Source: Solibacillus sp. FSL R5-0449 (GTDB lineage: Bacteria > Bacillota > Bacilli > Bacillales_A > Planococcaceae). Taken from it: 64,000 bases of DNA. The stretch covers positions 472,001 through 536,000 of the forward strand of contig NZ_CP150239.1 of the NCBI RefSeq assembly GCF_037975215.1, given 5' to 3'. This document shows, one piece after another, positions 1-64,000 of the stretch (position 1 is the first letter of the stretch; each line of letters begins with the position of its first letter). The translations under genes were made by a program, and so were the position numbers. The notes under the pieces were generated by a model. That model did no database searches, was not told the origin of the DNA, and saw only the letters and a list, made by a program, of their open reading frames with translations.

Positions 1-63
1 ATTCTCTTATACAAAGTTGAAGCATGTCTTCATTTTGACCATCATTCAAATTGTTAAACCTTA

Positions 64-1248
64 TTATTTCACAACCGTCTGCGCAAACAGACCAAGCTTC
101 GCAACACGGTGCATTGCTTCGCGCAAACGTTCTTCATCGACGAGCAGCCCGACGCGAATATAGCCTTCGCCGTACTCGCCAAACCCATTGCCGGCTGCAA
201 CGGCAATATCCGCTCTTTCCAGTAAAAAGTCCGCGAACAGTTCACTCGTATATGGTGCAGGTACAGGAAGCCATGCAAAGAATGAACCTTTCGGAGCGGT
301 CACTTCCCAGCCGATTTTATGAGCTTCTTCAACGAGCACATTGCGGCGGCGCTCATATAATGCACGCAATTCCTCAACACAAGATTGTTCTTCATTCAGT
401 GCTACTGCTGCAGCATGCTGAATCGCCGGGAACTGGCTGCAAAACAGATGGTCCTGAATAATATTGATCGCTTCAATCATTTTTGCGTTACCAACAGCAA
501 AGCCGATGCGCCAGCCTGCCATATTGTATGATTTGGACAATGTATAAAGCTCAATGCCGACTTCTTTTGCACCGGGTGCCTGCAGGAAGCTTGGCGGGCG
601 TTCTCCATCAAAGCCGAGTGCCCCGTAAGCGAAGTCATGGGCAACCGCAATGTTATTTTCTTTAGCGAACTGTACGGTCTGTTTAAAAAATTCGGGCGTT
701 GCGACACCGCCAGTCGGGTTGTTCGGATAGTTTAAATACATCATTTTTGCCCGGCTTTTAATTTCTGCGGACAATGCCTTGTATTCCGGCAAAAAGTGAT
801 TTTCCTCTTGAAGCGGCATCGTATCAAACTTCACATCCGCAAGTGCGACACCGGATAAGTAATCCGGATAACCCGGATCAGGAAGGAGCATATAATCACC
901 CGGATTCAGGAGACCAAGCGGAAGTTCGACTAAACCGATTTTCGTTCCGCCAAGGATGGCCACTTCTGTAGTGGGATCAATGTCGATATCATACTCACGT
1001 TTATAAAAGTCTGCAGCTGCCTGCTTGAGCTCTGCAATACCACGGAACGGAGAATATTTGTGCGTTTGCGGATCGTTTGCCGCATTTTGCAGTGCCTCCA
1101 CAATATGTGCCGGTGTTGGCTGATCGGGATTCCCTTGACCTAAATTAATCACATCGCGCCCTTGGGCTAGCGCTTCATTTACTTTGTTTACAAGTGCTGC
1201 GAAAAACTGTTGAGGTAACTGCTGCAGCTTTTTCGAGAATTCAATCAT
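64..1248 (-). CDS. mtnE: PLP-dependent aminotransferase, methionine salvage type
   Basis: A 394-residue class I/II aminotransferase of the fold-type I family. It shows the PNNPTG segment (residues 175-180), Asp205 in the HDFAYG motif that contacts the pyridine nitrogen, Lys239 in SKSYNMAGWR that would form the Schiff base with PLP, and Arg365 in YIRVGL that binds the substrate carboxylate. The sequence resembles B. subtilis MtnE (YkrV), which transaminates 2-oxo-4-methylthiobutyrate to methionine. The divergent neighbour is an MtnU-type amidohydrolase, the same arrangement as ykrV-ykrU, which supports the assignment. The ATG start is preceded by GAGGTGAT at good spacing. No S-box riboswitch is visible upstream. 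A broader-specificity aminotransferase cannot be excluded. Confidence 0.85.
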   Translation of the reverse strand: MIEFSKKLQQLPQQFFAALVNKVNEALAQGRDVINLGQGNPDQPTPAHIVEALQNAANDPQTHKYSPFRGIAELKQAAADFYKREYDIDIDPTTEVAILGGTKIGLVELPLGLLNPGDYMLLPDPGYPDYLSGVALADVKFDTMPLQEENHFLPEYKALSAEIKSRAKMMYLNYPNNPTGGVATPEFFKQTVQFAKENNIAVAHDFAYGALGFDGERPPSFLQAPGAKEVGIELYTLSKSYNMAGWRIGFAVGNAKMIEAINIIQDHLFCSQFPAIQHAAAVALNEEQSCVEELRALYERRRNVLVEEAHKIGWEVTAPKGSFFAWLPVPAPYTSELFADFLLERADIAVAAGNGFGEYGEGYIRVGLLVDEERLREAMHRVAKLGLFAQTVVK

Positions 1249-1293
1249 TCTTTATCACCTCTGAAAAATAGTAAGGTTAATGTTAGTCTAAAA

Positions 1294-1346
1294 CTTCACT
1301 TAAGTAAAGTGAAGATTTTGACAACTTATAATGAGATGTTACAATG
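1294..1346 (+). promoter_or_regulatory. mtnU promoter with adjacent palindrome
   Basis: TTGACA at 1318-1323 and TACAAT at 1340-1345 with a 16-nt spacer form a sigma-A-like promoter for mtnU. Directly upstream, CTTCACTT (1294-1301) and AAGTGAAG (1307-1314) make a perfect 8-bp inverted repeat with a 5-nt centre, placed between the two divergent genes, so it could be an operator serving both. The regulator is unknown. Confidence 0.55.
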
Positions 1347-1399
1347 AGTACGAATATGCGAAAATAGATTCGCACGGAATATTTAAGGCGGTGGCAGTT

Positions 1400-2191
1400 A
1401 TGAAAATTGGTTGTATTCAATTGAATGTTGGTTTTGGCAAGGTTGATGAAAACTATGAACGCGCGGAGAAGTTTATTCGAGAAGCGGTAGCAGGCGGCGC
1501 GGAAATCGTTGTATTACCGGAAATGTGGAATACAGGCTATGCGCTTGAAAAACTGGAAGAGCTGGCGGACGAAAATGGGGAACGTACGAAAGCATTTTTA
1601 AGCAGGCTTTCAAAAGAATTGGCGGTACATATTGTAGGTGGATCGGTATCGGTGAAGCGTGATGATAAGTTTTACAATACGATGTACACGTACAGTCGTG
1701 ATGGGGAGTTAGTTGGCGAGTACAGTAAAGTGCATTTATTCCGCTTAATGAATGAGCATTTGTATTTGGAATCCGGCAGTGACATGAACCGTTTCGCATT
1801 AGGCGAACTTGAAGCAGGCGGAGCGATTTGCTATGATATTCGCTTCCCGGAATGGCTGCGTTCCCACGCGTTGGATGGCGCTAAGGTACTGTTCGTACCT
1901 GCACAATGGCCAACACCACGTATTGACCACTGGAAAATATTACTGCAGGCGCGAGCAATTGAAAACCAGTGCTTCGTCGTTGCGGTAAATCGTATTGCCC
2001 GTAAAGTGGAAAATTTCAATGGTCAGTCAATGATTATCGGGCCATGGGGTGAAGTGCTTTGGACAGGCGCAGAAGATGAGGAGCTGGCGATTATTGACGT
2101 TGATTTTTCAACAGTTGATGAAGTGCGCGGCCGCATCCCTGTATATGAAGATCGCCGTCCGGGTCTCTATGAAAAAGTAATAAAAGAATAA
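1400..2191 (+). CDS. mtnU: Carbon-nitrogen hydrolase, MtnU-type omega-amidase
   Basis: A 263-residue nitrilase-superfamily amidohydrolase. The Glu-Lys-Cys triad is visible as Glu41 (LPEMWNT), Lys110 (EYSKVHLF) and Cys144 (AICYDIRFPEW). The family hydrolyses omega-amides. Next to the aminotransferase MtnE it would remove 2-oxo-glutaramate or a related amide formed by glutamine-dependent transamination. The frame stays open upstream to 1331, but the ATG at 1400 follows an AAGGCGGTG ribosome binding site and gives the family's usual N-terminus (MKIGCIQLN), so it is chosen. Divergent from mtnE. Confidence 0.85.
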   Translation: MKIGCIQLNVGFGKVDENYERAEKFIREAVAGGAEIVVLPEMWNTGYALEKLEELADENGERTKAFLSRLSKELAVHIVGGSVSVKRDDKFYNTMYTYSRDGELVGEYSKVHLFRLMNEHLYLESGSDMNRFALGELEAGGAICYDIRFPEWLRSHALDGAKVLFVPAQWPTPRIDHWKILLQARAIENQCFVVAVNRIARKVENFNGQSMIIGPWGEVLWTGAEDEELAIIDVDFSTVDEVRGRIPVYEDRRPGLYEKVIKE

Positions 2192-2196
2192 ATTTT

Positions 2197-2231
2197 AAAG
2201 CGTACTGGATGAATGCCGGTGCGCTTTTTTT
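2197..2231 (+). terminator. Terminator after mtnU
   Basis: AAAGCGTACTGG pairs with CCGGTGCGCTTT (12 bp with G-U wobbles) around a 6-nt loop and runs into seven T residues. Confidence 0.85.
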
Positions 2232-2335
2232 GCATTTAGCAGCAAATTAACTCACTGATACATAAAAAAATCTCTCCAGAACCAAAACAACCACTACTTT
2301 CCACTTGCCATCTCACACGTCTCATTTTAATATAA

Positions 2336-2347
2336 GAACAAATGTTC
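2336..2347 (+). promoter_or_regulatory. LexA (DinR) box of the uvrX-yolD operon
   Basis: GAAC-AAAT-GTTC is a perfect match to the Gram-positive LexA core GAAC-N4-GTTC. It lies 20 nt upstream of the chosen start of the Y-family polymerase, which predicts SOS induction. Confidence 0.85.
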
Positions 2348-2367
2348 GATACAAGGAGATGAGCTTT

Positions 2368-3621
2368 ATGTATGAAAATGCGCCGGAACGTTCGATTATT
2401 TGTATTGATATGCGCAGTTTTTATGCAAGCTGTATTGCGTCGGTTGAAAATTTAAATGTAATGGAAGTCCCGATTGCGATTGTCGGAAATTTTCAGCAAA
2501 AGGGAAGTGTTGTACTTGCAGCATCCCCTCCGATGAAAAAGCGCTTTAATATTCGCACAGGTTCGCGATTGTACGAAATCCCGCCACATCCGGATATTCG
2601 TCTTTTTGAGCCGCGGATGTCATTTTTTATACGCATATCAATGGAAATTACACGTCTGTTCAACGAATTCGTTCCAAAAGAGGCCATTCATGTATATAGC
2701 GTCGACGAAAGTTTTATCGATTTAACCGGAACCGAAAAATTATGGGGACCGCCTGAAGAAACGGCAAAATACATTCAGCAGCTCGTTTACAACCAATTTG
2801 AAATTCCATGTGCAGTCGGTTTCGGCCCAAATATGCTGATGGCAAAATTGGCGCTCGATATCGAAGCAAAAAAGACGGGATTTGCAAAATGGACATATAA
2901 TGATGTACCGGAAAAACTGTGGCCGATTATGCCGCTATCCACGATGTGGGGAATCGGCAGCCGTACGGAAAGAACGCTGAATCATATGGGCATTTACTCG
3001 GTCTATGATTTGGCGCATGCCGATTTAGCGTTACTAGAAAAGCGCTTCGGCGTTCTCGGCAATCAGCTGTATTACCATGCGTGGGGAATCGATCACTCGA
3101 CAGTCGGTGCGCCGATTATGCAAGGACAAATCAGCTTCGGCAAGGGGCAGATGCTGATGCGCGATTATCGCAGTCGAAAGGAAATTTTAGTCGTATTGCT
3201 GGAAATGTGTGAAGACGTGGCGAGGCGGGCGCGGGAAGCGAAAAAAATCGGACGGACGATTTCATTAGGGCTTAGCTACAGTAAAGATGCCTTCGGGGGT
3301 GGATTTCATCGTTCACGCACAATCGATGAGCCGACAAACGATACATTGAAAATTTTCGAAGTGTGCAAGCAGCTGCTTGACGAATTTTATGCCGAACGAC
3401 CGGCACGCAAAATTACGATTACATTAAGCAATATTGAAAGCGAATATTCGATGCAGCTCAGCCTGTTCGATGAAATGCGTTGGCGCAACCGCAAGCTCGG
3501 AGAAACGATGGACCGTTTACGTACGAAATACGGTACAACAGCGATATTGCGTGCTGTTTCCTATACGGAAGCAGGTACTGCACTGACACGGGCTAAATTA
3601 GTAGGCGGGCATAAACAATAA
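2368..3621 (+). CDS. uvrX: Y-family DNA polymerase, UvrX/YqjW type
   Basis: A 417-residue translesion polymerase. The palm-domain metal ligands are Asp14 (CIDMRSFYASC) and Asp113-Glu114 (YSVDESFIDL). Helix-hairpin-helix and little-finger regions follow. QLSLF near the C terminus is a textbook sliding-clamp binding pentapeptide, placing the enzyme at stalled forks. It resembles plasmid/chromosomal UvrX and YqjW of Bacillus. The ATG at 2368 sits 9 nt after AAGGAG; the in-frame ATG at 2359 abuts the ribosome binding site and is unlikely. It forms an operon with a YolD-like gene, the usual pairing, under a LexA box. Lesion specificity cannot be read from sequence. Confidence 0.9.
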   Translation: MYENAPERSIICIDMRSFYASCIASVENLNVMEVPIAIVGNFQQKGSVVLAASPPMKKRFNIRTGSRLYEIPPHPDIRLFEPRMSFFIRISMEITRLFNEFVPKEAIHVYSVDESFIDLTGTEKLWGPPEETAKYIQQLVYNQFEIPCAVGFGPNMLMAKLALDIEAKKTGFAKWTYNDVPEKLWPIMPLSTMWGIGSRTERTLNHMGIYSVYDLAHADLALLEKRFGVLGNQLYYHAWGIDHSTVGAPIMQGQISFGKGQMLMRDYRSRKEILVVLLEMCEDVARRAREAKKIGRTISLGLSYSKDAFGGGFHRSRTIDEPTNDTLKIFEVCKQLLDEFYAERPARKITITLSNIESEYSMQLSLFDEMRWRNRKLGETMDRLRTKYGTTAILRAVSYTEAGTALTRAKLVGGHKQ

Positions 3622-3633
3622 GGAGTGAAGGCG

Positions 3634-3954
3634 ATGAACAAGGATAGAGGAACAATTAAATGGAACGCAATGATGCTGCCGGAGCATGTCAAACTATTGC
3701 GTGAATGGCAAGAAGAGGACGCACTTGTTACCCAACCCCAACTCGACGAAGCCCAGTTAGAACAAATTAACATCAATCTGCAGAGAGCCTACACAGAGCA
3801 TTGCCCGATCCAACTAAAAGTATGGGAGCAAACAGGCCACTATACAGTTTCCGGGGCAATTCAAAAAATCAACATCCACGAACAATACGTAAAACTGACA
3901 AACAGCGAAAAAATTCAGTTCCACCATATTTATGAAGCGCTATTGGATGAGTAG
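3634..3954 (+). CDS. YolD-like protein
   Basis: A 106-residue protein with the YolD-like pattern: N-terminal RGTIKWNAMMLPEHVKLL followed by a short beta-rich region (GAIQKINIHEQYVKL). The family is found mostly beside UvrX/YqjW-type Y-family polymerases and is thought to act with them. The ribosome binding site (AAGGAG, 3620-3625) overlaps the uvrX stop codon, so translation is probably coupled. The ATG at 3634 has the better spacing; a GTG at 3625 overlaps the ribosome binding site. The biochemical role is not established. Confidence 0.85.
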   Translation: MNKDRGTIKWNAMMLPEHVKLLREWQEEDALVTQPQLDEAQLEQININLQRAYTEHCPIQLKVWEQTGHYTVSGAIQKINIHEQYVKLTNSEKIQFHHIYEALLDE

Positions 3955-4008
3955 ACTTTCCAATTGTCCAATAAAAAATAGAAACGATAAAACCAGATAT
4001 TAAGCAAG

Positions 4009-4145
4009 TTGATTGGAATGGAGGGGAGGCGACTCCAGCGGGAATAGCGCGAGCGAGAGACTACAGGCTCGAGCCGTGCCCGCGGAAAGCGTCCGACCCG
4101 GAATGGAAATCAACCCCATTTTAGAAAGAGAAATTAATTTCTCTC
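4009..4145 (+). repeat. Dispersed intergenic element, copy A, with trailing hairpin
   Basis: A GC-rich element (4009-4113) that begins TTGATTGGAATGGAGGGG and ends GGAATGGAAATCAA, so its ends are short inverted repeats. It contains GCCCGCGGAAAGCGTCC, shared with copy B at 39.8 kb. A palindromic hairpin (AGAGAAATT/AATTTCTCT, 4128-4145) follows. GC content is clearly above the flanks. The gap 3955-4423 holds nothing else I can recognise besides the ribosome binding site of the next gene. The frame open through the element (4013-4237) has no ribosome binding site and is not called. Confidence 0.7.
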
Positions 4146-4423
4146 AATCTTATAACGAGAACCACCCTAATAGAAGCAATTTTTCTATTCGAATATTTCA
4201 CACGTACAAATGTATTGCTCAAAAAGAATATTTTTAACGTATTGTTTTTTACAAAAGAACACCCTATAATAAATTTCATGAAAATGTTTGAACATCAAGT
4301 TTTGTGGATGGCTCTATGTATTTTCCACAAGGACATTTGTTTTAATAGATGAGAAATAATAGACGGTATATTCAGCGGTAACAGGCTGAAAAACTGTCTT
4401 TTAAAGGATAGGGAGGCTTCAGC

Positions 4424-5374
4424 TTGAAGAAAATTATGGTGACCGGTGCTTTAGGTCAAATTGGTTCGGAATTAGTAGAGAAATTACGCCATACGTATGG
4501 CACAGATAATGTATTGGCAACAGATATTCGAAAAATTGATCAGCATGAAGGTCCATTTGAAGTATTGGATGTAACAGATGGGAAACGCATGCACACACTT
4601 GCCCATGATTTTGGTGCAGACACGATGATACACATGGCTGCATTACTCTCGGCAACAGCAGAAAAAAATCCGGTATTCGCCTGGAATTTAAATATGGGCG
4701 GTTTAATGAATGCACTTGAAGTGGCACGTGAACTGGATATGCAGTTTTTCACGCCAAGTTCAATCGGCGCGTTCGGTCCTTCTACGCCAAAGGACAATAC
4801 ACCACAAGATACACTGCAGCGCCCAACAACGATGTACGGTGTCAATAAAGTAGCAGGCGAATTATTATGCGACTACTACTACACACGTTACGGACTGGAT
4901 ACACGCGGTGTCCGTTTCCCGGGGTTGATTTCTTATGTGACGCCACCTGGTGGAGGAACGACGGACTATGCGGTAGATATTTATTATAAAGCAATTGCGG
5001 AAGGACGCTACACATCGTATATTGCAGAAGGTACGTATATGGATATGATGTATATGCCGGATGCACTGCAGGCCATTGTTGATTTAATGGAAGCAGACCC
5101 GGCAAAGCTTATGCATCGCAATGCATTTAATATTTCGGCGATGAGCTTTGAGCCGTCTCAAATCGCAGCCGAAATTAAAAAGCATATTCCTGGCTTCACA
5201 ATGGATTATGATGTGGACCCAATTCGTCAGGCAATTGCCGACAGCTGGCCAAATGCAATCGACTCATCAGCAGCGATTAAGGAATGGGGCTTTAAAGCAA
5301 GCTACGATCTGGAAAAAATGACGGTCGATATGCTGGAAAAACTAAAAGTACGATTAGCGCAAAACGCAATTTAA
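4424..5374 (+). CDS. NAD-dependent epimerase/L-threonine 3-dehydrogenase-like
   Basis: A 316-residue extended short-chain dehydrogenase. It has the NAD-binding GALGQIG motif (8-14), Ser112/Ser113, and the Tyr138-x3-Lys142 catalytic pair (TMYGVNK). [16 protein letters not shown] and the DMMYMPD segment match the SDR-type threonine dehydrogenases that oxidise L-threonine to 2-amino-3-oxobutyrate. No glycine C-acetyltransferase (kbl) neighbour is present to confirm it. Start is TTG, with GGGAGG 7 nt upstream. Monocistronic between an upstream repeat and a strong terminator. Confidence 0.8.
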
Positions 5375-5382
5375 CTTATAGA

Positions 5383-5426
5383 AGCGAGTGAAACTGTTGG
5401 CAAGCAGTTCACTCGCTTTTTTATTT
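5383..5426 (+). terminator. Terminator after the epimerase gene
   Basis: GCGAGTGAA and CTG arms pair with CAG and TTCACTCGC, followed by a T run starting at 5416. Confidence 0.85.
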
Positions 5427-5510
5427 TATAGGGCTGCCTGCGGATAGCCTTTATGAAAAGCGAAATTCAGTAATTTCCATTTTCCGCAGAAAAAAGAAAT
5501 TGCTGCATTA

Positions 5511-5541
5511 TTGACAAAATATTTTCATTTTTCAGTATATT
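5511..5541 (+). promoter_or_regulatory. Possible promoter of the acyl-CoA synthetase gene
   Basis: TTGACA (5511-5516) is followed after a long 19-nt spacer by TATATT (5536-5541). The -35 is perfect but the spacing is suboptimal, and the long leader (about 95 nt) leaves room for other control. Confidence 0.4.
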
Positions 5542-5638
5542 ATATTAGAATGATGTTGTGGGAGAAATTAGGAGGCGTTTTATCAGTAATGGGGATTGCC
5601 GGTAAAAGATAACGTCTCATAAAAGGGGGAAATATATA

Positions 5639-7255
5639 ATGATGATGCAAACACCACTCGTTCTAACAGATATGATTAAGCGTGCAGAAACGTATTATGC
5701 ACACAAAGAAATTATTTCACGTACAAGTGAGGAAAAGGTTCATCGCCTTACATACGGGCAATGGGTGAAACGCACAAGAAAGCTGGCGCACGCATTAACC
5801 AAGCTGGGCATGGAGCGCGGCGACAAGATTGCGTCGTTTGCCTGGAATCAGCACCGCCATTTAGAAGCATATTTTGCGGTTCCATGTACAGGTGCAATTT
5901 TGCATATGGTTAATATCCGCCTGTCACCGGAACATATTGCGTACATTATTAATCATGCGGAAGATAAAATAATTTTAATAGATGAAGATTTAGTGCCGCT
6001 CATTGAAGAAGTGCAGTCGGAGCTGAAAACAATTGAACATTACATCATTATGGCGGATGGGGAGCTGCCGGAAACGACTTTGCCGAATGTACTGTCATAC
6101 GAGGCATTGCTGGAAGAAGCAGATGAAAACTTTGCGTTCCCGGAAGATTTGGATGAAAATGCGCCGGCAAGCATGTGCTATACAAGCGCAACAACAGGAA
6201 ATCCAAAAGGGGTCGTGTATACACATCGTTCGCTCGTACTGCATTCCATGTCGATTTCAATGGTGGATACGATGGCAATTTCAGAACGTGACACAATTTT
6301 ACCGATTGTTCCGATGTTCCATGTCAACGCTTGGGGGATGCCGTTTGCAGCAGTGAATGTAGGGGCGACGCAAGTATTGATCGGCTCTCAGTTTACACCG
6401 TCATTAATATTGGATTTCATTGAGCAATACAATGTAACGAAAACCGCGGGTGTCCCGACAATCTGGCTTGGCGCATTGCAGGAGCAGGAAAAAAGAGCAC
6501 GTAATTTATCGACATTACAAGCTATTTTCTGTGGAGGGTCTGCTTCACCAAAAGGGCTTATTAAAAAATATGAAGAAATGGGCGTCAATTATATTGTGGC
6601 ATACGGCATGACGGAAACTTCACCGATTGTTTCAATGTCACGTGATATGTCACATATGGATGACTGGTCATTGGATGAAAAAATCGAAACACGCGCGATG
6701 CAAGGTTTAACGGTTCCGGGGATAGAGTCAAGCATCGTCAATGAAAACGGTGAAGTACCTTGGGATGGCGAAACAATGGGCGAGCTGCGTCTGCGTGGTC
6801 CATGGATTGCGGCAGAATATTATAAAGATGAACGTACAGCGGAAGCATTTTCTAATGGTTGGCTATATACAGGTGATATCGCGGTTCGTTCAAAAGAGGG
6901 ATTCATTAAAATAACAGATCGAACGAAAGATTTGATCAAATCCGGTGGTGAGTGGATCTCGTCCGTTGATTTGGAAAATGCGCTCATGTCGCATGAAGCG
7001 GTATTTGAAGCGGCGGTCATCGCCATTCCACATGCGAAATGGCAGGAGCGTCCGCTGGCATGTGTTGTCCTGAAAGAGGGAGCAAATGCAACTAGAGAAG
7101 AGCTAACGTTATTTTTGGAAGGTCAATTTGCTAAGTGGTGGTTGCCGGATGATATCGTCTTCTTAACGGAAATTCCGAAAACTTCTGTCGGGAAATTCTT
7201 AAAGGCAAAGTTACGCGAAAATGTGAATGAAATTTATCCACAGCTCCAACTATAG
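5639..7255 (+). CDS. Fatty acyl-CoA synthetase (AMP-forming)
   Basis: A 538-residue member of the adenylate-forming superfamily that activates a fatty acid to acyl-CoA via acyl-AMP. The phosphate-binding loop is YTSATTGNPKG (181-191; Ala where Gly is usual). YGMTET lies near residue 320, WLYTGD and DRTKDLIKSGGEWIS follow, and the C-terminal SVGKFLK carries the catalytic lysine. Starts at an ATGATGATG run 8 nt after AAAGGGGGA. Length and motifs fit medium/long-chain ligases related to LcfB or YngI, but chain length is not deducible. Monocistronic, ending at a bidirectional terminator. Confidence 0.85.
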   Translation: MMMQTPLVLTDMIKRAETYYAHKEIISRTSEEKVHRLTYGQWVKRTRKLAHALTKLGMERGDKIASFAWNQHRHLEAYFAVPCTGAILHMVNIRLSPEHIAYIINHAEDKIILIDEDLVPLIEEVQSELKTIEHYIIMADGELPETTLPNVLSYEALLEEADENFAFPEDLDENAPASMCYTSATTGNPKGVVYTHRSLVLHSMSISMVDTMAISERDTILPIVPMFHVNAWGMPFAAVNVGATQVLIGSQFTPSLILDFIEQYNVTKTAGVPTIWLGALQEQEKRARNLSTLQAIFCGGSASPKGLIKKYEEMGVNYIVAYGMTETSPIVSMSRDMSHMDDWSLDEKIETRAMQGLTVPGIESSIVNENGEVPWDGETMGELRLRGPWIAAEYYKDERTAEAFSNGWLYTGDIAVRSKEGFIKITDRTKDLIKSGGEWISSVDLENALMSHEAVFEAAVIAIPHAKWQERPLACVVLKEGANATREELTLFLEGQFAKWWLPDDIVFLTEIPKTSVGKFLKAKLRENVNEIYPQLQL

Positions 7256-7272
7256 TGTGGAATGAAATAAAA

Positions 7273-7310
7273 AACGGGAAAGCATCGAATTACCGAGCGT
7301 TCCCGTTTTT
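7273..7310. terminator. Bidirectional terminator
   Basis: AACGGGAA (7273-7280) pairs with TTCCCGTT (7300-7307), with A and T tracts on the two sides, between convergent genes. The minus-strand gene's 3' end overlaps the stem. Confidence 0.75.
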
Positions 7311-7520
7311 TGTCGTCCCGCCTACGAAAAAGCGTTTCATAAGGGAGAGTCCTAAGTTGAAAAGGAAAATAATGAGTGCAACACGAAAGAATGCGACAAA
7401 GTATTGCCAAGTCGTTGTGCTGTCAATGAACAGCTTTGGCATGCTATCGACTAGCACATAAGTAAAATAACCGGCAATCGCGACAAAAAACAAACCCGCA
7501 AAAAAGTCCTTTACATTCAT
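7290..7520 (-). CDS. Small two-TM membrane protein, unknown function
   Basis: A 76-residue protein with two hydrophobic segments (about residues 6-25 and 38-62) and a basic C-terminal tail. It starts at ATG (MNVKDFFAG) with GGGGGT upstream. I do not recognise the family. The 3' end overlaps the shared terminator with the convergent acyl-CoA synthetase. Likely expressed as a single gene. Confidence 0.6.
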   Translation of the reverse strand: MNVKDFFAGLFFVAIAGYFTYVLVDSMPKLFIDSTTTWQYFVAFFRVALIIFLFNLGLSLMKRFFVGGTTKNGNAR

Positions 7521-7595
7521 CTTGAACCCCCACTAAATAGATTTAATCAAAGGATACCATATAAAGGAAACAGAATATATATATAGAAGAAAGTA

Positions 7596-7653
7596 GGATG
7601 CAAAGGTACTGATTGAAATGGGGGAACCCACTTATTCACTAGTCTTTGCATCC
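7596..7653. terminator. Nested inverted repeat downstream of trpA
   Basis: GGATGCAAAG (7596-7605) and CTTTGCATCC (7644-7653) form a perfect 10-bp stem enclosing a smaller TGGG-GGAA-CCCA hairpin. It sits just past the trpA stop codon. There is no good T tract on either side, so it may be a mRNA 3'-end stabiliser rather than an efficient terminator. Confidence 0.5.
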
Positions 7654-7669
7654 TCTTTATAAGCAACGA

Positions 7670-8449
7670 CTAAATTACAGCCGTCTTCTTCGTTGCCTGT
7701 ACAAGCGCTTCGATTGTTGCCCAGTCTTGCTCAACGAGTGCTGTAACAATTTTACTGCCGACAATTACGCCATCCGCAATGTCACCAAAGCTTTTTACAT
7801 GTTCAGTCGTAGAAATACCGAAACCTGCCAATACCGGAATATTGCTTGCTGCTTTCAAGTTTGTAAAGTGACCGGCAAGTTCTGTGGCAAAGCTTGCGCG
7901 TTCACCGGTAATACCGTTTACCGTAACCGCATAAACGAAGCCTTCACTTGCAGCGGCTAATTTTTTAATTCGTTCAGGAGGGCTCATCAATGATACGAGC
8001 TGGACGAGTGCAATGCCGTTTTCCTTTAACGCATCATGCAATAAGGCACTTTCTTCAAAAGGCATATCCGGTACAATCAGTCCTTCGACACCACCACGTT
8101 TTGCATCCTCTGCAAATACTTCAATTCCATAAGCCAGAATCGGGTTTAAGTACGTCATGACAACGAGCGGAATATGGATTTCCTGTGCAAAGCTTTGGAG
8201 TTCATCCAGTACCTTTTTCAATGTCACACCTTTGGCAAGTGCCCGTTCACCGGCTTGTTCAATAGTTGGTCCATCAGCTACAGGATCTGTAAATGGAATG
8301 CCGACTTCAATTGCGGAAACCCCGATTTGCTGAAGCTTTAATATAGTAGGTTTTAATGTTTCAAGCCCGCCATCGCCTGCCATAATATAAGGAACAAATG
8401 CTTTATCCCCTGCTGCTAATACGTTTTCTAGCTGTTTTTGCAATGTCAT
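7670..8449 (-). CDS. trpA: Tryptophan synthase alpha chain
   Basis: A 259-residue TIM-barrel enzyme that cleaves indole-3-glycerol phosphate to indole and glyceraldehyde 3-phosphate and channels indole to TrpB. Catalytic Glu48 and Asp59 lie in [16 protein letters not shown]. The phosphate-binding GFGIS segment is near the C-terminal third. ATG overlaps the trpB stop by 4 nt (ATGA). It is the last gene of the trp operon. Confidence 0.95.
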
Positions 8450-9633
8450 TTCACGCCACCTCCAAGTTTATCCATTAATGTGTGAACATCTTTGTCCCCG
8501 CGTCCTGATAAGCAAACAACAACAATTTCATCGGCAGGTCGGTCCTTGGCAAATTGACTTGCATAGTAAACTGCATGTGCGCTTTCCAATGCCGGTAAAA
8601 TTCCTTCCGTTTCACATAACAGCTTCACACCTTCAAGTGCCTCTTCATCTGTAACAGAAGGGTAGGCTGCACGACCTGTTTCATGTAAATGGCAGTGTTC
8701 CGGTCCAACTCCCGGATAATCAAGCCCCGCAGAAATTGAATGCGCTTCTTGAACAAAGCCATTGTCATCCTGCAATAAATACATGAATGCACCGTGAAGG
8801 ACACCGGTTTTCCCGACATGAATTGCTGCCGCGTGTTTGTCGGTATTGACACCTGAACCTGCAGCCTCCACTCCGTATAATGCTACATCTTGATCTTCCA
8901 CAAATGGGTAGAACATTCCGATTGCATTACTGCCGCCACCGATACAAGCAATAACTGTATCCGGAAGACGTCCTTCCTGCTGTAAAATTTGGGCACGTGT
9001 TTCATCCCCGATGACACGCTGGAAATCACGGACAATTGTAGGGAAGGGGTGTGGTCCAAGTGCCGATCCTAAAATGTAATGCGTATCTTCTATATGCGTA
9101 ACCCAGTGACGCAACGCTTCATTAACTGCATCCTTTAATGTAGCGGAGCCTTTTTCTACTGCAACAACTTTTGTCCCGAGCAGCTCCATACGGAAAACGT
9201 TCAGTTGCTGGCGGCGTACATCTTCTGCCCCCATATAAACGATACATTCCATATCAAGCAATGCACACGCAGTTGCCGTTGCGACACCGTGCTGACCTGC
9301 ACCTGTTTCAGCAACAATTTTTTTCTTCCCCATACGTTTTGCTAAAAGTGCCTGGCCAATCGCGTTATTTATTTTATGTGCACCAGTATGGTTTAAATCT
9401 TCTCGTTTTAAATAGATTTTCGCACCGCCGACTTTTTTCGTTAAACGCTCCGCAAAATAGAGGGGAGTTTCACGTCCGACATATTGCTTTAAATAATAGT
9501 CAAGTTCTTCCTGGAAAGAGGGGTCCTTTTTTGCTTCCTCATATGCAAGCTCCAATTCTTCAAGTGAAGTCATCAATGTCTCGGGTACAAATTGCCCGCC
9601 GAATCGCCCAAAACGTCCTTTTACTGTCGTCAT
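8446..9633 (-). CDS. trpB: Tryptophan synthase beta chain
   Basis: A 395-residue TrpB1-type beta subunit that condenses indole with serine. PLP lysine is Lys87 in [22 protein letters not shown] and the glycine-rich GGGSNA phosphate-binding loop are present, and the C terminus ends [11 protein letters not shown] as in the family. It overlaps trpF upstream and trpA downstream by 4 nt each, implying translational coupling and equal stoichiometry of the complex. Confidence 0.96.
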
Positions 9634-10247
9634 AAAATCAACTCTCCTTTTGCTGTTTCAATAAAATTCGTAATCGCTGCTGAACTTTTTCGACCATCCA
9701 CTTCTACACCACTTGAAACATCTACCGCAAATGGCTCGACAAGCATAATCGCCAATCCAACATTTTCTTCATTTAGTCCACCTGCCAAAATGACCTTTTC
9801 AAGCGGGATTTTCACTTTATCAAGCAGCATCCAGTCAAAAGACTTTCCGCTTCCTCCACGGAAGTCAGTTCCAGGCGCATCGAACAAATAATAGTCCACA
9901 TCATATGTTGCCGCACGTGTCACATCGTCTTCGCTACGAATCGAAAATGCTTTAATTGCCGGCAACCCGATTTCCTGAATCTGATCAGGCGTTTCATCTC
10001 CGTGATACTGGATATAATCGAGTCCGACTTCTTTTGCAATTTGACGAATAGTGGCTGGTTCCTCATTGACAAAAACCCCGACTTTTTTGACCGTACTCGG
10101 AATTGCCTTTGCCAGTTCCACTGCTTCCTCTACCGTAATGCGTCGTTTACTGGGCGCAAACATAAATCCGATAAAATCGGCACCTGCTTTGACCGCTGTT
10201 TCCACATGTTCAATTTCTTTTAATCCGCAAATTTTTACTTTTGTCAT
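9630..10247 (-). CDS. trpF: Phosphoribosylanthranilate isomerase
   Basis: A 205-residue single-domain TIM barrel that converts N-(5-phosphoribosyl)anthranilate to the carboxyphenylamino-deoxyribulose phosphate. KICGLK at the N terminus carries the catalytic Cys7 and the [11 protein letters not shown] phosphate loop is clear. Asp near [21 protein letters not shown] is the expected general acid. Overlaps trpC and trpB by 4 nt. Confidence 0.95.
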
Positions 10248-11038
10248 CGATTTTCGCCAACCTTTGCTGTTATGTCGATTTGTAGTGCTTTAAGTGAATT
10301 TTTGACGTCTCCGCTGCGCATTAATGCTTCGCCGACTAATACTCCTTTTGCGCCAGCATTCGCCACAAACTGTGCATCTTCCGGACCTAAAATGCCGCTT
10401 TCACTAATAAATGCTATCGGTGAAGGGGGAAGAAGCTGCGCAATTTCAAGTGTTGCTGACAACGAAACATCGAATGTTTTCAAATTCCGGTTATTCACTC
10501 CGATAATATTTGCCCCAATAGCAAGGGCACGCTTTAATTCATCGGCATCATGTACTTCAACGAGCACTTCCAGCTGTTGTTCTGTCGCATAGGCGTAAAG
10601 GGATTTCAGCTGGTCATCCGTTAATGCTGCGACAATCAACAGGATAACCGATGCGCCGGCCGCTTTCGCATAGTCGATCTGCACTTCATGAATGATGAAA
10701 TCTTTACATAAAACCGGTATGTCCACAGCATTGGCAACGGCATTTAAATCTGCATAGCTACCTTTGAAAAATGCGCGCTCTGTCAAGACGGAAATACAGG
10801 CAGCACCTGCTTCTTCGTATTGTAACGCTTGCTCAACAGGGTCGACTTCTGTCGCAATATCACCTTTAGAAGGGGAAGCACGTTTCATTTCCGAAATTAC
10901 TTGCAATGAATTGGCTGATATCAGTGTTTCGTATAGGGAAGGGCGGACCTTATCAATTGTTAAAAACACAGGCTTTGTCGAAAGCAATTGTGGCAGCTCA
11001 GTCTTTTTTTGGTCAATAATACGGTCTAAAATCGTCAT
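10244..11038 (-). CDS. trpC: Indole-3-glycerol phosphate synthase
   Basis: A 264-residue enzyme that closes the indole ring. SEMKRASPSKG carries the catalytic lysine near residue 52, LCKDFIIHEVQI the second lysine, and NNRNLKTF and SESGI the phosphate and substrate loops. The ATG overlaps the trpD stop by 4 nt. Confidence 0.95.
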   Translation of the reverse strand: MTILDRIIDQKKTELPQLLSTKPVFLTIDKVRPSLYETLISANSLQVISEMKRASPSKGDIATEVDPVEQALQYEEAGAACISVLTERAFFKGSYADLNAVANAVDIPVLCKDFIIHEVQIDYAKAAGASVILLIVAALTDDQLKSLYAYATEQQLEVLVEVHDADELKRALAIGANIIGVNNRNLKTFDVSLSATLEIAQLLPPSPIAFISESGILGPEDAQFVANAGAKGVLVGEALMRSGDVKNSLKALQIDITAKVGENR

Positions 11039-12072
11039 TTTACGGGTTCCTCCTGCGTCTTTTTTTGGCTATAAGCAACGATATTTTCTAATTTTTCATA
11101 AGCGCGTCCTGACATTATGCTGTCCTTCGCCATCTCGATTCCTTCTTTCATCGTCTCGGCAAGCCCGTATGCAAAGAAGCCAATGCCGGCATTTAAAAGA
11201 ACCGTATCGAAATACACGCTTTGTTTTCCTTTTAGTAAGTCACGCATGATAACTGCATTTTCTGCAGGAGAACCGCCGCGAATTGCAGAAAGGGGCTGTG
11301 CGGCTAAACCGACATCTTCAGCACGCAGTTTAAATGGAATCATGTCCCCGCGGTCTAGCAGTACAAAAGTGTTTTCACCATCCAGCGAAGCTTCATCCAT
11401 TCCTTGGGCGCCAGATACGACGATTGCACGTTCTCGTCCCAGCATATGGAGCACTTCCGCATAATCGGTCGTGAAGTTAGGTCGGTTAATGCCGACAAAC
11501 TGCGTTTTTAACGGAATAGGGTTTGTTAGGGGGCCGACTAAATTGAAAATCGTCGGCTTGCCGATTGCCTGTCGAACTTCACCAATCCGTTTTAACTTCG
11601 GGTGCATGTTCGGAGCATGTAAAAAGGCGATACCATGCTGTTTGAGCAATTCAGATGTTTGCTCGATATTCGGCAGCAGTGTAATGCCAAGTGCTTCCAA
11701 CACATCCGAGCTTCCTGAAGCGCTCGATACTTTCCGGTTGCCGTGCTTTGCTACTGAAATACCGCCACCTGCCAATACAAATGCGGAAGTCGTACTTATA
11801 TTGAAGCTTTGTAGTCCATCCCCGCCTGTGCCGCAGTTATCGATATAGATGCCTTCGGGTACTTCGACAGCAACTGCATGTGATTTCATGACAGAAGCCA
11901 AGCCCGCAACTTCATGTGCCGTTTCTCCTTTTGCACTCATCGCTGTTAAAAATGAGGCAATCTGATCTTTCGGTGTTTGCTCATTAAAAATAAGCTGTGC
12001 CGCCTGTTTCATTTCCTCAAAAACTAAATGCTCTTTTCGCTCGATCTGTTCAATATATGGAAGTAAAGACAT
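11035..12072 (-). CDS. trpD: Anthranilate phosphoribosyltransferase
   Basis: A class-IV phosphoribosyltransferase of 345 residues from the chosen start, adding phosphoribosyl from PRPP to anthranilate. Diagnostic motifs are CGTGGDGLQSFNIST, KHGNRKVSSASGSSDVLEALG, the Arg-rich KLKRIGEVRQAIGKPTIFN region and the metal-binding DEASLDGENT. ATGs exist at 12081, 12078 and 12072. The AAAGGA ribosome binding site, which spans the end of the trpE-like gene, best fits 12072 (8 nt). No trpG precedes it, as in Bacillus, where PabA usually serves both complexes. Confidence 0.94.
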   Translation of the reverse strand: MSLLPYIEQIERKEHLVFEEMKQAAQLIFNEQTPKDQIASFLTAMSAKGETAHEVAGLASVMKSHAVAVEVPEGIYIDNCGTGGDGLQSFNISTTSAFVLAGGGISVAKHGNRKVSSASGSSDVLEALGITLLPNIEQTSELLKQHGIAFLHAPNMHPKLKRIGEVRQAIGKPTIFNLVGPLTNPIPLKTQFVGINRPNFTTDYAEVLHMLGRERAIVVSGAQGMDEASLDGENTFVLLDRGDMIPFKLRAEDVGLAAQPLSAIRGGSPAENAVIMRDLLKGKQSVYFDTVLLNAGIGFFAYGLAETMKEGIEMAKDSIMSGRAYEKLENIVAYSQKKTQEEPVK

Positions 12073-12077
12073 GTTCA

Positions 12078-13061
12078 TCATCCTTTCAGTAAAGAGTGGA
12101 ATGGCGCTTCTTCATCTGTTTCCGAGTGAAGCTGTGCGACATTACCTTGAATTATTATCGTTTGTTCCGGTGTTGTGAAATCGACCTGGCCATTAAAGCC
12201 GATATAGCCGATCAAGCCTTGTGCTGGCAATAGCCCTTTCACGACGTCGATGGCATGAAGGGTAGGGCTTAACGTACCTGTTGTAACATTGGCAAGCTGC
12301 TGCACCGAGTTTTCTGTACTAAAGCGTTCGATTGACGGGGCATCATTTGTAACGGAAATATTCCCGTCCCTTACTTGCATATAGTTTGATTTTGATGTGC
12401 CGATTACTGTGCAATCATCAAATTCGACATAGTACATATACGGTGCAGCGTGTTCAACGCGCATTTTCCGGTAAAGGGAAAGGGCCTCGCCAGTAAATTG
12501 TGCACGATAACTTCCATTTTCCTCTTTTTCGACATGTTGTAATGTATAGGATGACTGTTCAGGTGTCTGTGTTGTAAACAGCTGTTCAATCAGTTGATCA
12601 ATATTTGGTGCCACTTGCTCTGCTTCAATATTTGTATGGAAAACAGCAATTTCATCTGTTAAATGATCAAAAATAACGAGTGTATCGTAAACATGGAACT
12701 GCAGTTCAGGCAACGGCTTCTGCAATGCGTGAATATAGCCAATGCCGCCACCTGTAAACGGATATTCTGTATGTGATGAAATGCGCGGCATCACTTGCTT
12801 CAACAACTGGATCAGCTCGCCTTCATATGTGTAGGCTTTATTGGAATGATGTGTATGATCCAAAAGCTGATCTTCAGTCCCGATATATGTTTTACGCGGG
12901 TTGACACCAATGAACGAATAGCGTCCATTACCATCATATTTTGAGGAACTTTCCAATAAAAACTTCCGTTCACCTTGCAGTCGCTGGAAAATAGAAATCG
13001 GTGTCAGTAAATCCCCATTTACTTTTTTCATTGATGTACGAAAATGTTGCTGAACTACCAT
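12078..13061 (-). CDS. Short TrpE homologue lacking catalytic motifs
   Basis: A 327-residue anthranilate synthase component I relative; functional TrpE is usually about 460-520 residues. The N-terminal domain keeps the Trp feedback-site motifs LLES (35-38) and RYSFIG (47-52), and PYMYYVEF (207-214) matches the third part of that site. The chorismate-binding half is eroded: the GDIFQVVLSQRF block, the AGTRPRG and ARNDLGRV blocks, the MH histidine and GTVSGAPK are absent, while the linking pieces (ERFS 245-248, VTTGTLSP, GYIGFNGQVD 285-294) still align in order. The frame is uninterrupted and no other frame carries the missing motifs. ATG at 13061 follows AGGAG. First gene of the T-box-controlled operon. 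It is probably not an active synthase. Confidence 0.7.
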   Translation of the reverse strand: MVVQQHFRTSMKKVNGDLLTPISIFQRLQGERKFLLESSSKYDGNGRYSFIGVNPRKTYIGTEDQLLDHTHHSNKAYTYEGELIQLLKQVMPRISSHTEYPFTGGGIGYIHALQKPLPELQFHVYDTLVIFDHLTDEIAVFHTNIEAEQVAPNIDQLIEQLFTTQTPEQSSYTLQHVEKEENGSYRAQFTGEALSLYRKMRVEHAAPYMYYVEFDDCTVIGTSKSNYMQVRDGNISVTNDAPSIERFSTENSVQQLANVTTGTLSPTLHAIDVVKGLLPAQGLIGYIGFNGQVDFTTPEQTIIIQGNVAQLHSETDEEAPFHSLLKG

Positions 13062-13144
13062 TTGAAACACTCCTTTTTTGAAATAAACTACGCCTTTACG
13101 ATTCAGATTATTTAGCAATCCTGTAATTAATTTAAAGCTTTGCT

Positions 13145-13478
13145 GAATAAAAAAAAATCGCCCTCAGCAAAAGAATTAACTTTTGCGAAAGGACGATTTT
13201 CACCGCGTTGCCACCTCGTTTGAAGCAAATCAAAAAAACTTGCTTCCACTTAAACCTGATAACGGCAGGGTACCGTCCGCCGACTAACGCCGGCAGCTTT
13301 CATAAGGCCCATTCACATTTACCTTTTGGCGTATTTTCACCAGCCATACGCTCTCTGGACAAAACGATAAATGCTACTCTTCTTATTCAACAATTTACTC
13401 AACTAAGCTCAACTAAACGAAAACGGTGGTCACGCTCCCGCAACCTGCTACCGTAAATAACAATTTGAATTATGCTTT
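13145..13478 (-). promoter_or_regulatory. T-box leader, Trp specifier
   Basis: Read on the minus strand, the leader contains a Stem I with the AGAG/GA-type motif, a candidate specifier loop GAATGG-GCC with UGG (Trp), the T-box sequence AACGAGGTGGCAACGCGG (13203-13220), and a terminator (13149-13200: about 20-bp arms AAAATCGTCC.../...GGGCGATTTT then nine T). Uncharged tRNA-Trp would stabilise the antiterminator and turn on the trp operon. Confidence 0.9.
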
Positions 13479-13506
13479 ATTCTAACACTGAAAAATGAAA
13501 TGTCAA
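13479..13506 (-). promoter_or_regulatory. trp operon promoter
   Basis: On the minus strand TTGACA (13506-13501) and TAGAAT (13484-13479) are separated by 16 nt, immediately upstream of the T-box leader. Confidence 0.75.
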
Positions 13507-13532
13507 ACAATTCTAAAATAAGTTTTCTAAAT

Positions 13533-13565
13533 AAAAAACCAGCCGACATAAAAAAATCAGCTGGT
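13533..13565 (-). terminator. queT terminator
   Basis: On the minus strand ACCAGCTGA pairs with TCGGCTGGT (one wobble), then TTTTTTATTT. It separates queT from the trp promoter. Confidence 0.75.
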
Positions 13566-13578
13566 GAAACAATCGAAA

Positions 13579-14064
13579 TTAGATTAATTTTTTGAAATCC
13601 AATCGTTTATTTAAAGTGTACATAATCGGTGCTCCAACCGCCAATACAACAAATTCGCCAAATGCTACAAACAGCCAAGTTTCCCAGAACGGGAAGTCAA
13701 GCACGATATTCAGCTGTGCTGCAATGATAAACATTGTAAACGTAAATAACGTTGTATTAATAATCAGACGAGCCCAAATATTTTTCACAAACTTACAAAT
13801 GAATATGAAAATTCCCAGTGTAATAATCGTATGTCCGACACCAAATACTAAATCGATGGGACCGATTGAAGACATCAGGAAATTGGAAATAAATACACCT
13901 AAAACTACACCCAACATATAGCGCGGGTTAAATGCGACTAAATGGTTAAAAATTTCGGCAATACGGAACTGTACTTGCCCAAAGCTAATTGGCGCAACAA
14001 GCATTGTAACAGCAATATATAATGCTGCAATAATGGCACTCGCTGCAATAAACTTTACCTTCAT
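13579..14064 (-). CDS. queT: QueT-family queuosine precursor transporter
   Basis: A 161-residue integral membrane protein with five or six predicted helices. Its sequence (AAIIAALYIAVTMLVAPISFGQVQFRIAEI and FNPRYMLGVVLGVFISN) matches the QueT family, the S component proposed to import preQ1 or preQ0 through an ECF transporter. The upstream preQ1-I riboswitch strongly supports the assignment. ATG follows CTAGGAGG, which is part of the riboswitch expression platform. Single-gene transcript. Confidence 0.88.
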   Translation of the reverse strand: MKVKFIAASAIIAALYIAVTMLVAPISFGQVQFRIAEIFNHLVAFNPRYMLGVVLGVFISNFLMSSIGPIDLVFGVGHTIITLGIFIFICKFVKNIWARLIINTTLFTFTMFIIAAQLNIVLDFPFWETWLFVAFGEFVVLAVGAPIMYTLNKRLDFKKLI

Positions 14065-14071
14065 ATGAAAT

Positions 14072-14112
14072 TCCTCCTAGTTTTTTAACGTGGGATGGTT
14101 ACGAACCACGCA
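14072..14112 (-). promoter_or_regulatory. preQ1-I riboswitch
   Basis: On the minus strand a CGTGG/CCACG stem (14110-14106 with 14093-14089) with a C-rich loop (TAACCATC) is followed by an A-rich TTAAAAAACTA tail that runs directly into GGAGG of queT. This is the compact H-type pseudoknot layout of preQ1 class I with the ribosome binding site in the tail, so control is likely translational. Confidence 0.85.
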
Positions 14113-14293
14113 AAGCAACTGCAATCATAGCAATATTGAAAATAAAAGTAAAGATTTATAGGACTTTTTTTTCAAAAAATTTTACAGAGTAGAAAGTTCA
14201 ACAAACCGCGTCGCTTAGCGGTTTAAAGAGTATTGTCAAAATTCCGAAATGAGGCACATTACCTAGAATAAATTCAGAACATTCTAAATGTTA

Positions 14294-14322
14294 TTGACTA
14301 TCTAAAAATGACGCGGTAATAT
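14294..14322 (+). promoter_or_regulatory. Promoter of the ABC importer operon
   Basis: TTGACT (14294-14299), 17-nt spacer, TAATAT (14317-14322). The rest of the 14113-14389 gap holds a stem-loop AAACCGC/GCGGTTT near 14203-14226 and nothing else recognised; no T-box is present here. Confidence 0.7.
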
Positions 14323-14389
14323 TATTTCAACACTTCATCCAAATGAAGTTCGGTGCTTTAAATCGATAAAGTAATTAGGGGGAAATAAG

Positions 14390-15406
14390 ATGAGAAAAAA
14401 TTTAATGAAGCTGTCCTTTTTGTTATTCGGGCTTCTTTTATTATTAGCTGCTTGTGGCGGGGAAGAGAGCGAGACATCTTCGAATGAGACGTCCAATGGC
14501 GAAGCAGTGGATACAGCTAAAGCTGATAGCGATAAAACGTTTAAAATCGGAACAACACAAATTGTTGAGCATCCATCATTAGATGCAGCAAAAGAAGGAT
14601 TTAAAAAAGCAATTGAAGATGCAGGGATTAAAGCAGAATACGTAGACAAATCTGCAAACAACGATAACAGTGCGAACATGACGATCGCCCAGCAGTTAGT
14701 CGGGGAAAATGTAGATCTGATTTTCGCGAACTCAACACCTTCAGCACAGGCGGCAAAAAGTGCAACTTCTGATATTCCGGTTATCTTTACATCGGTAACG
14801 GATGCAGTAGGGGCGGAATTGATCGAGTCAATGGCAACACCTGGTGCTAACGTAACAGGTACGATTGATTTACATCCGGAAACAATGCCGAAAACAGTTG
14901 CCTTCCTTAAAGAATTAGGGGCAACAAATGTAGGGATGGTATATAACGCGGGTGAGCAAAACTCAGTGGCACAAATCGCGGCAGTAAAAGAAATTGCAGC
15001 AAAAGAAGGCGTAACAATTGTTGAAGCGGCAGTATCTGCTTCATCTGAAGTTCGTCAGGCAGCAGAATCTTTAGTAGGAAAAGTAGATGCATTCTATATT
15101 ATTACTGATAATACGGTCGTTTCGGCACTAGAATCTGTAATCGAAGTAGCAGATGCAAACAAATTACCGCTTATTGTCGGTGAGCTTGATTCAGTAGAGC
15201 GCGGCGGTTTAGCTGCATACGGTTTCGAATACTATGATATCGGCTATGAAGCAGGGCAAATGGCAGCACAAATTTTATTGGAAGGCAAAGCACCTTCAGA
15301 AGTTCCGGCTGCATATCCGGCTAACTTAAAACTAGTAATCAATAAAGCTACTGCAGAAAACTTAGGGTTGGAAATTAAGCCTGAATGGGAAGCAGAAGTA
15401 CAATAA
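14390..15406 (+). CDS. ABC transporter substrate-binding lipoprotein (ABC_sub_bind family)
   Basis: A 338-residue periplasmic-binding-type lipoprotein. The signal peptide ends in LLLLAAC, making Cys22 the lipidated residue, and an acidic Ser/Glu linker follows. The body (KIGTTQIVEHPSLDAAKEGFKKAI, ANSTPSAQAAKSAT, GFEYYDIGYEAGQMAAQILL) is the ABC_sub_bind family, whose characterised or predicted members include TrpX-type tryptophan/tyrosine binders. Proximity to the trp operon is compatible with an aromatic amino acid substrate, but this is inference. ATG follows GGGGGA. First gene of a three-gene importer. Confidence 0.8.
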   Translation: MRKNLMKLSFLLFGLLLLLAACGGEESETSSNETSNGEAVDTAKADSDKTFKIGTTQIVEHPSLDAAKEGFKKAIEDAGIKAEYVDKSANNDNSANMTIAQQLVGENVDLIFANSTPSAQAAKSATSDIPVIFTSVTDAVGAELIESMATPGANVTGTIDLHPETMPKTVAFLKELGATNVGMVYNAGEQNSVAQIAAVKEIAAKEGVTIVEAAVSASSEVRQAAESLVGKVDAFYIITDNTVVSALESVIEVADANKLPLIVGELDSVERGGLAAYGFEYYDIGYEAGQMAAQILLEGKAPSEVPAAYPANLKLVINKATAENLGLEIKPEWEAEVQ

Positions 15407-15423
15407 TTCACATTTATACAAAA

Positions 15424-15470
15424 AAGCAAGTCAGCCTAAACAGGTATAAAATGTTTAGGCTGACTTGCTT
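15424..15470 (+). terminator. Perfect 19-bp intercistronic hairpin
   Basis: Arms 15424-15442 and 15452-15470 are perfectly complementary around a 9-nt loop, between the lipoprotein and permease genes. Only a weak T tract follows (AAAACTTTT), so it looks like a partial terminator or 3' stabiliser that would raise binding protein over membrane subunits. Confidence 0.75.
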
Positions 15471-15502
15471 AAAACTTTTAAAAAGTCAGGAGATGATTCG
15501 AG

Positions 15503-16543
15503 ATGTTTACAGCTATGTTTGGGTCAGTGGAGCAAGGGATCATCTATGCAATTATGGCACTTGGGGTTTACTTAACATTCCGCGTGCTGGATTTTCCGGA
15601 TTTAACGGTTGATGGAAGCTTTGTAACGGGAGCAGGTACGGCAGCGATGATGATCGTGCTTGGCTATAACCCGATTCTTGCCACATTGGTCGCAACAGTT
15701 GCTGGATTTATTGCTGGATGTATGACAGGAATTTTACACACGAAAGGGAAAATCAATCCGCTGCTTGCAGGGATTTTAATGATGATCGCTCTCTATTCGA
15801 TTAATCTTCGAATTATGGGATTAAGCTCAGATACCGGTGTAACACGACCAAATATTCCACTATTAAATTCAGAAACAGTTTTTTCGACGTTCGGTTCTTT
15901 CTGGTCGAATTTAGGCATTGATTCCGCGATTACAAACGTATTGAAATCAATGGGCTTAGCTTCTGTTCCAACAACTTGGGGTGTTTTAATATTAATGCTT
16001 GTTGTGACGACAATTATTAAACTAGTAGTAGACTGGTTCTTAAAAACAGAAATCGGTCTTGCAATCCGCGCAACAGGCGACAATAAACGAATGATTCGCA
16101 GCTTTTCCGCAAATACCGATTCATTAGTCATTTTAGGACTCGGAATTTCAAACGGGATGGTGGCATTATCAGGTGCATTAATTGCCCAGTATACAAAGTT
16201 TGCCGATGTCGGATTAGGTATTGGTATGATTGTTGTCGGTCTGGCATCTGTAATTATCGGTGAAGCCATTTTCGGAACGAAGTCGATTGTTCGTGTCACA
16301 TTTGCGGTTATTGCCGGGGCAATAATTTACCGAATGATTTACGCATTGGCGTTACGCGTAAAATGGCTGGACTCAGGGGATATGAAATTAATTACGGCGG
16401 TTATCGTTATTTTAGCGCTGGTAATCCCGCAAATCGTAGGGAAATATAAAGAGAAAAAGAGAAAAGCAAAACGTTTGGAAGAGCGTCTCGCGTTACAGCA
16501 GGCAAAAGTAGATATTGAGCAGGGAGGGAAGAGCCTTGCTTAA
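15503..16543 (+). CDS. ABC transporter permease (LivH/BPD_transp_2 type)
   Basis: A 346-residue polytopic membrane protein with about eight to ten hydrophobic segments, in the branched-chain-amino-acid permease superfamily. FRVLDFPDLTVDGSF and the EIGLAIRATGDNKRMIRSF loop (the ATPase-contacting region) are typical of the permease that pairs with ABC_sub_bind lipoproteins. The C terminus is basic (KYKEKKRKAKRLEER) and cytoplasmic. ATG follows AGGAG. The stop codon overlaps the start of the ATPase gene by 8 nt. Confidence 0.82.
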   Translation: MFTAMFGSVEQGIIYAIMALGVYLTFRVLDFPDLTVDGSFVTGAGTAAMMIVLGYNPILATLVATVAGFIAGCMTGILHTKGKINPLLAGILMMIALYSINLRIMGLSSDTGVTRPNIPLLNSETVFSTFGSFWSNLGIDSAITNVLKSMGLASVPTTWGVLILMLVVTTIIKLVVDWFLKTEIGLAIRATGDNKRMIRSFSANTDSLVILGLGISNGMVALSGALIAQYTKFADVGLGIGMIVVGLASVIIGEAIFGTKSIVRVTFAVIAGAIIYRMIYALALRVKWLDSGDMKLITAVIVILALVIPQIVGKYKEKKRKAKRLEERLALQQAKVDIEQGGKSLA

Positions 16544-17330
16544 ATTAGATGGCATTAATAAAGTATTTAACGAAGGAACACCCGATGAGAAAATTGCGCT
16601 GGACAATATTAACTTGCATTTGGCACCAGGTGATTTCGTTACAATTATCGGCAGTAATGGTGCCGGGAAATCGACAATGATGAATATGATTTCAGGTGCA
16701 TTAACACCAGATTTCGGCTCTGTCGAAATTAACGGCAATGATTTAACCCGCCTGCCGGAATATAAGCGTGCTGTCCATATCGGCCGTGTTTTCCAAGATC
16801 CGATGGCAGGTACAGCACCAACAATGACAATCGAAGAGAACTTGGCGATTGCCTATTCTCGTAACACGAAGCGTTCATTGCGCTTCGGTGTTGATAAAAA
16901 GCGTCGTGAGTTTTTCAAAACGTCATTGGAAAAACTGCATTTAAATTTGGAAAACCGTTTATCGGCAAAAGTCGGATTATTATCAGGAGGGGAACGCCAG
17001 GCATTAAGTTTATTAATGGCGACATTTACGAAGCCTGCGATTTTACTGCTTGATGAACATACAGCAGCACTTGATCCGTCACGGGCTGAACTTATTACAA
17101 AGCTGACAAAAGAGCTTGTCGAGGAAAGCCGGCTGACGACATTGATGGTCACGCATAATATGCAGCAGGCGCTCGATTTGGGGAACCGCCTCATTATGAT
17201 GGATAAAGGGCAAATCATTTTGGAAGTCGGTGAAGACCGTAAACAGGACTTGACGATTCCGGATTTAATGCACGAGTTCGAACAAATCCGCGGCGAAAAA
17301 ATGAATTCAGACCGCGCGTTATTAGGCTAA
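16536..17330 (+). CDS. ABC transporter ATP-binding protein
   Basis: A 264-residue ATPase. Walker A is GSNGAGKST (39-47), the signature is LSGGERQALSL, Walker B is ILLLDEHTAALD and the switch is TLMVTHN. DEHTAALD (rather than DEPTAALD) is usual in this importer subfamily. TTG at 16536 is preceded by GGGAGGG and gives a normal N-terminus (LKLDGINKVF). It energises uptake by the preceding lipoprotein and permease. Confidence 0.85.
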   Translation: MLKLDGINKVFNEGTPDEKIALDNINLHLAPGDFVTIIGSNGAGKSTMMNMISGALTPDFGSVEINGNDLTRLPEYKRAVHIGRVFQDPMAGTAPTMTIEENLAIAYSRNTKRSLRFGVDKKRREFFKTSLEKLHLNLENRLSAKVGLLSGGERQALSLLMATFTKPAILLLDEHTAALDPSRAELITKLTKELVEESRLTTLMVTHNMQQALDLGNRLIMMDKGQIILEVGEDRKQDLTIPDLMHEFEQIRGEKMNSDRALLG

Positions 17331-17401
17331 ATGAGAAGTTCCAGACAGATTTCGAGCTTCTTTTAACGAGTAAGCAATAGCTTGAATTAAAACTTAATTA
17401 A

Positions 17402-17498
17402 TTGATTGGAGTGAAGGGGCGAGTGTTCGTGCTGACGGTTTCATCTTTCGCACTGCTAAAACACGAGCTGCCGGCTACGCCCCCGTAACAGAAATCAA
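17402..17498 (+). repeat. Dispersed intergenic element, copy C (diverged)
   Basis: Begins TTGATTGGAGTGAAGGGGCG and ends CCCCGTAACAGAAATCAA, matching the ends of copies A and B but with a different middle. Like those copies it is followed within 15 nt by a long hairpin. Recognition rests mainly on the termini. Confidence 0.5.
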
Positions 17499-17510
17499 TT
17501 TTAGAAGCAA

Positions 17511-17555
17511 AAGACTCAATTTTCTCTTGAAGAAAATTGAGTCTTTAAATTTTTT
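17511..17555. terminator. Bidirectional terminator between the importer and ilvA
   Basis: AAGACTCAATTTTCT (17511-17525) pairs perfectly with AGAAAATTGAGTCTT (17531-17545) around a 5-nt loop, followed by an A/T-rich T tract on the plus side. Confidence 0.8.
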
Positions 17556-17566
17556 AACAATATTAT

Positions 17567-18835
17567 TTATACAAGTAATGCAAACAGTGTACTGTCGTTA
17601 TTCACTTCTTTATACTCAAAACCGTTTGCGCACATACGTTCAATTAATCCAGCGTGGTCTTCGCGATGTGCAAGCTCAATGCCGACCAGTGCCGGACCAC
17701 TTTCCTTATTGTTCTTCTTCGTATATTCAAATGTTGTAATATCATCATTCGGACCAAGCACTTCCGTTAAAAATTGACGTAATGCTCCTGAACGCTGCGG
17801 GAAACTTACGATGAAGTAGTGCAGCAGCCCTTCATAAATCAGCGAACGCTCTTTAATTTCCTGCATGCGTCCGATATCGTTGTTTCCTCCCGAAATAATG
17901 ATGACAACCGATTTCCCGCGAATCTGCTCAGCGTAAAAATCGAGTGCAGCAACCGACAATGCTCCAGCAGGCTCGGCGATAATCGCATGCTTATTATAAA
18001 GATCTAAAATAGTCGTACATACTTTACCTTCCGGAACAGCGATAATATCATCCAAATAGTGACGGCATACTTCATACGTATCATGCCCAACACATTTAAC
18101 AGCAGCCCCATCAACAAATTTATCGATCGTATCCAGTGAAACTACTTCGCCATGTTGGAAAGCAGATTTCATGCTGGCTGCACCTGCAGGCTCAACACCG
18201 ATAACTTTACTCGAAGGTGATAAGTTTTTAATGTATGAAGAGACACCTGACATTAAGCCGCCACCGCCGATACTGCCAAATACATAATCGATCGGTTCTT
18301 CGATATCATTCATAATTTCGACCGCCACTGTACCTTGGCCAGCCATCACATCTGCATCATCGAACGGATGGATAAAAATGCGGTTCTCCTGTTCACAATA
18401 GGCAAGTGCGCTTTCCGCAGAGTCATCAAAAGTATCTCCTGCCAGCACAATTTCCACAAAGCTTCTGCCGAACATCCGCACTTGATCGATCTTTTGTTTC
18501 GGTGTTGTTTTCGGCATAAAGATTGTCGCTTTAATTTCCAGCTTTGCGCACGCATAGGCAACACCTTGTGCATGGTTACCGGCACTTGCACAGACGACAC
18601 CTGATGCACGGGCCTCTGTTTCGATTTTTTTGATTTTATAATAGGCACCACGTAATTTAAATGAACGAACATGCTGCAAATCTTCACGCTTAAAGTAAAT
18701 TTTTGCCCCATACTTTTCTGATAAATAGTCGTTTAATTGCAGGGGTGTATGTACAACAACATCTTTTAAAAAATGATGTGCGATTAATACGTTTTCGACT
18801 GCAATCGTATTCGGTTGAGTAACTCCCATTTCCAT
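17567..18835 (-). CDS. ilvA: Threonine dehydratase, biosynthetic
   Basis: A 422-residue fold-type II PLP enzyme that deaminates threonine to 2-oxobutyrate for isoleucine synthesis. PLP lysine is Lys60 in SFKLRGAYYK. ASAGNHAQG and GSIGGGGLMSG are the substrate and phosphate loops. A C-terminal ACT-like regulatory domain (about 330-422, including HYFIVSFPQRSGALRQFL) indicates the feedback-regulated biosynthetic form, of the short single-ACT-like type found in Bacillus. ATGs at 18835 and 18829 flank the optimal distance from GGAGG (4 and 10 nt); 18835 is given. Confidence 0.92.
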   Translation of the reverse strand: MEMGVTQPNTIAVENVLIAHHFLKDVVVHTPLQLNDYLSEKYGAKIYFKREDLQHVRSFKLRGAYYKIKKIETEARASGVVCASAGNHAQGVAYACAKLEIKATIFMPKTTPKQKIDQVRMFGRSFVEIVLAGDTFDDSAESALAYCEQENRIFIHPFDDADVMAGQGTVAVEIMNDIEEPIDYVFGSIGGGGLMSGVSSYIKNLSPSSKVIGVEPAGAASMKSAFQHGEVVSLDTIDKFVDGAAVKCVGHDTYEVCRHYLDDIIAVPEGKVCTTILDLYNKHAIIAEPAGALSVAALDFYAEQIRGKSVVIIISGGNNDIGRMQEIKERSLIYEGLLHYFIVSFPQRSGALRQFLTEVLGPNDDITTFEYTKKNNKESGPALVGIELAHREDHAGLIERMCANGFEYKEVNNDSTLFALLV

Positions 18836-19195
18836 GTAACCTCCGTCATCTGATTAAAGATTATATTATTCTATCATAAATTTATGTCGTAATGGCGTAA
18901 AAATTCTGTAAATTATGAAAATTCATCAATATGCCATAATGAAAGCGGTTTAATAGAGAAATTGAGCATTGATTCAGACAAGATTTCCTTTAATTTGAAA
19001 CGCGGCTCTAAATCTCGTTGAAGTGCATATCCATGATCGGAACAGGAAAAGCTTATGTATGAAACAAGTCTTAAATCACCTGCCAATGTTTATTTGAAAA
19101 ACAAAGGGGAAAAATGAATTATTGCGGCAAGGCAATTTTTCGTATAAAGAAAAATTATCGGCAACATCCAAAAACTTATTTCAGGAGGTAACACG
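18836..19195. other. Intergenic region without recognised features
   Basis: A 360-nt AT-rich divergent gap between ilvA and the SDR gene. On the minus strand GATAGAATAATATAATC near 18860 resembles a -10 region for ilvA, without a convincing -35. No T-box, riboswitch or ORF with a ribosome binding site was found. AGGAGG at its right end belongs to the SDR gene. Confidence 0.5.
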
Positions 19196-19945
19196 ATGAC
19201 TAAAACAGCGATTATTACAGGTGGAGGCAGCGGATTAGGACAGGCAACAGCTATCCGTATGGCTCAGGAAGGTATTAATATTGCGGTAGTGGATGTCAGT
19301 GAAAAAGGCGGAAATGAAACGGTTGAACAAGTAAAAGCACATGGTGTAGACGCTATTTTCATTAAAGCGGATGTATCAAAAGCGGAAGAAGTAAAAAACT
19401 ATGTTGATGAAACAATGAAGCATTTCGGTTCAATTGATTACTTTTTTAACAATGCAGGGATTTCCGGCAGCGGGAAATACTATTTAGAAACTACGATTGA
19501 AGAAATCGAACAAATTGTCGGCATCAACTTGCTTGGGGCACTTTATGGTGTGCGCTATGTAGCGGATGTAATGCTGAAAAACGGTGGCGGTTCCATCGTG
19601 AATACGGCATCAAGTGCCGGTGTAATTGGACAGGATTCCGTTGTTACCTATTCGGCAACGAAACACGGGATTGTCGGGTTAACAAGAAGTATGGTAGCGG
19701 AATACGCGAAAGACGGGCTGCGCGTAAATGCAATCGCTCCAGGTCCTACTGAAACACCAATGGTAAAAGCCTTTTATGAAGCAAACCCGCAAATGAAGGA
19801 AAATGCTACAGGGGGAATCCCGCAAAAACGTTTAGGTACACCAGAAGAAGTGGCAGAGCTTGTAACGTTCCTGCTGACTTCAAAAGCAGAGTATATTAAT
19901 GGGGAAGTTATCCGTATTGACGGCGGCTTCACGAGCACGAAGTAA
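19196..19945 (+). CDS. SDR family oxidoreductase
   Basis: A 249-residue classical short-chain dehydrogenase. The cofactor motif TGGGSGLG (8-15), NNAG (85-88), Ser139/Ser140 and the Tyr152-x3-Lys156 pair (TYSATKHG) are all in place, and the C-terminal YINGEVIRIDGGFTS is typical. Asp33 after the second strand favours NAD(H) over NADP(H). The substrate is unknown. The ATG has AGGAGG at good spacing. Single gene ending at a strong bidirectional terminator. Confidence 0.85.
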   Translation: MTKTAIITGGGSGLGQATAIRMAQEGINIAVVDVSEKGGNETVEQVKAHGVDAIFIKADVSKAEEVKNYVDETMKHFGSIDYFFNNAGISGSGKYYLETTIEEIEQIVGINLLGALYGVRYVADVMLKNGGGSIVNTASSAGVIGQDSVVTYSATKHGIVGLTRSMVAEYAKDGLRVNAIAPGPTETPMVKAFYEANPQMKENATGGIPQKRLGTPEEVAELVTFLLTSKAEYINGEVIRIDGGFTSTK

Positions 19946-19951
19946 ATAGTA

Positions 19952-20003
19952 AAAGGGCTGCCCGGAAAGTCAGTAGAAAATCTGACTTTCCGGCAGCCCT
20001 TTA
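19952..20003. terminator. Bidirectional terminator
   Basis: A stem of about 21 bp (19952-19973 with 19982-20002, one bulged C) with A/T flanks between convergent genes. Confidence 0.9.
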
Positions 20004-20011
20004 TTGTCTAA

Positions 20012-21367
20012 TTAAAATAATAAATGCGCAATTGCTGCGATAATCGGAATCGAAATAATTGTACGGATTAAGAAAATCATGAATAGATCCCAAAGCTTTA
20101 ATGGAAGCTTCGTACCTAAAATCAGTCCGCCGACTTCCGACATGTAAATTAATTGTGTAACCGATACTGTCGCAATGAAGAAGCGTGTCATTTCAGATTC
20201 AATGCCTGCACCTAAAACAGAAGGTAATAGCATGTCCGCAAAACCGACAATCATCGTTTGTGCAGCTTCACCGGCTTCAGGAATTTGCAGAAGCGCTAAA
20301 ATCGGCTCAAAAGGCATCCCTAAAATACGGAAGAAACTTGTAAACTCGGCTAACACTAATGCGATTGTTGCGAATGCCATAATAATTGGTGTAACCGCAA
20401 ACCACATTTCCAGAACATTAATAAATCCGTTTTTGATCATTTTTCCTAAGTTACGGTTAGAATCGGCTTTCGATAAAGCATTGTGCAAACCAAAAGAAAA
20501 TACATTATACCCATCTTGTACATCTTCACGGTTTGCAGGTACTTGTGAGCCATCAATTAATGTATCTGCTTTTTGTTTTAACGGATAGATACGAGGCATA
20601 ATGAATGCTAAAATTAACCCGCAAATAATAACAGAAGCATAAAACTCGATGAAGTAATCACCGATACCGATAGTTTCAACGACAACTAAACAGAAAGTGA
20701 TCGATACAACTGAGAATGTAGTCGCGATTGTTGCGGCTTCACGAGCTGTATAATTTTTTTCTTCATATTGCTTGCTTGTAAGCAATACGCCGATCGTTCC
20801 ATCGCCCACCCAAGAAGCAAGGCAGTCAATAGCAGAGCGTCCTGGAATTTTGAATAGGGGACGCATAATTTTTACCATCATCGACCCGAAAAATTCAAGT
20901 AAACCGAAGTCTGTTAATAAAGGCAACAATAAACCGGCAAATAAAAACAGTACAAACATGAAAGTTACAAGACCTGCCGCCGGATCAAGTAACACGCCTG
21001 TTGTCACATCACTTGTTAAACTTTCAGGCCCGATTTGGAAAACATACATACTTGCAAATATAACTGCAAGCACACGCATGATTGTCCAGAACCAGTTCAC
21101 ACGGAATAATGAATCAACGAGTGTACGCTGTTCTGTTTTTTTCGGAATAAATTGCATTACGACAGATCCTGCCGCCGCAACAATAAATACAATGAATGCG
21201 AACCAGTGAATGAATGGCTCTACTTTACCTGCCAAAAAGTTTGCCAGGATCGCAATCGGTACTTTTATGCCGTCTTCTGTATTAATCGGTGTGATAAACA
21301 GAAATACACCAAGAGCAGAAAGGGCAATAAACAGAAACCAAGTATACGTAGAAAATTTTGTTTTCAT
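20012..21367 (-). CDS. YjiH family membrane protein (nucleoside-recognition/gate domains)
   Basis: A 451-residue polytopic protein with about ten hydrophobic segments. WVGDGTIGVLLTSKQYEEKNYTAREAATIATTFSVVS and SEVGGLILGTKLPLK are typical of the YjiH family, which carries the nucleoside-recognition (Gate) domain also seen in spore maturation proteins. The transported substrate is not known. ATG start; no gene partners on its strand within 280 nt. The gap 21368-21590 upstream of it holds only AT-rich sequence. Confidence 0.75.
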   Translation of the reverse strand: MKTKFSTYTWFLFIALSALGVFLFITPINTEDGIKVPIAILANFLAGKVEPFIHWFAFIVFIVAAAGSVVMQFIPKKTEQRTLVDSLFRVNWFWTIMRVLAVIFASMYVFQIGPESLTSDVTTGVLLDPAAGLVTFMFVLFLFAGLLLPLLTDFGLLEFFGSMMVKIMRPLFKIPGRSAIDCLASWVGDGTIGVLLTSKQYEEKNYTAREAATIATTFSVVSITFCLVVVETIGIGDYFIEFYASVIICGLILAFIMPRIYPLKQKADTLIDGSQVPANREDVQDGYNVFSFGLHNALSKADSNRNLGKMIKNGFINVLEMWFAVTPIIMAFATIALVLAEFTSFFRILGMPFEPILALLQIPEAGEAAQTMIVGFADMLLPSVLGAGIESEMTRFFIATVSVTQLIYMSEVGGLILGTKLPLKLWDLFMIFLIRTIISIPIIAAIAHLLF

Positions 21368-21590
21368 ATATGATAACCTCTTTGATTGTTAGTTTGAATA
21401 TTTATACACTATAAAACGTGATTATTCATTTGTCTACTGTTTTACATAAAGATTAATATTTCTGAAAACTATACTGATTAAAAAATGAATATAATTAGGC
21501 CAACGAAAAGTTTATATGCAATAAACATCATATTTTTGAAGAAATAAGCTAAAAACGATCCGAATAAAAATGCAAAAGATGAATAAGGGA

Positions 21591-21628
21591 AAAAAAGACG
21601 TCTGCAAATCGAAAAATATGCAAACGTC
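21591..21628 (-). terminator. bshB2 terminator
   Basis: On the minus strand GACGTTTGCA pairs with TGCAGACGTC (one wobble), followed by TTTTTT. Confidence 0.75.
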
Positions 21629-21648
21629 CTTAAAATTATAAATATACA

Positions 21649-22326
21649 TTACTCATTAAAAGTGACAGTATAAAATCTTTCATTAGTTAACCAGTTATCC
21701 AGTGAGACGTCACCAGTATCTACCCGTTTTTCCGCGTCTTGAATCATCCAGGCTGTTTGAGAAGCATGTGCCTTTAAAGCTTTTAACTTATCTGCTTTGA
21801 CGGACTCGATATCGATTGTAACATCCGGCTCACCGTTTTTCTCAACTGTGTCATTCGCAAATGCACAAGCTAAAATTCGAGGTCGGTACTGTTTATCGAT
21901 ACGACGTACCGCTTCGACAACCGCGCGTCCAGTTGCTTCATGATCGGGATGGACAGCAAAACCAGGTAAAAATGTGAAGATTAATGATGGATTCAGCTCG
22001 ACAATCAAATCATTCACGAGCTTGACCATTTTTTCATCATCTTCAAATTCGACTGTTTTATCACGTAAACCCATCATACGCAAATCACTGATACCCATTG
22101 CTTCACATGCTTTCATCAGCTCTTTCCGGCGAATTTCCGGCAATGATTCGCGTGTTGCAAATGGAGGATTTCCTAAGTTTCGTCCCATTTCGCCCAATGT
22201 TAAACAAGCATATGTAACAGGAACTCCCATGTTGTGGAATAAGCGTAATGTACCTGCAACTGAAAAGGCTTCATCATCCGGGTGCGGATAAACGACTAAA
22301 ACGTGACGTTCTTCTTGTAATGTCAT
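21649..22326 (-). CDS. bshB2: Bacillithiol biosynthesis deacetylase BshB2
   Basis: A 225-residue LmbE/PIG-L family zinc hydrolase that removes the acetyl group from GlcNAc-malate in bacillithiol synthesis. Zinc ligands are in HPDDEA (15-20) and HPDHEA (126-131), and Asp18 is the expected general base. Resembles YojG (BshB2). The ATG at 22326 lies after AAGGAGG; an in-frame upstream start would begin inside yojF. Follows the yojF homologue by 13 nt, as in Bacillus. Confidence 0.9.
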   Translation of the reverse strand: MTLQEERHVLVVYPHPDDEAFSVAGTLRLFHNMGVPVTYACLTLGEMGRNLGNPPFATRESLPEIRRKELMKACEAMGISDLRMMGLRDKTVEFEDDEKMVKLVNDLIVELNPSLIFTFLPGFAVHPDHEATGRAVVEAVRRIDKQYRPRILACAFANDTVEKNGEPDVTIDIESVKADKLKALKAHASQTAWMIQDAEKRVDTGDVSLDNWLTNERFYTVTFNE

Positions 22327-22339
22327 ATTAGCGACCTCC

Positions 22340-22690
22340 TTAATAAGCAAATGGCGTTTCGCTGATTTCTAATGCAACCGCCAGCTTTCCAGTATTATCT
22401 AAACCAGCCATTAGTAAACGGCCCTCATCGTCCAGTTCGAAATGTGTAATTCCTTGCGCGTAGACCCAGCCATGCGGCATTTTAAGTCCAACACGGTGCG
22501 GGGCATCTCCTACCACTTTTCCTAATTCATAGCGTATTTGTACATTGCGGATAAATGCGCCTGCATTGAAAAAGCCTTCATTGTAATGTGTTGCATAAGA
22601 GCCGTTTGTAGTTTCTAGATGAATAAAAACGTCTTTGTTCGCAAAAGAATTAATTAACTCCTGGAGCTCGTTAGTATTTACTTCCTTCAT
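22340..22690 (-). CDS. yojF: YojF family protein (DUF1806)
   Basis: A 116-residue single-domain protein, mostly beta-strand in appearance (IRNVQIRYELGKVVGDAPHRVGLKMPHGWVYAQGITHF). It matches the YojF family, nearly always encoded next to bshB2; its role is unknown. The frame is open upstream to 22810, but AAAGGAG lies just before a GTG (22693) and ATG (22690); the ATG is given. The long upstream extension overlaps the pdxK terminator and is not credible. Confidence 0.8.
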   Translation of the reverse strand: MKEVNTNELQELINSFANKDVFIHLETTNGSYATHYNEGFFNAGAFIRNVQIRYELGKVVGDAPHRVGLKMPHGWVYAQGITHFELDDEGRLLMAGLDNTGKLAVALEISETPFAY

Positions 22691-22754
22691 CACTCTTATT
22701 AACTCCTTTCGAATCTTTCTATTAATAGTATAGTCAAAATATATTCGACTGGGA

Positions 22755-22792
22755 AACGAAAAAGTCACACAAGAAATGAGTTCCTGTGTGAC
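22755..22792 (-). terminator. pdxK terminator
   Basis: On the minus strand a 12-bp stem (GTCACACAGGAA/TTCTTGTGTGAC, one wobble) is followed by TTTTTCGTTT. Confidence 0.8.
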
Positions 22793-22809
22793 GCAGTTGA
22801 CTTTATGCA

Positions 22810-23658
22810 TTACGCTTTAACATAATTTGGAATTGTTGTAACAGTAACTTCAGGTGCACCGAAACGTGGTTTTGCTCCGTGCATTACTGGTCCAACATGT
22901 TCATTTAAAGCCCATCCGTGTTTAATCGCCGCTGAAACGAATTCTTTCGCTTCAATAACCGATTCCTCAACAGAAAGACCGTTTGCTAAGTTTGCACAAA
23001 TACTCGCTGCAAAAGTACAGCCTGCCCCATGATTATAAGTAGAAGAAACTTTTTCAGTTTCTAATAATTTAAATTCTACTCCATTATAGAACAAATCAAC
23101 GGCTTTATCATGTACTAAGGCTTTTCCACCTTTAATTACAACATTTTTTGCGCCCAGCTCATGAATTTTCACTGCTGCAGCTTGCATTTGCTCGATAGTT
23201 TTCGGCGTTGTTGTACCTGCCAGCTGTCCTGCTTCGAATAGGTTAGGTGTGACAACTGTTGCATAGGGTAATAAATATTTAATCATGGCTGTCGTATTGC
23301 CAGGGTTCAATACTTCATCTTCGCCTTTGCAAACCATTACAGGATCGATGACAATTTTATCTGTACCGGAAGCCTGAATTGCTTTTGATGCCATTTGAAT
23401 AATTTCTTCAGTTGAAAGCATGCCTGTCTTAATGGCATCGACACCTGTTGAAAGGGCTGTATCGATTTGTTTTTGCAATAATTCTGTCGGCAGTGGTGTA
23501 ACTGAGTGGCTCCAAGTTTTAGGATCCATTGTCACAACAACTGTCAATGCGACCATTCCATATGTGCCATGTTCCTGGAAGGCTTTTAAATCGGCCTGCA
23601 TTCCTGCGCCTGCAGAAGTATCAGAACCGGCAATCGTTAAAGTTTTTTTTAGTGTCAT
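22810..23658 (-). CDS. pdxK: Pyridoxal/pyridoxine kinase
   Basis: A 282-residue ribokinase-fold kinase of the ThiD-like PdxK group. LTIAGSDTSAGAGMQADLKAFQEHGTYGM is the substrate region, VIDPVMVCKG and VTPNLFEAGQLAG are typical, and NHGAGCTFAA carries the catalytic Cys of the GAGC anion hole found in these dual-type kinases. It resembles B. subtilis PdxK more than hydroxymethylpyrimidine kinase ThiD, but the two overlap in activity. Good AAGGAG ribosome binding site. Divergent from ung. Confidence 0.82.
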   Translation of the reverse strand: MTLKKTLTIAGSDTSAGAGMQADLKAFQEHGTYGMVALTVVVTMDPKTWSHSVTPLPTELLQKQIDTALSTGVDAIKTGMLSTEEIIQMASKAIQASGTDKIVIDPVMVCKGEDEVLNPGNTTAMIKYLLPYATVVTPNLFEAGQLAGTTTPKTIEQMQAAAVKIHELGAKNVVIKGGKALVHDKAVDLFYNGVEFKLLETEKVSSTYNHGAGCTFAASICANLANGLSVEESVIEAKEFVSAAIKHGWALNEHVGPVMHGAKPRFGAPEVTVTTIPNYVKA

Positions 23659-23820
23659 AAAGCATATCTCCTTAAAGTGAATATTCGAATTATAATTAAT
23701 TTAAGTATAACGTTTAGCTGACTATATAAAAATAGCCAGAAAACGAAAAATCTATAATGCCAGAAAAGATGCTTGCACTTTTACGTCATATTCAATAGCG
23801 TTTAAAATGAGGTGGAAATT

Positions 23821-24540
23821 ATGATGAAACAGTTGACGAATAGATGGAAAGATTTATTGGCTCAAGAAGTGGAGCGGCCATATTATAAACAGCTTGTAAC
23901 ATTTTTAGAGCAGCAATATATGGAAGAAACAGTGTATCCGAAGAAGGAGAATATTTTCAGTGCCCTCCAGTTAACGGACTACAATCAAGTAAAAGTAGTC
24001 ATATTAGGACAAGATCCGTATCATGGTCCGAATCAGGCCCATGGATTGAGCTTTTCAGTTGAAAAAGGGCAAAAGTTGCCTCCTAGTCTAAAAAATATGA
24101 TGAAGGAACTGCAGCAGGATATTGGCTGCGAAATCCCGGAGCATGGAGACTTAACATCGTGGGCAAAGCAGGGCGTATTATTACTGAACACCGTTTTAAC
24201 TGTACAAGCAGGAAAAGCCAATTCACATAAAGGGCAAGGCTGGGAACGGTTTACGGATACGATAATTGAAAACCTCGCAAAACGTGAGCAGCCGATTGTA
24301 TTTTTATTATGGGGAAAACCGGCCCAAAGTAAACGAAATTTAATTGAACGAATTTCAAGCAACCATATTATTTTCCAATCGCCACATCCAAGTCCGTTAA
24401 GCGCACATCGCGGTTTTTTCGGAAGCAAACCGTATTCAAAAGCAAACGAAGCACTCCTGTCATTAGGACAACAGCCGATTGACTGGTGCCTATCGAAGAA
24501 ATATGGAAACAAGCTAAACTTTTGCACAAAAGAATGGTAA
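23821..24540 (+). CDS. ung: Uracil-DNA glycosylase, family 1
   Basis: A base-excision repair enzyme of about 239 residues that removes uracil from DNA. The water-activating loop [45 protein letters not shown] and the minor-groove intercalation loop [21 protein letters not shown] are all intact. The C terminus extends about 14 residues beyond B. subtilis Ung ([15 protein letters not shown]). A GTG at 23812 overlaps the GAGGTGG ribosome binding site; the ATG pair at 23821/23824 is preferred. Starts an operon with three small genes. Confidence 0.95.
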
Positions 24541-24569
24541 AGTATTGATAGAAAGAGAGGGAACGGCAC

Positions 24570-24752
24570 ATGAAAGTAGATTGCTTTAAATGCCAGCACT
24601 TCCGTGTAACATGGGACCAGTCTAATCCGCGCGGTTGCACAGCATATGGCTTTAAAACGAAGCAGCTGCCATCTCTCGTTGTTAAACAGTCTTCGGGAAT
24701 GGACTGCTTAAAATTTGTACCGAAAAATAGAGAAGGTGGGCAAAAGCGATGA
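24570..24752 (+). CDS. Small four-cysteine protein in the ung operon
   Basis: A 60-residue protein with Cys5, Cys8, Cys23 and Cys46, the first two as CFKCQHF with His10. The spacing suggests a metal (zinc or Fe-S) site. AGAGAGGGAA precedes the ATG, and its stop overlaps the ATG of the next gene by 4 nt, so it is co-translated in the ung-ywdI-ywdK operon. I do not know a described function; a structural zinc protein linked to DNA repair is only a guess from context. Confidence 0.75.
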   Translation: MKVDCFKCQHFRVTWDQSNPRGCTAYGFKTKQLPSLVVKQSSGMDCLKFVPKNREGGQKR

Positions 24753-25021
24753 TTACGTATGAATCGATTGTTAAGCAAATTGAAAAATTGACATCAGAAG
24801 CAGCACAGGCGGCAACAGAACAACAAACCCGTGAAAAGCTTGCAGCAATTCGTGCGCTATGTGATGTCGTTTTAGACGAAAAAATCAGTTCGCCAAAACC
24901 TGCTTCCATAAATAGCATGAGTACAACAATCTCGTCACCTGTATACTCGCAACCGGTCGCAATTCCAGCACAAAAGCTTGAAGAAGACGATGCAAACGGC
25001 GACTCCTTGTTTGATTTTTAA
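24749..25021 (+). CDS. ywdI: YwdI family protein
   Basis: A 90-residue protein with an N-terminal amphipathic helical region (YESIVKQIEKLTSEAAQAATEQQTREKLAAIRALCDVVL), a Ser/Pro/Thr-rich linker and an acidic end (EEDDANGDSLFDF). This matches the YwdI family found between ung and ywdK in Bacillaceae. No enzymatic motif is visible; function unknown. GGTGGG lies upstream of the ATG. Overlaps the previous gene by 4 nt. Confidence 0.7.
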   Translation: MITYESIVKQIEKLTSEAAQAATEQQTREKLAAIRALCDVVLDEKISSPKPASINSMSTTISSPVYSQPVAIPAQKLEEDDANGDSLFDF

Positions 25022-25060
25022 CAAAGAAATCAGTATTAGATAAAGAAAGAGGTAAAAGAA

Positions 25061-25441
25061 ATGAAAGGTTCAATTATATCTGGCGCAATCCACGGATTTT
25101 TGGCAGTAGCATTAGGTGCCTTTGCAGCACATGCACTGGAAGATATACTCGATGATTACAGTGCCGGGATTTGGGATACAGCAATCCAGTATCAAATGTT
25201 TCATGCAACAGCACTTATTTTAGTCGGTATTTTAATGTCAAAAGCGGTTTTCGGTGAAGTGAAGCAGTTGAAAATTGCGATGTTCTGCTTTAATGCAGGT
25301 ATTATAATCTTCGCGGGAAGCTTAATGGTATTAGCCTTAACAGGAATCGGTATACTTGGTGCCATTACTCCTATCGGTGGGGTATTCTTTTTAGTGGGCT
25401 GGATTATGGTTATTACAGCAGTAGTAAAAAAGACTCAATAA
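25061..25441 (+). CDS. ywdK: DUF423 membrane protein (YwdK)
   Basis: A 126-residue protein with four hydrophobic helices. GAIHGFLAVALGAFAAHALED and WDTAIQYQMFHATALI are diagnostic of DUF423 (YgdD/YwdK). Function unknown. AAAGAGGTAAAAGAA precedes the ATG. Last gene of the ung operon, before a clear terminator. Confidence 0.85.
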   Translation: MKGSIISGAIHGFLAVALGAFAAHALEDILDDYSAGIWDTAIQYQMFHATALILVGILMSKAVFGEVKQLKIAMFCFNAGIIIFAGSLMVLALTGIGILGAITPIGGVFFLVGWIMVITAVVKKTQ

Positions 25442-25448
25442 AACTCGT

Positions 25449-25487
25449 AGCATATACTTCTTGAAATGGAAGTATATGCTTTTTTTA
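25449..25487 (+). terminator. ung operon terminator
   Basis: AGCATATACTTC (25449-25460) pairs with GAAGTATATGCT (25469-25480), followed by a run of T. Confidence 0.9.
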
Positions 25488-25575
25488 TTATTTTGTTAGG
25501 AAAATCAAATCTTTTATCTAAATTATTTGAATTTATTGTATAGTTATAAAGTAAGAGAGTAAAGGGGTAAGGAAA

Positions 25576-26772
25576 ATGGACCAATTATTATTAAAGTTAG
25601 AAGAGAATTTTGAAGAGATGGTAATAATCCGACGCTATTTACATGAGCATCCGGAACCATCCCATCACGAAGTACATACACCTGCATACATTGCCAATTT
25701 CCACCGTGAACTAGGTTTGGAAGTACGAGAATTTGTTGGAGGGCGCGGAGTTGTAGCCACATTAAAAGGGGCAAAACAAGGAAAGACCGTTGCTTTACGT
25801 GCGGATTTTGATGCATTGGCAATTCAAGAGCTAAATGATTTTCCATATAAATCAAAAAATGATGGAGTAATGCATGCATGCGGACACGATGGTCATACCG
25901 CAACATTACTCGTTTTGGCTAAAGTTTTGACAGAAATGCGGGATCAACTGTCCGGCAATATTGTGTTCATCCATCAGCATGCTGAAGAGCTCGCTCCAGG
26001 CGGGGCAAAAGCAATGATTGAGGATGGCTGTTTAGACGGTGTGGACGTAATTTTTGGAACACATTTATGGGCACCGACCCCTTTAGGAGAAGTGCTTGTA
26101 CGAGAAGGCGCCATTATGGCTGCGGCAGACCGATTTGAAATTGTAATCCAAGGCAAGGGCGGACATGGTGCAGAACCACAGCACTCGGTTGACGCAATCG
26201 TCGTCGGTGCACACTTTGTCACGCAGTTGCAGACCATCGTTTCGCGACGTGTTGCACCACTTGAGTCGGGTGTAGTGACGGTCGGGCAATTTGAAGCGGT
26301 CAATCCGTTTAATGTCATCGCGGATACAGTAAAAATTCAAGGGACTGTACGTGCCTTTGATGAACAAGTGCGAAAACAAATGAAAGAGGAAATCGAATTA
26401 TTATTGAAGGCAACATGTTTAGGGATGCATGCTGACTATCGTTTCGAGTATTTCGATGGGTATCCGCCTGTAATCAACCATGCAGCTGAAACACAATTTG
26501 TTGCACAAATAGCAAACGAAACACCAGGTGTTGAAAAAGTTACGGTTTGTCCTCCATTTATGATAGGGGAAGATTACGGCTACTATATGCAGCATGTTCC
26601 AGGGACTTTCTTCTTTACAGGGGCAAAGAATCCGGAGTGGGAAGCGGTATACCCGCATCATCATGCGCGCTTTGATTTTGATGAACGGGCAATGCTTATC
26701 GCTGCGAAAGTTTTAGGACAGGCAACATTGCAATTTTTACTAAATGAACAACGAGAAGAGGAATCAGCATGA
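25576..26772 (+). CDS. M20D family amidohydrolase
   Basis: A 398-residue metallopeptidase-fold amidohydrolase that cleaves N-acyl amino acids or related amides. The ligands expected for the dinuclear site are Cys102 and His104 ([11 protein letters not shown]), Glu138 in HQHAEE (133-138), His163 (GTHLW) and a C-terminal His near residue 360. It resembles the HipO/AmhX/ThiA-type hydrolases; the substrate is not readable. ATG preceded by AGGGGTAAGG. Overlaps the chemoreceptor gene by 4 nt, so uptake or hydrolysis of its substrate may be linked to chemotaxis. Confidence 0.85.
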
Positions 26773-28454
26773 GTGTAGGGAAAAAGTTAAATGCTGCACT
26801 AATTATAATGATCATATTAATTTTCATTACAGTAGTGCTTAACTTTATAAGTTTAAAAAATATACAGGGAAATATGGATGAAGCAATCGATTACCGGGTA
26901 GAGCAAATTCGTTCCGTGGATAAAATCCGTTTTAATGTCGCAATGCAAGGAATGTATGTGCGTGCAATTGTTTTTGACGGCAAAGAAGAATCTGTCGATA
27001 GCTTTAAACAATACAATGAATTATTGGATCAGGAGATTGATAATTTAAATAAACTCGTATCAAGCGGTACGATGAAAGAGCTGATGGAACAAGTCGTTAA
27101 AAACCGGGATGACTTCAATTACGGTTATCTTGATATGATGGATGCTTTCGAACGGGGAGAACAAAGACTCGCAAACGGTTTTATTAATACAAAGCTGCGC
27201 GCGGCGAATGACGGAATGTTCGATGCAACAGCTCAGATGGTCGAATACCAGGAAAAAATGCTCGATGAGATCAACAAGAAAGCAGATGATTCAATCGCCT
27301 TTTCTGTTTTAGTTGCCGGTATCGCTTTAGCTATCAGTGTTCTTATTGGCATACTTGTTATGGTATACATACGTAAAACAATTATTTCGCCATTAAATGG
27401 TATTGTGAATGAAGCGAATGTTATTGCAGCAGGAGATTTATCGCAGCAAGATATTATAGTGAAATCAAAGGACGAAATTGGCCAGTTAGGCAATGCGTTC
27501 AATTCAATGAAAAATAACTTATCCAACCTGATTAAAAACATTCAGGTTAACTCAGAGCAAGTAAATGCGGCAGCACAGGAACTTTCGGCAAGTACCGAAG
27601 AAATATCAGCGACGACGGAAGATGTAACGGTGCGCATAAATGATACAGCTGAAAGAGCACAAATATCTGCACATGCATCAAATGAAAGTGCCCGTGCAAT
27701 GGAAGAAACAGCTGCAGGTGTCCAACGAATTGCAGAATCAACTCAAAAATTGCTTGGGAATTCGGTTGATGCAACACAGACTGCTAAAGATGGTGGGCAG
27801 ATTATTTATGATGCCCAACAACAAATGAGCATTATCAGCTCATCGACAAACTCTGTGAATGCTTTAGTGCAAAAGCTGGCACAACAAACAGAAGAAATTA
27901 ATAATATTTCGCGATTAATTACATCGATTACGGATCAAACGAATTTACTGGCATTGAATGCAGCGATTGAAGCAGCGCGCGCCGGGGAACATGGCAAAGG
28001 CTTCGCTGTTGTAGCAGATGAAGTAAGGAAACTGGCTGAGCAATCGAAATCATCCGCCAATTCAATCGTTAACTTAACGCTTGAAATTAAAGCAGATACA
28101 GAAAACGTTGAACGTGCCGTATCGGATTCATTAGTTTCTGTGGAAGATGGCGTAAAGATTATTTCACATGCCGGCGAATCGTTTACAACAATCGTAGATG
28201 CAGTAACGCAAATGTCGATGCAAATCCAGGAAATTTCAGCTACTTCCGAAGAGCTTTCTGCAAGTGCGGAACAGGTAACGGCATCGGTTAATGAAATTGC
28301 CCACAGCTCAAATGAATCAAGCGGTAACTTGGAGATGATTGCGGCAGCGGTAGAGGAACAGACCGCTACAATGCAACAAGTAAATGCAGTAGCCGTATCG
28401 CTAAGCGACAATGCACAAACACTCCAACAGGAAATTCAGCAGTTTAAAGTATGA
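26769..28454 (+). CDS. Methyl-accepting chemotaxis protein
   Basis: A 561-residue chemoreceptor. TM1 spans about residues 9-30, a four-helix-bundle sensor domain of about 140 residues follows, TM2 spans about 178-200, then HAMP and a long signalling coiled coil. The hairpin tip ([40 protein letters not shown]) that binds CheA/CheW is highly conserved, and Gln/Glu-rich methylation helices flank it. The ligand is unknown. Translationally coupled to the M20 amidohydrolase, an unusual pairing that suggests a sensory link to acyl-amino acids. Confidence 0.92.
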
Positions 28455-28459
28455 TCTTC

Positions 28460-28489
28460 AAAACGGTACCTGATAAAGGTGCCGTTTTT
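28460..28489 (+). terminator. Terminator after the chemoreceptor gene
   Basis: AAACGGTACC pairs with GGTGCCGTTT (one wobble), followed by TTTTT. Confidence 0.85.
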
Positions 28490-28552
28490 GCTGTTCTTGG
28501 GCAACATTCCGTATAAGGTGAAGGGGATTACATTATAGTGAAAGGGTGCTTC

Positions 28553-28889
28553 TTCTAATAAAAAATTTTTTCTTCTAATATAAATTGATTTGTTCTAATA
28601 AAATTGCGATTTTCTAATATATCGTGCAGTTGTTCTAATATCAATTTAAAATGTTCAAATATCGGGGCTCAATCTTCTAATATCGCACCATTTTGTTCTA
28701 ATAAGCTGTTCATTTGTTCTAATAAAATCAAGGCAAGGCTTTTTGGTACATCAATCTCAGTCAACTCTTGCTCCAGTACACTGTTATTTCTGCGAACTTC
28801 TAATATCCGTTCCCGTTCTTCTAATAACCCGCTAACTTCTTCTAATATCACGCTCGAATGTTCTAATAAACCCCTCAATTGTTCTAATA
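28553..28889. repeat. 21-bp periodic array of TTCTAATA octamers
   Basis: The octamer TTCTAATA starts at 28553, 28573, 28593, 28612, 28633, 28675, 28696, 28717, 28798, 28819, 28840, 28861 and 28882, with a one-base variant (TTCAAATA) at 28654. Spacing is 21 bp for most steps, 19-20 bp at the left end, and one 81-bp gap. The 13 nt between octamers vary. Read on the minus strand, each octamer encodes Leu-Glu in a heptad. I do not recognise this array. Confidence 0.85.
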
Positions 28890-28896
28890 AAATCAT
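28669..28896 (-). CDS. Heptad-repeat (coiled-coil) protein, unknown
   Basis: A 75-residue frame made almost entirely of heptads of the type LLEQ/ILEE-x3 (LLEQLRG, LLEHSSV, ILEEVSG, LLEERER), interrupted once by a segment TEIDVPKSLAL. It would form an amphipathic coiled coil. GAGGGG lies 7 nt before the ATG at 28896. After the TGA at 28669 the same frame stays open with further heptads (to a TAG at 28555-28557), so the protein may be a truncated form of one of about 113 residues. Whether it is translated is uncertain; the array could be a DNA-level feature. Confidence 0.4.
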   Translation of the reverse strand: MILLEQLRGLLEHSSVILEEVSGLLEERERILEVRRNNSVLEQELTEIDVPKSLALILLEQMNSLLEQNGAILED

Positions 28897-28935
28897 TTCA
28901 CGGCCCCTCAATTCATCTTATAAGCGTTATTAGGC

Positions 28936-28966
28936 AACAAAAAAAGGCGCTTGATTAGGGCGCCTT
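28936..28966 (-). terminator. gerQ terminator
   Basis: On the minus strand AAGGCGC pairs with GCGCCTT and is followed by seven T. Confidence 0.8.
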
Positions 28967-28971
28967 ACTTT

Positions 28972-29316
28972 TTATGGTTGCTGTGTAAAGTAACTTAATT
29001 CTTCATCGAACTCCGCATAATCGAAGTAAATCATCGGGAACAGGAAGCGATGGTTATTTTTCAAATCGCGTAAAATTACATGGTCACGACCGGCTGCTTC
29101 CACAACTCCACGAACCGCCCGCGTATTACTGCCAGCTACCGCATTATCAAATGAAAAATAAAACGTACCTGGTTTCCCTCTGTTTAACCGTAAAATATTC
29201 TCGATATAGGATTCCTCACGTGGCATGCCTACTCCTTGCATACCTTGCATCGTTGTAGGCATCGGAACCGTCGCAGGATTCATCTGTTGCATTGGAGACG
29301 TCCAATAATAAGTCAA
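28972..29316 (-). CDS. gerQ: Spore coat protein GerQ
   Basis: A 114-residue coat protein needed in Bacillus for localising the cortex-lytic enzyme CwlJ and crosslinked by transglutaminase. The Met/Pro/Gln-rich N terminus (SPMQQMNPATVPMPTTMQGMQGVGM) and the conserved core (ESYIENILRLNRGKPGTFYFSFDN ... VVEAAGRDHVILRDL) are typical. Start is TTG with AAAGGATG 8 nt upstream. This is direct evidence for a spore-former. Same neighbourhood as ywdL in B. subtilis. Confidence 0.92.
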   Translation of the reverse strand: MTYYWTSPMQQMNPATVPMPTTMQGMQGVGMPREESYIENILRLNRGKPGTFYFSFDNAVAGSNTRAVRGVVEAAGRDHVILRDLKNNHRFLFPMIYFDYAEFDEELSYFTQQP

Positions 29317-29340
29317 TTTTGCATCCTTTCATAAAGAAAT

Positions 29341-29469
29341 TTAATAGACTGCAGTCGTCGGTGCAAGAAACAGTAAACGAAGATATAGCTGCTGTTTCTT
29401 TGTTTTCACACTAAGCAGGGCACTTGCATCACCTTTTGCCGCACCGTATCCGAGAAAGAAGGGCGGCAT
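29341..29469 (-). CDS. Possible 42-residue small protein upstream of gerQ
   Basis: A short frame beginning MPPFFLGYGAAKGDASALL and ending LRLLFLAPTTAVY, with AAAAGG just 5 nt before its ATG at 29469. It lies 24 nt upstream of gerQ on the same strand, so the two could be co-expressed during sporulation. A stronger AAAGGAGG at about 29507-29514 is not followed by a usable start codon. No homologue recognised. The remaining gap, to 29699, holds only a small AACAC/GTGTT hairpin near 29548-29564. Confidence 0.35.
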   Translation of the reverse strand: MPPFFLGYGAAKGDASALLSVKTKKQQLYLRLLFLAPTTAVY

Positions 29470-29699
29470 GTAAACCTTTTATTCGAAGTTTAGGCGTTCG
29501 ATGTGACCTCCTTTTTCGATTTAGTATATGCATCAATAAAAAAAATGAACACCAAAACAGTGTTGTTTTTTGCCCAACCAACATACAATAGGATAATTAG
29601 TTCGGTTATATGTAATAAGTTTCAATGGAATGGGTAAAGATAAGTAAATAAATGAGAGATTGTTGCCGGTGTTGACGAAAAGCGCGGGAGTGGAACATC

Positions 29700-29882
29700 A
29701 TGAAAATAGGGATTTGGTTAGGCATAATCATTAGCGCATTATTGTCCTTTGCGGTCGCAATTTTTTACGAACAGCCGATACATTGGTATTTATTCGTTCT
29801 TCTAATCGTCATCGGTTTATTCATTAATACAATCATAATAATTTTAAAAATGCAGGATGATCATACGGTAAAAGATGAGTAG
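29700..29882 (+). CDS. Small two-TM membrane protein, unknown function
   Basis: A 60-residue protein with two hydrophobic helices (about residues 4-23 and 29-50) and a charged C-terminal tail. GGGAG lies upstream of the ATG, and a terminator overlaps its 3' end, both of which suggest a genuine gene. Family not recognised. Confidence 0.6.
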   Translation: MKIGIWLGIIISALLSFAVAIFYEQPIHWYLFVLLIVIGLFINTIIIILKMQDDHTVKDE

Positions 29883-29904
29883 TAATCAATCGACTCATCT
29901 TTTT
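29871..29904 (+). terminator. Terminator of the small membrane protein gene
   Basis: AAAGATGAGT (29871-29880) pairs with ACTCATCTTT (29893-29902); T tract follows. The stem overlaps the coding 3' end. Confidence 0.8.
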
Positions 29905-29913
29905 ACGTTTCCG

Positions 29914-29963
29914 GGAAAAAATAAACCCGTTCAACCTTGAAGATACAAGGCAGAACGGGTTTA
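29914..29963 (-). terminator. hemQ terminator
   Basis: On the minus strand AAACCCGTTC pairs with GAACGGGTTT plus an inner ACCTTG/CAAGG stem, followed by a T-rich run. Confidence 0.85.
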
Positions 29964-29970
29964 TAAGTCA

Positions 29971-30708
29971 TTAAATCGCTAACAGTTTTTCCAGTTTTTC
30001 ATTGTCCAGCAAGTTTCCGACCAGGAACTCGCCGAATTCGCCGTAGCGTGCTGAAACTTCATCAAAACGCATTTCATAAACGATTTTCTTGAATTGAAGC
30101 ATATCATCAGAGAATAATGTAACGCCCCACTCATGATCATCTAAACCAACAGAACCTGTAATGATTTGTTTGATTTTACCTGCATAGCTGCGGCCGATTA
30201 AACCGTGGTCATACATCAATTTTTTACGGTCTTCCATTGAAAGCATGTACCAGTTGTCATTGCCTTCACGTTTTTTATCCATTGGATAGAAGCATACGTA
30301 TTTTGATTTAGGCAGTTCAGGATATAAACGCGCACGAACATGCGGGTTTTGATATGGATCTTCATCTGATTTACCTGCTAAATAGTTCGATAATTCGACT
30401 ACAGATACGTAAGAATACGTTGGAATTGTAAAATCGGCAATCGCCAATTTCGCGAATTTTGTTTCGATTTCATTTAGTTCTTCAGGTGTTTCACGTAAAG
30501 TCATAATCATGAAATCTGCTTTTTGGCCAATAATTGAGTAAAAAGCATTCGAACCTGTATCTTTATTTAAGTCTTCTAAAAATGCGATAAATTCTTTTGT
30601 AGCGGCTTCGCGTTCTTCAGCCGAAACCAATTTCCATGATGCCCAGTCCATTGAGCGGAAATCATGTAGTGCGTACCAGCCGTCTAATGTAATTGCTGCT
30701 TCATTCAT
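29971..30708 (-). CDS. hemQ: Coproheme decarboxylase HemQ
   Basis: A chlorite-dismutase-fold protein of 245 residues that converts coproheme to haem b using peroxide, the last step of the Gram-positive haem pathway. Tyr141 in FYPMDKKR is the expected catalytic tyrosine and His168 in MYDHGLIGR the proximal haem ligand. The frame is open to 30744, but the ATG at 30708 gives the family's N-terminus ([22 protein letters not shown]) and has AAGGAGTG upstream, so it is chosen. Matches ywfI in position and sequence. Confidence 0.92.
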
Positions 30709-30811
30709 CTGTTCAAACACTCCTTGTAAATGAAAATGATTCACGATTAGTGTAGCATAGTTTCAGGAAAAAATATCATTTCACAACTGTAAAAACTGTC
30801 AATTCACCAAT

Positions 30812-30840
30812 TTGACATGACTTTAAAATACGGTATGCTA
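30812..30840 (+). promoter_or_regulatory. lipL promoter
   Basis: TTGACA (30812-30817), 16-nt spacer, TATGCT (30834-30839), 34 nt before the lipL start. Confidence 0.55.
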
Positions 30841-30873
30841 AAGTGAGGAAAAATTAGGCTAGGAGTATAAAAT

Positions 30874-31701
30874 ATGAATGATTTTTTGCAGCAAACAATA
30901 TGGCGTTTTATCGATCAGTCAATCAGCGCGAATAAACGCTCGCCATTAGAGTCCTTTGCAATGGATGATACACTATGTCATCTTGTCGGTCAGAAAATGA
31001 CCAATTCGACAATACGTACATGGGTTCATCATGACGCAGTCGTACTCGGAATCCAAGATCACCGGTTGCCTTATATCGAGCAAGGGATGGAAACATTGAA
31101 GAACAGTGGTTATGAACCGATTGTCCGTAATTCAGGAGGACTGGCTGTCGTATTGGATGCGGGAGTTTTAAATATTTCAATTGTAGTAAATGAGGAAAAG
31201 CCACTAAGTATTAATAATGCGTTTGAAATGATGGTCACATTAATACGGCAATTATTTCCTGAAATTGCAACGAAAATAGAAGCATATGAAATTGTTGGTT
31301 CTTATTGTCCAGGTTCATATGATTTAAGTATTGGCGGGCAAAAGTTTGCTGGTATTTCGCAGCGCCGCATGAAAAACGGTATTGCTGTCCAAATTTATTT
31401 ATGCGTAGAAGGCAGTGGCAGTGAGCGTGCGGAACTGATCAAACGTTTTTATGAAAAGGGTCTGCAAGGTGAGCAGACGAAATTCGAGTATCCGGTCATC
31501 AAGCCGGGAGTCATGGCGTCACTTCAAGAACTTACTGGACAAAACGTGACAGTATTCGAAGTGAATGAAAGACTGCGCAATCTATTGAGCGAAAAGAATG
31601 GCCAGCTGTTCGAACTGCCATTACAGCAAGAGGAAATGGAATTGTACAATTACTATTTGGACCGTGTGTTCAAGCGCAATGAATCAATGCTAAGTAAATA
31701 A
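30874..31701 (+). CDS. lipL: Octanoyl-[GcvH]:protein N-octanoyltransferase
   Basis: A 275-residue member of the biotin/lipoate ligase fold that transfers octanoyl from GcvH to lipoyl domains of 2-oxoacid dehydrogenases. The catalytic Cys145 (GSYCPGSYDL) and Lys157 in GGQKFAGISQRR are as in B. subtilis LipL (YwfL). RNSGGLAVVLDAGVLN is the acyl-binding strand. The gene lies between hemQ and rsfA as in the ywf cluster. GGAG at good spacing before the ATG. Confidence 0.9.
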   Translation: MNDFLQQTIWRFIDQSISANKRSPLESFAMDDTLCHLVGQKMTNSTIRTWVHHDAVVLGIQDHRLPYIEQGMETLKNSGYEPIVRNSGGLAVVLDAGVLNISIVVNEEKPLSINNAFEMMVTLIRQLFPEIATKIEAYEIVGSYCPGSYDLSIGGQKFAGISQRRMKNGIAVQIYLCVEGSGSERAELIKRFYEKGLQGEQTKFEYPVIKPGVMASLQELTGQNVTVFEVNERLRNLLSEKNGQLFELPLQQEEMELYNYYLDRVFKRNESMLSK

Positions 31702-31707
31702 ATAAAA

Positions 31708-31740
31708 AGAAGGCGAGGTGCTAATATAGCGCTTCGCCTG
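31708..31740 (-). terminator. rsfA terminator overlapping the stop codon
   Basis: AGGCGA and TCGCCT arms with additional imperfect pairing; on the minus strand CTTTTTATTTA follows. The stem includes the rsfA stop at 31721. Confidence 0.6.
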
Positions 31741-32362
31741 AATCATTTAACGATGTTTGGGAAATCAAGTTGCCATTACGCTCCATTTTGAATGTTGGCG
31801 TGGCTTCAGTATCTGTTTCTAATGCTACTAGTCGTCTTGCGCGGTTCATAATCGAAACAAACTGCTCGTAATCTTCTTTAATCGCTTTATTCTCTTTTTG
31901 CAGTGCTGCCAGTTGTTGTTCAAGTTGGTTTTTCTGTTCTGTTAACAGTGATGTTAATTTGCGCCATTTCAGTAAGTCCTGTTCATTTGAATTCGTATGC
32001 TGCAGTTGTACTAAGTATGCAATGACGATATCGAGTGATAAGGCCGATAATGGAATCGATGTTGGCTGATTTTCATTTGACGGCAGTAAGTATACGGGTG
32101 TTGTTCTGCGTTTTGTAGCTGTGTTCATCATGCGCATACGTTCTTTACGTTCCTTTTTCGCTTGTGCCAACTCTTCTTCATAAATGCGTCGTACTACGGC
32201 ATTCCAGCGAAAACCGCATGCTGCTGCAGTTCGGTTCAGTAAATCTCCGGCTTCTTCAAAAGCATTTAATTGAGTACTTCCTTCTTTTACATGGCGTAAA
32301 ACAGCCTCTGCTAACAGCTCATCATTCTCTTTCACCCATGCATCTTGTCTTGTTTTTGTCAT
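31721..32362 (-). CDS. rsfA: RsfA family prespore-specific transcription regulator
   Basis: A 213-residue protein. The N-terminal Myb/SANT-like helix-turn-helix (TRQDAWVKENDELLAEAVLRHVKEGSTQLNAFEEAGDLLNRTAAACGFRWNAVVR) is diagnostic of RsfA, which fine-tunes sigma-F-dependent genes in the forespore. A long coiled coil (about residues 125-175) follows, likely for dimerisation. The ATG at 32362 has GGGGGAG 6 nt upstream. Same order as ywfL-ywfN. A paralogue of the family rather than RsfA itself is possible. Confidence 0.82.
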   Translation of the reverse strand: MTKTRQDAWVKENDELLAEAVLRHVKEGSTQLNAFEEAGDLLNRTAAACGFRWNAVVRRIYEEELAQAKKERKERMRMMNTATKRRTTPVYLLPSNENQPTSIPLSALSLDIVIAYLVQLQHTNSNEQDLLKWRKLTSLLTEQKNQLEQQLAALQKENKAIKEDYEQFVSIMNRARRLVALETDTEATPTFKMERNGNLISQTSLNDSGEALY

Positions 32363-32514
32363 CAAAAACTCCCCCTGAATTAATAATAGTTTTGTTGTTG
32401 TAAATCTATCATGTCCAAAGGGGAAAACATTTATTCAATATATCGTAAAATGTTGCTAGAATAATGAGAAATATGTTCCTAGCAGAACTTTGGCCGGAAT
32501 TGCTAGGATAATGC

Positions 32515-32544
32515 TTGAATGAAATAAGTAAAATGAGATACAAT
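32515..32544 (+). promoter_or_regulatory. Promoter of the DUF1450 gene
   Basis: TTGAAT (32515-32520), 18-nt spacer, TACAAT (32539-32544). Confidence 0.55.
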
Positions 32545-32594
32545 AGCAAATAGGTTAAAACAGCGAAAATAGCTCATAGAGAGGTGTTGACACT

Positions 32595-32819
32595 ATGGCA
32601 AACTTATTCCACGTTTGCGATGAATGTCAGGCCGTTAATTTAAAGACGTTAATTCCAAAATTAAAGGAAATTGATTCAGAAGCAACGATTGAAATTGGCT
32701 GTCATTCATACTGTGGCCCGGGCCGCAAAAAAACATTTACATTTGTAAATAATCGTCCAGTTGCCGCATTAACTGAAGAGGAGTTAATGGTAAAGGTACT
32801 CGACAAATTGAAAAAGTAA
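32595..32819 (+). CDS. DUF1450 family protein
   Basis: A 74-residue protein with a thioredoxin-like/ferredoxin-like cysteine pattern: CDEC near the N terminus and a second pair in [15 protein letters not shown]. This is the DUF1450 (YuzB-like) family; function unknown, possibly a metal or redox protein. AGAGAGGTGTTGAC lies before the ATG. Single gene flanked by promoter and terminator. Confidence 0.85.
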
Positions 32820-32825
32820 CAGCGT

Positions 32826-32867
32826 AAAAAGGACGCGTTCTGAAATATTTCAGAACACGTCCTTTTT
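32826..32867 (+). terminator. Terminator of the DUF1450 gene
   Basis: A nearly perfect 20-bp stem (AAAAAGGACGCGTTCTGAAA and its complement, one mismatch) ending in TTTTT. Confidence 0.9.
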
Positions 32868-32943
32868 GCGTTTTCGGCGGATTCATTTCTATTTCAATGG
32901 TATCTCACTTATAATGATGTTAAGAGATAAGGAGGTGGGCTAT

Positions 32944-34248
32944 GTGATGACATATGCAAAAACAAAACTGCAAGAGGAAAAAGTTTTTAAAGACCCTGTC
33001 CATCGCTATATTCACGTTCGGGATCAAGTCATTTGGGATTTGGTCAAAACAAGAGAATTTCAAAGACTGCGCCGTATCAAGCAGCTTGGTACGACGTATT
33101 TAGTGTTCCACGGAGCTGAACATAGCCGATTCAATCACTCATTAGGAGTTTATGAAATTGTCCGTCGTATTGTGGATGATGTTTTTAAAGGAAGAAAAGA
33201 ATGGGATGATTCCGAGCGGTTACTCGTATTATGTGCCGCATTACTGCATGATTTGGGGCATGGACCGTTCTCGCATGCGTTTGAAAATGTATTTGAAACA
33301 GATCATGAATATTTTACACGCCAGATTCTGCTTGGGAATACAGAGGTAAATACCGTACTCCGCCGAGTGGCAGATGACTTTCCTGAAAAAGTGGCGCAAG
33401 TAATTGAAAAAACGTATCCAAATGAATTGGTTGTTAGCCTGATTTCCAGTCAGATCGATGCTGACCGTATGGATTATCTGCAGCGCGATGCGTATTATAC
33501 AGGTGTCAGCTACGGTCATTTTGATATGGAACGCATCATGCGTGTTATGCGTCCGCGCGATAATGGCGTCGTAATAAAAGAAAGCGGAATGCATGCAGTC
33601 GAGCACTACATCATGAGTCGCTACCAAATGTATTTGCAAATATATTTCCACCCGGTATCGAGAAGCGCGGAAGTCGTGCTGAACCATATTTTAAAACGTG
33701 TGAAAGTGCTGTGCAAAAATGATTATCCATTTAAAATCGAGCCGACACCTTTTATATCTTTTTTCAAAGGGAATATCACATTGGAAGACTATATTGCACT
33801 TGATGAAAATATCATGATGGCTTATTTCCAGTTTTGGATGGAAGAGGACGATGAGATTTTACGGGATTTATGTAAGAGATTCGTCAACCGGAAACTGTTC
33901 CAATATACGAATTTGAATCCTTACAAGCAGCCGGAAGTATATGCAGAGCTGCAACGTTTATTTTTACAGGCGGGCATCAATCCGGAATATTATTTGGTGC
34001 ATGATTCCACATCAGATTTACCGTATGACTTTTACCGTCCGGGCATTGAAGGGACGAAAAAGCCGATTTATCTGCTAATGCAGGACGGAAAGCAGCGTGA
34101 ACTATCGGAGGAAAGCCAAATCGTTGAAGCAATTGCCGGTCGCATCAAAGTGGACCATAAAGTGTATTATCCCGAAGAGCTATTTACAGACGAGCGGATT
34201 CCAGTCGAATTGCGCAACGAAATTAAGCAGCTGATTGATGAAATTTAA
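32944..34248 (+). CDS. ywfO: HD-domain phosphohydrolase, YwfO type
   Basis: A 434-residue HD-superfamily hydrolase. Metal-binding residues are visible in HSRFNHSLGVYEIVRR, the HD motif LLHDLGHGPFSHAFE and SSQIDADRMDYLQRDAYYTG. This pattern matches the dGTPase-like YwfO/SAMHD1-related group that acts on nucleotides; the substrate is inferred only. AAGGAGG (32929-32935) is 8 nt from GTG 32944 and 11 nt from ATG 32947; either may be used. The frame is open further upstream without a ribosome binding site. Position matches ywfO. Confidence 0.87.
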   Translation: MMTYAKTKLQEEKVFKDPVHRYIHVRDQVIWDLVKTREFQRLRRIKQLGTTYLVFHGAEHSRFNHSLGVYEIVRRIVDDVFKGRKEWDDSERLLVLCAALLHDLGHGPFSHAFENVFETDHEYFTRQILLGNTEVNTVLRRVADDFPEKVAQVIEKTYPNELVVSLISSQIDADRMDYLQRDAYYTGVSYGHFDMERIMRVMRPRDNGVVIKESGMHAVEHYIMSRYQMYLQIYFHPVSRSAEVVLNHILKRVKVLCKNDYPFKIEPTPFISFFKGNITLEDYIALDENIMMAYFQFWMEEDDEILRDLCKRFVNRKLFQYTNLNPYKQPEVYAELQRLFLQAGINPEYYLVHDSTSDLPYDFYRPGIEGTKKPIYLLMQDGKQRELSEESQIVEAIAGRIKVDHKVYYPEELFTDERIPVELRNEIKQLIDEI

Positions 34249-34316
34249 TATGAGCAGGAGACCCCTTGGGGAAATAGGCGGGAAAACTCCGATTAATTAC
34301 AGCATCAACTTCAAAA

Positions 34317-34356
34317 AAACACCTCACTTATCCCTGGAGAAAAGTGAGGTGTTTCG
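34317..34356. terminator. Bidirectional terminator
   Basis: AAACACCTCACTT (34317-34329) pairs with AAGTGAGGTGTTT (34342-34354) between convergent genes. Confidence 0.85.
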
Positions 34357-34394
34357 TATTTATTTAGTAACTGAAATTCAGCGCTGCCCAACCA

Positions 34395-34580
34395 TTACTG
34401 GTCGCTGTAGCGTACGCCACCTTTTGCAAAGTGGTTTTTAGACATTTCTTCAATAATGATTGATACATTTTCTACTGGTGCGTCTACTGTTTTAGAAACA
34501 GCTTGTGTCACTTCTTCAACGAGTGCACGTTTTTGTTCATCTGTACGGCCTTCAACCATTTTAATTGTAACGATTGGCAT
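34395..34580 (-). CDS. ywhB: 4-oxalocrotonate tautomerase family enzyme
   Basis: A 61-residue tautomerase. Pro2 becomes the N-terminal catalytic base after Met removal (MPIVTIKMVEGRTDEQKRALVEEVT), and the C-terminal KNHFAKGGVRYSD is typical. It resembles B. subtilis YwhB, which hexamerises and tautomerises 2-hydroxymuconate-type substrates in vitro; the physiological substrate is unclear. Divergent from ywhD with a ribosome binding site of the AGGAGG type. Confidence 0.92.
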   Translation of the reverse strand: MPIVTIKMVEGRTDEQKRALVEEVTQAVSKTVDAPVENVSIIIEEMSKNHFAKGGVRYSDQ

Positions 34581-34645
34581 ATAGTCGCCTCCTAGTTAAA
34601 ATATAGTGTATAGTATTTATATTAGCGTATTTGGAGGGATTTACA

Positions 34646-35158
34646 ATGGCAAATGAAGAAAAATCGAAACCAAAAATAGGTTTTACGATAATAAAAAATG
34701 ATCCTACCGATGGGCATAAAGGATTCGGTATTGGTTCACTTTCATTGGAAAACGTTTCGCCGGTCATTGTCGATGTCGCGGAAGGAACAGCAGTTGTCGA
34801 TATCGGAGCAATGCATGCGAAAAGTGAAGTAGAGCGCGGCATTAAGTTTACGATGAACCGTGAAGACTCAGCAGGCGGAAAAGATTACTGGCTTGTTTGG
34901 GTAACAATTGACCATAAAGAATCCGGTGCCTATTTTGCCGGTGTAACGGCATGTGAAATGGTCGTAAACCGTGAGAAACGCCGTGGCTATAAAATTTTGG
35001 CAGACCATGTGAACAAAATGGATAAATCGATGAAGCGCCACATTATTGTCGACCATATGGATGAAGCTTCAAAGAAAATATTGGCCGACTTCCTGAAAAG
35101 CCACAATGAAGAAATGTGGAACAACAGTGAAGAAAAATTAAGACAGGATTTAGCATAA
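34646..35158 (+). CDS. ywhD: YwhD family protein
   Basis: A 170-residue soluble protein that matches the YwhD family (GFTIIKNDPTDGHKGFGIGSLSLENVSPVIVD). No catalytic signature is recognised. The ATG at 34646 is preceded by GGAGGG; an upstream TTG in frame at 34631 overlaps that site. Same neighbourhood as ywhB-ywhD-ywhE in B. subtilis. Function unknown. Confidence 0.85.
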   Translation: MANEEKSKPKIGFTIIKNDPTDGHKGFGIGSLSLENVSPVIVDVAEGTAVVDIGAMHAKSEVERGIKFTMNREDSAGGKDYWLVWVTIDHKESGAYFAGVTACEMVVNREKRRGYKILADHVNKMDKSMKRHIIVDHMDEASKKILADFLKSHNEEMWNNSEEKLRQDLA

Positions 35159-35403
35159 TACTGGGTTCTTTAACGGAATCTATATTTTATAAGAAATATT
35201 ACACAATTCAGTGAACAATATGTGACATTTCAAAAACTACAAAAATCCGTGGTTGAAACTGGTTCTAAAAGAAAGTAAACTGAATTTAAAGCTTGCGAAA
35301 TAGTAGGCTAGGACATGTGGGATATGAAACAGGTTGAGCAGTATGCGGCATTTGAACTTTCCCAAGCCGAATGCCCCATGGTTCTCAACCTTTCATGACC
35401 ACA
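35159..35403. other. Gap with a nested inverted repeat
   Basis: Intergenic DNA downstream of ywhD. GGTTGAG (near 35331) pairs with CTCAACC (near 35387), enclosing a second stem GGCATT/GAATGCC. No ORF or ribosome binding site. It could be a structured RNA or a 3' end; not assigned. Confidence 0.4.
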
Positions 35404-35458
35404 ATAAAAAAGCTCTTTCGTGTCACGGACTTGAACCGGATACGAAAGAGCTTTTTTA
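35404..35458. terminator. Bidirectional terminator (pbpG 3' side)
   Basis: AAAAAAGCTCTTTCGT pairs with ACGAAAGAGCTTTTTT, a 16-bp stem with A/T flanks, downstream of pbpG on the minus strand. Confidence 0.88.
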
Positions 35459-35465
35459 ATTAAAT

Positions 35466-37538
35466 TTATTCCCAGAAGTTACGTAATGCTTCAAACGGTA
35501 ATGATTCAAAGAAATTGCCCCATGAATCCTGATTGAACAGATCAAATGATGCACAAGATTCTTTTGGTACATCTTCGGTTTTCATATAAACAACGCGCTG
35601 GGTAGAACATGACTCGTGAGCCAGTTTACCTGTACGGATGTCGACAGTTACTGGTTCTACACCACTTGGCATTGTGAATGTTTCATTCGCCTTACCATCA
35701 AGTGCTGTTTCCATGAAATCAATCCATACTTGCTTGGATGCGGCCATATCTGCCTGGACAGATAGTGTTTTACCTTGGTCATAGCCATTCCATACACCTG
35801 CTGTTAAGCTTGGTGTGAAGCCAATCATCCATTGGTCACTGTTTGTCGTTCCTGATTTGGCTGCATATGTGTGACTCATACGTGCACGCAATGATAATCC
35901 GGTTGCCGGAGAATAATCACTGAATACAGGGTCGAACATACCTGTCATCATTTGCGTTAGAATGAATGCATCCTGTTTGGAAATGACTTGTTCTTTTTCA
36001 GGTGGCTTATATTTGTAAACGACTTTTCCTTTGGCATCGGTAATGGATAATACAGTTGTCGGCTGTCGTTTTTCTCCGCCTGCAGCAATGATATTGTAGG
36101 CGTTTGTTAAATCATACAGCGAGTTTTCTGCAGTTCCGAGTGCAATGGACGGTACATCTTTTTCGGAATAGTTGAGCCCGAAACGTTTCTGAACATCGCG
36201 GAAAGACCGGTAGCCGATGTTTTCGAGTGCTTTTACCGCATAAATGTTGTCGGAAATCGCCAATGCCTGCGCCATCGAAAGCTCATGATCAGCATATTTT
36301 TTATTGACGTTTTGCGGTGTATAAGTTGCTCGTCCATTATCATACGTAAAGGTTGTTTCACTCACATCCAGGAAGGACATTGGATTAAAGTCCTTTTCCA
36401 GTGCAGCCGCATACAGTATCGGCTTAATGGCAGAACCCGGCTGACGGTTACCTAATGCAACACGGTTAAATGAACTTACACCGTAATCACGCCCGCCGAC
36501 AAGTGCTGTTACAAAGCCAGTATCAGCTTCCATGCTAACAAAACCAACTTGTAAATCATTGTTCGGCATATTCGTCTTGATTGCATTTTCTGCTGCGCGT
36601 TGATGTGCCTGGTTGAGTGTTGTTTGAATCGTCCAGCCACCTTCGCTAATACTCAGGTTTTTCTCTTCTAAAATATCGCTTGCTTCTTCCCAGACAACAT
36701 CCAGGAAATAGGGAGCAATTGATTTTGTCGCAATCCATTCATCACTTTTTAGGGCAACCTGTTCTGAAGTGGCACGAGTTTTTTCATCCTCTGTAATTTT
36801 CCCTTGATCTTTCATTAACCGTAAAATTACTTGCTGGCGATTTGTTGCCTTTTCCAAGTTATTAAGCGGCGAATAATACGTCGGTCCTTTTGGGACGCCC
36901 GCAAGCATCGAAGCTTCAGCCAATGTCAGGTCCTTCGCGGATTTACCGTAGAAGTAACGGCTTGCTGCTTCGGCACCGTACATGCCATGTCCGTAATAAA
37001 CTGTATTTAAATAGCCTTCTAAAATTTCCTCTTTTGAGTAAAATAACTCCAACCGATATGCAAAAAGGGCTTCGTTTAATTTCCGGCTCCATGTTTTCTC
37101 ATGGGTTAAATAAAGGTTTCGTGCATATTGCTGTGTCAGCGTACTGGCACCTTGCACTTTACTTCCGGCTTTTATATCCGCCAATACGGCACCTGCAATC
37201 CGGGAAAAGTCAAAACCGCTATGCTCGAAGAAATCTTTATCCTCTACCGCAACAGTAGCATCGAGTAAGTAAGGTGAAATTTCATCAAGGTCTGTCCAAT
37301 AACGACGCTCCTTTGTAAAATAGTCACCAATCTGATTATGGTTGCTATCTAAAAAAATGGAAGCTTTCGGAACGGTAAGTGGCGGTGCTCCGGCAACTTG
37401 TGCATATATACGCAATGAAAGGAACATAACAGCGAAAAAACATAAAAGGGCAATCATAAAGAGTCCGATTTTTTTGACGAAATTTTTCCGTTTTTTTCGT
37501 TTTTTATATTGCTGTCTTTTCAAGTTTTTCCACCTCAT
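35466..37538 (-). CDS. pbpG: Class A penicillin-binding protein, PbpG type
   Basis: A 690-residue bifunctional peptidoglycan synthase. A basic cytoplasmic stretch (1-23) and one TM helix (about 24-45) precede the GT51 transglycosylase domain, with Glu99 in EDKDFFEHSGFD, GASTLTQQYARNL and YLNTVYYGHGMYGAE. The transpeptidase domain has Ser369-x2-Lys372 (GSAIKP), SDN (429-431) and KSGTT (561-565). It resembles YwhE (PbpG), made in the forespore under sigma-F in B. subtilis; a sigma-F promoter could not be confirmed here. Divergent from speB. Confidence 0.88.
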   Translation of the reverse strand: MRWKNLKRQQYKKRKKRKNFVKKIGLFMIALLCFFAVMFLSLRIYAQVAGAPPLTVPKASIFLDSNHNQIGDYFTKERRYWTDLDEISPYLLDATVAVEDKDFFEHSGFDFSRIAGAVLADIKAGSKVQGASTLTQQYARNLYLTHEKTWSRKLNEALFAYRLELFYSKEEILEGYLNTVYYGHGMYGAEAASRYFYGKSAKDLTLAEASMLAGVPKGPTYYSPLNNLEKATNRQQVILRLMKDQGKITEDEKTRATSEQVALKSDEWIATKSIAPYFLDVVWEEASDILEEKNLSISEGGWTIQTTLNQAHQRAAENAIKTNMPNNDLQVGFVSMEADTGFVTALVGGRDYGVSSFNRVALGNRQPGSAIKPILYAAALEKDFNPMSFLDVSETTFTYDNGRATYTPQNVNKKYADHELSMAQALAISDNIYAVKALENIGYRSFRDVQKRFGLNYSEKDVPSIALGTAENSLYDLTNAYNIIAAGGEKRQPTTVLSITDAKGKVVYKYKPPEKEQVISKQDAFILTQMMTGMFDPVFSDYSPATGLSLRARMSHTYAAKSGTTNSDQWMIGFTPSLTAGVWNGYDQGKTLSVQADMAASKQVWIDFMETALDGKANETFTMPSGVEPVTVDIRTGKLAHESCSTQRVVYMKTEDVPKESCASFDLFNQDSWGNFFESLPFEALRNFWE

Positions 37539-37850
37539 TTCTTATTTAATAGAGCGCAAAATAAATCGGAACAATTACAAAAAGTAATGAAAATTCTATT
37601 GCACTTTTAATGAAAACAACTATACTTTTTCGTAGCGCGTATTACGAATTTAGTCGTATATGCAGCTATTACTAAAGCAATCAATAATGTCGAATTATGT
37701 CAGTTGCACTTAATTATACGAAAATAGCGAAACAAAAGTTTCATATGTTAGATTTAGTATGAGCAACTTCTTCTATCGCTATGCATTCTAAATTAAGAAA
37801 TCGATTTATAATATTTAATTTAAAATAGAGAAAGGTATAGGTGACTGTAA
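37539..37850. other. Divergent pbpG-speB intergenic region
   Basis: 312 nt, AT-rich. It must hold the promoters for both genes. GTATA on the minus strand near 37625 is a possible forespore sigma-factor -35 but no convincing matching -10 was found. AGAAAGG near 37829-37835 is the speB ribosome binding site. No ORF or structured element recognised. Confidence 0.4.
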
Positions 37851-38723
37851 ATGAGATTTGATGAAACTTACGCAGGTAATATGTTTATTAAAAGCCACCA
37901 AAACTATGAAGAAAGTAAAGCTGTTTTATATGGCATGCCAATGGACTGGACAGTAAGCTACCGTCCTGGTCAACGTTTTGGTCCGGCCCGAATCCGTGAA
38001 GTATCAGTTGGTCTGGAGGAATACAGTTTTTACTTGGACCGTGAGCTGGCAGATGTACCGTTTTTTGATGCAGGGGATATTCCGTTGCCATTCGGTAATC
38101 CGGAAAAATCATTAGCAGAAATTAAGACGTTTGTCCAACAAGTACTGGCTGACGATAAAGTACCTGTAGGAATGGGCGGAGAGCACTTAGTATCACTGCC
38201 GGTAATGGAAGCAGTCTATGAAAAGTACGAAGATTTAGCAATCATCCACTTTGATGCACATACAGATTTACGTACGGATTACGAAGGAGAGCAGTACTCA
38301 CATGCCACACCAATTCGTAAAATTGCGGATACAATCGGACCGGAAAATGTTTATTCATTCGGAATTCGTTCAGGCTTAAAAGAAGAGCTGCAATGGGCAA
38401 AAGAAAACGGTATGCATATTTCATTGTTTGAAGTATTCGAGCCGTTAAAGCAAGTGCTGCCTAAATTAAAAGGACGCAATGTCTATGTAACAATCGACAT
38501 TGATGTATTGGATCCTGCACATGCACCTGGGACAGGCACTGTCGATGCTGGCGGTATTACACCGAAGGAACTATTGGCATCAATTCATGAAATCGCACGC
38601 TCTGAAGTAAATGTTGTCGGCTTTGACCTGGTTGAAGTTGCACCAATTTATGATCACTCAGAAATAACAGTAAATACTGCTGCAAAATTAATTCGCGAAA
38701 TGATTTTAGGCTGGGTGAAGTAG
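37851..38723 (+). CDS. speB: Agmatinase
   Basis: A 290-residue ureohydrolase that splits agmatine to putrescine and urea. The binuclear manganese ligands are His112 (GGEH), Asp135/His137/Asp139 (DAHTD) and the DIDVLDPAHAPGTGT motif near residues 217-231. SYRPGQRFGPARIREVS is typical. In B. subtilis speE precedes speB at this locus; here no spermidine synthase gene is present between pbpG and speB. The ATG has a moderate AGAAAGG further upstream. Confidence 0.92.
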   Translation: MRFDETYAGNMFIKSHQNYEESKAVLYGMPMDWTVSYRPGQRFGPARIREVSVGLEEYSFYLDRELADVPFFDAGDIPLPFGNPEKSLAEIKTFVQQVLADDKVPVGMGGEHLVSLPVMEAVYEKYEDLAIIHFDAHTDLRTDYEGEQYSHATPIRKIADTIGPENVYSFGIRSGLKEELQWAKENGMHISLFEVFEPLKQVLPKLKGRNVYVTIDIDVLDPAHAPGTGTVDAGGITPKELLASIHEIARSEVNVVGFDLVEVAPIYDHSEITVNTAAKLIREMILGWVK

Positions 38724-38772
38724 CAGGATTAAATATAGTAAGACATTAGGGGATATCCGTTAATGTTTAAGA

Positions 38773-38799
38773 AAAGGTACTCGACTGAGTGCCTTTTTT
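38773..38799 (+). terminator. speB terminator
   Basis: AAAGGTACTC pairs with GAGTGCCTTT (one wobble) around a short loop, followed by TTTTTT. Confidence 0.8.
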
Positions 38800-39017
38800 A
38801 TTTGATGTAGTAGAGGTAAATAAATACATAAGTTCGAAAATACACCATGTTACAGCTTAAATTTAATGGGGTAAAGAAAAATATGCTGCTGTGACAAATG
38901 AATTGGTCGATTTGTGGATTTCGAAGCATGCCCTAATAAGGAAGCATCATCGCTTTAAATAAACGGAGACTATTACATAGATTTGAATCAAGGGGCAAGT
39001 TAGAAATAGGAGTGTTT

Positions 39018-39728
39018 ATGTTGGGAAAGGGTAATATTTTATTAATTATTTCATTGTTATTCAATGTAGTGCTATTAGGAACAGGAGGTTATGTATTGAA
39101 AAATATCGGAGGAATTGAGTTTGTAAAAGCAAAAATGCAGTCAACGCCTTCTCCTAAAACGGATTCTGCTTATTACTTTACGAAAAAAAGCGTCTTTGAA
39201 AATTCATCCATTAGTAATGCAGATAAAGTGTTTATTGGTGACAGTATTACCGATTACGGAGAATTCCAGGAATACTTTCCCAATGAAGTTGTACTCAATC
39301 GAGGAATCCGGAATGATTGGACAGGAGGGGTATTAAACCGGATTCAGGAAGTGGTGGACCGCAACCCAAAAGAGGCTTATTTAATGATCGGTGTCAATGA
39401 TCTCCGCTACAAAACAGAAGACGATGTATATAAACGTAATGTCGAGAAAATTGTGGATTCGTTTAAAGGAAAAGATACAAAACTCGCGATACAATCAATT
39501 CTGCCTGTGAATAACGGGTTGTTCGGAAATGAAGTGACAAATGATCAAGTGAAGCGGTTTAATGTTATTCTACAACGGATCGCAGAAGATAAAGGAATTG
39601 AGTATATCGATCTGCACTCAAGTTTCGTTGATAAAAACGGACAACTGGATAAGCAATATACAGAAGACGGGCTCCATGTAAATGGGAAAGGGTATAAAGT
39701 TTGGGTCAATCAGCTTCGCTCGAAATAA
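39018..39728 (+). CDS. Membrane-anchored SGNH/GDSL hydrolase
   Basis: A 236-residue SGNH-fold esterase with an N-terminal membrane anchor or uncleaved signal (about residues 5-27) and the catalytic domain outside the cell. Block I is FIGDSITDYGEF, block II NRGI, block III MIGVNDLRY and block V DGLHVNGKGY, supplying Ser, Gly, Asn and Asp/His. The family removes or transfers acyl groups on glycans and lipids. The ATG at 39018 follows TAGGAG. The convergent acyltransferase gene could act on the same polymer, which is inference. Confidence 0.85.
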   Translation: MLGKGNILLIISLLFNVVLLGTGGYVLKNIGGIEFVKAKMQSTPSPKTDSAYYFTKKSVFENSSISNADKVFIGDSITDYGEFQEYFPNEVVLNRGIRNDWTGGVLNRIQEVVDRNPKEAYLMIGVNDLRYKTEDDVYKRNVEKIVDSFKGKDTKLAIQSILPVNNGLFGNEVTNDQVKRFNVILQRIAEDKGIEYIDLHSSFVDKNGQLDKQYTEDGLHVNGKGYKVWVNQLRSK

Positions 39729-39738
39729 AAGGGGTAAT

Positions 39739-39991
39739 AAAAGAGGCTGGGACATAAGTATAATTATTGCTAAATAAAAGGAAAGCCTTTATTAAGAAAT
39801 GGATATATTGCAAAATTGATTGGAATGGAGGGCGACTCCTGCGGGGAATAGCGTGACGCCTGAGACTACAGGCTCAGGCCACGCCCGCGGAAAGCGTCCC
39901 GGAATGGAAATCAATTTTAACGCTCAGCAAAAAAATGCTATTTTTCTCTCAGAGAAAAATAGCATTTTTGGGTTATGTCCCAACCTCTTTT
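39739..39991. repeat. Composite inverted repeat containing copy B of the dispersed element
   Basis: Outer arms 39739-39757 (AAAAGAGGCTGGGACATAA) and 39973-39991 are complementary over 19 nt with one G-U. Between them lie copy B of the dispersed element (39816-39914) and a perfect 19-bp hairpin with a 1-nt loop (39931-39949 with 39951-39969). The outer right arm reaches the stop codon of the minus-strand acyltransferase. Together these could terminate transcription from both sides. Confidence 0.7.
39816..39914 (+). repeat. Dispersed intergenic element, copy B
   Basis: Begins TTGATTGGAATGGAGGGCG and ends CGGAATGGAAATCAA. Shares with copy A the segment GACTACAGGCTC and GCCCGCGGAAAGCGTCC. Termini are short inverted repeats. 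The frame running through it (39820-40026) has no ribosome binding site and is not called. Confidence 0.75.
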
Positions 39992-41043
39992 TACGTCGAT
40001 ATTGGATTCCTTTTTTTCTTGATTGAAAACCCGCCAAGCAAAATTGTCCCGTACGGAATCCATTTTTTTATTAAAATTGAAACCATGATAGGAATGAATA
40101 TCCCAATCAATGTGTATCCGATCAGCCCGTAAGTGAAATAATCATTTAAAATAATATCCGCAAAAATATGCAGATACATAATGGTAAGCGAGTGGGTCTC
40201 TATTTTCTGCAGCCAGTTGAGCGACAGTCTTTCCGCGAGCAACTGGAAGCATCCTATTAAGACAATTGTAAAAGATATAGGAATGATTAAATCCAATATC
40301 AAATGGTCATAACGTAAGAACTTCATGCTCAGTCGATACTCGATAATATTGAAGTTTTCGAGTAATACCGCTGTCGCACTCACGAACATGGCAGTACCCA
40401 ACAATCTTTTGGAAACATCCATCCACAATTCTTTAAAATAATACCCGATTGCAAAATAGACGATTGCCATCAGTGCCACATCGATGTTCCAAATCATTGG
40501 AATCGATTGCGCCGCTTCGGATGGCTTGCCGCTAATAACGTCCATTGCGATGATACTCTCAAAATGTGCTAGAACATAAAAGAGTCCTAAAACAATAAAC
40601 TGTTTCATCCGGCTGAAGTAGGTCGTCAACCACATGAATAATAAATATGTGAAGAACAATGTCGTTACAAACCAGAAAACACCATATGCTCCACGAATAA
40701 AACGCCCCCCCACGGCAATTGTCCATAAGTCATTAAGATACCATTGTATATCTAAATTGCCTGAAGAAATCTCCATTCCATAACGGACCAGTGTAATACT
40801 CGTAAGGAAAAATAGGTAAGGGAAAATTAATTGCATGAACCGTTTGTAAACCGTCAGCTTTATATCCTTTTTTTCTAAAACCGGCTTAAAGAATAAACCG
40901 CTTAATATGAAAAATGCTGGCATATGGAACCAGTAAATATATTTCGCAAGTGGAAATTCAAGCTCTCCTGGATAATGTCCGATAACGACAAGGATCATTA
41001 AGAATCCTTTCGTAATATCCACCCACGTTATCCGTTTTTTCAT
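39991..41043 (-). CDS. Acyltransferase family 3 membrane protein
   Basis: A 350-residue polytopic protein with about ten helices. The N terminus ITWVDITKGFLMILVVIGH, followed by YWFHMPAFFILSGLFFK, is diagnostic of acyltransferase family 3, with the conserved His and Arg region facing the active site. Such proteins O-acetylate or succinylate cell-surface glycans. Substrate unknown; convergent with an SGNH hydrolase, a common functional pairing. The ATG at 41043 has AGAGGTG upstream. Confidence 0.82.
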   Translation of the reverse strand: MKKRITWVDITKGFLMILVVIGHYPGELEFPLAKYIYWFHMPAFFILSGLFFKPVLEKKDIKLTVYKRFMQLIFPYLFFLTSITLVRYGMEISSGNLDIQWYLNDLWTIAVGGRFIRGAYGVFWFVTTLFFTYLLFMWLTTYFSRMKQFIVLGLFYVLAHFESIIAMDVISGKPSEAAQSIPMIWNIDVALMAIVYFAIGYYFKELWMDVSKRLLGTAMFVSATAVLLENFNIIEYRLSMKFLRYDHLILDLIIPISFTIVLIGCFQLLAERLSLNWLQKIETHSLTIMYLHIFADIILNDYFTYGLIGYTLIGIFIPIMVSILIKKWIPYGTILLGGFSIKKKRNPIST

Positions 41044-41244
41044 CAATAAACACCTCTAAAAAAAATATGCTGTTATTATATACCCTTCTTTCATGTAAGT
41101 AGTGGAATGTAACAGTAAAGATATGTAATTGTTAAATAAAAGGTAAATCACGGATATTAAGGGTTCATGTGGTTTCTGAAATCATAGAAGAAATGCAAAT
41201 CATTTTATAAAGAGGAAATATTAGGTTTTTGAATGGAGAAAACA

Positions 41245-41275
41245 GTGTGTTATAAGCTTTTGACTTTTAACACAC
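41245..41275 (-). terminator. Hairpin downstream of the GGDEF gene
   Basis: GTGTGTTA (41245-41252) pairs with TAACACAC (41268-41275); on the minus strand a weak TGTTTTCTC follows. Confidence 0.5.
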
Positions 41276-41279
41276 CATT

Positions 41280-42365
41280 TCATTTTCGATGCTTAATTTG
41301 GTTATAATGGCAAATTTGAATATTTGTCTGCTGTTTTGCATTCAATAAAGCTTCATTTGATAAGCGGTAAAGTTCTTTGACGGTCTGTCCATTTTGCGGA
41401 TAGGAGCAAATGCCAATCGCAAGAGTCAGTTGATTGGAAGGGTAGTCTTCAAAAGTGAGCTGCTGTACAGATTTATTAATTGAATAGGCTAAAGTAATTG
41501 CTTCTGCAGGAGCCATTTCTGGCAGTACTACGTAAAACTCATCACTATCAATACGCCCAATATGCGCATTTTCCGACAGCTGGTCTTTCAGCATTTTTGA
41601 AATTTGTACGAGCACTTCATCGCCGGCTTTATAGTGATACATATAATTCAATTCACGAAACTGACGAATATCAATATGAAGCAGCTCAAAAGGTATTTTT
41701 GCGTTTACATAGGAAAATAATTTTTGCTCAATCGCTATATTATTCGGCAGCTGTGTGAGCAAATCCGTTTTTCTTAATGCATAGATTTGTTTAATTTGTT
41801 TATTTTTATCTTCAAGCTGCATTAAGATTTTTCGGACAGCATAAAAAGTGAGAACCGAAACGATGAAATAAAGAATTAAATAAGACAGTCCATTTACTGC
41901 AAAACGGTCAAAAATAATAAGAATGATGAGGTGTTCGATCGTTATGATAAAAAAATAGATAGGGATATTTTGATACGTTATCGGACGTTTAAACGCTATA
42001 AAGGACGCAATTAATGTCACGAGTAAAGTATTCAGCATTATTACGAATGATAATATTGTTGTGTACAATAAAACAAACCGACTCATTGCAATGAAAAAGC
42101 CTGTAATGACAATGGCAACAGGTCCCCCAAGCAAACCACTGAAAAGCACAAAAATAATCCGGTTGTTTATTAACATGCCGTGAGCATACGGAGTAGCCAA
42201 TGCAGTCAAGATAAAGGCAGCGAACCCGAAAGTCACACCAACAATGATCGACTTATATTTATGGATAAAAGGATTATCTTCATATTGAATGAAAGGCCAG
42301 AAAATTAGAATTGTGAAGCAAAATAAAATCGAAAAGTTGATTGTCAGCTCAAAAAAACATGGCAT
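41280..42365 (-). CDS. GGDEF-domain membrane protein with 5TM-LYT-like N terminus, degenerate signature
   Basis: About 361 residues. The N-terminal half has five or six TM helices similar to the 5TMR-LYT sensor region (SGLLGGPVAIVITGFFIAMSRF). The C-terminal half is a GGDEF domain (KTDLLTQLPNNIAIEQKL ... IGRIDSDEFYVVLPE), but the signature reads DSDEF instead of GGDEF and the first metal region reads DIRQF. Diguanylate cyclase activity is therefore doubtful; a c-di-GMP or GTP-binding effector role is possible. Tandem paralogue of the next gene. Confidence 0.75.
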   Translation of the reverse strand: MPCFFELTINFSILFCFTILIFWPFIQYEDNPFIHKYKSIIVGVTFGFAAFILTALATPYAHGMLINNRIIFVLFSGLLGGPVAIVITGFFIAMSRFVLLYTTILSFVIMLNTLLVTLIASFIAFKRPITYQNIPIYFFIITIEHLIILIIFDRFAVNGLSYLILYFIVSVLTFYAVRKILMQLEDKNKQIKQIYALRKTDLLTQLPNNIAIEQKLFSYVNAKIPFELLHIDIRQFRELNYMYHYKAGDEVLVQISKMLKDQLSENAHIGRIDSDEFYVVLPEMAPAEAITLAYSINKSVQQLTFEDYPSNQLTLAIGICSYPQNGQTVKELYRLSNEALLNAKQQTNIQICHYNQIKHRK

Positions 42366-42393
42366 CACCCACCTTCGTAATTATTATTACCCA

Positions 42394-43472
42394 TTATTTT
42401 AGATTATTTATATGGAAATAAGAAGATAGTTTTGTTTTTGCCTGTTGTTTTGCTATCACTAAATTTTCAAGAAGCTCCGAAGATGTTTGTCCGTTATGTG
42501 GATAGGAACTTATTCCTACCGTGACGGAAATATGTATGGATAAATCTGCGGATACTTCGAACGGCTGTTGGGCAATCATAGTAATTAAATTATTCGCCTC
42601 TACAATTGCAACAGCAGGAGGTACATCCTTTAAAACGATAAGAAATTCCTCACCGCCGATTCGGCCGACATAAGCCTCATTTTTTTCGCATATTCCATCA
42701 AGTGTTGGGCAAGTTGTTTAATGACAAGATCACCTGTAGAAAAACCATACTGTAAATTAAGCGTTTTAAAATCACGAATGTCCACGAGCAATAAATTGAA
42801 AAGGGATTTCTTTTTTATCAAGTATTGTATATGTTTTTCATTTTCATTATTGTTCGGCAACTGCGTCAAAAAATCGATCCTTTTCAAATGAGTCGTCTGT
42901 TTTACCGTATCATTGGCACGCTTTATTTGGCGAATGACAATATAGATGAAATAAAATGAAAAAATCGTAAATATACCGTAGAGCAATAAGTATTCAAAGC
43001 TTTTTGTCTGGAAGCAAAGCCCAAGAAATAATGCGACAAATGTTTCGATAAAACATGCCCAGAAAAATAAAAATATATTCTTATTCGTCATTTCATATTT
43101 TCTTGTGACGAAGAATAACGTCACAACAACAACAAGGAAATTAATATTCAGAATCATCGGTACCAACGCCAAATATGGAAGGAAAAAAAGTCCGATTCCT
43201 ATAATTAGACCACTGATTAAAATAGCAAATGCCCCGCCCAATAAGCCACTGTATAACACCGGAATATATTGAATGTACATCATGAAATCATTCGTAAGCT
43301 GAACAGCCGAGAATGTCAATATAAGGCCGGTTATACCAAATTTTATTCCAATCACATAAGGACGTGTACGATGGATGAACGGCGTTTGTTTAAAATGGTT
43401 GATAAATGGCCAATAAATTAAAAGTGTAAACGTAAATAATATAGAGAAGTAAGATAATATTTCGATTAACAT
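42394..43472 (-). pseudogene. Frameshifted GGDEF membrane protein (tandem paralogue)
   Basis: The first 280 codons (to 42630) encode a membrane region closely similar to the neighbouring gene plus the start of a GGDEF domain (RIDFLTQLPNNNENEKH ... LLVDIRDFKTLNLQYGFSTGD), then leave the frame after EYAKK. The rest, with an intact GRIGGEEFLIVL signature and SVTVGISSYPHNGQT, continues in another frame to 42394. The shift falls in a 7-base homopolymer (A on the coding strand, 42680-42686); one extra A would restore a single protein of about 359 residues. The start has AAAGGAG. Could be a pseudogene, a phase-variable gene or a sequencing error. Confidence 0.85.
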
Positions 43473-43597
43473 AATAAGCTCCTTTATCCACTAATCATTA
43501 CAGTTTTGAACGAAAATTACTATAAAAATAGGGGAATCAAATAAAAATCGTTCAAATCAAGTTGATTGAACGAGTAAGCGCAAAGTTAAGTTCATTG

Positions 43598-43627
43598 TTG
43601 CTTAAAGATAGTTACTTATCCTATAAT
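43598..43627 (+). promoter_or_regulatory. ywiB-argS promoter
   Basis: TTGCTT (43598-43603), 18-nt spacer, TATAAT (43622-43627), 40 nt upstream of ywiB. Confidence 0.5.
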
Positions 43628-43666
43628 AAAAAGGTTATAGAAATATATGTATAGGAGCTGACTGCT

Positions 43667-44104
43667 ATGGCGAACGAGAGCGGGAAAACAGTCAAAATCA
43701 AACTAGTTTCCTCCATCATTCCAACCGAGGGCGAGCTTGAACAATATGAAATGTGGCTTGAAGGCAGTTGTATAGAAAAAGGGAACAGTCATTATTTGCG
43801 CTATGAGGAAGTTCAAGAGGATATGCAAATTCAAACGACGATCAAGCTTAATAAATCAAATTCGTTTATTATGCGAAAAGGCGGAGTGAATATGCGTTTG
43901 CCTTTAAATCCGGATTTACGCGAGAATGGACATTATGAAAGTCAATTCGGCTCATTACCTCTTGTTACAGATACACACCAGTTAGCCATTGAAGTAGTAC
44001 AAAGCGAAAAAGTGTCAGGGCAATTTAAAACGCAATATGACCTTATCATAAGTGGCAATTCTGTTGGCCATTACAAATTAGACATTGAATTTACGGAGGT
44101 ATAA
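43667..44104 (+). CDS. ywiB: YwiB family DUF1934 protein
   Basis: A 145-residue beta-barrel-type protein (DUF1934, lipocalin-like fold) with the pattern [22 protein letters not shown] ... [22 protein letters not shown]. Function unknown. It precedes argS by 2 nt, exactly as ywiB-argS in B. subtilis. AGGAG before the ATG. Confidence 0.88.
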
Positions 44105-44106
44105 CT

Positions 44107-45774
44107 ATGAACGCAGTAGAACAATTACAGCAGTCGATTAAAACGGCGTTAAAAGCGGCAATCGATCAAGCAGGCCTAGTAGAAGCGGGCACAGAAATCA
44201 ACATTCATTTAGAAACACCAAAAGATAAAGCAAACGGTGACTTCGCAACAAATATCGCGATGCAATTAACTAAACTGGCAAAGAAACCGCCACGTGCAAT
44301 TGCAGAATCGATTTTAGAGCATTTAACGACTGAAGGCACAGACATCGAAAAAATCGAAATTGCCGGACCAGGTTTCATGAATATTACAGTTCGTAAAGAC
44401 TTCCTGGCAAGTGTTGTTACAGCGACTTTTGAACAAGGTGAAAACTATGGTCGTTCAACTGCAGGTGCAGGAGAAAAAGTACAGGTCGAGTTCGTTTCAG
44501 CTAACCCGACTGGCGACTTGCATTTAGGCCATGCGCGCGGTGCATCTGTAGGTGATTCATTATGTAATGTATTGGATTTTGCTGGTTTTGACGTATCACG
44601 TGAATACTATATTAATGATGCCGGTAACCAAATCAATAACTTGGCGTATTCTTTGGAAGCACGCTATAAGCAAGCATTAGGAATGGATGCGGAAATGCCG
44701 GAAGACGGATACCACGGTCCTGATATTATCGGTATCGCAAGTAAGCTGGCTGAAGAATTCGGTGCTACAATTTTGGATAAGTCTGATGAAGAACGCTTTA
44801 AATTTTTCCGTGAGCACGGCTTGAAACTGGAATTGGCAAAACTGCAAAATGACCTTAAAAACTTCCGTGTTGAATTTGATGTTTGGTATTCAGAAACATC
44901 TTTATATGAAAACGGCAAAATTGATGTAGCGTTAGACAAATTAAAAGCAAATGGTCATGTATTCGATGAAGAAGGCGCGACTTGGTTCCGTTCAACAACA
45001 TTCGGTGATGATAAAGACCGCGTATTAATTAAAAACGATGGTTCTTACACATATTTAACTCCGGATATTGCTTACCATGAAGATAAACTACGTCGTGGCT
45101 TTGATAAGCTGATCAATATTTGGGGTGCTGACCACCACGGCTATATTCCACGTATGAAAGCGGCGATCGAAGCACTTGGCTATGACCGCGGTACATTGGA
45201 AGTAGATATTATCCAAATGGTTCAGCTTTATAAAAACGGCGAGAAATTTAAGATGAGTAAACGTACAGGTAATGCTGTAACGATGCGTGAATTAGTGGAA
45301 GAAGTAGGCTTGGATGCTGTACGTTATTTCTTCGTTAAAACAGCAGGGGATTCACATATGGACTTCGATTTAGACTTAGCGGTATCACAATCGAACGAAA
45401 ACCCGGTTTATTACGCACAGTATGCACATGCACGTATTTCATCAATTTTACGTGCTGCAAACGAGCAAGGGTTCGAAGCATCATTGGAAAACCTGAACTT
45501 GTTAGTAGCAGAAAAAGAAGAAGATGTGCTTAAAAAAGTAGGCGCATTCCCGCAAATCGTGGCAGATGCAGCGAAACACCGCACACCACACCGTATCGCA
45601 AACTATATTCAAGACTTGGCAGCTGCATTCCATAGTTTCTACAATGCAGAAAAAGTATTGAACCCGGATAACAAAGAACTGACAGAAGCTCGTTTAGCAT
45701 TAATCACAGCAGTAAAAACAACATTAGCGAATGCACTGAAACTAATCGGCGTAAGCGCACCAGAAAAAATGTAA
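44107..45774 (+). CDS. argS: Arginyl-tRNA synthetase
   Basis: A 555-residue class I aminoacyl-tRNA synthetase. The N-terminal Add-1 domain is followed by the HIGH motif ([14 protein letters not shown]), the catalytic Rossmann fold with WGADHHGY, the KMSKRTGN (KMSKS) loop, and the all-helical DALR anticodon-binding domain ([18 protein letters not shown]). GGAGG is in the ywiB 3' end. Co-transcribed with ywiB and ends at a strong terminator. Confidence 0.97.
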
Positions 45775-45785
45775 TATACTATTTC

Positions 45786-45816
45786 AAGCACTCTATTTCG
45801 TATAGGGTGCTTTTTT
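45786..45816 (+). terminator. argS terminator
   Basis: AAGCACTCTA pairs with TATAGGGTGCTT (wobble/bulge), followed by TTTTTT. The gap 45817-46092 then contains only the next promoter. Confidence 0.85.
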
Positions 45817-46013
45817 GAATGGGATATTTCCACTTTACGAGCAATTTGTTCTACTTGCGGGGGTGAAAGTTCTCCTTTAATATCGTAACATTCTACATTG
45901 CTGTAAAAATGTTCTTCTTTCTACCGCAAACCTTCCACTTTCCCAACGCCAATCATTCATTTTCTAAAACAGTAAATTGTATCTAATCCCTATAAAGGAA
46001 CTGGGGATATCTA

Positions 46014-46042
46014 TTGACTTGTAATTTTACGAAACGTACTAT
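46014..46042 (+). promoter_or_regulatory. Promoter of the acyl-CoA dehydrogenase gene
   Basis: TTGACT (46014-46019), 17-nt spacer, TACTAT (46037-46042). Confidence 0.6.
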
Positions 46043-46092
46043 TAAATTTAACTTCTACAATACAGGACAATAAATATGAGGTGGTGCTTTTC

Positions 46093-47262
46093 ATGAGCAA
46101 GGAACTATTTATACAAACCGACAAGCAGCAACAATGGCTGAAAAAGCTTGAAACTATATCAGAGAGCGTGAAAGAACATGCTCGGCAAACAGATGAACAA
46201 GCGACATTTCCATTTGAAAATTTCCGGAAGCTGAGAGAAATCGGCTATACAAAAATAACATTGCCACAGGAATATGGCGGAGATGGCTTCACAGTGTATG
46301 ATGCGCTGCTACTGCAGGAAACTTTGGCGAGCTATTGCGGAAGCACGGGGCTGGCTGTTTCATGGACAATTCAAAATGTGGGCGAGATTTTTGAAAATCG
46401 TTACTGGGATAAACAAAAGCTCGACTGGTTTGGCGAACAGATCGCAAATGGCGCGACAGTTAATCGTGCGGTAAGTGAGTTTGCGATGGGAAGCCCTGTG
46501 CGAGGAGGACGTCCGGGGACTTCCGCAAAACGAGATGGTGATTCCTATGTAATTAATGGACGTAAAAACTATACGAGCGGTGCACCAGATCTCGATTATT
46601 TTTTAGTATCGGCATGGATTGAAGATGAAGGCCAGTTAGGATTTTTCCTTGTTCCGAAAACGGCTGAAGGGGTATCGGTCGAAAATACATGGGATGTAGC
46701 ATCAATGCGCGGTACGGGAAGCGATGATTTAGTGCTCGATAATGTACGTGTTGATCAAACAAACTTGGTGGAAATCCCGAACTATTCAACCGGCTTTAAG
46801 CTGAACGGCTGGCTGCTGCTTATCCCGGCGACTTATTTAGGGATTGCGCAGGCAGCACGCGATTACGCGGTAGACTTTGCGAACAGTCACTCTCCGAACA
46901 GTATTCAAGGAACAATTGCGCAGCTGCCAAATGTGCAATCACTGATTGGGGAAATGGATTTGGCGTTGACGAAAGCACGCTTTACAATTTACGGTGTCGC
47001 AAGGCTTTATAATGATCCGATTAAAAAGGCGACATTAGTGAATGAAATCAATATTGCGAAACATGTAGTGACAAATACAGCAACCGAAGTGGTTGATAAG
47101 GCGATGCGTCTAGTTGGGGCGAAAAGCCTGCAAAGATCCAACCCGCTTCAACGCTATTACCGTGATGTACGTGCAGGTTTGCACAATCCGCCAATGGATG
47201 ATATTACAATTAAACGCTTAGCTGAAACGGCAATTGAAAGAAACTTGAAAGAGAGAAAATAA
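46093..47262 (+). CDS. Acyl-CoA dehydrogenase-like flavoprotein
   Basis: A 389-residue protein with the acyl-CoA dehydrogenase N-terminal, middle and C-terminal domains (KITLPQEYGGDGFTVYDALLLQETLA; RDGDSYVINGRKNYTSGAPDLDYFLVSAW; the SMRGTGSDDLVLDNVRV strand). The C-terminal catalytic segment lacks YEGTSEIQR, ending instead HNPPMDDITIKRLAE, so it belongs to the divergent branch that includes DszC/SfnB-like and acyl-CoA oxidase-like monooxygenases. Substrate unknown. ATG at 46093 after GAGGTGG. Single gene just upstream of the B12 riboswitch. Confidence 0.8.
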   Translation: MSKELFIQTDKQQQWLKKLETISESVKEHARQTDEQATFPFENFRKLREIGYTKITLPQEYGGDGFTVYDALLLQETLASYCGSTGLAVSWTIQNVGEIFENRYWDKQKLDWFGEQIANGATVNRAVSEFAMGSPVRGGRPGTSAKRDGDSYVINGRKNYTSGAPDLDYFLVSAWIEDEGQLGFFLVPKTAEGVSVENTWDVASMRGTGSDDLVLDNVRVDQTNLVEIPNYSTGFKLNGWLLLIPATYLGIAQAARDYAVDFANSHSPNSIQGTIAQLPNVQSLIGEMDLALTKARFTIYGVARLYNDPIKKATLVNEINIAKHVVTNTATEVVDKAMRLVGAKSLQRSNPLQRYYRDVRAGLHNPPMDDITIKRLAETAIERNLKERK

Positions 47263-47348
47263 ACAGTTCTTTTATTCGTGATTTCTACAAATTTAGATAA
47301 ATTATCTGAAATTTTAGCGAATGAGCATACTTTTTTTCGAATATCCGC

Positions 47349-47354
47349 TATAAT
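47349..47354 (+). promoter_or_regulatory. -10 of the btu operon
   Basis: TATAAT about 24 nt upstream of the cobalamin riboswitch; no good -35 is visible. Confidence 0.4.
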
Positions 47355-47377
47355 AGAGCTATTAATTATATATGGAC

Positions 47378-47570
47378 GATAAAGGTTCTTACTCGATAAT
47401 GAATTGAGTAAGGAGTAAAAGGGAAATCGGTTCAAATCCGATGCGGTCCCGCCACTGTAATTGCTAGTTGAGAGCAATATGCCACTGAAAAACTTTCGGG
47501 AAGGCGCTCTTCAACGTTTATGCATAAGCCAGGAGACCTGCCTTTATAATGCCCTAGATTAAACCTACGA
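47378..47570 (+). promoter_or_regulatory. Cobalamin riboswitch
   Basis: All core elements are in order: AAAGGTT (P1 left, near 47381), GGGAA-TCGG, the central CGGTCCCGCCACTGTAA (near 47444-47460), GGGAAGGCG, and the B12 box GCCAGGAGACCTGCC (47528-47542), closing with AAACCT (P1 right, near 47561). It controls the btu operon downstream; binding of adenosylcobalamin would favour the terminator at 47622. Confidence 0.95.
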
Positions 47571-47621
47571 GGATAGGATGTGGCGGATAAATTCTTTTTG
47601 TTGAATTTTATTTGCATGCGT

Positions 47622-47660
47622 AAAGCTTCCTTCGTTTCTAGTAGGGAGCTTTTTATTTTT
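47622..47660 (+). terminator. Riboswitch expression-platform terminator
   Basis: AAAGCTTCC (47622-47630) pairs with GGGAGCTTT (47644-47652, one wobble), followed by TTATTTTT, 40 nt before the btuF start. Confidence 0.7.
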
Positions 47661-47699
47661 GTAGAAAATTATAAAACGAGATCTCAGGAGGTTTTTATT

Positions 47700-48647
47700 T
47701 TGAAAAAATGGCAACTGCTTTCTTCCGCAGCATTACTGACATTAACATTGACTGCATGTAATTCGGAAAAAGCAACAGATGAACAACCGGCAAACGATAT
47801 GGCGGAAGTAACAGAAAAAGCACAATTCCCGGTAACGTTAACAGATGCTTTGGACAAAGAAATTACACTTGAAAAAGCACCGGAACGCATCATTACATTA
47901 ACACCATCGAATACAGAAATTTTATTCGGCTTAGGATTAAATGATGAAATTATCGCTGTAAATGACAATGATACATATCCTGAAGAAGCATTGACAAAAG
48001 AATCGGTTGGCGGCATGGAGTTCAATTTAGAACAAATAATCGGTCTGCAACCGGATTTAGTCTTAGCACATGAATCCGGAATGTACAGCTTCAATGAACA
48101 GGCAATTGCGCAGCTTGAATCAGTAGGTATTCCTGTATATGTTGTAAAAGATGCAAAAACATTTGAAGAAACGTACGAAACGATTGAACAAATCGGGCAG
48201 CTGACAAATAAAGAACAAGAAGCAAAAGAAATGATTGCCTCCATTAAAGAAGGAATCGAAGAAATTGAAGTGAAAGTAGCACAGCTGGAAGAAAAATCTG
48301 TGTTCATCGTAGTTGGAACAGACCCTGATCTTTATGCAGCAGGTGAAGAGACATTCATCAGTGAAATGCTGGACGTGTTAAACGTAGAAAATGCTGTCCC
48401 GGAACTAGGATGGCCGATGTACAGCTCTGAACAATTTGTAAACAGCAATCCGGATGTCATTTTAGTTACGTATGAAAGCGATATGGCGGCAATCGAGAAA
48501 AATGATGCGTATGCCGAAATGGATGCAGTGAAAAACGGCAATGTGAAGTTAGTCGATGGCGATACGACAAGCCGACAAGGTCCTCGTATTGTTGAAGGCA
48601 TTGAATCGATAGGTGCGGCGATTTATCCAGAGGTATTTAATGAATAA
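47700..48647 (+). CDS. btuF: Cobalamin-binding lipoprotein BtuF
   Basis: A 315-residue helical-backbone ABC binding protein. The signal peptide ends LTLTAC (Cys20), marking it as a lipoprotein. The family motifs are PERIITLTPSNTEILFGLG, IIGLQPDLVLAHE and a long helical linker near residues 160-205. Assignment to B12 rests on the riboswitch and on the partner genes. TTG at 47700 follows AGGAGG by 8 nt; the frame upstream runs into the riboswitch expression platform. Confidence 0.92.
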   Translation: MKKWQLLSSAALLTLTLTACNSEKATDEQPANDMAEVTEKAQFPVTLTDALDKEITLEKAPERIITLTPSNTEILFGLGLNDEIIAVNDNDTYPEEALTKESVGGMEFNLEQIIGLQPDLVLAHESGMYSFNEQAIAQLESVGIPVYVVKDAKTFEETYETIEQIGQLTNKEQEAKEMIASIKEGIEEIEVKVAQLEEKSVFIVVGTDPDLYAAGEETFISEMLDVLNVENAVPELGWPMYSSEQFVNSNPDVILVTYESDMAAIEKNDAYAEMDAVKNGNVKLVDGDTTSRQGPRIVEGIESIGAAIYPEVFNE

Positions 48648-49638
48648 AAAATATTCAATCGCCTATGTACTATCGATTGGATTGCTTTTAAGCAGTATAT
48701 GGATCGGCATTTCATTCGGATCGGTAAATATCCCGTTTTCAACACTTTGGGATAAAACGACTGATCCGGTTGCATACAGTATTTTGTGGAAAATCCGAAT
48801 GCCCCGTGTCATTTTAGCCGCATTAATCGGAGCATCATTAGCAATAGCCGGAGCCGCATTTCAAGGGTTACTTAAAAACCCTTTGGCAGATCCGTATACA
48901 TTGGGGATTTCCTCTGGTGCCTCGGTAGGTGCGGTTATGACCATCTTTTTAGGGATTTCCATACCAGTGCTCGGTGTTTTTACATTGCCTGTATTCAGTA
49001 TGGCTGGAGCCGCGTGTACGATGATCATTGTCCTGACGTTTGCAAGATTAGTTGACCGTTCGATGAAAATGGAAACACTGATTTTAACGGGGATTATTTT
49101 CAGCTCATTTTTAGGTTCCTGCATTTCCTTAATGGTCGCACTTACTGGTGAACAGCTTCGGGAAATCATCGGCTGGCTTTTAGGCAGTGTTTCGATGCGG
49201 GGATGGCCATATGTCCAGATGGTGCTGCCGTTTATGTTGATCGGTACGGCGCTAATTTGGCTGACTCGCCGTGAACTGAATGCGATGATTTACGGAGAAG
49301 AGCGTGCCCAGTATTTAGGTGTAAATGTGAAGCGCAGCAAATATATGATTTTGGCGGGCGGTTCCATTTTAACAGGAGCAGCAGTTGCAGCATCCGGAAC
49401 AATCGGGTTTGTCGGGTTAGTCGTACCGCATATGATTCGACTGCTGATTGGAGCAGACCATCGACATTTATTGACATTGTCGTTTTTGAACGGTGCAAGC
49501 CTGCTCGTCATTTGTGACCTAGTATCGCGTACAATTATTGCTCCGATCGAACTGCCGATTGGTGTTATTACTTCCTTTATTGGCGCGCCTGTCTTCGCTT
49601 ATATTTTCTTCAAACAACGTAGAAAGGTTGTTGCATAA
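48640..49638 (+). CDS. btuC: Cobalamin ABC transporter permease BtuC
   Basis: A 332-residue FecCD/BtuC-type permease with ten predicted helices. IRMPRVILAALIGASLAIAGAAFQGLLKNPLADPYTLGISSGASVGAV, GWLLGSVSMRGW and GTIGFVGLVVPHMIRLLIGADHR (contact with the ATPase) are diagnostic. ATG at 48640 overlaps the end of btuF, with AGAGG upstream. Ends with the A of its TAA inside the btuD start codon. Confidence 0.93.
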   Translation: MNKKYSIAYVLSIGLLLSSIWIGISFGSVNIPFSTLWDKTTDPVAYSILWKIRMPRVILAALIGASLAIAGAAFQGLLKNPLADPYTLGISSGASVGAVMTIFLGISIPVLGVFTLPVFSMAGAACTMIIVLTFARLVDRSMKMETLILTGIIFSSFLGSCISLMVALTGEQLREIIGWLLGSVSMRGWPYVQMVLPFMLIGTALIWLTRRELNAMIYGEERAQYLGVNVKRSKYMILAGGSILTGAAVAASGTIGFVGLVVPHMIRLLIGADHRHLLTLSFLNGASLLVICDLVSRTIIAPIELPIGVITSFIGAPVFAYIFFKQRRKVVA

Positions 49639-51104
49639 TGTTAAAAGTAAATAATTTATCTGGTGGTTACGACGGCAAAACGATTATAAAAAATGTGACG
49701 TTTCACGTGGAAAAAGGGAGAATTCTCGGGATTCTTGGTCCGAACGGCAGCGGTAAATCGACATTACTAAAAATGATCAGCGGTGTAATGAAGCCTCAAA
49801 CAGGTGAAATTTTCATCGAAGAAAAACCGCTTAAAAGCTATGATAACAAGCAATTGGCGAAAAAGATGGCCGTTCTGCCTCAATTAAATGCAAGTGCATT
49901 TACAAACAGTGTATATGATGCGGTTTCATTAGGCCGTTACCCCCACCAAAGCGGTTTCTTTTCTTCCTGGACCGAAGAGGACGAAAAGACAGTCCAGCGG
50001 GCAATGGAAAGTACAGGTGTGTCGCAGTATAAAAATCAGTACTTGGAATTTTTATCGGGAGGCGAGCAGCAACGGGTATTTATCGCCCAGGCACTTGCAC
50101 AAAATTCGGAGCTGCTTCTACTGGATGAACCGACAAACCATTTGGATATTGCCCATCAAAAGCAGATACTTGATATGATTCGTATGCAAGTTGAGATGCA
50201 AGGGCTGACGGTTGTCTCGATTTTCCATGATATTAACCTGGCCTCGCTTTATTGTGATGAACTCCTGCTGTTGGAAAATGGTGAAGTACGGGCATTTGGC
50301 GAGCCGCATGAAGTAGTGTTGCAAGAACAGATTGCCGATGTGTATCAGGCACGGATTGCAACATATCCTCACCCCGAGCTGCCGAAACCGCAAATTACGA
50401 TGCTGCCAACGAATGAAATGGAACGAAAAGCAGCGACAATCCAAATGGACCAGTTTCAAATAACGGAAGACTATATCGAATATCAGGCACAGGCACCGCT
50501 GAAAGTAATCTCTTCTGCTGTGCATAATGCCGGCATAGGCTGGTATGACACAATACTCAATCGTTCCATTGATCCAGAATACGATATTTATAATGTGAAA
50601 GAGGAAACGGAGCAATTTTTAAAAGAGCGTAAATTTTCTCCAACAAACACGGTCGTTATGCTGACTGCAGTGGAAACAAGCTGCGCAGTTATTCGGCATT
50701 TCTCGAAAAATAATGTAGAAATTCTAGTCATGGTAACGGCAGGGGTAGGTAACAGTGTTGATGTTACGAAAACATATTTACGGGAAGATGAGCCGCATAT
50801 CGGTACGATTAATACATGGGTCATCATTAATGGTAAACTGACAGATGAAGCGTTTATTCAGGCGATGATTACGGCTACTGAAGCCAAAACGAAAGCAATG
50901 GCAGATCAGCAAATTAAAGATTCCGTGACAAATACAATTGCAACAAGTACCGCAACCGACAGTCTACTGATTGCCGCTACCCAGCAAGGGGATGAAATGC
51001 CGTATGCCGGACCTATTACCGAAATCGGCAAACTGATCGGCCGGGCTGTGTTCGAAGTAACGATCGAAGCAATAAAAAAATATAAGCAGCATTATAATAA
51101 GTAA
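49638..51104 (+). CDS. btuD: Cobalamin ABC ATPase fused to CbiZ amidohydrolase
   Basis: A 488-residue two-domain protein. Residues about 1-245 form the BtuD ATPase: Walker A GPNGSGKST, signature LSGGEQQR, Walker B LLLLDEPTNHLD and the SIFHD switch. Residues about 280-488 match CbiZ (TNTVVMLTAVETSCAV ... ILVMVTAGVGNSVDV ... GTINTWVIINGKLTDEAF ... GPITEIGKLIGRAV), an adenosylcobinamide amidohydrolase that salvages imported corrinoids. The fusion resembles YvrA of Bacillus. It couples import to remodelling of cobinamide-type precursors. Confidence 0.88.
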   Translation: MLKVNNLSGGYDGKTIIKNVTFHVEKGRILGILGPNGSGKSTLLKMISGVMKPQTGEIFIEEKPLKSYDNKQLAKKMAVLPQLNASAFTNSVYDAVSLGRYPHQSGFFSSWTEEDEKTVQRAMESTGVSQYKNQYLEFLSGGEQQRVFIAQALAQNSELLLLDEPTNHLDIAHQKQILDMIRMQVEMQGLTVVSIFHDINLASLYCDELLLLENGEVRAFGEPHEVVLQEQIADVYQARIATYPHPELPKPQITMLPTNEMERKAATIQMDQFQITEDYIEYQAQAPLKVISSAVHNAGIGWYDTILNRSIDPEYDIYNVKEETEQFLKERKFSPTNTVVMLTAVETSCAVIRHFSKNNVEILVMVTAGVGNSVDVTKTYLREDEPHIGTINTWVIINGKLTDEAFIQAMITATEAKTKAMADQQIKDSVTNTIATSTATDSLLIAATQQGDEMPYAGPITEIGKLIGRAVFEVTIEAIKKYKQHYNK

Positions 51105-51181
51105 AATTGGCTGAAGAAATAAGTCTAAAGGGAATTTTCAAAAAGCCTAGAAATTATATTAAATCGAAAGGTTGATGATTG

Positions 51182-51742
51182 ATGAAATTATATACAAAAT
51201 CAGGCGATACAGGGAAGACAAGTATTATTGGAGGACGTGTTGATAAAGACCATCTGCGCGTTGAAGCATATGGGACAATTGATGAGCTGAATTCATTTAT
51301 CGGGAAAGCTGTCAGTGAATTGGACCAGGAAAAGTTCAAGGATCTGATTGAAGATTTAACTGCGATTCAACATGAATTGTTTGATGGCGGCGGGGACTTG
51401 GCAAATGTCATGAAAGAACGTCATTACAAACTTACGGAAGAACCGATCGCTGTTTTGGAAAAGCGTATCGATGCACTTTCCGAAGAGGCACCGCCATTAA
51501 AACGTTTCATTTTACCAGGCGGATCGCCGGCAGCTGCGACTTTGCATATCGCCCGCACGGTTGCCCGTCGCGCGGAACGTGAAACAGTTTCTTTAATGAA
51601 AGAAATTGAAGATGTTTCACCGGTTGTTCAGAAATATTTAAACCGATTATCAGATTATTTATTTGCTGCAGCACGTGTTGTAAACTACCGATTATCGATC
51701 CAGGATGTCGAATACATTCGCAGTGGTGACGTGTTCAAATAA
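51182..51742 (+). CDS. yvqK: Corrinoid adenosyltransferase, PduO type
   Basis: A 186-residue ATP:cob(I)alamin adenosyltransferase, trimeric five-helix-bundle type. KLYTKSGDTGKTSIIGG is the ATP-binding loop, EAYGTIDELNSFIG follows, and RTVARRAERETVSL with NRLSDYLFAAARVVN complete the family set. It makes adenosylcobalamin, needed by the mutase encoded at 59.6-62.9 kb. A TTG at 51179 precedes the ATG at 51182; both lie after AAAGG. It is 77 nt downstream of btuD, probably the same transcript. Confidence 0.92.
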   Translation: MKLYTKSGDTGKTSIIGGRVDKDHLRVEAYGTIDELNSFIGKAVSELDQEKFKDLIEDLTAIQHELFDGGGDLANVMKERHYKLTEEPIAVLEKRIDALSEEAPPLKRFILPGGSPAAATLHIARTVARRAERETVSLMKEIEDVSPVVQKYLNRLSDYLFAAARVVNYRLSIQDVEYIRSGDVFK

Positions 51743-51745
51743 ACG

Positions 51746-51792
51746 AAAAATGCTAGTTAAGACGATAAAATTGTCTAACTAGCATTTTTTTA
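51746..51792 (+). terminator. btu/ATR operon terminator
   Basis: AAAAATGCTAGTTA and TAACTAGCATTTTT arms with an inner GAC/GTC stem, followed by a T run. Confidence 0.85.
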
Positions 51793-51828
51793 TTTTGATT
51801 TAATTTTCAGAATTAGTGACGAAATCTG

Positions 51829-51857
51829 TTGACTGAATGCTCATTCATAACTACAAT
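51829..51857 (+). promoter_or_regulatory. fadF promoter with TGAATG-CT-CATTCA operator
   Basis: TTGACT (51829-51834), 17-nt spacer, TACAAT (51852-51857). The spacer contains a perfect palindrome TGAATGCTCATTCA (51834-51847), the half-site type recognised by Bacillus FadR (TGAATGA-type). A TetR-family repressor bound there would block the promoter. Confidence 0.75.
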
Positions 51858-51938
51858 GGGTTTATAGATTCATATAGTTTATCGGGGTGAATTGGATAAA
51901 CAAAGGGGTAAAAACTTCGTATTCCAGGGGGGAAAACA

Positions 51939-54227
51939 ATGAATACATTTTTAATTATTAACTGGATTGCATTCATCGCCGTGTTACTTTATGCGCTGGG
52001 GTTATTCGCATATTTATTAAAAACACGTTATGACTATATTCAATTGGGTCGTAAAGAAGAGTTCAATCATAAGTTTTCTGAACGTATAGAAGATATCGTT
52101 GAGAAAGTATTTGGTCAGTCAAAACTATTAAAAGATAAGAAGATGGGACTTGTCCACGTTCTGTTTTTCTACGGATTTTTAATGGTTCAGTTTGGGGCTA
52201 TCGATTTAATCTGGAAAGGGCTCGCACCGGGATCACATCTTCCGTTAGGTGGTCTGTACCCGGTATTTACTTTTACACAGGAGCTTGTAGTATTAACGAT
52301 TTTAATCGCGGTAGCGGTTGCATTTTACCGTCGTTATATGGAGAAACTTGCACGTTTAAAGCAAGGTTTTAAAAATGGTTTAGTTTATATGTTCTTAGCT
52401 ATTTTAATGTTTGCTACATTATTCGGAAATGGCTTTTACTTAATTTGGCACGACCACGGTTTAACAGGATCAGAGCCGGTAGCTTCTGCAGTTGCCTGGG
52501 TATTCCAATGGATGAATCCGACGATTGCTGCTGTTATGTTCTTCGTTATGTGGTGGGCACACTTGCTGGCGTTATTAGCATTCCTTGTTTATATCCCGCA
52601 AGGTAAGCACTTCCACTTAATTACATCGATTTTCAACGTTTATTACAACCGTCAAGATCGTATTGGTACATTACGCCCAATCGATTTTGCCGCATTGGAA
52701 GAAGCGGAAGATGAGGAAAGTATGCCACCGCTTGGAGTCGGGAAAATCCATGATTTCACGCAAAAGCAAATGCTTGATCTGTATGCTTGCGTAGAGTGTG
52801 GGCGTTGTACGAATATGTGTCCGGCAACAGGTACAGGGAAAATGCTGTCACCGATGGACCTGATCGTAAAACTGCGTGATCATCTAACATTTACTGGTGC
52901 TGTTGAGCTCAAGAAAAAGCCTTGGGTGCCATTTTCATTCTTCAATAATACACAAGGTAACCAACTGGCAATGGCTGCTGGTGCTGAAGGTGCAGTAATT
53001 GAAGATATTTACAGCCCGTCATTAATCGGCGATGTGATCACAGAAGAAGAAATTTGGGCTTGTACAACATGCCGTAACTGTGAAGATCAATGTCCGGTAA
53101 TGAACGAACATGTTGATAAAATTATCGATTTACGTCGTTATTTAACGATGACAGAAGGTAAAGTAAATCCGGATGCTCAACGTGCAATGACAAACATTGA
53201 ACGACAAGGGAATCCATGGGGCTTAAACCGTAAAGAAAAAGAAAACTGGAGAGAGCTTGATGAAACAGTTCACGTTCCAACAGTAAAAGAATTGAAAAAA
53301 TCTGGCGAAGAAATGGAATATTTATTCTGGGTCGGTTCAATGGGATCGTTTGATAACCGCTCACAAAAAATTGCATTGGCATTCGCTAAACTAATGAACA
53401 AAGCAGGCGTGAAGTTTGCCATTTTAGGTAACAAAGAGAAGAACTCAGGGGATACACCACGCCGTTTAGGTAATGAATTCCTGTTCCAGGAGCTTGCAAC
53501 AGCCAACATTGATGAGTTTGAGAAAAATGGTGTGACGAAAATTGTAACGATTGACCCGCACGCATACAATATTTTCAAAAATGAGTATCAGGATTTCGGC
53601 TGGAACGGTGAAGTACTTCACCATACAGAATTGCTGTACGATCTGATTCAGGAAGGTCGTTTAACAATGGATCACCGTGTGGATGAAACAATCGTGTTCC
53701 ATGATTCATGTTACTTAGGACGCTATAATGATGTATTCGATCCTCCACGCGAAATTCTTAAAGGAATTGCAGGCGTGAAGCTGGTTGAAATGGCGCGTAA
53801 TCGCGAAGACGGTATGTGCTGTGGCGCCGGTGGTGGTTTAATGTGGATGGAAGAGCATGTCGGAAACCGTATTAACGTTGCACGTACTGAACAGGCAATC
53901 GCAACACAGGCATCTGTCATTTCTTCAGGCTGTCCTTACTGTTTAACAATGCTTTCGGATGGAACGAAAGCAAAAGAAGTGGAAGATACAGTCGGCACTT
54001 ACGATATTGCGGAAATTTTAGAGCGTGCGGTATTCGGAACACCGGAAAAAGCACAAGTTCAACAAGAGCAAGAAGAAGTAGCAGAAGAAACGGTTGCAGC
54101 ACCTGTAGAAGCAACTGAAGTTGAGAAACAGGCAACAGCTGTTGAATCTTCAACACTACCAGAAGAGCAGCAAGTGGCAACAGACGAATCACCGGTTGAA
54201 AATGAAAATAATGAACAAAAAAAGTAA
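51939..54227 (+). CDS. fadF: Membrane-bound Fe-S oxidoreductase FadF (YwjF)
   Basis: A 762-residue protein. Five or so N-terminal TM helices (with HEME-type nitrate-reductase-gamma-like character) are followed by two [4Fe-4S] motifs, CVECGRCTNMCP near residue 282 and CTTCRNCEDQCP near 377, and two CCG heterodisulfide-reductase-type domains (HDSCYLGRYNDVFDPP ... GMCCGAGGG; GCPYC). It matches YwjF, thought to pass electrons from acyl-CoA dehydrogenases/ETF to the quinone pool in beta-oxidation. A Glu/Val/Ala-rich tail of about 60 residues ends it. ATG after GGGGGGAAAA. Confidence 0.87.
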   Translation: MNTFLIINWIAFIAVLLYALGLFAYLLKTRYDYIQLGRKEEFNHKFSERIEDIVEKVFGQSKLLKDKKMGLVHVLFFYGFLMVQFGAIDLIWKGLAPGSHLPLGGLYPVFTFTQELVVLTILIAVAVAFYRRYMEKLARLKQGFKNGLVYMFLAILMFATLFGNGFYLIWHDHGLTGSEPVASAVAWVFQWMNPTIAAVMFFVMWWAHLLALLAFLVYIPQGKHFHLITSIFNVYYNRQDRIGTLRPIDFAALEEAEDEESMPPLGVGKIHDFTQKQMLDLYACVECGRCTNMCPATGTGKMLSPMDLIVKLRDHLTFTGAVELKKKPWVPFSFFNNTQGNQLAMAAGAEGAVIEDIYSPSLIGDVITEEEIWACTTCRNCEDQCPVMNEHVDKIIDLRRYLTMTEGKVNPDAQRAMTNIERQGNPWGLNRKEKENWRELDETVHVPTVKELKKSGEEMEYLFWVGSMGSFDNRSQKIALAFAKLMNKAGVKFAILGNKEKNSGDTPRRLGNEFLFQELATANIDEFEKNGVTKIVTIDPHAYNIFKNEYQDFGWNGEVLHHTELLYDLIQEGRLTMDHRVDETIVFHDSCYLGRYNDVFDPPREILKGIAGVKLVEMARNREDGMCCGAGGGLMWMEEHVGNRINVARTEQAIATQASVISSGCPYCLTMLSDGTKAKEVEDTVGTYDIAEILERAVFGTPEKAQVQQEQEEVAEETVAAPVEATEVEKQATAVESSTLPEEQQVATDESPVENENNEQKK

Positions 54228-54319
54228 TTAACGAATTAACGAGAATAAAATTTATAGTCAGTATATTTGAATAATTGTTGCGAATTCAAAAAGGATTTAA
54301 TACAATGAAAGTAAGCGAA

Positions 54320-54352
54320 GAAATGAGAGTAGTAAATACTCTCATTTTTTTC
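54320..54352 (+). terminator. fadF terminator
   Basis: AAATGAGAGT pairs with ACTCTCATTT around a 7-nt loop, followed by TTTTTT. Confidence 0.88.
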
Positions 54353-54362
54353 TAAACATTGA

Positions 54363-54390
54363 TTGAGCGAGCGTTCAGTCGAATTATAAA
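54363..54390 (+). promoter_or_regulatory. Thiolase operon promoter with TetR-type operator
   Basis: TTGAGC (54363-54368), 16-nt spacer, TATAAA (54385-54390). TGAGCGAGCGTTCA (54364-54377) is an imperfect palindrome of the same TGA-N8-TTCA form as the fadF operator and sits at the same place relative to the promoter. Confidence 0.6.
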
Positions 54391-54526
54391 TTACAGACTG
54401 CATCCGGCATTTTTTATTAGTAAGTGATGGGGATCGATACTAATAGATTAATAGCCTGAAGCAGAACTTCACAATACGGATGGCGAAGTGCAAATTCGGA
54501 TTAATTCAAACAAAGGGGTGTATGGA

Positions 54527-55717
54527 TTGTCAAGAACAGTCATTTTAGACGGCGCAAGAACACCATTCGGAAAATTTGGTGGCGCATTAAGTTCATTAAC
54601 AGCGAGTGATTTAGGCGGAATTGCAATCAAAGAAGCATTGGCAAAGGCGAATGTAGAGGCGGATGCAGTTAACGAAGTCATTATTGGAACTGTATTGCAG
54701 GCAGGGCAAGGGCAAATCCCTTCGCGACAAGCTGCAAATAAAGCGGGAATTCCGTGGAATGTGAAAACTGAAACAATCAACAAAGTATGTGCTTCAGGGA
54801 TGCGCAGTGTAACACTTGCAGATCAGCTTATTCGATTAGGGGACGAAGAAGTGATTGTGGCAGGTGGAATGGAATCAATGTCAAACGCACCGTACTATAT
54901 GCCAAAAGGGAGATTTGGTTTACGTATGGGAGATGCGAGTTTAGTAGACGGCATGATTTATGACGGTTTGTCTTGTGCTTTCCATCCGAAACAAGTGCAT
55001 ATGGGCATTTACGGCAATGAGACAGCGAGCAAGTTTGAGGTTTCCCGTGAACAACAGGATGCATGGGCAGTTCGCAGTCATGAAAAAGCACTTGCAGCGA
55101 TTGACTCAGGGAAATTTGCAGAGGAAATCGTAGCAGTGGAAATTCCACAGCGAAAAGGCGACCCTCTTCGTGTTGAAACAGACGAAGCACCACGAGTAGG
55201 AACAACTTTGGAAACGCTAACAAAATTAAAATCGGCGTTCAGCAGTGACGGCACAATTACAGCCGGAAATGCGCCAGGGGTAAACGACGGAGCATGTGCA
55301 CTAGTTCTAATGAGTGAAGAAAAAGCACAGCAGGAAAACCGACAACCGCTCGCAACAATTCTTGCGCATGCAGAAGTTGGGGTGGCACCGGAAGATTTCC
55401 CGCAAACACCGGGACTTGTAATTAATGAGCTGCTTAAAAAGTCAGGTAAAACATTGGCAGACATTGATCTGATTGAAATCAATGAAGCGTTCGCTGCGGT
55501 TGCTCTAGTAAGCAATCAAATTAGCGGACTGGATGAGAGTAAAGTAAATGTTAACGGGGGAGCAGTAGCATTAGGCCATCCGATTGGAGCAAGTGGTGCA
55601 CGCATTATTTTAACACTTGCTTATGAACTGAAGCGTCGTGGGGGCGGTTTAGGAATTGCGGCAATTTGTTCAGGCGGCGGTCAAGGAGATGCGGTATTAA
55701 TTGAAGTTACAAACTAA
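54527..55717 (+). CDS. Acetyl-CoA C-acyltransferase (thiolase)
   Basis: A 396-residue thiolase. The acyl-accepting Cys is in [10 protein letters not shown], the catalytic His in [18 protein letters not shown] and the second Cys in [11 protein letters not shown]. It releases acetyl-CoA in beta-oxidation or condenses two of them (MmgA-like). Start TTG at 54527 gives the typical N terminus ([18 protein letters not shown]) and has AAAGGGGTG upstream; the frame is open to 54488 without a ribosome binding site. First gene of a six-gene operon. Confidence 0.9.
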
Positions 55718-55730
55718 GGGGATGAAATAA

Positions 55731-56585
55731 ATGGCGATTCAAAAAGTAATGGTCATCGGAGCAGGACAAATGGGTTCCGGGATTGCGCAAGTTTGTGCAC
55801 AGGCAGGCTACGATGTCATTTTAAATGATATGAAAGAGGAGTTTTTCGAACGCGGTTTAAATACGATCACGAAAAACTTGGCACGTGATGTTGAAAAGGG
55901 TCGTAAAACAGAAGAAGAAAAAACGGCTGTTTTAGCTCGTATTACGAAATCATTGACGATTGAAGATGCGAAAAGCGCGGACATTATCATTGAAGCGGCT
56001 GTCGAAAATATGGACATTAAACAGTCGATTTTCAAGCAGCTTGATGAACTTGCACCGAAACATGCGATTTTAGCGACAAATACTTCAAGTTTACCGATTA
56101 CTGAAATTGCGGCAGTGACAAAACGTCCGGAGCAAGTAATTGGTATGCACTTTATGAATCCGGTTCCGGTCATGAAGCTTGTGGAAATTATCCGTGGTTT
56201 AGCAACTTCGGATGAAGTATATGAAACGGTTGCAGACATGACAAAGCAACTGGGGAAAACAGGTGTGGAAGTGAATGACTTCCCGGGCTTTATCTCAAAT
56301 CGTATTTTACTGCCGATGATCAATGAAGCGATTTATGCATTGTATGAAGGGGTTGCAACGAAAGAAGCGATTGACGATGTGATGAAAATGGGGATGAATC
56401 ATCCGATGGGGCCATTGACATTGGCTGATTTTATCGGATTGGATACATGCTTATCGATTATGGAAATTTTACACGAAGGACTTGGTGACAGTAAGTATCG
56501 CCCATGTCCGTTATTACGCAAATATGTGGCAGCCGGCTGGTTAGGCAAAAAGAGCGGTCGAGGATTCTACATATACGAAAGCTGA
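55731..56585 (+). CDS. 3-hydroxyacyl-CoA (3-hydroxybutyryl-CoA) dehydrogenase
   Basis: A 284-residue NAD-dependent dehydrogenase. The Rossmann motif is [13 protein letters not shown] (8-20). [19 protein letters not shown] carries the catalytic His-Asn region, and [26 protein letters not shown] is the C-terminal dimer domain. Length and sequence match the short Hbd/MmgB type. ATG with AAGGGGATG upstream, 13 nt after the thiolase. Confidence 0.93.
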
Positions 56586-56594
56586 GGGACTTCT

Positions 56595-57731
56595 ATGAAT
56601 TTACAATTTACTGATGAGCAGTTAATGATGCGTAACATGGTCCGCGATTTTGCCAAAACCGAAATTGAGCCATTTATCGAGCAGATGGAAGCGGGCGAGT
56701 TCCCGAGGCATTTGCTGACGAAGATGGGTGAGCTTGGACTGATGGGAATAACGGCACCTGCTGAGTACGGCGGGTCGGAAATGGATTTTACTTCTTATAT
56801 TATCGCGATTCATGAGCTGTCGAAAGTAAGCGCGGTAATGGGCGTTATTTTGTCAGTCCATACTTCTGTCGGCACAAACCCGATTTTATATTTTGGCAAT
56901 GAGGACCAAAAGCAAAAATATGTACCAAAGCTGGCAAGTGGAGAATCAATCGGAGCATTTTGTTTAACGGAGCCTAGTGCAGGCAGTGATGCAGGTTCAC
57001 TGAAAACAAAGGCAGTACGAGACGGCGATCACTACGTATTGGACGGCGCAAAAGTGTTCATTACAAATGGCGGGGAAGCTGACGTGTATATCGTTTTTGC
57101 TTCTACAAATCCGGAAGCTGGTTCACGCGGAATTTCAGCATTTATCGTAGAAAAAGGTACACCGGGTCTGATCATCGGAAAAGACGAACGGAAAATGGGA
57201 CTGCACGGCTCACGGACGGTTCAGCTAACATTTGAAAACATGCGTGTACCTGCAGAAAACCTGCTCGGGCAAGAAGGAGAAGGCTTTAAAATCGCCATGG
57301 CCAACTTGGATGTAGGTCGAATCGGAATCGCAGCTCAAAGTTTAGGCATTGCCGAAGCTGCACTCGAAGCGGCGACTGCTTATGCAAAAGAGCGTATCCA
57401 GTTCGGAAAACCAATCGCCAAGCAGCAAGGGGTCGGCTTTAAACTTGCCGATATGGCAACAGCGGTCGAAGCCGCGAAACTGCTCGTTTACCGTGCAGCA
57501 AATATGCGCAATGAAGGGCTGTCATGCGGAAAAGAGGCCTCAATGGCAAAACTGTTCGCGTCTCAAACAGCAATGGATACAGCGATCGAAGCCGTACAAA
57601 TTTTCGGAGGCTACGGCTATACCGAAGACTACCCGGTAGAACGCTATTTCCGCGACGCAAAAGTAACGCAAATTTATGAAGGCACAAGCGAAATCCAACG
57701 CATCGTTATTAGTAAGCATGTGATTGGGTGA
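56595..57731 (+). CDS. Acyl-CoA dehydrogenase (first of two)
   Basis: A 378-residue FAD acyl-CoA dehydrogenase of the short/branched-chain type. FCLTEPSAGSDAG and FITNGGEADVYIVFAST are the FAD and acyl-binding segments, and the catalytic Glu is in IYEGTSEIQR near the C terminus. The paralogue that follows is similar in length and sequence, suggesting tandem duplication with different chain-length preferences. 9 nt after the dehydrogenase gene; GAGGGAC ribosome binding site. Confidence 0.92.
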   Translation: MNLQFTDEQLMMRNMVRDFAKTEIEPFIEQMEAGEFPRHLLTKMGELGLMGITAPAEYGGSEMDFTSYIIAIHELSKVSAVMGVILSVHTSVGTNPILYFGNEDQKQKYVPKLASGESIGAFCLTEPSAGSDAGSLKTKAVRDGDHYVLDGAKVFITNGGEADVYIVFASTNPEAGSRGISAFIVEKGTPGLIIGKDERKMGLHGSRTVQLTFENMRVPAENLLGQEGEGFKIAMANLDVGRIGIAAQSLGIAEAALEAATAYAKERIQFGKPIAKQQGVGFKLADMATAVEAAKLLVYRAANMRNEGLSCGKEASMAKLFASQTAMDTAIEAVQIFGGYGYTEDYPVERYFRDAKVTQIYEGTSEIQRIVISKHVIG

Positions 57732-57770
57732 CGTACACCTTCTACTATATAAAAAAGGGGACATGGGGAA

Positions 57771-58907
57771 ATGAACTTTCAATTATCAGAAGAACACCAA
57801 CAATTACGCGAAATGATTCGCGATTTTGCAATCAATGAAGTAGCACCAACAGCAGAGCACCGCGATGAGCATGAAGAATTTGACCGCGGTATTTTCGATA
57901 AAATGGCTGAGCTTGGCTTAACAGGGATTCCTTGGCCGGAAGAATACGGCGGGGCAGGCTTTGACTACTTGGCATACTGTATCGCAGTTGAGGAATTATC
58001 ACGTGTTTGTGCATCAACAGGGGTAACACTGTCAGCACATACATCACTTGCAGGCTGGCCTATCTTTAAATTCGGTAACGAAGAACAAAAGCAAAAATAT
58101 CTTCGTCCAATGGCAGAAGGTAAAAAAATCGGAGCTTACGGCTTAACAGAGCCAGGTTCAGGCAGTGATGCAGGCGGAATGAAAACATATGCCGTAAAAG
58201 ACGGCGACGACTATATTTTAAACGGTTCGAAAATCTTCATCACAAATGGTGGGGTAGCAGATATTTATGTAGTATTTGCTGTAACTGACCCTGAAGCGAA
58301 AAATGGTACGACTGCATTTATCGTTGAAGCGGACTACCCAGGTTTCTCTGTAGGGAAAAAAGAGAAGAAACTAGGAATTCGTTCATCTCCAACGACAGAA
58401 ATCATCTTTGACAACTGCCGTGTACCGAAAGAAAACGTACTAGGCGAAGAAGGTCAAGGGTTCATTATCGCTATGAAAACACTTGATGGCGGACGTAACG
58501 GAATTGCAGCTCAAGCAGTAGGTATTGCACAAGGTGCATTGGATGCGGCAGTTGACTATGCAAAAGAGCGCGTTCAATTCGGCAAGCCGATTACAGCAAA
58601 CCAAGGTGTATCATTCAAGTTGGCGGATATGGCAACGGAAATCGAAGCTTCTCGTTTATTGACGTACCAGGCAGCATGGTTGGAATCAAACGACTTACCA
58701 TACGGAAAAGCATCGGCAATGGCAAAACTGCTTGCAGGTGATACAGCGATGAAAGTAACGACAGAAGCTGTTCAAGTATTCGGCGGCTACGGCTATACGA
58801 AGGACTACCCGGTAGAGCGTTATATGCGCGATGCAAAAATCACGCAAATTTATGAAGGTACTCAAGAAATCCAACGCCTCGTAATTTCGCGTATGATTAC
58901 GAAATAG
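57771..58907 (+). CDS. acdA: Acyl-CoA dehydrogenase (second of two, AcdA-like)
   Basis: A 378-residue acyl-CoA dehydrogenase. [30 protein letters not shown] and [10 protein letters not shown] (catalytic Glu) are present. In B. subtilis acdA lies between fadF (ywjF) and rpoE, matching this place. Likely short-chain or isobutyryl/butyryl substrates, given the mutase downstream; this is inference. AAGGGG and GGGGAA precede the ATG. Followed after 3 nt by the TetR gene. Confidence 0.9.
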
Positions 58908-58910
58908 CCT

Positions 58911-59546
58911 ATGGCGAAAAATGATAAGCTGCACGTCCAATCGTCAATAAAAGATGAAAATAAAATTATCGCACGCCGTCAGCAAATTATCGATGCCGGT
59001 GTGAAGCTTTTCAAAGAAAAAGGATTCCATCGTGCAACGACAAGGGAACTTGCAAAAGCGGCCGGTTTTTCTATCGGGACTCTATATGAATATATTCGTA
59101 CGAAAGAAGACGTCTTATTTTTAGTATGTGACAATATTTTCAATGAAGTAACGAAATGCCTAACTGACTTCCCTTCCGATACGGGTACAATCGAAGGCTT
59201 GAAACAGGCAATCCGTCAATATTATTTGCTTATTGATCAAATGCCGGAAGAGTTTACGATTATGTACCAGGAAACGAAGTCATTGCCAAAAGCCGCGATG
59301 CATTACATTCTCGATAAGGAACTTGAAATGGTCGCAATTTTTGAACGCATATTAAAAGATTGTGTAGCGGCCGGCAATTTATCGCTGTCTGAAGATGCAA
59401 TCTATTTAGCGGCAAACCACATCGTCGTACAAGGACAAAGTTGGGCATTCCGTAAGTGGGCACTGCAAAAACGATATACGATCGATCAATATATAAACTT
59501 GCAAACGACAATGTTTTTACAAGGCATTATGCAGTTTGAAAATTAG
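58911..59546 (+). CDS. TetR/AcrR family regulator of the acyl-CoA operon
   Basis: A 211-residue repressor. The N-terminal HTH (about residues 20-66: [51 protein letters not shown]) is a standard TetR DNA-binding domain, and the C-terminal domain would bind an effector, likely an acyl-CoA. No good ribosome binding site precedes the ATG, which is 3 nt past the upstream stop, so translation is probably coupled. It is the best local candidate to bind the TGA-N8-TTCA operators upstream of fadF and the thiolase. Confidence 0.87.
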
Positions 59547-59638
59547 GAAAGGAGAATCGCCATGTAGAGCAACTATTTATACAGTTTGCTTCGCATGGTG
59601 ATTTTTCATTATTTCAGCATAACAAAGGGGTTATTAAA

Positions 59639-62600
59639 ATGGGGAAAACTGAAGTATACAAACCAAAGAATCATATACGCTTTGTCACAGCATCTAGTCT
59701 TTTTGATGGGCATGATGCTTCAATTAATATTATGCGCCGAATTTTACAGTCAAGCGGAGCGGAAGTGATTCACTTAGGGCATAACCGTTCAGTTGAAGAA
59801 GTGGTGAATGCAGCGATTCAGGAAGATGCGCAAGGGGTGGCACTATCTTCATATCAAGGCGGTCATATCGAGTATTTCAAATATATGTACGATCTGCTTC
59901 GCGAAAAGGGGGCACCGCATATTAAAATTTACGGTGGCGGTGGTGGTGTAATATTGCCGCGCGAAATTAAAGAACTGCATGATTACGGAATCGCCGGTAT
60001 TTTTTCACCGGAAGATGGGCGCCAATTAGGTTTACAAGGAATGATCAACAAAAAGCTTGAAGGTGCTGATTTTTCAACACTAAAAGGAAATTACAAAGAA
60101 CTTTTAAATAAGCTGACGACCGATACACCGGAAATTTTGGCGAATTTAATTACAGCTGCCGAAAATGGCGGAGATCCGGAAATTGAAGAAATGCTGCAGC
60201 TTGCACGAACTAAAAGTTTAAACACACCGGTAATTGGGATTACAGGTACAGGCGGTGCAGGGAAATCTTCGTTAACAGACGAATTGATTCGCCGATTCCT
60301 GCAAGAATTCCCGGATAAAAAACTTGCGATTATTTCAGTCGATCCGACAAAACAAAAAACGGGCGGTGCTTTATTAGGTGACCGTATTCGCATGAATGCC
60401 ATCTTTAACAACCGTGTTTATATGCGCAGTTTGGCAACACGCGGATCCCATACGGAATTATCAAGTTCAATTGGGGATGTGCTCGATGTTGTGCGTACAG
60501 CAGGATTTGATCTGATCCTTGTTGAAACAAGTGGTATCGGGCAAGGCGATGCCGAGATTACAAAATATACAGATCTATCAATGTATGTAATGACGAGCGA
60601 ATTCGGAGCCCCAACACAGCTTGAAAAAATCGACATGATCGATTTTGCGGATTTGATTGCGATCAATAAGTTTGAACGCAAAGGCTCTGAAGATGCATTG
60701 CGCCAAGTTCAGAAACAATACCAGCGTTCACGTGAGCTATGGGAAGAACCACTTGATCATATGCCCGTATTCGGGACGATTGCTTCACAGTTCAACGATT
60801 TAGGGACAAATTCATTATTTGCTGCACTTGTAGCGAAAATTAATGAGAAGTTCGGCTTGGACTGGGAAACTTCGTATGAGCAATTTGTCAAAACACAAAA
60901 GCAAAACATCGTTATTCCGAATGACCGTCGCTATTATTTACGTGAAATCTCGGAAACAATCAGAAACTATCATAAGCATGCAGAACAGCAGGCAGCACTT
61001 GCGACAAAATGGTATCAGCTTGAAGGAACAAAAGCACTGCTTGCAGAGAGTGAAACAGCGTTAATTGCTTCAATTGATTCTTTACTGGAAGGCGTTCAAA
61101 ATGAATTAACTGCGGAGTCAAAGCGTATACTGAAAAATTGGAATGCTTTAAAAGAAGCGTATGCTGGCGACGAACTGATTACGAAAGTACGTGACAGGGA
61201 GATTAAAACAATTTTACGTACCGAGTCGCTTTCAGGCTTGAAAATTCCGAAAGTCGCGCTGCCGAACTTTAAAGATTACGGCGAAATTTTACGCTGGGTG
61301 TATAAGGAAAATGTACCAGGTGAATTCCCGTATACAGCAGGTGTTTTCCCGTTCAAACGAGAAGGTGAAGATCCGAAACGTCAATTTGCCGGTGAAGGTA
61401 CTCCTGAGCGTACAAATAAACGTTTCCACTACTTATCAAAAGATGACGATGCGAAGCGTTTGTCGACGGCATTTGATTCTGTAACGTTATATGGAGAAGA
61501 TCCGCATACACGTCCTGATATTTACGGAAAAGTCGGGGAGTCTGGCGTAAGCGTATGTACATTGGAAGATATGAAAAAACTATATGCGGGCTTTGATCTA
61601 TGTGCACCTTCTACATCTGTATCGATGACAATTAATGGTCCGGCACCGATTATTCTGGCTATGTTTATGAATACAGCAATCGATCAGCAAGTGCAAAAGC
61701 GCGAGCAGGAACTTGGCCGTACTTTAACAGTCGAAGAATTTACAGAAACACGTGAACAAACATTGCAGGTTGTGCGCGGTACCGTACAGGCGGATATTTT
61801 AAAAGAGGATCAGGGGCAAAATACATGTATCTTCTCAACTGAATTTGCGCTGCGTATGATGGGCGATATCCAGCAATATTTCATCGATCATAAAGTACGA
61901 AACTATTACTCGGTATCCATTTCGGGCTATCATATTGCCGAAGCCGGGGCAAATCCGATTTCACAGCTTGCATTTACATTGGCAAACGGCTTTACGTATG
62001 TCGAGTATTATTTAAGCCGCGGTATGAATATCGATGATTTTGCACCGAACCTAAGTTTCTTCTTCTCGAACGGTCTGGACCCTGAGTATACAGTCATCGG
62101 TCGTGTAGCCCGCCGCATCTGGGCTGTTGTTATGCGTGAAAAATACGGCGCAAATGAACGCTCGCAGAAGCTGAAATACCATATTCAAACATCGGGCCGC
62201 AGTCTGCACGCACAGGAAATCGACTTCAATGATATTCGTACAACATTACAGGCATTAATGGCATTGCAGGATAACTGTAACTCACTGCATACAAATGCGT
62301 ACGATGAGGCAATTACAACGCCTACAGAAGAATCGGTACGCCGCGCGATGGCAATTCAAATGATTATTACAAAAGAACACGGCTTATCGAAAAATGAAAA
62401 CCCGTTACAAGGGGCATTTATTATTGAGGAGCTTACACAGCTGGTGGAGCAAGCGGTGCTGGAAGAGTTCGACCGCATGAATGATCGCGGCGGGGTGCTT
62501 GGTGCGATGGAAACACAGTATCAGCGCGGAAAAATCCAGGAAGAATCGATGCATTATGAGCATTTAAAACATTCAGGACAACTGCCGATTATTGGCGTGA

Positions 62601-62881
62601 ACACATATTTAAACCCGAATCCGCCATCAGAAGAAGCAATCAATAACATGGAGATCGCACGTGCTTCAAAAGAAGAAAAAGATTTGCAAATTGCAAACTT
62701 GGCAAGCTTTAAAGAGGCGAATGCGGACAATAGCCAAAAAGCGCTTGACCGTTTAAAGGAAGTTGCTAAAACAGGCGGCAATATTTTTGAAGAATTAATG
62801 GAGACGGTGAAAGTAGCGAGCCTTGGCCAAATTACTCAGGCGCTTTATGAAGTAGGCGGGCAGTACCGCCGAAATATGTAA
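59639..62881 (+). CDS. icmF: Fused acyl-CoA mutase, IcmF type (B12 domain, G-protein chaperone, mutase)
   Basis: A 1080-residue adenosylcobalamin-dependent mutase. Order of domains: B12-binding domain (about 12-145; DGHDASI is the Asp-x-His loop), MeaI-type GTPase chaperone (about 190-420; Walker [10 protein letters not shown] near residue 203) and the TIM-barrel acyl-CoA mutase domain (about 540-1060; [58 protein letters not shown]). This N-to-C order is that of IcmF, isobutyryl-CoA/n-butyryl-CoA mutase, not methylmalonyl-CoA mutase. Isovaleryl/pivalyl activity is reported in the family. AAAGGGG precedes the ATG. Confidence 0.92.
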
Positions 62882-63043
62882 GTTTTATTGATAGTAGCAT
62901 GCGGAAAACAACTTAATAACTAGCCTTATTTACTTAGTTATTAGAAAAAAATGCAAAAAAATGAACTTAGAATACCACGAGTGCGGGAAATTTCGTTATA
63001 CTAGTAACTACATGGACGATCTGATGAAGGAAGGTGCGTAATA

Positions 63044-63202
63044 GTGCAACAGTATGTACATTATATTTTAATTTTAGCATGCCTAATCGCCACCTTCTTT
63101 TTATATAACCGACAACTAGCAGCAATCCCTTTGCTGCTTTTATCCTTCATTTTATTTTATGTTGCGTATAAAAAAGTAACAAATTTAAAAAACAAGAAAT
63201 GA
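63044..63202 (+). CDS. Small two-TM membrane protein upstream of rpoE
   Basis: A 52-residue frame starting GTG (MQQYVHYILILACLIATFFL) and ending YKKVTNLKNKK. It has two hydrophobic helices (about residues 5-20 and 26-42) and a basic C terminus. GGAAGGTG lies upstream at fair spacing. Family not recognised; possibly a DUF-type small membrane protein. The surrounding gap (62882-63398) contains a TAATAACTA/TAGTTATTA stem near 62913-62943 and a TATAAT-like -10 near 63229 that may serve rpoE. Confidence 0.55.
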   Translation: MQQYVHYILILACLIATFFLYNRQLAAIPLLLLSFILFYVAYKKVTNLKNKK

Positions 63203-63398
63203 AACTAGCATAGTGATAGCATGTTTGTATATAATGGGTATTATGCTTATATCCACCCAGTTGATGTACAAGCTTCAGCGGAAGAACGGGTATAAGATTT
63301 TCGGCAGATGTTAAGGATTTGGAAGACGAATCCAAACGCAATTACGCCGAGTCGTAATTGATAAATAGACATGTAAGAATGGAAAGGACGTGCACGAT

Positions 63399-63980
63399 TT
63401 GAACTTTCGTGGTATGACAGATGAACAATTAGCAGAAGAGTCATTAATCGACTTAGCATACGCACTACTAGAAGATAAAAAACAAGCAATGCCGTTAAAT
63501 GAATTATTAAAAGGAATTCAAGCTTTAAATGGTATTTCGGATGAAGAATTAAAATCTCGTTTAGTACAATTTTATACAGACTTAAACGTAGAAGGCCGTT
63601 TCTTATTGAACCATGAAAATGGCTGGGGTTTACGTGAGTGGTATAAAGTAGAAACAATCGAAGAAGAAACAGCGCCAACAATCAAGACACGTAAGAAGAA
63701 AGCAAAAGCTGTTGACGACGAAGACGAAGATGAAATTATCGACCTTGAAGAAGAGGATGTATTATTCGAGGAAGACTATGATGAATTCGTTGACGACGAT
63801 GAAGAAGAGGAAGAAGTGGATGAGGACATCGACTTCGTTGAAGAAGACATTGAAGAAATCGATTCTGACATCGATGAAGAAATAATCGATGAAGATGATA
63901 CATTTATCATCGAGGATGATGAAGAAGAATTAGAAGAAGAGCTAGATGAGGAATTAGAAGAAGACGAAGATATAAAATAA
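63399..63980 (+). CDS. rpoE: RNA polymerase delta subunit
   Basis: A 193-residue protein of the Gram-positive delta family. The folded N-terminal HARE-HTH domain (about 1-90: LIDLAYALLEDKKQAMPLNELLKGIQAL ... QFYTDLNVEGRFLLNHENGWGLREWY) is followed by a Lys patch and a long disordered tail almost wholly of Asp/Glu, as expected. Delta increases recycling and promoter specificity of RNA polymerase. TTG at 63399 lies 10 nt after AAAGGA; the GTG at 63390 is too close. pyrG would be expected beyond the window. Confidence 0.95.
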   Translation: MNFRGMTDEQLAEESLIDLAYALLEDKKQAMPLNELLKGIQALNGISDEELKSRLVQFYTDLNVEGRFLLNHENGWGLREWYKVETIEEETAPTIKTRKKKAKAVDDEDEDEIIDLEEEDVLFEEDYDEFVDDDEEEEEVDEDIDFVEEDIEEIDSDIDEEIIDEDDTFIIEDDEEELEEELDEELEEDEDIK

Positions 63981-64000
63981 GATTTCCGCATTGGAAATTG

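Follow-up and report, generated by a model that had tools for sequence, protein, structure and literature searches.

Anthranilate synthase component I (TrpE) is recognised by the model TIGR00564 and consists of two domains, Anth_synt_I_N (PF04715) and Chorismate_bind (PF00425). Chorismate binding in TrpE is ascribed to Gly328, Thr329, His398 and Gly485, and tryptophan binding to Ser40, Pro291, Met293, Val453 and Tyr455 (PMC10464499). The same study describes that tryptophan inhibition of the enteric anthranilate phosphoribosyltransferase (AnPRT, TrpD) occurs within the anthranilate synthase complex, and is lost once the complex is disturbed (PMC10464499). TrpE is active in that complex, whereas in the Solibacillus operon described here the TrpE homologue appears dead and the genome encodes an active TrpE at another locus. 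Regulatory pseudoenzymes are an established class of protein, and HisZ seems closest in logic to the present case. HisZ arose as a paralogue of histidyl-tRNA synthetase, and its fold and pathway are unrelated to those of TrpE. It is described as the regulatory subunit of ATP phosphoribosyltransferase (PMC10998830, PMC10795190), and would work like the protein studied here in being a dead paralogue of another enzyme that regulates a phosphoribosyltransferase in amino-acid biosynthesis; for HisZ such regulation has been reported, whereas we infer it for the short TrpE. Two further systems bear a likeness. TrpM of Streptomyces coelicolor is described as a modulator of tryptophan biosynthesis, a small protein whose gene lies among trp genes (PMC5036795); it is the product of a small ORF of a trpCXBA locus, and is likened to the short TrpE by description. 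The inactive TrpEa (TrpA) of Chlamydia trachomatis is reported as a subunit of the tryptophan pathway kept for its partner after loss of catalysis (PMC3937554), and differs in being the full-length alpha subunit of another enzyme, tryptophan synthase. A description of a TrpE-derived regulatory pseudoenzyme was not found in the open-licence literature, which was searched mostly by title and the start of the abstract.

We analysed a stretch of 64,000 nucleotides from Solibacillus sp. FSL R5-0449 (NZ_CP150239.1, positions 472,001 to 536,000; the window). An earlier reading of the letters without database searches (the sequence-only reading) had described a T-box-led trp operon that opens with a TrpE relative of 327 residues, and both elements were recovered, the leader as a match to RF00230 and the gene as a frame without stops. 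The gene order on the minus strand is T-box, short trpE, trpD, trpC, trpF, trpB and trpA (Table 1). The specifier codon, inferred from an alignment inspected by eye, reads UGG (Trp). The protein had been called about 150 residues shorter than usual, a fair estimate, as the full-length TrpE encoded by this genome, with 464 residues, exceeds it by 137. The good ribosome binding site (AAAAGGAG) and the tight junction with trpD noted in that reading were also found: the Shine-Dalgarno sequence of trpD, AAAGGA, lies within the final codons of short trpE in 16/16 members of the genus, with three further codons in locus L017, suggesting that translation of the two genes is coupled.

Table 1. Features of the trp operon, with positions in the window.
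Feature	Position	Strand	Basis or remark
Short TrpE paralogue, 327 aa, ATG at 13061	12078..13061	-	predicted from sequence to be catalytically dead
RBS AAAAGGAG of short trpE	13070..13077	-	sequence
T-box leader of trp operon	13186..13399	-	RF00230, 132.5 bits, E 3.2e-29, gathering score 93
LLES segment, residues 35-38; equivalent of Trp-pocket Glu39-Ser40	12948..12959	-	E and S in 34/34 degenerate homologues
GRYSF segment, residues 46-50	12912..12926	-	R in 34/34 degenerate homologues
PYMYY segment, residues 207-211; Pro291-Met293 equivalent	12429..12443	-	in Solibacillus, P 12/16, Y and M 16/16
GYIGFNGQVDF segment, residues 285-295; Gly454-Asp463 equivalent	12177..12209	-	G454, G460 and D463 in 34/34
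trpD Shine-Dalgarno AAAGGA in last two sense codons of short trpE	12081..12086	-	sequence
trpD, anthranilate phosphoribosyltransferase	11035..12081	-	TIGR01245, 353.6 bits, cut-off 199
trpC	10244..11038	-	NF001371, 317.7 bits, cut-off 307
trpF	9630..10247	-	NF002300, 231.9 bits, cut-off 212
trpB	8446..9633	-	TIGR00263, 649.1 bits, cut-off 392
trpA	7670..8449	-	TIGR00262, 229.8 bits, cut-off 102

Other features of the window were recorded. Divergent from the trp operon is a three-gene ABC transporter (14390-17330, plus strand) whose binding protein resembles TrpX, at 227 bits to NF041285 and below its cut-off of 390; the transporter is possibly a tryptophan importer. A PreQ1 riboswitch (52.4 bits; 14071-14115, minus strand) precedes an ORF of 161 aa (13579-14064), for which no NCBIfam model gave a match at E 0.001. 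A cobalamin riboswitch (121 bits; 47366-47559, plus strand) lies before ORFs (47580-51104) that by inspection resemble a vitamin B12 ABC transporter.

The window protein carries the segments LLES, RYSF, PYMYY and GYIGFNG, the first three of which the sequence-only reading had already picked out. Missing are GDIFQVVLSQ, GTRPRG, the E..E-H block, the MH histidine and SGAPK, as well as the IRT arginine and the C-terminal GAGIV..E..E; the absence of the catalytic blocks GTRPRG and SGAPK and of the MH histidine had been noted in the same reading. Pfam analysis detected the N-terminal domain (Anth_synt_I_N, 84.5 bits, cut-off 23), and a partial Chorismate_bind domain that fell under its cut-off (25.3 vs 27 bits). 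The protein is thus homologous to TrpE, with which it shares the N-terminal domain, several segments of the tryptophan pocket and the predicted fold; it differs in its length of 327 aa, in the loss or deletion of the catalytic chorismate/Mg2+ positions, and in reaching only 117 bits with TIGR00564 against a curated cut-off of 517.7, a cut-off that alone is no proof of inactivity, since scores of 448-519 are seen for operon copies that retain the main catalytic positions. On mapping the catalytic positions by motif, the chorismate/Mg2+ residues G328, T329, E358, E361, H398, Y449, R469, G485, E495 and E498 were found to be absent or replaced. Among these, E358, E361, Y449, R469, E495 and E498 are what we take to be chorismate/Mg2+ positions of TrpE. 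The equivalents of the tryptophan-binding residues Ser40, Pro291, Met293, Val453 and Tyr455 are S38, P207, M209, I284 and Y286; the remaining positions counted below as pocket are presumably feedback or contact sites.

Structure prediction was consistent with a retained fold. AlphaFold2, run with an alignment of 30 rows, predicted a compact TrpE-like fold for the window protein (pLDDT 85.9, pTM 0.87), and the prediction for the less reduced form of L. odysseyi (396 aa) was also confident (86.4 and 0.88). The nearest solved structures found by Foldseek were TrpE and PabB, with TM scores by query length of 0.66-0.77 from superpositions that are loose (rmsd 5-9 A); these included mycobacterial TrpE (7bvd, 0.73-0.75) and the Trp-bound TrpE of S. 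marcescens (1i7s, 0.72). In a profile alignment to the TrpE structure 5kck, three parts of the protein keep their order, namely the N-terminal domain, the region of PYMYY and the GY strand at the C-terminal side.

A search for a second, full-length trpE was successful. The genome holds four full-length chorismate enzymes, one of which is a canonical TrpE of 464 aa (563.8 bits to TIGR00564) followed by a TrpG-type amidotransferase of 193 aa. This pair is unlinked to the trp operon, lying approximately 1.64 Mb away in contig coordinates, and has its own T-box, the specifier of which, by inspection, again reads UGG. The second enzyme is of the TrpE/PabB type and scores under the TrpE cut-off and just under the PabB cut-off; we take it to be PabB because it is followed by an amidotransferase ORF and by an ORF that on inspection resembles PabC. 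The remaining two are an isochorismate synthase (MenF-like) and DhbC. A genome without anthranilate synthase was considered and rejected, as canonical TrpE and TrpG are both present. The pseudoenzyme proposed in the sequence-only reading agrees with the loss of the chorismate and Mg2+ positions and with the complete TrpE/TrpG pair found outside the operon.

All 16 Solibacillus genomes carry the short form without stops, at 62-97% identity to the window protein, and all 16 also encode a full-length TrpE above the TIGR00564 cut-off. The alignment of the genus contains 150 invariant columns out of 334, among them long unbroken stretches such as residues 8-25 and 33-39. We compared short trpE with trpD within Solibacillus in 14 pairs chosen from 120 possible, in three of which dS exceeded 1. 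The dN/dS ratio was 0.055-0.244 for short trpE and 0.022-0.130 for trpD, and was higher for short trpE in 14/14 pairs. The short TrpE is therefore under selection, somewhat looser than that on TrpD. The purifying selection for which the sequence-only reading had proposed to look in relatives is thus present, and its alternative of a recent in-frame decay did not hold, given the presence of the gene in 16/16 genomes, the dN/dS values, and degenerate homologues at the same place in five more genera. An assembly error was ruled out on the same 16/16 genomes and dN/dS values. The protein is an enzyme paralogue that has lost its catalytic residues and remains under lasting purifying selection, as regulatory pseudoenzymes are, and is kept throughout the genus, probably as a regulatory protein.

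We surveyed the operon-head position in 261 genomes from 19 genera of the family (g1 to g19) using a profile of the short form. The profile matched 189/261 genomes at E 1e-40, and judged by frame length most matches were full-length TrpEs. An order-wide search took in the same 261 genomes, and beyond the family a scan of named genomes was made with two peptide patterns, of which the best 80 of 265 matches were considered. The stretch upstream of trpD was inspected in 52 genomes from the 18 genera besides Solibacillus. A degenerate copy was present in 60/60 genomes of six genera, namely Solibacillus (g1, 16 genomes), g3 (3), g6 (1), g8 (32), g9 (3, including L. odysseyi) and g11 (5); its position before trpD was confirmed in Solibacillus, in all 12 genomes of g3, g6, g9 and g11, and in 6 of the 32 genomes of g8. 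Not one of the 60 copies has a stop inside the matched stretch, and the open frames range from about 460 residues down to 262, with lengths that differ by genus. A canonical TrpE above the TIGR00564 cut-off accompanies the degenerate copy in 58/60 genomes, the exceptions being G025 (a 2.1-Mb assembly of 90% completeness) and G063. In G063, a g8 genome, the canonical trpE is broken by a TAG (G063:C1:2739020-2740350), which may be a sequencing error or a real loss, and the degenerate operon copy alone is whole. Three other g8 genomes contain a third TrpE-like protein (G069:C1:2348899-2350230, G071:C1:2265017-2266342 and G054:C69:16045-17370), with about 310 bits to TIGR00564 and a frame of 503 aa.

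Intact forms occupy the same position in other genera. A TrpE with all tabulated catalytic positions lies directly before trpD in six genomes of g17 (Sporosarcina) and in G142. It is the best match to TIGR00564 in these genomes, at 468-519 bits and above the cut-off in G166 only, and we take the other, lower-scoring matches to be PabB-like. The two genomes each of g15 (Rummeliibacillus) and g19 (Viridibacillus) combine an operon TrpE of 448-465 bits with a canonical TrpE elsewhere; their operon TrpE retains the Mg2+ glutamates, His398 and Thr329, and varies at a few other positions. A full-length trpE was also found before trpD in g2, g4, g10, g16 and one g12 genome. Among the genomes examined, no trpE preceded trpD in g7 (2), g18 (4), g5 (2), g13 (2), three of four in g14 and one of two in g12, and a canonical TrpE elsewhere was confirmed for those of g7, g18 and g14, and for a single genome in each of g5 and g13. 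Some variant arrangements were seen. TrpE and TrpD form one frame of 790 aa in G164 (g16; L242 1408-3780), with an apparently active TrpE, and separate frames in G163 of the same genus. The TrpD frames directly after TrpE at the g10 loci L183 and L184 have 545 and 548 aa, which suggests a TrpG-TrpD fusion resembling that of enteric bacteria. Within the L. odysseyi group, two genomes have trpA directly followed by a second trpB-like gene (L134 9635-10834, L135 9844-11001) that shares 56-57% identity with the TrpB of the window.

Comparison across these genera revealed a graded erosion of the catalytic domain. In a series of one protein per genus (two for g3), Chorismate_bind scores fell from 323 bits in the canonical TrpE of this genome through 315 in g17, 304 in g19, 246 in g6, 154 in g8, 121 in g9 and 64-68 in g3 to 25 in Solibacillus and no match in g11, while Anth_synt_I_N remained steady at 72-108 bits. 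The g6 protein still has E358 and E361, and has lost His398, E495 and E498; the g6 and g8 proteins are presumably inactive because Mg2+ ligands are missing. In 34 tabulated degenerate proteins, Glu39, Ser40, the GRYSF arginine, Gly305, Gly454, Gly460 and Asp463 are invariant, and Tyr292 is present in 33. Substitutions are seen at Tyr455 (Y 28, F 6), Met293 (M 25, L 9) and position 453 (I 22, L 11, V 1), and Pro291 and Asn288, both conserved in active TrpEs, are found in 19/34 and 5/34. Within Solibacillus alone, Met293 and Tyr455 are kept in 16/16 and Pro291 in 12/16. Ser40 alone of the named tryptophan residues conserved in active TrpEs (Ser40, Pro291, Met293 and Tyr455) is kept in all six genera, and a strand similar to GYIGFNG is present even in the 262-residue frames of g11. 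At 90% conservation, 50 active TrpEs share 145 columns, whose fate we tallied. Every degenerate genus keeps 8/13 pocket or feedback positions, 0/13 catalytic positions (single genera retain some), and 32/119 other columns, with Fisher p values of 0.02 for pocket against other columns and 0.002 for pocket against catalytic positions, from tests that ignore shared ancestry and whose pocket list is drawn only in part from PMC10464499. The claim that the Trp-pocket positions outlast the catalytic ones was thus borne out. In seven columns the degenerate clade has a nearly fixed residue that active relatives seldom carry (among them R56 and T58 of PRKTY, T98 and N144), which points to new constraint beyond mere leftover.

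A tree of 85 TrpEs separated operon from canonical copies in genera having both and placed the degenerate operon copies on one branch (SH-aLRT 99), by a quick method that carries a warning, as the long g3 and g8 branches meet. A more careful tree, built from 39 operon copies, again set the intact copies on one side of a branch (98/95), so that catalysis may have been lost once. A single origin of all the shortened forms was rejected by the AU test (p 0.0003); a grouping of Solibacillus, g9 and g11 that leaves out the full-length g6 was not rejected (p 0.12), nor was one of g1 and g11 alone (p 0.22). At least two independent shortenings are therefore supported, and no more than two, because a joint shortening of Solibacillus, g9 and g11 is not rejected.

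We propose, with moderate confidence, that the short TrpE, as a paralogue of anthranilate synthase component I, no longer has a catalytic role and persists as a tryptophan-binding regulatory subunit, with TrpD as its likeliest partner. A Trp-responsive regulatory subunit is the best reading because a dead paralogue stands at the operon head, its end overlaps the ribosome binding site of trpD, and much of the end-product site is kept. The short protein would still fold as the tryptophan-binding core of TrpE, bind L-Trp, and relay the signal to a pathway partner through contact. TrpD is the first candidate because AnPRT feedback in enteric bacteria needs the anthranilate synthase complex, and would then come under tryptophan feedback; the second candidate is the separate TrpE-TrpG. 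There may be a division of labour in which the T-box senses uncharged tRNA-Trp and the short TrpE free tryptophan. The TrpE-TrpD fusion of G164 shows that both are possible as one chain, an argument limited to one genome with an apparently active TrpE. Some observations weigh against the proposal. Asn288 and Pro291 are variable and, of the four named tryptophan contacts, Ser40 alone is fully kept, so tryptophan may be bound with a changed affinity or no longer at all; folding might be the sole reason why the domain and sheet persist; and no trpE precedes trpD in sister genera that have the canonical pair, indicating that the function is dispensable there. A fuller account, which we consider rather less likely than not, is that the eroded TrpE became a stand-alone tryptophan sensor; in it the second synthase would have freed the operon copy, this copy would have been trimmed at least twice independently towards its tryptophan-binding core, and its feedback would fall on TrpD, the first enzyme remaining in the operon.

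The alternative that survives best, which we nevertheless find rather doubtful, is that the dead TrpE gives structural support to TrpD or to another enzyme of the pathway, as a stabiliser or scaffold, without sensing a ligand, the pocket segments being retained as core sheet and domain junction. Such a structural role would account for the many kept columns outside the pocket (32/119) and for the lack of conservation of Asn288 and Pro291, and has a parallel in the inactive TrpA-type subunit reported to be needed by its partner in C. trachomatis (PMC3937554); it leaves unexplained the Trp-site residues Glu39 and Ser40 in 34/34 proteins and the modest enrichment of pocket positions (8/13 vs 32/119, p 0.02). 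It is unlikely that the short protein instead joins or competes in the heteromer of the separate TrpE-TrpG and alters its feedback response. The two do occur together in 58/60 genomes, and T-boxes precede both loci in the window genome, but the canonical TrpE has its own Trp site (E39, S40, P291 and Y455 in 39/39), the two loci are unlinked in this genome, and the shortest forms are without most of the chorismate domain, while in S. marcescens the substrate crevice is described as adjoining TrpG (PMC10464499). Very improbable is a gene kept as a translational coupler or leader ORF that brings ribosomes to trpD, since the overlap with the trpD Shine-Dalgarno sequence in 16/16 genus members fits it, but the protein-level constraint (dN/dS 0.055-0.244), the retention of segments across genera and the g7, g18 and most g14 operons without trpE before trpD do not. 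We give equally little credence to a slow decay of a redundant gene under residual constraint, with which the excess of dN/dS over that of trpD in 14/14 pairs and the varying lengths among genera would agree, but against which stand zero stops in the matched stretch of 60 copies from six genera, the long invariant runs (residues 8-25 and 33-39) and newly fixed columns, and the feasibility of clean loss seen in sister genera.

Living relatives preserve the intermediates between an enzyme and a non-enzyme at one operon position, in a series that runs from an intact operon TrpE without a second copy, through an intact one with a second copy, a near full-length degenerate form and partly deleted forms, to a remnant of 262 residues. 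Nearly all of these genomes also carry a canonical paralogue, which serves as a control, and the origin of regulatory pseudoenzymes is thereby open to direct assay. In these genera the anthranilate synthase is probably a protein other than the TrpE homologue with which the trp operon opens, a caution that affects metabolic models and tryptophan engineering.
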